NCBI GenBank assembly: GCA_009602725.1
Contig: WELB01000001.1
Location: 1,797,524-1,820,653, forward strand
DNA: 23,130 bases
Source of the DNA: Spirogloea muscicola
Taxonomy: Eukaryota; Streptophyta; Zygnematophyceae; Spirogloeales; Spirogloeaceae
Direction: 5' to 3'
A program made the translations under genes and the position numbers. Position 1 is the first letter of the stretch, and every line of letters starts with the position of its first letter. Below the pieces are notes generated by a model. It had not been told where the DNA came from, searched no databases, and was given only the letters and a program-made list of their open reading frames with translations. Below, piece by piece: positions 1 to 23,130 of this stretch.

Positions 1-257
1 ACTCCAATCAGGCAGGTCGGGGGCAGGCCCAGGAACAGCTGGAGAAGCGTCCGGAATGCTTCAGGGCTGATTTTGAAAGCGTTGTGGATTGCGTGTGTGG
101 TGAGCCAATCCGTTGCCCCAGGCGTTGCGAGCGATGTGAGACGTGCCAGACTCCTTGGATTGGTCTTGATATCCGGCATCGTCCTCAACGCCTTGCGACG
201 CTCGTCCTCAACTGCCGAGTAGGGAGGGAGGCCTGGAGTAAAAGGGGTAAAAAGGTA
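1..257 (-). pseudogene. Probable retroelement ORF fragment, runs off the left edge
   Basis: Read on the minus strand, one frame stays open from a stop near 257 to the window edge (about 84 codons). It includes phrases such as TPGATDWLTTHAI, SPEAFRTLLQLFLGLPP and, upstream, EDERRKALRTMPD. A 'GA..WL....' phrase followed by 'F...L...LGLPP' resembles the segment downstream of the reverse transcriptase domain in many non-LTR and related retroelements. That resemblance is from memory and no catalytic motif is visible, because the rest lies outside the window. The only in-frame ATG is internal, so this is the middle or 3' part of a longer ORF. Adjacent DNA (258-883) is full of short dispersed repeats, which fits an old insertion. 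A spliced exon of an unknown host gene is the main alternative. Confidence 0.35.
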
Positions 258-883
258 TCACCCGCCCGGTGGTCCTGTCCTGCCAGGGAGCCTGCTGCAT
301 AGAAGTCCACCGGCTCCCCAAGGCTGCGGCGGCCGATAGCGTGGCCGGAAGTTTGTTGAGCAGCTCGAGCCACCTAGCCTTGATCTCTCCTTTCATGGGT
401 ATTTTCGAGTATTTATTACAAACACAGGCCAAATGGCCAAGTATAAAGGCAAGCACATCTGAAGACGTACATCTCACCTTTCATGTTCCATACTTTTTAG
501 AGCTCCCTTTGCCACGGAATTTTCTTTGCCAGCCCCTCTTCTCTTTGGGCGAGCACTTCCTTCTTTCATGGGGTTCGGGTGTTGCGAGTCAAGGGGCCAG
601 ATGATCCAGGCTACTTAATTACTCTTGGTGCGCATGATATAAAAGCGAGGCGAATTCAAGCCAACACATTGTTCAGGCATTGTCCCGGAAGAGTTCTTCC
701 AAATATATAGTTCGTGTATTTGAATCAAACGAAGGCCAAATGGCCTAGTACAAAGGGGGGCAGGGGCTGTGAAAGAAATTGCTCGCCACAGAGAAGAGGG
801 GCTGGGCAAGGCCAGCCCAAAATGAATGGACAAGGCGAGCACAGGGTTGTGAATATGAGTGAAGGAGGCGTTGCCTCACAGGC
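258..883. repeat. Repeat-rich spacer with fragments of several dispersed families
   Basis: No convincing gene. Three short families recur here and elsewhere. (1) GGCCAAATGGCC followed by AAGTATAAAGG and AGCACATCT at 427-473, again at 730-757, matching the hairpin element at 10136-10284. (2) CCAGCCCCTCTTCTC followed by GGGCGAGCAC near 525-557 and, inverted, near 793-841, matching subrepeats of the 13.5-14.6 kb foldback structure. (3) GGTGCGCATGATATAAAA to GTTCAGGCATTG at 630-682, the reverse complement of blocks at 9810-9860 and 12930-12990. The last copy ends about 40 bp before the anthranilate synthase start codon, so repeat DNA probably forms part of that promoter or 5' UTR. Confidence 0.6.
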
Positions 884-3059
884 ATGGCAGCCGCACCCGC
901 GGCCGCCGCTGCTGTCGCCGCCGCCGCCGCTTGCTCCCGCCGTAACGCTGCTTCGGAGCCGCCAAGGCGACCCTACAGATTGCCTGCTTCCCGGACGGCT
1001 GCATTCCGAGACCGACCGACCGTTACTCGCAGCAACACTTTTGCACGGGCTACCAGCGCTGTCCGAGGTCGGGAAGCAGCGGCCATGACTCCGCTAGTGC
1101 TGTCCTTTGCGCCGGCTCGAGACCTTCACGCTGAGTAGCTGTCTCAAGCCGCTAGCGCGCGTGTCCTTGAGTTGCTTACTGCCATCTTAGAGCTCAGACA
1201 ACCCTAACTGGCCATCCTGCTGTGCCTGCAGCGGAGAGCCGCGTAGAGGCGGCCCCTGATAACGGAGCCGGCATCTCTGGACGCGTCGTAGTCATTGACA
1301 ACTACGACAGCTTCACGTACAACCTCTGCCAGGTCTGCCTACATACTCATTGACTTCCATCTGAAACAAGGCTATTGTTGCCCCATCATGGCCACTGCAT
1401 CTGCAGGTAGCCACGTGAAGGGTCTCCCATACGATTCTTTACTACACATGGTTTAGGATCGAGAGTTTGACGTTTAGGGCTCAGGGCTCGGGGTTTAGGG
1501 TGTTCAGGGTTCAGGGTTCAGGGTCGAGGGATTATGGGCTCGGGGCGTGGCGAAACGCCGGCGGGACTTCCTGTACTTCCTCCTGACTATTGAGCACTGC
1601 ATATCTCAAACCTGCAGTACTTGGGAGACCTTGGATGCGACTACATCGTGCACCGCAATGATGAGATTACTGTGGAGCAGCTTACTGAGTGGGTTCTGCA
1701 TTCATAGCTTGTTGTAAGAAGTTGGGAAGGATGAAGGCAACAGGATGCTGCTTTTTTATGACCACGAGGACTTCTGAAGCTTTCAACAAGGAAACAGTCT
1801 ACTTTCTTATCGACGACATTGATGCCATCTCACTCCTTGTCCATGCAGTCTGCGGCCAAGGGGCATCTTGATATCACCAGGCCCTGGTACACTCTCCCTG
1901 ACCATTAGCAGCCCTTGACAGGACACCAGATTATATGTTGCTCAAGCGTGCAACCCATAGTTCGACTTACTTACTGAAGAAGGTACCTAGCAGCTCATTC
2001 TGAGTATTTGAGAGGAAGTCATAACGTCTACAGGTTCTCCAGAGGACTCTGGCATATCTTTGGATACAGTACTCAAGTTGGGGCCAATTGTACCAGTCTT
2101 CGGAGTATGCATGGGCCTCCAGTGTATGGGACAGGCTTTTGGTGGTTAGTCTATCTAACCTGACCCTCAAGTCCATTTTAATCGCAACCAAGCCAGAAAC
2201 AAGCTCTAGAAGGTTGGGAGTCTGTCGCTAAGACCTGGAGGAAGCCCCAGTGGGGTGGCAGTGTCAGTAGGTGCAAGTAGCTCTTAGGCATGGCTAACTG
2301 GCGCTCCTGGCCATTTATGGTGCTGACAAATGCCAACACGAAGTGCAGGAAATATCGTGCGAGCTCCTAATGGTGTCATGCACGGCAAGACCTCAAAGGT
2401 GTATCACAATCAGCATGGAGCGGATGACGGCCTGCTATCAGGTTTACCCAAGTATATGCCCCAGGCTTTCATGGCTATATGATTCTACAAGCACATCCTT
2501 GCCAAGGATACTAAAGTTGCACAATCTCATTGACAGTATTGTCTTGAATAGTATTAATATCTTGGTGACTGCGTGTGCAGCAACTACTGACTGGCAATTG
2601 TGCACTCGGTTGACTGCAGCCCCTTTATAGCATGTCGATATCACAGCTTGGTGGTGGATCGTGAGAGCTTCCCAGACAATGAGCTGGAAATAACTGCCTG
2701 GACAGAAGACAACCTTATCATGGGCATCCGCCACAGGAAGCATCGCTACCTTGAGGTGCACACTCGCCTCTATAAGCACAAAGTAAAGATGAGGTATGAA
2801 GGTGGTCTATGATGGCTGGATGAAGGGTGAGCATTTTCAATAGATGCTTGGCCTCAGAATGATTCAAAATCATGTCCTATGTCAGAGTTGCTACTTCCTC
2901 AGTGACCCCGATGACCCTGCACAGGGAGTGCAGTTCCACCCTGAGAGCATCATCACCCAGAATGGGAAGAAGATAGTGGAGAATTTTGTGCATTCCCTGC
3001 AGCGCTTCGAGCAAGAGCTCCGCGAGGAAGGGTCAATGGCCACACAGTTACCAGCCTGA
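884..3059 (+). CDS. Anthranilate synthase beta subunit (glutamine amidotransferase), plastid-targeted, 8 exons
   Basis: Exons: 884-1067, 1232-1332, 1618-1688, 1849-1886, 2034-2144, 2349-2451, 2620-2755, 2925-3059; 879 nt, 292 aa; all junctions GT-AG and phase-consistent. The family supplies ammonia from glutamine to the alpha subunit (TrpE/ASA) for the first step of tryptophan synthesis in the plastid. Visible class I amidotransferase landmarks: [14 protein letters not shown] near the start of the mature part, ISPGPGSPEDSG (oxyanion strand), nucleophile loop GVCMGLQ (Cys), RYHSLV, TAWTEDN, and GVQFHPESI carrying the His-Glu pair. The first exon is Ala/Ser/Thr/Arg-rich with few acids, as expected for a transit peptide, and ATG 884 is its first Met. 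The exon 1 donor (GAG|GTCGGG) is inferred from phase and is the least certain junction. Intron 2 holds telomere-like repeats. It converges on TAD2. Confidence 0.93.
1472..1530 (+). repeat. Degenerate interstitial telomere-like repeat in an intron
   Basis: Runs of TTTAGGG, TTCAGGG and CTCAGGG variants, about eight 7-8 nt units, lie inside the second intron of the anthranilate synthase gene. TTTAGGG is the telomere unit of land plants and many green algae. The block is short and degenerate, so it is an internal relic or a simple repeat of telomeric origin, not a chromosome end. Confidence 0.75.
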
Positions 3060-3115
3060 ATTGCCGGCAGGTGTTACCTTGGTGCTCTTGACAATCAGCA
3101 ACGCAAACTAAGTTT

Positions 3116-3120
3116 TGTAA
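3116..3120 (+). terminator. Possible TGTAA polyadenylation signal
   Basis: TGTAA lies 57 nt after the anthranilate synthase stop codon. TGTAA is the usual polyadenylation signal of chlorophyte algae. A pentamer occurs often by chance, so position and strand are the only support. Confidence 0.4.
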
Positions 3121-3142
3121 CAGATATTTCCAGCATGCTGTG

Positions 3143-3190
3143 CAAAAGCTTCGCAAGGAAGGGTGAATGGCAACACAACTGCCAGCCTGA
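3143..3190 (+). pseudogene. Decayed partial copy of the terminal exon of anthranilate synthase beta
   Basis: This 48-nt segment aligns without gaps to 3012-3059, the last 16 codons of the gene including the stop, with roughly eight mismatches. Both end in the same ...CCAGCCTGA. In the copy the reading frame has a TGA seven codons in, so it is not a functional alternative end in that frame. It looks like a local tandem duplication of the 3' coding end, 131 bp downstream. Confidence 0.7.
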
Positions 3191-3221
3191 TAACTTACTA
3201 CTACACTGTTACAACAGCCCC

Positions 3222-3259
3222 TGACAATAGTCGTCACAACTTTGTGACGACTCTTGTCA
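3222..3259. repeat. 38-nt near-perfect inverted repeat
   Basis: An 11-bp perfect stem (AGTCGTCACAA / TTGTGACGACT) with a 2-nt loop is extended by TGACAA / TTGTCA across a single mismatch, giving 17 pairs in all. It lies about 165 nt past the anthranilate synthase stop, between convergent genes. It could be a 3' RNA hairpin, a small foldback relic or a cruciform-prone site. Confidence 0.75.
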
Positions 3260-3663
3260 ATACTTGTTATAGCCGCGTGGAGGTATCCATGAAGTGTAGC
3301 AAGTAAAGCAGATGGTAATCATACTCTTTAGTCACAGGAACTTCGAGATATTGGGCTTATTAGACGTCAAGTCATCAGACCTCAGGCCTGTATTCACTTC
3401 AACGTCTTATTTTGTGAAGAGCAATGACGCCAATATGGGCGTCTCACGCAAGTATTCAACCCAAAGGCACTTCCTTTTTGGGGTGCCAGATGCCCAGCCA
3501 GCAGTGCTGTCACAATGGTCTGTGCGGTCTTGGGGCTGCATTGAGAAGGGCAATGCCAGGGTTAGAGTTGCCGGTTGACGCTACGAATTCTGCTCTGAGG
3601 TGGCATAGCAGATTGTAAGTTCCACATGAGAAGTGCATGAGGAGAACACTGGCAGTGGGAGGC

Positions 3664-4968
3664 CTAAGAATCTCTGCTAGAAGCGTGTATGACTATACCA
3701 TTTGGATTGCCGTGCTCATAGAAGCTCTGGAAGAGCTCAATGGCCTCATCTGCTAATATCCCACCGACGCACACTAGTGCGGGAGCTGTTGTGCCTAAGG
3801 ATTTCTCGCGCGAGTCAACTGAAGCACTGCAGTGAGACATTGGAGGGTAATTTGAGCAAGTATTCTGTGATGTCAAGTGCCATCCCAGTTTCTTGCCATG
3901 GTTACGTGACAAAGTTGTACCTTTTGCCGCATGGCCCAGAGCCGGCTACGTTCAAGTGCAGTACAGCCCCACAGCCTCCAAAACGATAATTTGCGCACCC
4001 AAAATACACCTTGCGCAAGCCTGCCTCAATTCACTGATGACGAGTCATGCCTATGTTCCTGCACGATGAGGACCGCATGCAAGCATGAGCTATTTTGACG
4101 TATCCTCTCCCTGTGACTTGTCAGGAGTTGCCACAGCACTATTGTCAAGCAGCACTTGAAGATACTGAGGACAGCTTGCCAGCATACAGTCTGCTTGCAG
4201 AATTCTTCTGTGAAGTAGGATGTCCTGTCATGTACACACACAGCGTAAACGTGTCTCACCGAGTATTGACAAGGCAGCCGAGCACATGATGCAAGGCTCG
4301 CAGGTTACGTAGAGCTCGCTATCTTGCAGCAAAGCGGCCAGGTCCTCTTGGCGACTGGCTCCAGATGTGCGCCACTGCTTCAGAAGATCATCAAACGCCT
4401 CCATCTCGGCGTGCCTTGTTGCCTGTGACAATGGACAGCCAGGCTGCCAGCTGGAAAGATTTGCAGACTGATCTTGGTGGGGATTCACTGCATGGGCTGC
4501 AGGTCGCGAATGCCGTCCACTCGTTTGTATGCATCCTCTCACACACGAAGCTGCTCGAGTGCAGGGCAATCAGAACAATACATTGCGCATCTCATTTGTG
4601 CGGTTGCTGCCTCGCCCAATGACCTCGTCATGGTGCACAATCACGCAACTGGGAAAACACACAGCATTGACCAAACACCGTCACTCAAGCATGTCAAAGT
4701 GTCGCAGGCTCGACGGTACGTGACCGTCTGCGTCTGCGCAAGCAGCTCTAGGCGAGCTTCTGAGGCCGTCTGCTGATGCTGAGGGGAGGTCAGAAGACCG
4801 CGGCAGAAGGTGATACGCAGCGGCTCACCCGACCGGGACTTCGGCCCTCGCGAGCGCGGCGCGGGACTGCATGGCACGCGGGCGCAGGGCTTGTCGCGGA
4901 CTTAGATGGGCATGCGTCAGCCACCCTGTTGGCAACTCGATGCCGATGCCGAGCGTGAAGCCTGCCAT
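3664..4968 (-). CDS. tRNA-specific adenosine deaminase, catalytic subunit TAD2/ADAT2 type, 5 exons
   Basis: Exons in coding order: 4968-4829, 4648-4582, 4422-4260, 4020-3921, 3826-3664; 633 nt, 210 aa, phases consistent. The family deaminates adenosine 34 (wobble) of tRNAs to inosine as a heterodimer with TAD3. Landmarks: EVPVG|CVIV across the first junction, RGSNRTNE, the zinc/proton-shuttle motif RHAEMEAF, the second zinc motif TCEPCIMCSAAL, then KVYFGCANYRFGGCG and the C-terminal GGILADEAIELFQSFYEHG. All three expected zinc ligands (one His, two Cys) and the catalytic Glu are present. The N-terminal part of exon 1 matches the family only from about SRAALARAEVPVG; the usual first helix is not obvious, so the ATG at 4968 is provisional. 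It is divergent from PSMD9. Confidence 0.88.
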
Positions 4969-5034
4969 AAGGCCGGTCGCTGATACCCGCGCAAGTCAGG
5001 GACATCGGCGAGCGCAGACGGGATGCCGCGTGGA

Positions 5035-5035
<1 letters not shown>

Positions 5036-5070
<35 letters not shown>
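5036..5070 (+). repeat. (GGC)n trinucleotide repeat, about 11 units
   Basis: An uninterrupted GGC/GCC run sits between the divergent TAD2 and PSMD9 genes, in the 5' UTR or promoter of one or both. It can form G-rich or hairpin structures and its length is likely to vary between strains. It also creates artificial poly-Ala, poly-Gly and poly-Arg ORFs in the surrounding frames. Confidence 0.9.
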
Positions 5071-5255
5071 TGGCAGGGCACGTCGTGCTGGTGGCAGTGG
5101 CCACACTGGCCGTGCAGGGCGCGCTCGCCTGCATCGGGCAGGCCTTCTGGCAGACGTGCGGCGTGGACTGGGGCCCGCCGCGGCCTCCGCCGCAGCGCGC
5201 GCTGCTAGTGGTGGGCACCGTGCTGGCCGCCCTCCTGCCGCTGCTGCTCCTCGCC

Positions 5256-5256
5256 N
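5256..5256. other. Ambiguous base (n)
   Basis: This is the only undetermined base in the window. It falls in a GC-rich stretch, 36 nt before the first in-frame ATG of PSMD9 and close to where the family's start codon would be expected. It limits what can be said about that start. Confidence 0.99.
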
Positions 5257-5291
5257 CGGGGCCGGATCTGCGGCGCGAGGCGCTGGCGCTG

Positions 5292-6837
5292 ATGGACGAG
5301 CGCGGCGCGGTGGAGGCGGAGATCGCGGCGGCGTCGGCGCGGCTGGCCGCCGGCCCGGGCCTGGCCGGCAACCTCCTCGACGCCGAGGTCTCTCGCGGGC
5401 CCCCCTGCGCTGCGCTCTTGACGGCGGCCATGCCCTCGTCGCCGACGCCTGCGCTCTTACGAGTCCCCGCGCTCAGCTTCTTCTGGCGGCGGCGGCATGA
5501 GCTCAGGCTGCCGGCGTGCCTGCTGACGATGGAACCCCTGTCCGGGCGTGTGCTGTGGCGCTGCGCTTTTGCAGGGCTTCCCCCGCGCCGACGTCAATAT
5601 CGCCGCCGTGCGCGCGGACCGCCACCGCTTGGCAGGTGGGCGGGCGTGCTGCCGCCGCGATTGGTGTGCCCGCCCCCACGGCTTTGGTTTTGGTCGGCTG
5701 CCTGCGACGTCCACGGCAAGCCAGCAGCGAGCCTGAGGCGCGTGCCGCGCTCGCCTCCCTGCAGTGCTGCACACGGACCACAAGGCAATGACCGCGCGGA
5801 TCGAGCGCTACCTGCAGGAGCTGCACGCTTCTGCGCCGCGCTCGGCGGCGGCGGCCGCAGAGAGGGCCACAGGTTTGTCTTCTCACGAGGATCAAAGGTT
5901 AGGAAGTAGGTCCAGACTTGGGGTCCAGGATACACATTGGGGTTTCCTTGCTTTTGAGTGGGTCAGCGTCAATATGTCGTAGCCAGCAGAGCAAGCGCCA
6001 ATCAAAGACCCACAGCACTGCAATCAAGATGCTGGTGCAGAGTTGCAACACAGCGTTGCTTCTTGCTTCCTCTGATGTTGCTTGACTGTGCCGGCGCAGC
6101 TAATCCAGCAACTCGAACGACACAGCAAATAGCGGAGCGTCCGGCGGAGGCCGCCACAAATAGCTCAGTCGCCTCCTCAGCTGATTCAGCCACGGCCTAC
6201 CGTGCCCCCGTGAGGCAGCAGCAAGCTGCATCGGGGGATGGGCGGGCCATGGTGGAAGATGAGCAAGGAAAGGGGTCTGGGATCGGCCAGCAACCGTTTG
6301 CGGTGATCGACGATGTGACCGCTGGATCTCCTGGCCAACGTGATGGCCTGATGCTGGGAGATCAGATGGTCGCATTCGGCGACATCGTCGCTGGGCCTGA
6401 CTGCATACCAAGCGTGGCGAGGGAACTACAGGTATGGTGAAGCTTAGGGAGGCAATTCGTAACACTTTACTTCATGGCACCCGTGTGCTACGCTTGCCGC
6501 GCAACTTCTGATGTCTCATCTCAATCAAATCAAATCAAATCATCTCAAGCGGTCGCACCATGACTTCCATGTGGCTAACTAGGGGTCTGCCTTTATTGCT
6601 CGCAGAGATGTGAGGATCAGCTGGTGCAAATCGTTGTCCTGCGAAGGGGAGAGCTGACACAGCTGCAGGTGACGCCAAGGAGGTGGGCTGGACGAGGCCT
6701 CCTTGGGTAATCCTCTCAACTGCCCTTTGCTCCTTGTGGAAGCAAGCCGTATTACCAATGATATCCTGACCTTGCCAATTGTCCTCCTTCCACTGACCTC
6801 CTTTGCACGTGACAGGTGTCACCTGCATGTCCTCTGA
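5292..6837 (+). CDS. 26S proteasome non-ATPase regulatory subunit 9 (PSMD9/p27/Nas2-like) assembly chaperone, 6 exons, start unresolved
   Basis: Exons: (start)-5387, 5575-5635, 5765-5872, 6100-6431, 6606-6706, 6816-6837; 239 aa from ATG 5292. The family is a cytosolic chaperone that binds Rpt5 during assembly of the proteasome base. N-terminal domain: LMDERGAVEAEI, NLLDAE|GFPRADVNIAAVRADRHRLA, LHTDHKAM, a coiled helix. An Ala/Ser-rich linker follows, then a PDZ-like domain with PFAVIDDVTAGSPG, GLMLGDQMVAFG, VVLRRGE and the C-terminal RRWAGRGLLGCHL. Family members carry about ten residues before 'LMD'; here the frame continues upstream (GPDLRREALA) but has no ATG back to a stop at 4968-4970. 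The true start may therefore lie in another exon or be hidden by the ambiguous base at 5256. The upstream frame reads as two hydrophobic stretches (5070-5255), of doubtful reality. Confidence 0.88.
6521..6543 (+). repeat. (CAAAT)n microsatellite in PSMD9 intron
   Basis: Four to five AATCA/CAAAT pentamers in the fourth PSMD9 intron, between 6432 and 6605. No coding role. Confidence 0.85.
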
Positions 6838-7090
6838 CCTGGAGATCATGCGGATGGTGGACACGGTTGTTTTGCCTACATGGTAGCCTTTCACATTCAA
6901 TCCAGCAGGCAGAAGCAGGTGTTGATGACCAAGAGGCCATTCCCCAAATTTATGTACATACCCTCACCTCTATAACAGTTAGTCAAGGTTGATGGTTGCC
7001 CAAGAAATGTATCGACCTCAACCTTTATACCCTGCCAGGTTGCCTATTCGACCAGTTTACTATACATCTCAAGCTCAAGCTCCTGCAAAG

Positions 7091-9149
7091 TCAGGAGCTA
7101 CTCAAATGGTCGCTGCGCTCTAACCACAACGATGCTAGCTCGTTCCCTTGTGCTGCAGCAGCCTCAAATGCATCTCTTGCTGCTGCTTTTTCATTGTCAG
7201 TCAACTCATTTGAGTGACCCCTGGACGCTGTTTCTGTTTCTGGTCTGAGAGTGGTTGACAATCCTGTCATCACCAAGAGCTCCTTGTCATGCGAATGCTG
7301 TCAACTGGAAACCTCTGGTGCGCATGCCTTGAAGTCAGTCTTTGAATGAAGTGACTCATGAGCTTGTCTTCTAGCTTGCCTGGATCAACATCTCCGGTCA
7401 TGTATATGATTCAACTGCAAGTGCTCCTGTCAGCAGTGCAGTACTCACCGTTGGCTATAAGAGCGCCACACAATGTTGCCGAGGCTGCGTGACCCTGTCA
7501 CAGAAATCATATAATTAGTGATATTTGCAAGACATGAGGATGAGGGCTCCTCAGCCTGCCCCATGTAGCTGTGATTGGCAGCACAATAAGTGTCAACGAG
7601 ATGCAACACCTGCACTCTTTGAGGCAACTGTGCTCTTAGTGCATAGCAAGGGTTGCGCTTGTACCCTCTTAGCTGCAATGCTTAAGTACATTTCTGCGGA
7701 CGCCACATCACGAGGAATGCCGTTGCCAGTGAATAGAGCAGCTGCTAAGAGGAACAAGGCATCTGCATGCCCCTTCGACACCCGAACACAATAATCCGGA
7801 GTCAATATTAGAAACACGGTCATGATTCAGCTGCATGTATCAAGGTGACACGTGATACCTTGCAGACATAAATTGTTGAACAAGGAGCAGCTGCATGCAA
7901 GAAGTTCAGGTCCTTTACATACCTCCTGGGCAGCAGCTTTCAGGTACTGGAAGCTTGTCGCCTGTAGATATTTGCTGCCAGATCGCAAGGCCTGCGTATA
8001 CGAAGCAAAGGCATTCCCGTTAGCTGTCTTGACATGAATGTTACGAACGTCTAATATCAGACCCTCTCAGCAATCACTGTGAAAGCAAGGCTAGGTGGCG
8101 AACTCTAGAAAGTCTTCACCTGTTCCCTGTAATGTACTCCACAGTCAAATCGCGCAAGGCTGTCGCCCAACTCAGCTGCTCTCTTCAACAGCACCTCTCC
8201 CCTGCTCGAGTTCGTCAAGATATGACCTTCAGCTGGCAAGAAGACCGAGCTCGTGGACTTGGGTAGCAGCTACCCTGAATGTGCGACACATGTTCAGAGT
8301 GAACATGCACCAAGCATCAACCATGCATCCAACATCAACATCGACAAGATCATCGAAGATAGGCAGATGGTGCTAAGGTTGGAAAGAACGACCAAGGATC
8401 TCTCTGATTTTGGTGCAAGAAGAAGATGTATGCTTGGTGCCAAGAAGTGCTGGGGTCAGGAAGGGGAGGTTGCGGGAGCAGACATGGCAACAGAGAAGCG
8501 GGAGTCGGAGGCAAAGTCGAAGTGAAGGTGGGCAAGCTGGCGCATGGCAGCCGTAGTGCTGCTGTCCAGTGCCAAGGCGAGCTCAAAGGCCTCCTTTGCT
8601 TGCTGCTCCAGTTGCACAATCGGCTCCACTGGCTGTCAGTCGCATACCTGAGGGCAATGGGACTTGGACAGGTCTACTGATGGTCACAAGACTTGCAGCA
8701 GGCCTGGCAGCAAGTAACGCACCCGCAGAGCGTGAAAGACGCGAGGGTCCGTCGGGTGCATGGCGCGGGCCATGTCTGCATGCTTGGAGCCCTTGACCGT
8801 GGCCACTTCATGCTGTGCAGGAAGCTCCTCTGGGCATCCCGCGGCCTCCGGCGGGCCCTCGACGCGAGAGGCCTGACGACAGGGGAAGGAGCACAAAGTC
8901 AGTCAGCCGGCGCCCCGAGGCCTCCCCGAGCTCCGTAGTACAAGCTGCTGGCAGGCGCAGCTCTGCAACGACGTCTTGCCAGCTGCTCTGAGAGGGGCAT
9001 GGCGTGTCGTCGCGCCGCAGAAGATGGAGGGCGGTCACGCTCACCTTGGTTGACAAGCTGCAGCGTTGGCAGGCGGCGCCGCCTCCAGGCGCAGCTGCCC
9101 ACAGGGCCCGCGCGAGAGCTGCGGCAGCCGCAGCACTTCTCCGCAGCAT
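7091..9149 (-). CDS. SEL1-like (tetratricopeptide-type) repeat protein, probably organelle-targeted, 9 exons
   Basis: Exons in coding order: 9149-9045, 8872-8723, 8632-8484, 8201-8120, 7991-7923, 7772-7665, 7494-7449, 7379-7313, 7220-7091; 906 nt, 301 aa, phases consistent throughout. Exon 1 is an Arg/Ala-rich, acid-free, amphipathic leader (MLRRSAAAAAALARALW), typical of a mitochondrial or plastid presequence. Alpha-helical repeats follow: AKEAFELALALDSSTTAAM, GEVLLKRAAELGDSLARF, ATSFQYLKAAAQE, GHADALFLLAAALFTGNGI with AEMYLSIAAKR, GHAASATLCGALIANG. The 'GHA.A.F.L...L..G.G' pattern is characteristic of SEL1 repeats, which are protein-interaction scaffolds, so no substrate can be named. Two acceptors are less certain: the one at 7773 uses AAG, and the last repeats are poorly matched. 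It converges on PSMD9. Confidence 0.85.
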
Positions 9150-9150
9150 C

Positions 9151-9213
9151 CCTGTACCCTAAATCTTTGAACCTAAACCCTAACCTTGAGCACTTCAAAC
9201 CCTGAATCCCAAA
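9151..9213 (-). promoter_or_regulatory. Telomere-like block / telo-box candidate at the SEL1 gene 5' end
   Basis: The plus strand shows CCCTAAA, ACCTAAACCCTAA and AAACCCTGAA variants immediately upstream of the minus-strand start codon at 9149. AAACCCTAA is the plant telo-box, which binds Myb-type and other factors in promoters of highly expressed housekeeping genes. Its position in the 5' UTR or proximal promoter suggests regulation, but chance insertion of telomeric DNA is equally possible. Confidence 0.5.
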
Positions 9214-9780
9214 GCCCAAGTCCGAAAGGCGCAGGTCAGCCGGAGGAGCTCGGCGAGGCTGCGGTCTGCGGCGGCGGGCAGACATGCGAAGCACGAGCGG
9301 ACCAGGCTGCTAAGCGCGGCCGGCCTCGGCGGCTGCCGGGGCGGGGTGCTCGCGCCCGCCGGCTGCGTCTGTGCACAGACCGTGGCGATGGCGCGCCCCA
9401 CGTCGGCCCCTGCACGGCGGCACTCGGAGTGCCGCGGGGCGGGAACCAGGAGTGCCGTCGCGAGGGCCTCGAGGCAAGTGGCACTAGGCGCGCGGCGGCG
9501 GCGGCGGCGGCGTAGGCGGCGGCGGCTGGCTCGCGGGGTCGCCGGGCAGGGGGGAGCTGACGGAGCTGGGCCGGGCAGGAACGGCCGAGAGGCGGGGCAC
9601 GGGTCTCGGCCCCAAGTACGCCCGCTGGTGACCCGCCCCAGCTGCGTAGCAGCAAGCGATGAACATCCGTCAGTGTGCTTGCCATCGTACTTGGCCACTC
9701 AGGCCCTCCATCATTCAATACACACACTCCATCAGAGCCTTCTGTCTGTCACCTTAGCCATCTTAGCATACTCCTCCAAC
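9214..9780. other. GC-rich island with overlapping ORFs, no recognised gene
   Basis: Open frames over 100 codons exist on both strands (for example 9195-9698 and 9236-9727 on minus, 9346-9783 on plus). They are Arg/Ala/Pro-rich, overlap one another, and contain another (GGC)n run near 9489-9527. This is what high GC content produces by default. No motif or splice chain could be assembled. It may be the CpG-rich promoter of the SEL1 gene or a decayed gene fragment. Confidence 0.45.
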
Positions 9781-9783
9781 TAA

Positions 9784-9900
9784 TGAAGCCCCAAAAATTG
9801 TACTAGCTTTTTGCCTGAACACTGCATTGGCTCCACTTGGCCACCCTTTCATTTCATGCGCACCGCGTTCTCTCTTTCTTTCGTCTTCGGCGGGGAAAGA
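9784..9900 (+). repeat. Dispersed repeat, copy related to 12876-13013 and to inverted copies
   Basis: This segment runs from GAAGCCCCAAAAATTGTACT through TTTGCCTGAACACTGCATTGG and ACTTGGCC to CATGCGCACCGCG and a CTTTC tract. The same order of blocks recurs at 12876-13013, and in reverse complement at 630-682 and twice at 14047-14214. It is an anonymous short-element family. Confidence 0.65.
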
Positions 9901-10135
9901 AAGCGCGGCCACATTAACTGGTGGCTGGGAGAGGCCAGCCCAAAGGAATGCACTAGGTCTGAAGGAGCCGGAGTGCTAAGGACTAAGACATCAGCAAGGG
10001 GAGGCTCGGCGGGGAGGGCTCGTGCATCGCTTTGTGTCTAGTTGTGTAAGTGTTGTTTCCGGCACCTATTTTGGCTTTGGATTTGTCCTTTCTTTTGGGC
10101 TGGCGTTGCCAGCTCCTCTTCTCTAAGATGATGGA

Positions 10136-10284
10136 CGTCTCTAGATGATGTGCTTCCCTGTGTACTTGGCCGTTTACACGGAATACACGAAACTCCTCGC
10201 TCGCCCTTAGAGAAGAGATTTTCTTGTATCTGAAACAAACAAAGGCCAAATGGCTAAGTACAAAGGGAAGCACATCTAGAGACG
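10136..10284. mobile_element. MITE-like hairpin element, about 149 bp
   Basis: Terminal inverted arms start CGTCTCTAGATG at 10136 and end CTAGAGACG at 10284. Each arm is about 37-41 nt and pairs over GTGCTTCCCT and GTACTT with a 3-nt insertion and a few mismatches. The centre (about 70 nt) has no ORF. Parts of the same sequence (GGCCAAATGGCC...AGCACATCT) occur at 427-473 and 730-757, so it is dispersed. Short size, terminal inverted repeats and lack of coding fit a non-autonomous DNA element. No target-site duplication was confirmed. It lies just upstream of the GRAM gene. Confidence 0.6.
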
Positions 10285-10494
10285 AGCCCTTCTCTCGTGC
10301 CACTGATCGGCGCCGTATCTGTAACTTAAGACCACGATGGGAGAATGGGCCACAACGCAGCCCCCACCAGACGTCAACTCGAAAGAGCATTGAAAGAGCG
10401 CCGTTCAATCCCAGCACTCAAAACCAAACGCGCTTGGCCCGCCCCTCGCCAAGCGCGGGCAGCCAGGGCTCCCCGTCGGGCCCTGCTGGTGCGC

Positions 10495-12225
10495 ATGGCC
10501 GCCGCGGAGACCGCGGTGGCCGGCGGCGCCAAGGCCGCCTCCGCGGCCGGGCTGGAGGATGGCGACGCCGTGCTCGTGAGCCGCAGCGATGCCTTGGAGG
10601 ACGGCAGGCCGGAGGCCCAGGCTGGCCCGCCGGAGCCGGTAGCCGCCTTGCCTGCCGAGACCGAGCCCGCCGGCCCCGCGGGCGACGGGCCGGCGGCCGC
10701 GGCGTCGACTGCGGTGGGCGACAAGGCATGGCTGTCGGATGACGGGTGGAAGGACCTCGGGCATGCGTCCGCGGAACTGGGCAAGAATGTGGCCGCTTTG
10801 GCTTCCACCGCTGGCAAGGAGGTCAAGGCGGCAGCACAGGAACTCACAAGCAAGGTGAGGGCGGAGTTGTTGGAGTTTCTAATGCAGACATTCCGAAGCT
10901 CTTTGAAGCTTGTGGTTGACGCTCTGAAGATTGTCACGTGCCTGCGAGGGGGGAGGGGTTGATGGGTGCTCGGGCACGTCAGGCTCGTCAGGGGAGTACC
11001 ATGTGGTGCAGCCATGGCATCAGCCCTTTCATCTGGTCCTCACGCCTGCTGGACATTTTGAGGCGGCATCGGCAACGGGAGCCTGCCTGACCAGGGTCTT
11101 CCATCTGGCTTGTGGAGTCAGATTGCAGGTACTGGCTTGAATGACTTAAGCAGCAAGCTGTCCACTTGGTGGACTGCCTTGGACCCACCAAGGGCAAAAG
11201 AGCCGACCCCGCGACCAGAGCCGCTCAGCAATCGGACCCCTAGGTCCAGAGACTCTGCCGAAGCAAGCATGCAGACGCTCTTCCGCATCTCTCCTTCAGA
11301 GAGTCTCATTGAAGGTCGACTCTCTGCCTTCAGGGCCAATCTTGGCAAATAGTATTGACAATCTTTCTGTAAAACTTCTTACCTGTCCAACACATTTCCT
11401 GTAGATGATGACTCATGCAGTATGATAGAGTGAGAGCATGTCAGGCAGAGGCAGTGTCATCTCAGGAATGATCTCATGCACTTGAAGTATCTGAGACAGC
11501 ACAGATATGCCTGTCCTGCTTTACACTCATATTCTTGGGCCCTGCGTCTGCCTTGTCGTGCTGTACAGCATTCCCGTGCACCTTGGTCCAAATGTACCAG
11601 TGCACCCACAATGTCTACACTGCAGACATGCCTGTGGACTTCGGCGGCACTCTGTACATCTCCGACAAGCACGTCTGTTTCCACGTTTCGGCGGTTGAGA
11701 AGCGTACACGTGTGCCGGTCTGTTGTCACCAGCGAGACTTTTGCATTTCGACCACTGTGTCTGTATGAGAGATGAGGAGCACAACAATCCCTTTGCCTAC
11801 TTGGGCATGTACTAAGGTATAATAGCTTTCATTGTTCCTTAGATGACAGCTCGTTATGCTGTCATCTGTGTGCAGGTAATTGTGGAGCACACCCGCTTGA
11901 GCAATGTCAGTCGAGAGAAAGCTGGCAAAAGTGACAAGTCAGATACGTTGAAGCTGTCTCTGGAACCAGGCAAATGGGTATGTTGTTTACTGTGACAATT
12001 GACAAAATTGCTCCACTTTGCATGGAAGGGGACTGAGCAGCATTGCTTGTGACACATGGATTCAGTGTTGGATTGAGTGTGACGTGGCCAAGCAGTCCAC
12101 ACTCATGGAATTGTGTGAGTGTTGCTTGGCAGTTTGCCGTGAAGGACTTTGCAGGGCCCGAGGAGATTGAGTCAGCTCATGCTTTGCTCGAGCATCTTGT
12201 GGAGGCGGCACACATGTTAGCATGA
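10495..12225 (+). CDS. GRAM-domain-containing protein, 5 exons
   Basis: Exons: 10495-10854, 11122-11314, 11569-11717, 11876-11977, 12133-12225; 897 nt, 298 aa, all phases consistent. The GRAM domain (about residues 183-265) shows SESLIEAFPCTLVQMY, then DMPVDFGGTLYISDKHVCFHV, RTRVPVIVEHTRLSNV, and SDTLKLSLEPGKWFAVKDF, ending in a helix EIESAHALLEHL. GRAM is a PH-like membrane/phosphoinositide-binding fold used in membrane-contact and signalling proteins. The first 120 residues are Ala/Gly/Pro-rich and low complexity, followed by a predicted amphipathic helical stretch (ELGKNVAALASTAGKEVKAA). ATG 10495 has a good context (GCGCATGGCC); an in-frame ATG at 10345 would add 50 residues. Exon 3's donor at 11718 was chosen by phase and family fit. 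No enzyme domain is visible, so the specific role is unknown. Confidence 0.85.
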
Positions 12226-13526
12226 ATGAGATGGTGTGTAAGGACCTTGCTATAAAGGGTGCATAACTTTGTACAGACGCGTTGTGTATATTTCAGACAG
12301 CATTGCTGCTGACTATTAGAATAGCTTTAAGCAGAACGTGACAGCCTTTTTATCAAGCCTTAGGCTCGTACTTGCCATGGTACCTCCTCCTGGCATTGGC
12401 CCTCCTAATGCTAAGACGTGGCTTCGCATGTGTGCTGATCCTCTTCTGGCTGGCTTCTGAGCCGGGCTTGTCTCATGAGCAATCAGCGCCCTCGAGAATG
12501 AGTTACAATGTCTTGTCTCCTTCTAGGCACTATGATGGGACACTAATTAAGCTCAGAAGGCCTCCTTAAGCATACTCAGAACAGCCTAGAAGTCAGAACT
12601 AGATCTCCCATGAAGTGCTCCATCTGACGTTGTGTGATGTTTGTGTACCATGAATTGCTAGCTATTTATTACACTAAGAATCCACAAGCACGTCAAGGCA
12701 GCCTGCCATTTTGTGATCTTGTCAATGAGCAGGATCTCCCTGGTCCTCCAAGTAAGCCTGTCGTACTCATATGTGATCACTCATATGTGGTCACTCGTGG
12801 GTACTGAAGTCCCCCTTCTGCTGGCTTTTGCACTATTATCTTTTTCTCCTTAGCATAAGGCTCTGCGCTTTGTGTAGCCCCAATCTCTGTACTAGACTTT
12901 GCCTGTTTCTTTGAAGTAGTTCTTTTGAGTAGTTGCCTGAGCAGTGCCTTGGCTTAATTTGGCCTCCCTCTCATATTCTATGCACTGCGCGCCTTCTCTG
13001 TCCTCTCATCATAGCTCATGCCACAGCTGCGTGGATTGACTAATAGTCACAAGCAGCGAAACATACACACAGAACACAGAAAGCATGCGGTCCGTAACAA
13101 AATGAGAGGGAGATCAAAGCAAGCCAGTACACTGTTTGTAAGAAGAACGAAGGAAATTTTTTGATAGAGGCTAAAGCTACATAACGAAGTACACAACCAA
13201 ACGGGGACTCTAGTCCTCACAAGTGAGCATACATATATCTGCCAGACTTATCTTGGGCGCCGGAGCACCACCCCGCAAGTTAGTGGCCTGGCTTAGTGCG
13301 CGCCCAGCTTGCTGATGTATGGCTAGAGCCTGGTATGCTGCAAAGGAAGCGAGAGCCGCATTCTGTGCATATGTCCAATGCGATTAAGCGCTTTCTGACC
13401 CCTTCTGAACCTTCTTATTCTCTTGCGTTCACAGTCATCGCCATTTTGTGAGAAGAATTATCATGCAATGCTGATCGTTGAGCCTGGCAGGCAGGTCCAT
13501 CCAAAGCTCTCCCCCTGTCAACAAGA
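12226..13526. other. Gene-free spacer with dispersed repeats
   Basis: No gene is recognised. 12876-13013 is a copy of the repeat at 9784-9900. Around 12766-12805 there is a short direct repeat of ACTCATATGTG. A 65-codon ORF (12372-12569) starts with a hydrophobic stretch but has no other support. A CTAGTCCTCACAA block near 13210 recurs at 14092. The rest looks like ordinary intergenic DNA with no visible signal. Confidence 0.5.
12237..12241 (+). terminator. Possible TGTAA polyadenylation signal of the GRAM gene
   Basis: TGTAA begins 12 nt past the stop codon of the GRAM-domain gene, in the sense orientation. This pentamer is the common chlorophyte polyadenylation signal; the site is close to the stop, so the 3' UTR would be very short. 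Confidence 0.4.
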
Positions 13527-14580
13527 AGAAAGTGCTCGCCTGTTGAGGATAGGGGCTAGAAAAGCCAGCCCAAAAATGAATGAACAAAGTACGAGAATGG
13601 GGCCAGGGCAAGCGCTAAGAAAAACAAGCACACAAAGAAATAAAGCAGCTACGAATCACTCAGTAACCCCTGCTAAGCAGCCGCAGATAAGAGATGCTAG
13701 GCTCCTGGAAGTGGGTCCCCCTGGCCAGAGCCAGAGGCAGCAGCAAGGAAAGGAAAGTGCTCGCCCGTTGAGAACAGGGGCTGGAAAAGCCAGCCCAAAA
13801 AAGAATCAACAAAGGACGAGAAGGGGGCCAGGGGAAGCGCTAAAAAAAACAAGCACACGAAGAAACAAAGCAGCTACGGATCACTCAGTAACCCCTGCTA
13901 AGCAGCCTCAGGTCAGAGACGCAGCAAGGGCTCTGCCGGCACGGCTCTGTCAACGGTCTTCAGGCACATGCACTGTCGCTCAAACGTGAGAAGCAACGCT
14001 GTGTCAATCCGCTGGCGTCGGCGGGAGCAGGCTTAGGGTGTTGAAAGAGATAAGGCGCGCGGTGCGCATGAAGTTGAGAGAGAGGCCAATTCTAGTCCTC
14101 ACAAATGTCCTATTGACCGGGGAATAAGTTAGCTGAAAGAAAAGAGAGAAGGCGCGCGGTGCGCATGGAATTGAAACGGAGGCCAAGTCTAGCCTTACAA
14201 ATGTCCTGCTGACCTAAGGCTGCTTAGCAGGGGTTATTGAGTGATCCGTAGCTGCTTTGTTTCTTTATGTGCTTGTTCTTCTTAGCGCTTCCCCTGGCCC
14301 CCTTCTCGTCCTTTGTCGATACGTTTTTGGGCTGGCTTTTTCCACTTCCAGGACCCTAGCCTCTCTGATTTGCGGCTGCTTAGCAGGGGTTACTGAGTGA
14401 TTTGTAGCTGCTTTCTTTCTTTGTGTGCTTTGGTTTCTTAGCGCTTCCTCTGGCTTCCTCTGGCCCCCTTCTCGTTCTTTGTTCATTCTTTTTTGGGCTG
14501 GCTTGTCCAGCCCCTATCCTCAATGGGCGAGCTCTTTCTTTTTCCAGCCCGTATTCTCAATGGGCGAGCACTTTCTTCTG
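13527..14580. mobile_element. Foldback-like structure: two tandem subrepeats, spacer, two inverted copies
   Basis: Subrepeat A (13527-13713) and B (13752-13919) are direct copies with a period of about 225 bp. C (14212-14341) and D (14342-14540) are their reverse complements in mirror order (A B | B' A'), with a further partial copy at 14541-14580. Each unit carries GGGCTGG...CCAGCCC, GGGCCAGGG, AAGCGCTAA, AAGCAGCTACG and CAGTAACCCCTGCTAAGCAG. Arms of about 400 bp made of tandem subunits around a 290-bp centre are the hallmark of Foldback-type elements. No transposase is visible. The sense frame of A and B reads KASPK, GPG.AL and NHSVTPAKQPQ in register, so a translated or once-coding repeat is possible. 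A local inverted duplication is the alternative. Confidence 0.65.
14047..14214. repeat. Tandem pair inside the foldback centre
   Basis: Two units (14047-14118 and 14142-14214) share GGCGCGCGGTGCGCATG, GAGGCCAA, CTAG and ACAAATGTCCT..TGACC, with a period of about 96-99 bp. In reverse complement they match the dispersed repeat at 9784-9900 and 12876-13013. The middle of the foldback is therefore itself made of another repeat family. Confidence 0.7.
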
Positions 14581-15026
14581 CTGAAAGGGATCGTCACGGA
14601 GTGCCCCATGGACGGCAAGCAGGCGCTGACGACGGCAGGATCCGGACTCGTGGGCCGCCGCTTGGGGGAGGGACTTTTAGACGTGGGGGAGGGGGGGATG
14701 CACCTGCCTCTGCCAATGAGCAGCGCGGCACAGTCCACGCTGGCAGATTGAAACCAACCCGAACACACGAGAATGCCACGGATGCAAAGCTGGAGCGCCA
14801 CGCAGGCGTCGCGGGAAATCAGCCGCCCTGGCCGTCGCCGCCGCCGCCGCAAGCCCGCCATCGCTGCAAGACTCCCGCGCGCCTCCTGCTGCGGCATCCG
14901 AGTGCCTTCTGCAGCACCGCCGGAATGCTGGTGCGCGCCTCCGGCTGCAGCATGGCGGCCGGCCTCCGCGCGTCGCCGGGCCGGGTGGCGGAGGCCGTCG
15001 CGGGGAGTCCACCGTGATCACCGGCC
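14581..15026 (+). promoter_or_regulatory. Upstream region of the SBP-box gene
   Basis: A gene-free, increasingly GC-rich stretch between the foldback structure and the SBP start codon. It should hold the promoter and 5' UTR. No core element was recognised; overlapping Arg-rich ORFs on both strands reflect base composition. Confidence 0.4.
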
Positions 15027-18000
15027 ATGGAGGCGCTCCTCGCGGTCGCCGCCGCGCCGCCTGAAGGCCGCACGGCTGCTGTCGAGCGCTGGAGAGCTGC
15101 CGCGTCCTTGGAGCACACAAGCTGGGAGGCGCAGGAGTGGGACTGGGACGGCGACCTGCTCATCGCCAGCCAGCCCGAGGCGCTCGCGGCCGGGCCCGCG
15201 GACCCGACGCCGCCGCAGCCGCCGCCGCCGCCGCCGTCGCAGCCGCCGCAGCCGGGCAGCAGGCATACCGACGAGCCCTTGGTGCTCCTCGGCACTGGTG
15301 TCGCAGCAGCGCCGGGGCGGGCGCAGCCTCCCTTGAGTTACCTTCTTCCACAGGATGCCTCCGTCAAGGCCAGAAACCCCGACTGCCCGAACCTCAAGGC
15401 CGGGCGCGTGCCCTGCGCATGCACCGATGAGGACGAGAAGCTGCTCAAGAGGCAGCGCATGGTCATGCCCTTGGCGCCGCTGTCGTGCCAAGTCGCCGGG
15501 TGCCCAGCCGACTTGCGCAGCGGCAAGGAGTACAACCTCCGGCACCGCGTATGCGAGGAGCACGCCAGGGCGGCCACGGTGCTGAGCGAGGGCGAGGTCG
15601 TGCGCTACTGCCAGCAATGTGGCAGGTGGGCTCCACGGGCCTTGACAAGCCCTGCCATTCATGCCCGTCAAGTCCAGCATTTGTTGACGCAACCAGTACT
15701 GCAAGCTGGCTCCAAGCGTGCTTTTGCTTTGATACCAGACTGGTGTCGTTGTACCTAGCAGTTCTGGGTGCGAAGGCTTTGCGCTATCTGAGCTGCAGGT
15801 TACATCCATTGCTGGAGTTTGACGAAGGAAAGAGAAGCTGCCGTCGCAAGTTGGAGAAACACAACACAAGGCGACGCAGGAGGATGGGCCTTACGAACGT
15901 TCTCGAGGGGCCAGGCAGCAAGGATGCGGAGCAAGATGAGGAGATCCTGGCAATGCGTAAGCCTGCTATGCATCTCTGCAAACCTACAACTTGAGTCAGT
16001 GATACTCCTCTGCCAGGTCCATGAAGAGGTTGAGACACGAGAAACAACAGCCACCTTTCCACAAATGCGATACAGCATAGTCCAACAATGAGTGGCCGTT
16101 CAAGCATCGCATCCGTAGACAGTGTACGTCTGCTTATGTGAGGACATTGATCACCGTGTCTCACACTAGCAATTATGCTGCACTGGGAGGAGAGCTTTGC
16201 CAGCGTACAATGTTGGGAGACCACGGGGATCTACTGATGAAGCAGTTGTAGACAAGTACATGACATTTACCGTACCTTGTATAAGTGCCCTCCAGTATGT
16301 GCCACCTTCATGTCGTTGCGCGTCTACATGTTGCTGCTATTTGACCATGTCAGAGAGCTCACCTATATCCGTTCCCGACAATGCCTGCTGCAGCTGCAGG
16401 TGATAGATACAAAGCATCAGCAGCATCAGTGTCCAAGAAAGGCAATAGCTCAACGGCCGAGCAGTTGCAGTCAGCAAAATCTAGGGCACGGTCAACACCA
16501 AAGACCTCACCCTCGCCTCACTCAGCAGACTATGCCGTCAAGGAGTCCACAACATTGGACCTCAGCACAACGACGTCACTGAGTGCGGCGGAGAACTCTC
16601 GGCTGAATCTCAGTCGGCTTACATTGGGACCTCTGGACGTTGCACAGCCGACAACACACACTGGAAACTTTCCACAGGAAGCTGAGCGCAACTTGGCACA
16701 GCAGGATGAGCTCAGGGCTAAATCTGAGTCAGGCGAAGCCGCCTTGGAGACCACCGCCCACTTGCTTCTTTCAGCAGCTAGCGACCAGCAACCAGTGGCG
16801 CAACTAGAGCAGGCGCCAGGTGTAGGAGTGCCTGGGTTCTTAGAAAGTCACACGGACACAGCACAGGTACTATCCTTGATGGAACTCTTGACTGCGTCCG
16901 GCACCGACAACTTACAGGAAGATTTGGCAGAGGAGTTGAATGAACAGCCCTCCCTACTGACGCGGCATGAGATTAGGAACTTTCAAGACACCTTCCATTA
17001 CACACCAGTGGTAAGGGATGAAGCTGCCATGGTTGTGCTTGTCCATCAGCAAGCACATAGCAAGATCTGGTGTGATCACTTCAATCTCAAAGATGCTGGA
17101 GATGTCACGAGCCGAGTATGTGAGGATTTCCAAAATCAGGGGACTTACTTCATATCCTCTGAGTTGTGAACAGCAATGCTCAGGCCGTATATCCTTCAAA
17201 CTTTTTGATTGGAACCCTGCTGACTTTCCACGTCATTTGAGGAATCAGGTCCGTCTTCCCTCCTCTTTGTGAGCACCATGTGCTTTCTGAGTCAGTAGTT
17301 GCTTGCTAAAGCTCCTCCACTTTCTCATTTCCAACTTCTTATTGTCAGACCTCCTAAGCAAAGGTGCCGCTGGATTGAACCTCAATCACTGTTCACATCT
17401 CAGGTCATGGACTGGTTATCAAGTATGCCTTCTGATTTGGAAGGCTTTATCAGCCCTGGCTGCACATTGCTCACATTGTTTGCAGCAATGCCTTCAACAA
17501 AGTGGGCTGAGGTGTGGTTCCCCCTGTGGGAAGCTGAACGATACTTATGAGCTTATGTTGCTGTGTGACAAGTCAATGCACCACTTCTAAGGTCCTTTGT
17601 GAAGTGATTCCTTGAATTTTAGACCCAAGTGTTTGAATGTCTAACACCCTAAATGTCTGGAATATCGCGCAGCTTGAGAGCAATCTCGAAAGAAGCTTTC
17701 AAGTGCTCATGGCAGGGGAGGGTGGAGAGTTTTGGGCCAAGGGTCGGATGTTGGTACAGTGCTCCAATCTTGTCACTTACATCAAGAACGGTCAGTCAAG
17801 GATTGACTAAGCAATGTAGTATCAAATCAGCAATGGAGTGTAATTCAATCTTGCTGGTAGCACCTCAGTCTATGTCCAGGAACACCAAGCTATTTGTACA
17901 TTGCATGCTGTATACATGATGCAGAGGACACGCAAGACGAGTGCGTGATTAGGATATGTGCCAGCTTTCTGGGTTAGCCTATCATGCACGTCCTGACAAG

Positions 18001-20387
18001 TCGTGACAAATGTTTCCCCTGGCATGCATGCAGGTGCAGTCCTCTGTCGAGCCACCCAACTAAGACCCAAAGATGGCCCGCGTCTTCTATCAGTCAGGCC
18101 GATGTGTGTCGTAGCTGGAGAGCCTGCTGAAGTCACAATCACTGGGCATGACCTGTCCTTGCCTGGAACAAGGTATTGCAGACTCCATGTTTTCTTCACT
18201 GCACCCCCATGCATCGTCAGCAGCTGAGAACTAACATCCTTGGCAACATTTTGTAAGCCTGCCACCTGCTTCCTGGAATGGCACGTCAAGGGCTTCATTA
18301 GAAAGGAAGTTATATACACGAAGTCAAAGATTGTTTATGCTTAGGAAAAGAGTGTGCCTCTCATTGCCCAGACAAGAACCCCCAAGACCTACTCAGCTGC
18401 AAGCTTGGCACCTGATGAGAAGGTTTTGAGGACTTCAGCACAGTTGCTAGTACTTTATAACCCTCTGTCTCCTGTCCTCCTTAAGATTATGAAACACTGA
18501 CGTCAGAAGCCAATAAGCTTGGGCGTTCCGAGGGAGGATGTCTTGCATGCTTGGCAAGGCCATTTGCTGATAGCTAATCGCACTTGTATGCAGAGTCTTG
18601 TGCTCCTCAAGGGGTAGGTATATTGATAGTCAAATTCTCAAGGAAGTGGATATTGGTTTGAGCTGCAGTGGACGCTCTGAGATCGAGCATCCTCTTGGCT
18701 CTCTGCTCGAGAAACAGATGCTGCACCTACCAGCCACGTACTGCAAGGGATTTGGACACATAATATTCATTGAGGTCAGATGACTATGTCCAAGCCAAGT
18801 TTTTGTGATGTGTGATATGAAAAGTTACACTGTTGATGAGCTTGACCTTGACCTAGACCTTGACTTGACAGCTTATCTGATTATCCTACATTCATGTGTG
18901 GCAGGTTGAACACGGGGTAGGCACCAGCTTTGTGCCACTGCTTGCAATCCATTGCAAGCTGGCCTGTGCAGAGATTCAAAGCCTGCAGGCCTGTGGTGGG
19001 GAACGTACTTCTGAGACGACCTGCCATCAGCTCCTTCTTGAACTTGGATGGACACTTCGCAAGGCTGAGAAATTGCGTCATGGAGAAACGACAACCTCAG
19101 GGCGGGAACTGCAGGAGCAAATCCAGGTGCACGTGCGGCGGCTGCAGCACTTGCTGGACTTTGCCGTGGGAAGATGCTGGCCAGCCGTGACTCGCCTCCT
19201 ACTCGAGGCGGCACTTGCTACACAAGCGTACAAGAGCAAGCAGATGTCATCAATACCTGCTACTCAAGCAGAGGGACAACCTTCAGAAGATGATGTGCTT
19301 GGCTTCGTTGGCATTGATCAAAGAGGTTTTAGCTTGCTGCATGGGGCGGTTGCTGGCAAGCATTTGCCATTGGTGAGGGTCCTGGAGGAGTACAGAAGGC
19401 GCCTGGCCGCACAAGCATCGGCGTCTTCATGTCAAGAAAATTGGTGGCATCTTGGTTACCAGGGTCCGGGAAAGGTGTCCCCACTTCATCTGGCGGCGCT
19501 AGTGGATGATGGTGGCAGAGTGCTCGCTGCTCTTGCTGGTGACGAGATTGAGGTTGTGCTACTTCTCTTTTCAATGCCAACCTTCACTTGCAGATACACT
19601 CACACAGTCGCAAGATGGTCTGGAAGCATGACACAAGCCACAGCGAATCCCCATGGCTTCACAGTTTGTTGACGTTATTATGTGGCCTGTAGTTCTTGCT
19701 CTTAGATAAATTGGGCTTCCACACAGCTGGCAATGTGCTCCGCTGGTCTTGTAGAGGCAGTCAAGGGACTCATTGACTTGGGTGGCAAAGTAGAAACCAA
19801 GGAGGTCAGGAGTTGCAGGAGGTCCAGGAGCAGTTGGCCTCACAACAACGTCCAATGTTTGTGGTGTGTGACAGGTCGCACGAGCTCTGTGGAAGACCTG
19901 CAGGGACGCTGCCGGCAAGACGCCACAAGAGTATGCTGTTGATGCTGGTCATTCAGCCTATGGGGACATCCTTGTCCGCAGCCCTCTACATCATAGCTCC
20001 CTCAGTAGTGAGAACAAAAAGCAGCCACAAGAGTGCGGTGTGTCCAAGTACGAAACGGTGATTACCCTTTGCTCAAGGTCTGCAGATGGACCTGTGCATG
20101 AAGCATCCATCAAGGCAAAGAAGTTGGATGATACTGTCATGCACAGCGATGCGCTTGATAAATTCTACAGCACAGGTGGTCTGTGCTGTGCACTACAGGC
20201 CTTGAGAAGCTGCAATTTGGCAGTGAGCTTGCAGAGGACATCTCAGCGTAGTCTTGTCACCATGCTGCTAGCGGCACTGATTGGCTGCCTCGGCCTCTGT
20301 GTCCTTCTCCAGCATCCTCATCGGATGCAGGCCACATCTCTGGCCATAAGAAGGTGCCTAGGTGTCACAGTAGCTCGTGACCCTTAA
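15027..20387 (+). CDS. SBP-box transcription factor with ankyrin-type repeats and C-terminal membrane segment (CRR1/SPL1-like), about 12 exons
   Basis: Exons: 15027-15625, 15799-15956, 16400-17010, 17174-17248, 17404-17511, 17673-17790, 18034-18188, 18291-18322 (weak), 18594-18774, 18905-19663, 19727-19804, 19875-20387; 1128 aa, phases consistent. The SBP domain (about residues 154-230) binds GTAC cores: CQVAGC...HRVCEEH forms zinc site 1, YCQQCGRLHP...GKRSC site 2, followed by the basic nuclear signal RRKLEKHNTRRRRR. N-terminal WDWDGDLLIA and the middle RISFKLFDWNPADFP, WLSSMPSDLEGFISPGC and FWAKGRMLVQ are typical of the long SPL1/SPL12 and algal CRR1 class. GFSLLHGAVAG and SPLHLAALVDDGG are the ankyrin units, then GKTPQEYAVDAGHSAY. 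VTMLLAALIGCLGLCVLL, 44 residues from the end, is a likely transmembrane helix. In Chlamydomonas CRR1 governs copper and hypoxia responses; that role is only inferred here. Exons 7-9 are the least certain. Confidence 0.9.
18841..18870 (+). repeat. CTTGAC hexamer repeat in SBP gene intron
   Basis: About five imperfect CTTGAC/CTAGAC units in the intron 18775-18904, just before the large ankyrin-coding exon. It is a simple repeat with no coding role seen. Confidence 0.8.
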
Positions 20388-21102
20388 TATTGCGGTTAGT
20401 ATGACTCCTGCTCGATGATCCGGTTTAGGGTTAGAGGAAACCTCCCTTGCCATTATGTTCAGCTGGTTCTTCTGCCAGTTGTACCAGCTCTTTCTGGTCG
20501 CAGCATGTATTTGCTATATCTTTGGCAGGTTCTTCTGCCACTCGTACCAGCTCTTTCTGGTAGCAGCAGTACATGCTTGTGGGACGGGCTCTACAGTGCA
20601 TGGCAATCACAGTGCATGGTAATTACTGATATAGCATGATGCACACATGACGATTACAGGGATCATAGATCTACTTGGTTTACCTTAAAATAGACAGTAC
20701 CGACATACAATGTTGAGGGGCTACATTCTTGCCGCTTGCTGTTTAGCCTCAATTCTGGGGGACACAACAATGTTGCACAAAAATTTACAGGCTGCTCGAG
20801 TGCTGTCCTCTGCCAGATGCTTCATACCAGATAAACCCTATGCTTGAATGGGCTCCCTCTACGACAACCTTCACATTGGGCCCTTGCAGGCTTCAAGCCG
20901 CATCCACAGGCCACATACTGTTCCCTTTCACTACACTTCTGAACACTCTTGCCATTACTTCGTGGCCACTAATATCCACATTTACAGCAAAGCAAGTATT
21001 GAAGGCCTGAAAGGCCTCCAAGAAATACAGCTAGTACTATGCCCTTCACAGTGGCAAAGTGTGGCAGGGGCAAGAAGGGCCGTCTGTGTTGTGGCAGAAG
21101 CC
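20388..21102. other. Convergent spacer between the SBP gene and POP4
   Basis: It contains the two-copy tandem repeat at 20465-20575 and a single TTTAGGGTTAG telomere-like motif near 20423. A TTACA (TGTAA on minus) near 20982 could be a distant POP4 polyadenylation signal. The ORF at 20848-21144 shows no recognisable domain and is antisense to the end of POP4. I see no gene. Confidence 0.5.
20465..20575 (+). repeat. 63-bp tandem repeat, two imperfect copies
   Basis: GGTTCTTCTGCCA and CGTACCAGCTCTTTCTGG (TTGTACCAG... in the first copy), with a GCAGCA tail, occur at 20465 and again at 20528. The repeat starts 78 bp after the SBP stop codon and so probably lies in its 3' UTR. Confidence 0.8.
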
Positions 21103-22638
21103 TCACAGCTCCACAGTTGCAGCTCGCTCAGCCGGCCTACCTAGAAAGCTCAATTGTCCACCATAGAGCAGCACTTTGAGGCTGTCTACAGACAAGCAGA
21201 AGACAGCTCCATCCTTTGGAATTACTGCCAAAAGAGCGCAACAATCATGCCGCTTCAGGGTGCCACCATGAACGAGTCAAGGGCTGCAAGTGCATGCACG
21301 TCTGAAGGTTATAGTCAATTTACACGTGTGCATTTACGTCAATGGCAGTGTATTACTTCTGACTGTGTTGTCTCGGGCAACAATGTGGAAGCTTCGCTGC
21401 ATGTCCTTGACCACAATGCCGCTCAAGCCCACCAGCAACGGATCCTTTGCACGCACAACTGAGCTGAGTACAACCATCAGTCAGCTTGCGATGCAATTGC
21501 TTGTCATGCAACCACCACCCAAGCATGCAAGGAGCAACTCTTGCAACTTGTCTCAATCTATACTCTCGCCAGAAAATGCAATGCTTGACCTGATGACGAA
21601 ATGACAGGTGACTAGTCATGAGGAGAGGGAAAGGATAATGTGACCAGGACTGACCGGAGATGTTGGCCCCATGGAGGTCAGCTCCATATATTCTTTGCTG
21701 GAGAAGGACACCTCTGAATGATACAGCACAGATTCAACACTGCGTGCGTGAAGCAAAGCTCGTAACTTGAAGCAACGAGTGTCCAACATATTACGATCTC
21801 CCTTTGGATAAGATTGATGCCCACGTCTACAGCTAGTCAATGATGGCGCACTCGAGGCAAATTGCGATGTTTGATCCAGGTAGGACATACCTGCAGTTCT
21901 CCATGAGTCTCCTCATGTAGGCTGCCCACAGATTGTGCAGTGGCATGTACAGCTCATACCTGCATGAATGTTAATAGGTGAGTCCTGCAAGTCACCCTAG
22001 TCTTTGTACGATGCATTCAATGCATGAAAGTCTACGCAGAATTGGTCATTATGTGCTCCAGCAGGCAATGTCACGCCTCATCCATGAGTTGCTCAAGTCA
22101 TAGCTCGCTCAAGGAAGTCATAGCTCGCTCAAGGCTACCCTCAGACCTGTGGTTGCGGGAAACCACAAAGCAGGTATTTTTGGGGGCTGCATCAAGAGGC
22201 TGCACTGCCGCATATGATTGTCTAGCTGAGGATTGATTAGCTTGACTGACAGGAGCAGAGTACTCATGCCTGTTCAAAGGGGGCTTGATGTCGAACGATC
22301 CCTGGCGGCGGTGCTGCCGCATGCTCATGCGGTGGCGCGAGCGCCGGCCCTGCTCGTGGATCTCGCGCCGGCGGGCACGGGTCGCCCCTCCCCCCTCCGC
22401 GACGACGCTGTCCAGCAGCAGCACCTTGTCGTGCACGCGGCTGCTGATGGTCCCGCTGACGTCTCCGATCTTGGCGTTGCCGGCCAGCAGCGAGCGCAGC
22501 ACAGCCTCCACCTGCGCCGCCGGGCTCCTGGGAGGAAGTGCTGCGCCAGGCTTAGCCTGTGGAGGTTGCGGGGGACGCCGGAGCGCCTCAAGCTGTTACT
22601 GGGCAGCCACGATCCATGGCTCCTTGGGGACCCGCCAT
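21103..22638 (-). CDS. Ribonuclease P/MRP protein subunit POP4 (p29), about 6 exons
   Basis: Exons in coding order: 22638-22600 (tentative), 22511-22264, 21959-21891, 21713-21655, 21458-21357, 21224-21103; 639 nt, 212 aa, close to the usual size. The family is a core protein of RNase P (5' maturation of pre-tRNA) and RNase MRP (rRNA processing), in nucleus and nucleolus. Landmarks: HDKVLLLDS, a basic stretch ending RQGSFDIKPPLNR, HEYELYMPLHNLWAAYM, GADLHGANI, then the Sm-like core VVRAKDPLLVGLSGIVVKD, MQRSFHIVARDN, IIPKDGAVFCLSV, LLYGGQL and a short ERAA tail. Internal phases all agree. Exon 1 (13 codons) is inferred: an alternative acceptor at 22557 would leave a 43-nt intron, shorter than any other here. 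The 5' end needs transcript data. Confidence 0.87.
22095..22134 (+). repeat. Perfect 20-bp tandem duplication in POP4 intron
   Basis: The unit AAGTCATAGCTCGCTCAAGG occurs twice head to tail without a mismatch, in the intron between 21960 and 22263. Complete identity points to a recent slippage or duplication event. Confidence 0.95.
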
Positions 22639-22925
22639 TAGCACCTCAGTGCTAGCACTGAAGTGCTCAGCACGCTTGAGCGGATTTGAGCTGGCTGAGC
22701 AGGCTACTATGACTATTTGGCTGTCATGGGTATCTCAACGAAGCATGCGATGCAGCCAAGAGCGCCACGAGTGGCGCAGCTGGCGCGCGCTCACCTCGGC
22801 GCTCGCACCTGCGGGCGGGCTGTGCACTGGCGCCCTCTTGTGGCTGCTGAACGCGGTGGCGCTTGCTGACAACCGGGCTGCACCTGCAGCTCGTGCACAC
22901 ACTTAGCGGCGCGTGACGGCCCGCC
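22639..22925. promoter_or_regulatory. Divergent promoter region between POP4 and the right-edge gene
   Basis: POP4 (start 22638, minus) and the right-edge ORF (start 22926, plus) face away from each other over 287 bp. The POP4-proximal end carries a 28-nt palindrome. No TATA-like element was recognised. The ORF 22559-22906 crosses this region but overlaps POP4 antisense and shows no domain. Confidence 0.45.
22640..22667. promoter_or_regulatory. 28-nt near-perfect palindrome next to the POP4 start
   Basis: AGCAC(C)TCAGTGC is followed directly by its reverse complement GCACTGA(A)GTGCT, with only one mismatched pair and GCTAGC at the centre. It ends one base before the proposed POP4 ATG on the minus strand. 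A dimeric factor site or a 5' UTR hairpin is possible; neither can be shown from sequence. Confidence 0.6.
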
Positions 22926-23130
22926 ATGGGAGCCATCGTTCGAGGCGCGCGGAGATGGGTGTCACGAGACGAGCTGGCGGTCGCAAGCGGCTCGGCAGAA
23001 GGCTCGGTAGGCTCGCACCTTGCGGCGGCAGCGCCGTCAGCTGCGGCGGCGGCGGCGTCCGCCCCAGCGGCTGCCGAGGCCGCGAAGGAGCGGCGGGTGC
23101 GGCGGGCCTTGCTCCTGCCGCAGACGCGGC
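22926..23130 (+). CDS. 5' part of an unrecognised gene, possibly organelle-targeted, cut by the window edge
   Basis: ATG 22926 (CGCCATGGG context) opens a frame of 68 codons that is still open at the right edge. It begins MGAIVRGARRWVSRDELAV, then Ala/Ser-rich low complexity, then a basic AAKERRVRRALLLPQTR stretch. The first residues look like a mitochondrial or plastid presequence, but two acids at DE and the short length make this uncertain. No domain is visible. GC-rich Ala-rich frames also occur by chance in this genome, so the call rests mainly on the start context and the head-to-head position with POP4. Confidence 0.45.
   Translation, partial: MGAIVRGARRWVSRDELAVASGSAEGSVGSHLAAAAPSAAAAAASAPAAAEAAKERRVRRALLLPQTR

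Follow-up and report, generated by a model that had tools for sequence, protein, structure and literature searches.

The window analyzed here, which is a stretch of 23,130 nucleotides, contains a long inverted repeat at 13523-14543 and, downstream of it, an open reading frame at 15018-15758 (+) that carries an SBP domain (Pfam PF03110, E 1.7e-16). The end of the element is located approximately 450 bp upstream of the start of this gene, with the ATG placed at 15027 according to the reading frame. SBP domains are not known outside green plants and green algae, and their presence next to the element makes a green alga a plausible host, in line with the original prediction. On the other side of the element, a GRAM-like match at 11472-11768 remained below the Pfam cut-off (16.4 versus 23.6 bits). 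Further away, the open reading frame 4228-4569 (-) possesses a cytidine/deoxycytidylate deaminase domain (Pfam E 1.1e-8), and we take it to be, probably, an exon of a tRNA adenosine deaminase. No Rfam family at gathering score and no tRNA or tmRNA were found in the window.

The element consists of four copies of one unit, arranged as A1 A2 followed by A2' A1', and each complete unit comprises a head of approximately 65 bp and a body of approximately 120 bp. As delimited by self-BLAST and alignment, the left arm contains the outer unit A1 (13523-13714, +), composed of head, body, and a 17-bp junction tail, and the inner unit A2 (13748-13922, +), which starts 225 bp after A1. The right arm contains the inner unit A2' (14209-14340, -; A3 in reverse complement) and the outer unit A1' (14342-14543, -; A4 in reverse complement), the latter carrying a tandem insertion of approximately 10 bp. 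In other words, a dimer with 225-bp spacing is followed, approximately 290 bp further on, by an inverted copy of the same dimer. The original prediction had claimed two direct units and then two inverted ones in mirror order (A B, B' A') for 13527-14580, and both the self-comparison and the whole-window BLAST demonstrated that this order is real. The direct pair 13528-13697 / 13753-13922 shares 90.0% identity over 170 positions, and the inverted pair 13523-13714 / 14543-14342 (85.1% over 202 columns, E 2e-62) is the best inverted match of the whole-window self-BLAST. Two further inverted pairs, 13785-13916 / 14340-14209 (93.2% over 132) and 13749-13922 / 14542-14359 (83.2% over 184), were detected in the same way. 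Moreover, the arm-to-arm alignment stays colinear through the A1-A2 junction, with 296 of 324 positions identical and a score of 467; the highest score among 200 shuffles of one arm, made in two-base blocks, was 51.

Arms of approximately 400 bp had been anticipated, and this length applies to the left arm (13523-13922), but the right arm (14209-14543) reaches approximately 335 bp only, because 69 bp of the left arm are absent from it. The gap begins immediately beyond the A1' junction tail and takes in the A2' head, so that A2' is represented by its body only, and the arm alignment reads TGG on both sides of the gap. A fifth copy of the head (14540-14581, -), which is a 42-bp fragment with no body, is located outside A1', where it forms a tandem with the head of the arm, according to repeat comparison and profile search. 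With this fragment included, the outermost 17 bp (13524-13540 / 14563-14579) form a perfect inverted match within an inverted pair of 40 bp (88%). The centre (13923-14208) was expected to be a tandem pair of another repeat family. Such a pair is indeed present, namely two copies of module C at 14044-14118 (+, BLAST) and 14141-14214 (+, BLAST and profile search), which share 85.3% over 75 positions in self-BLAST, but it occupies just the right-hand side of the loop, with its second copy overlapping the right arm by a few bases. The remaining 110-120 bp or so are free of detected repeats; for 13923-14031, this holds for BLAST with E up to 0.01 and for the best 25 of 84 inverted pairs.

The end of the body (13871-13907), together with its counterparts in the other three units, varies in 3 of 37 columns across all four units. 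It contains the near-palindrome CTGCTAAGCAG, which is possibly a candidate binding site, or a product of chance.

False palindromes are generally known to be possible in assemblies, and an inverted repeat of this kind could in principle result from a false inverted join, as the original prediction had considered. However, the two arms disagree at 28 of the 324 aligned positions and are further distinguished by the 69-bp and approximately 10-bp indels, and the sole N of the window is at 5256. Because of this divergence between the arms, an assembly artefact is extremely improbable.

A protein-coding role of the arms was also considered, and it was rejected on the basis of Pfam, codon-position counts, and the frame-shifting effect of the approximately 10-bp insertion. 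An open frame of 196 aa (13399-13989) runs through A1 and A2, and the minus strand holds a comparable frame (14265-14513). The former gave one sub-threshold Pfam match (Moricin, E 0.093, 12.9 versus a cut-off of 27.6 bits), and no Pfam match was obtained for the latter. Substitutions at first, second, and third codon positions were about equal between A1 and A2 (8/61, 7/60, and 8/61), were 11/47, 6/47, and 6/46 between A1 and A2', and leaned slightly to third positions only between A1 and A1' (7/66, 6/65, and 10/65). These counts do not suggest coding, and the stretch is apparently non-coding.

The original prediction also held that a transcript of the element would form a long double-stranded hairpin, which is right as far as folding models go. 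The predicted fold of the plus strand has a minimum free energy of -678 kcal/mol, compared with -372 +/- 12 in 20 dinucleotide shuffles, and comprises 308 arm pairs, including 10 G.U pairs, with the longest uninterrupted helix covering 50 bp (13859-13908 / 14217-14266). It could be speculated that a transcript of 13523-14579 gives rise to a duplex of approximately 300 bp, from which Dicer would release small RNAs, possibly acting on the dispersed repeats or on the SBP gene. A precedent is available in Chlamydomonas, where, according to the accessible part of a previous study, small RNAs are largely DCL3-dependent and many precursor hairpins reside in UTRs and introns (PMC4817775). By analogy with what that part of the study describes, a long hairpin near a gene, as found here, might enter such a pathway (PMC4817775). 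Unlike these precursors, the present hairpin is a prediction from sequence and exhibits no sign of pairing constraint. The 28 arm mismatches comprise 14 transversions, 8 differences giving G.U on plus-strand RNA, and 6 giving G.U on minus-strand RNA; wobble-preserving changes are thus not in excess on either strand, although a single pair of arms affords low power. Furthermore, any long inverted repeat would fold likewise, and no Rfam match was found in 12800-14800 with E up to 2. Since there is neither a coding signal nor a wobble-preserving bias, nothing points to selection for hairpin RNA, and a small-RNA-producing locus is an unlikely explanation.

Parts of the element recur elsewhere in the window. 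The unit head occurs alone at three other places, including 769-839 (+; BLAST 772-833, E 1.4e-7), 486-565 (-; BLAST 521-564, E 5.9e-6), and, in a degenerate form, 10082-10127 (-; BLAST 10093-10123, E 8.7e-4; profile E 2.1e-4), all of which were found by profile search as well. In addition, a 37-bp relative of the head at 9908-9944 shares 76% with 785-821. No copy of the approximately 120-bp body was found outside the focal element by BLAST and profile search of the 23-kb window. Module C is also dispersed, at 12927-13014 (-; BLAST 12951-12999) and 9806-9893 (-; BLAST 9829-9882), both matched by profile search too, and at 600-687 (+) and, weakly, 13072-13136 (+), both by profile search. A further repeat of approximately 70-90 bp, module F, was detected by profile search at 395-478, 703-787, and 10210-10299 (+) and at 10125-10195 (-), with AGGCCAAATGGC in three of the four copies; it might contain a tRNA-like A-box. 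Module F adjoins A heads at two places and is absent from the focal element. The profiles for A, C, and F were built on most of the very copies that they matched, so their E-values are circular, and the BLAST E-values are the independent ones.

At 395-839, 9806-10299, and 12927-13136, the head, C, and F modules stand in an order unlike that of the element. The order also differs among these three places, so that the region has the appearance of old repeat debris that has been scrambled. The two C modules at 12927-13014 (-) and 13072-13136 (+, weak) form a small inverted pair approximately 60 bp apart, left of the element. At 9896-10127, two A-head-like stretches lie inverted approximately 140 bp apart, possibly representing a degenerate miniature inverted-repeat element; the best flanking match found as a target-site duplication there was AAGA, which was reached by 50.8% of random pairs. 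As well, two direct copies of 52 bp with 87% identity are present at 20454-20505 and 20517-20568, with a start-to-start distance of 63 bp.

The relationships among the four units bear on the order of events. The block common to all of them has 140 columns, of which 32 are variable and four are quartet-informative, and all four informative sites pair A1 with A1' and A2 with A2'. The 17-bp tail past the unit is likewise common to A1 and A1' (16 of 17 identical). Because of these four sites and the shared unit junction, the sequences suggest, with modest support, that the tandem dimer came first and the inverted copy of the dimer second. Differences in the common block number 14 for A1:A2, 15 for A1:A1' and for A2:A2', 16 for A2:A1', 23 for A1:A2', and 25 for A2':A1', and these raw distances do not cleanly mirror a dimer-first order and by themselves are no proof. 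The picture could also be blurred, or a dimer-first order imitated, by gene conversion between units.

We consider, with about an even chance of being right, that the locus is a long inverted repeat of foldback-like structure, non-coding and decayed, which arose through local duplications and persists as a passive relic, not as an intact mobile insertion. A single unit starting with a dispersed head would have been duplicated in tandem to give the dimer, and one inverted duplication would have produced the other half, by template switching or by break repair involving inverted heads close to each other. The product would not have been delivered as one intact mobile insertion, and it would presumably be without selected function. 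The colinear arms, the four informative sites, the shared junction tail, the TGG on both sides of the 69-bp gap, the lack of a target-site duplication at the tested boundaries, the differing module orders elsewhere in the window, the similar codon-position counts, and the make-up of the arm mismatches were counted in favour of this reading. Counted against it, the outer ends coincide with a head terminus that is roughly common to the dispersed copies, and the outermost 17-bp inverted pair is perfect, as transposon ends would show. On this local-duplication reading, the steps to a foldback-like structure are partly readable, from tandem dimer to inversion to loss in one arm; as a single relic, the element is of little weight.

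The same outer ends raise the question of whether the element belongs to the Foldback transposons, as its architecture had led the original prediction to propose. Its long inverted repeats are built of tandem subrepeats and, when the outside head fragment is taken as the right end, both ends carry identical terminal sequence; membership in the transposon group is nevertheless not established, and we file the element as foldback-like in structure, the Foldback interpretation being partly supported. It might be a genuine Foldback-type DNA transposon of the non-autonomous kind, perhaps Mutator-like, which a transposase acting in trans brought to this site; its target-site duplication and part of its right arm would then have been lost by decay. 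In addition to the internally repetitive inverted arms and the perfect ends, the dispersal of unit heads in the window and a plan similar to that of Tetris, as far as the available text of its report describes it (PMC4079207), argue for this possibility. However, flanking target-site duplications did not rise above random for either pair of ends, 13523/14579 or 13523/14543: at lengths of 4-12 bp and shifts of up to 6 bp, the best candidate was equalled or beaten by 82.8% of 1000 random boundary pairs, and no exact word longer than 5 bp is common to the boundaries. This outcome agrees in part with the refutation named by the original prediction, an arrangement unique in the genome and lacking boundary duplications. 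Nothing above random was seen at the inner ends A2/A2' or at the C/C pair either. This absence is not fatal, because twelve copies of Galileo have unmatched 7-bp flanks, as stated in the accessible portion of a previous report (PMC3573991).

Further evidence against the transposon reading comes from the fifth head fragment lying outside the right arm and from BLAST, which found no second locus of the A B, B' A' type in the 23-kb window. No transposase was present among the Pfam matches of 20 of the 114 open reading frames of at least 80 aa, two of the 20 lying inside the element. Many foldback copies carry no transposase, however, and a partner might be encoded elsewhere. Likewise, blastn of 13500-14600 gave no match in phage and plasmid records, short exact patterns taken from the end of the A body and from the A head had 0 matches in viral contigs and 0 in prokaryote genomes, the exact pattern for module F had 0 in viral contigs, and the SBP peptide yielded 16 pattern stretches in viral contigs with 0 confirmed. 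These results weigh little against a transposon, because none of these collections is algal. Taken with this evidence on both sides, a true Foldback transposon is a tentative reading, doubtful though conceivable. A broader scenario would be a green-algal foldback family, in which miniature A heads serve as transposase-binding ends and the double-stranded RNA of the long-armed copy silences the heads and tunes the SBP-domain gene; we regard it as very unlikely.

No foldback element in a green alga came up among the papers listed by the literature searches, which covered foldback elements with green algae and miniature elements in trebouxiophytes and, for PMC9033089, extends to the available part of the text. 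The one broad search on foldback elements and green algae is weak, because alga names, without foldback terms, dominated its ranking. Literature on long inverted repeats in connection with MITEs and siRNA or with Chlamydomonas, on Gulliver/TOC2, and on CRR1/SBP contributed nothing to the present analysis. If genome-wide copies exist, the element would define a foldback family for a group in which these searches listed none.

Compared with known systems, as described in the accessible parts of the sources, the present element resembles the Foldback-type elements, such as FB of Drosophila, FARE of Arabidopsis, Tnr8 of rice, and Tetris, in having inverted arms of tandem units and a variable non-coding middle. 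Unlike these elements, it has only two units per arm, no 8-10-bp target-site duplication was found at its ends, and it is known here from one locus of a host that is probably a green alga. Galileo, a foldback-like member of the P superfamily, likewise has internally repetitive long terminal inverted repeats (TIRs), TIR-shortening deletions, and some unmatched flanks, in so far as its report was available (PMC3573991), whereas no transposase relative was seen here among the scanned reading frames, and the superfamily is not assignable. Similarly, Tm1 (Mutator/Foldback) of root-knot nematodes possesses composite TIRs of variable length and is described as a decaying family in the available text, which also gives it 9-bp duplications, of a kind not found here, and an internal motif of approximately 14 bp (PMC3169594). 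Tetris of Drosophila virilis appears, by analogy, to have the closest plan among the published elements compared. According to the part of its report at hand, Tetris has no conserved ORF, variable middles, 8-10-bp duplications, and TIR repeats of approximately 220 bp in which 37 bp also occur in the terminal domain, and its TIR ends are common to the miniature element DAIBAM (PMC4079207). In the same manner as Tetris and DAIBAM, as far as that text describes them, the unit head of the present element also occurs alone in shorter stretches.
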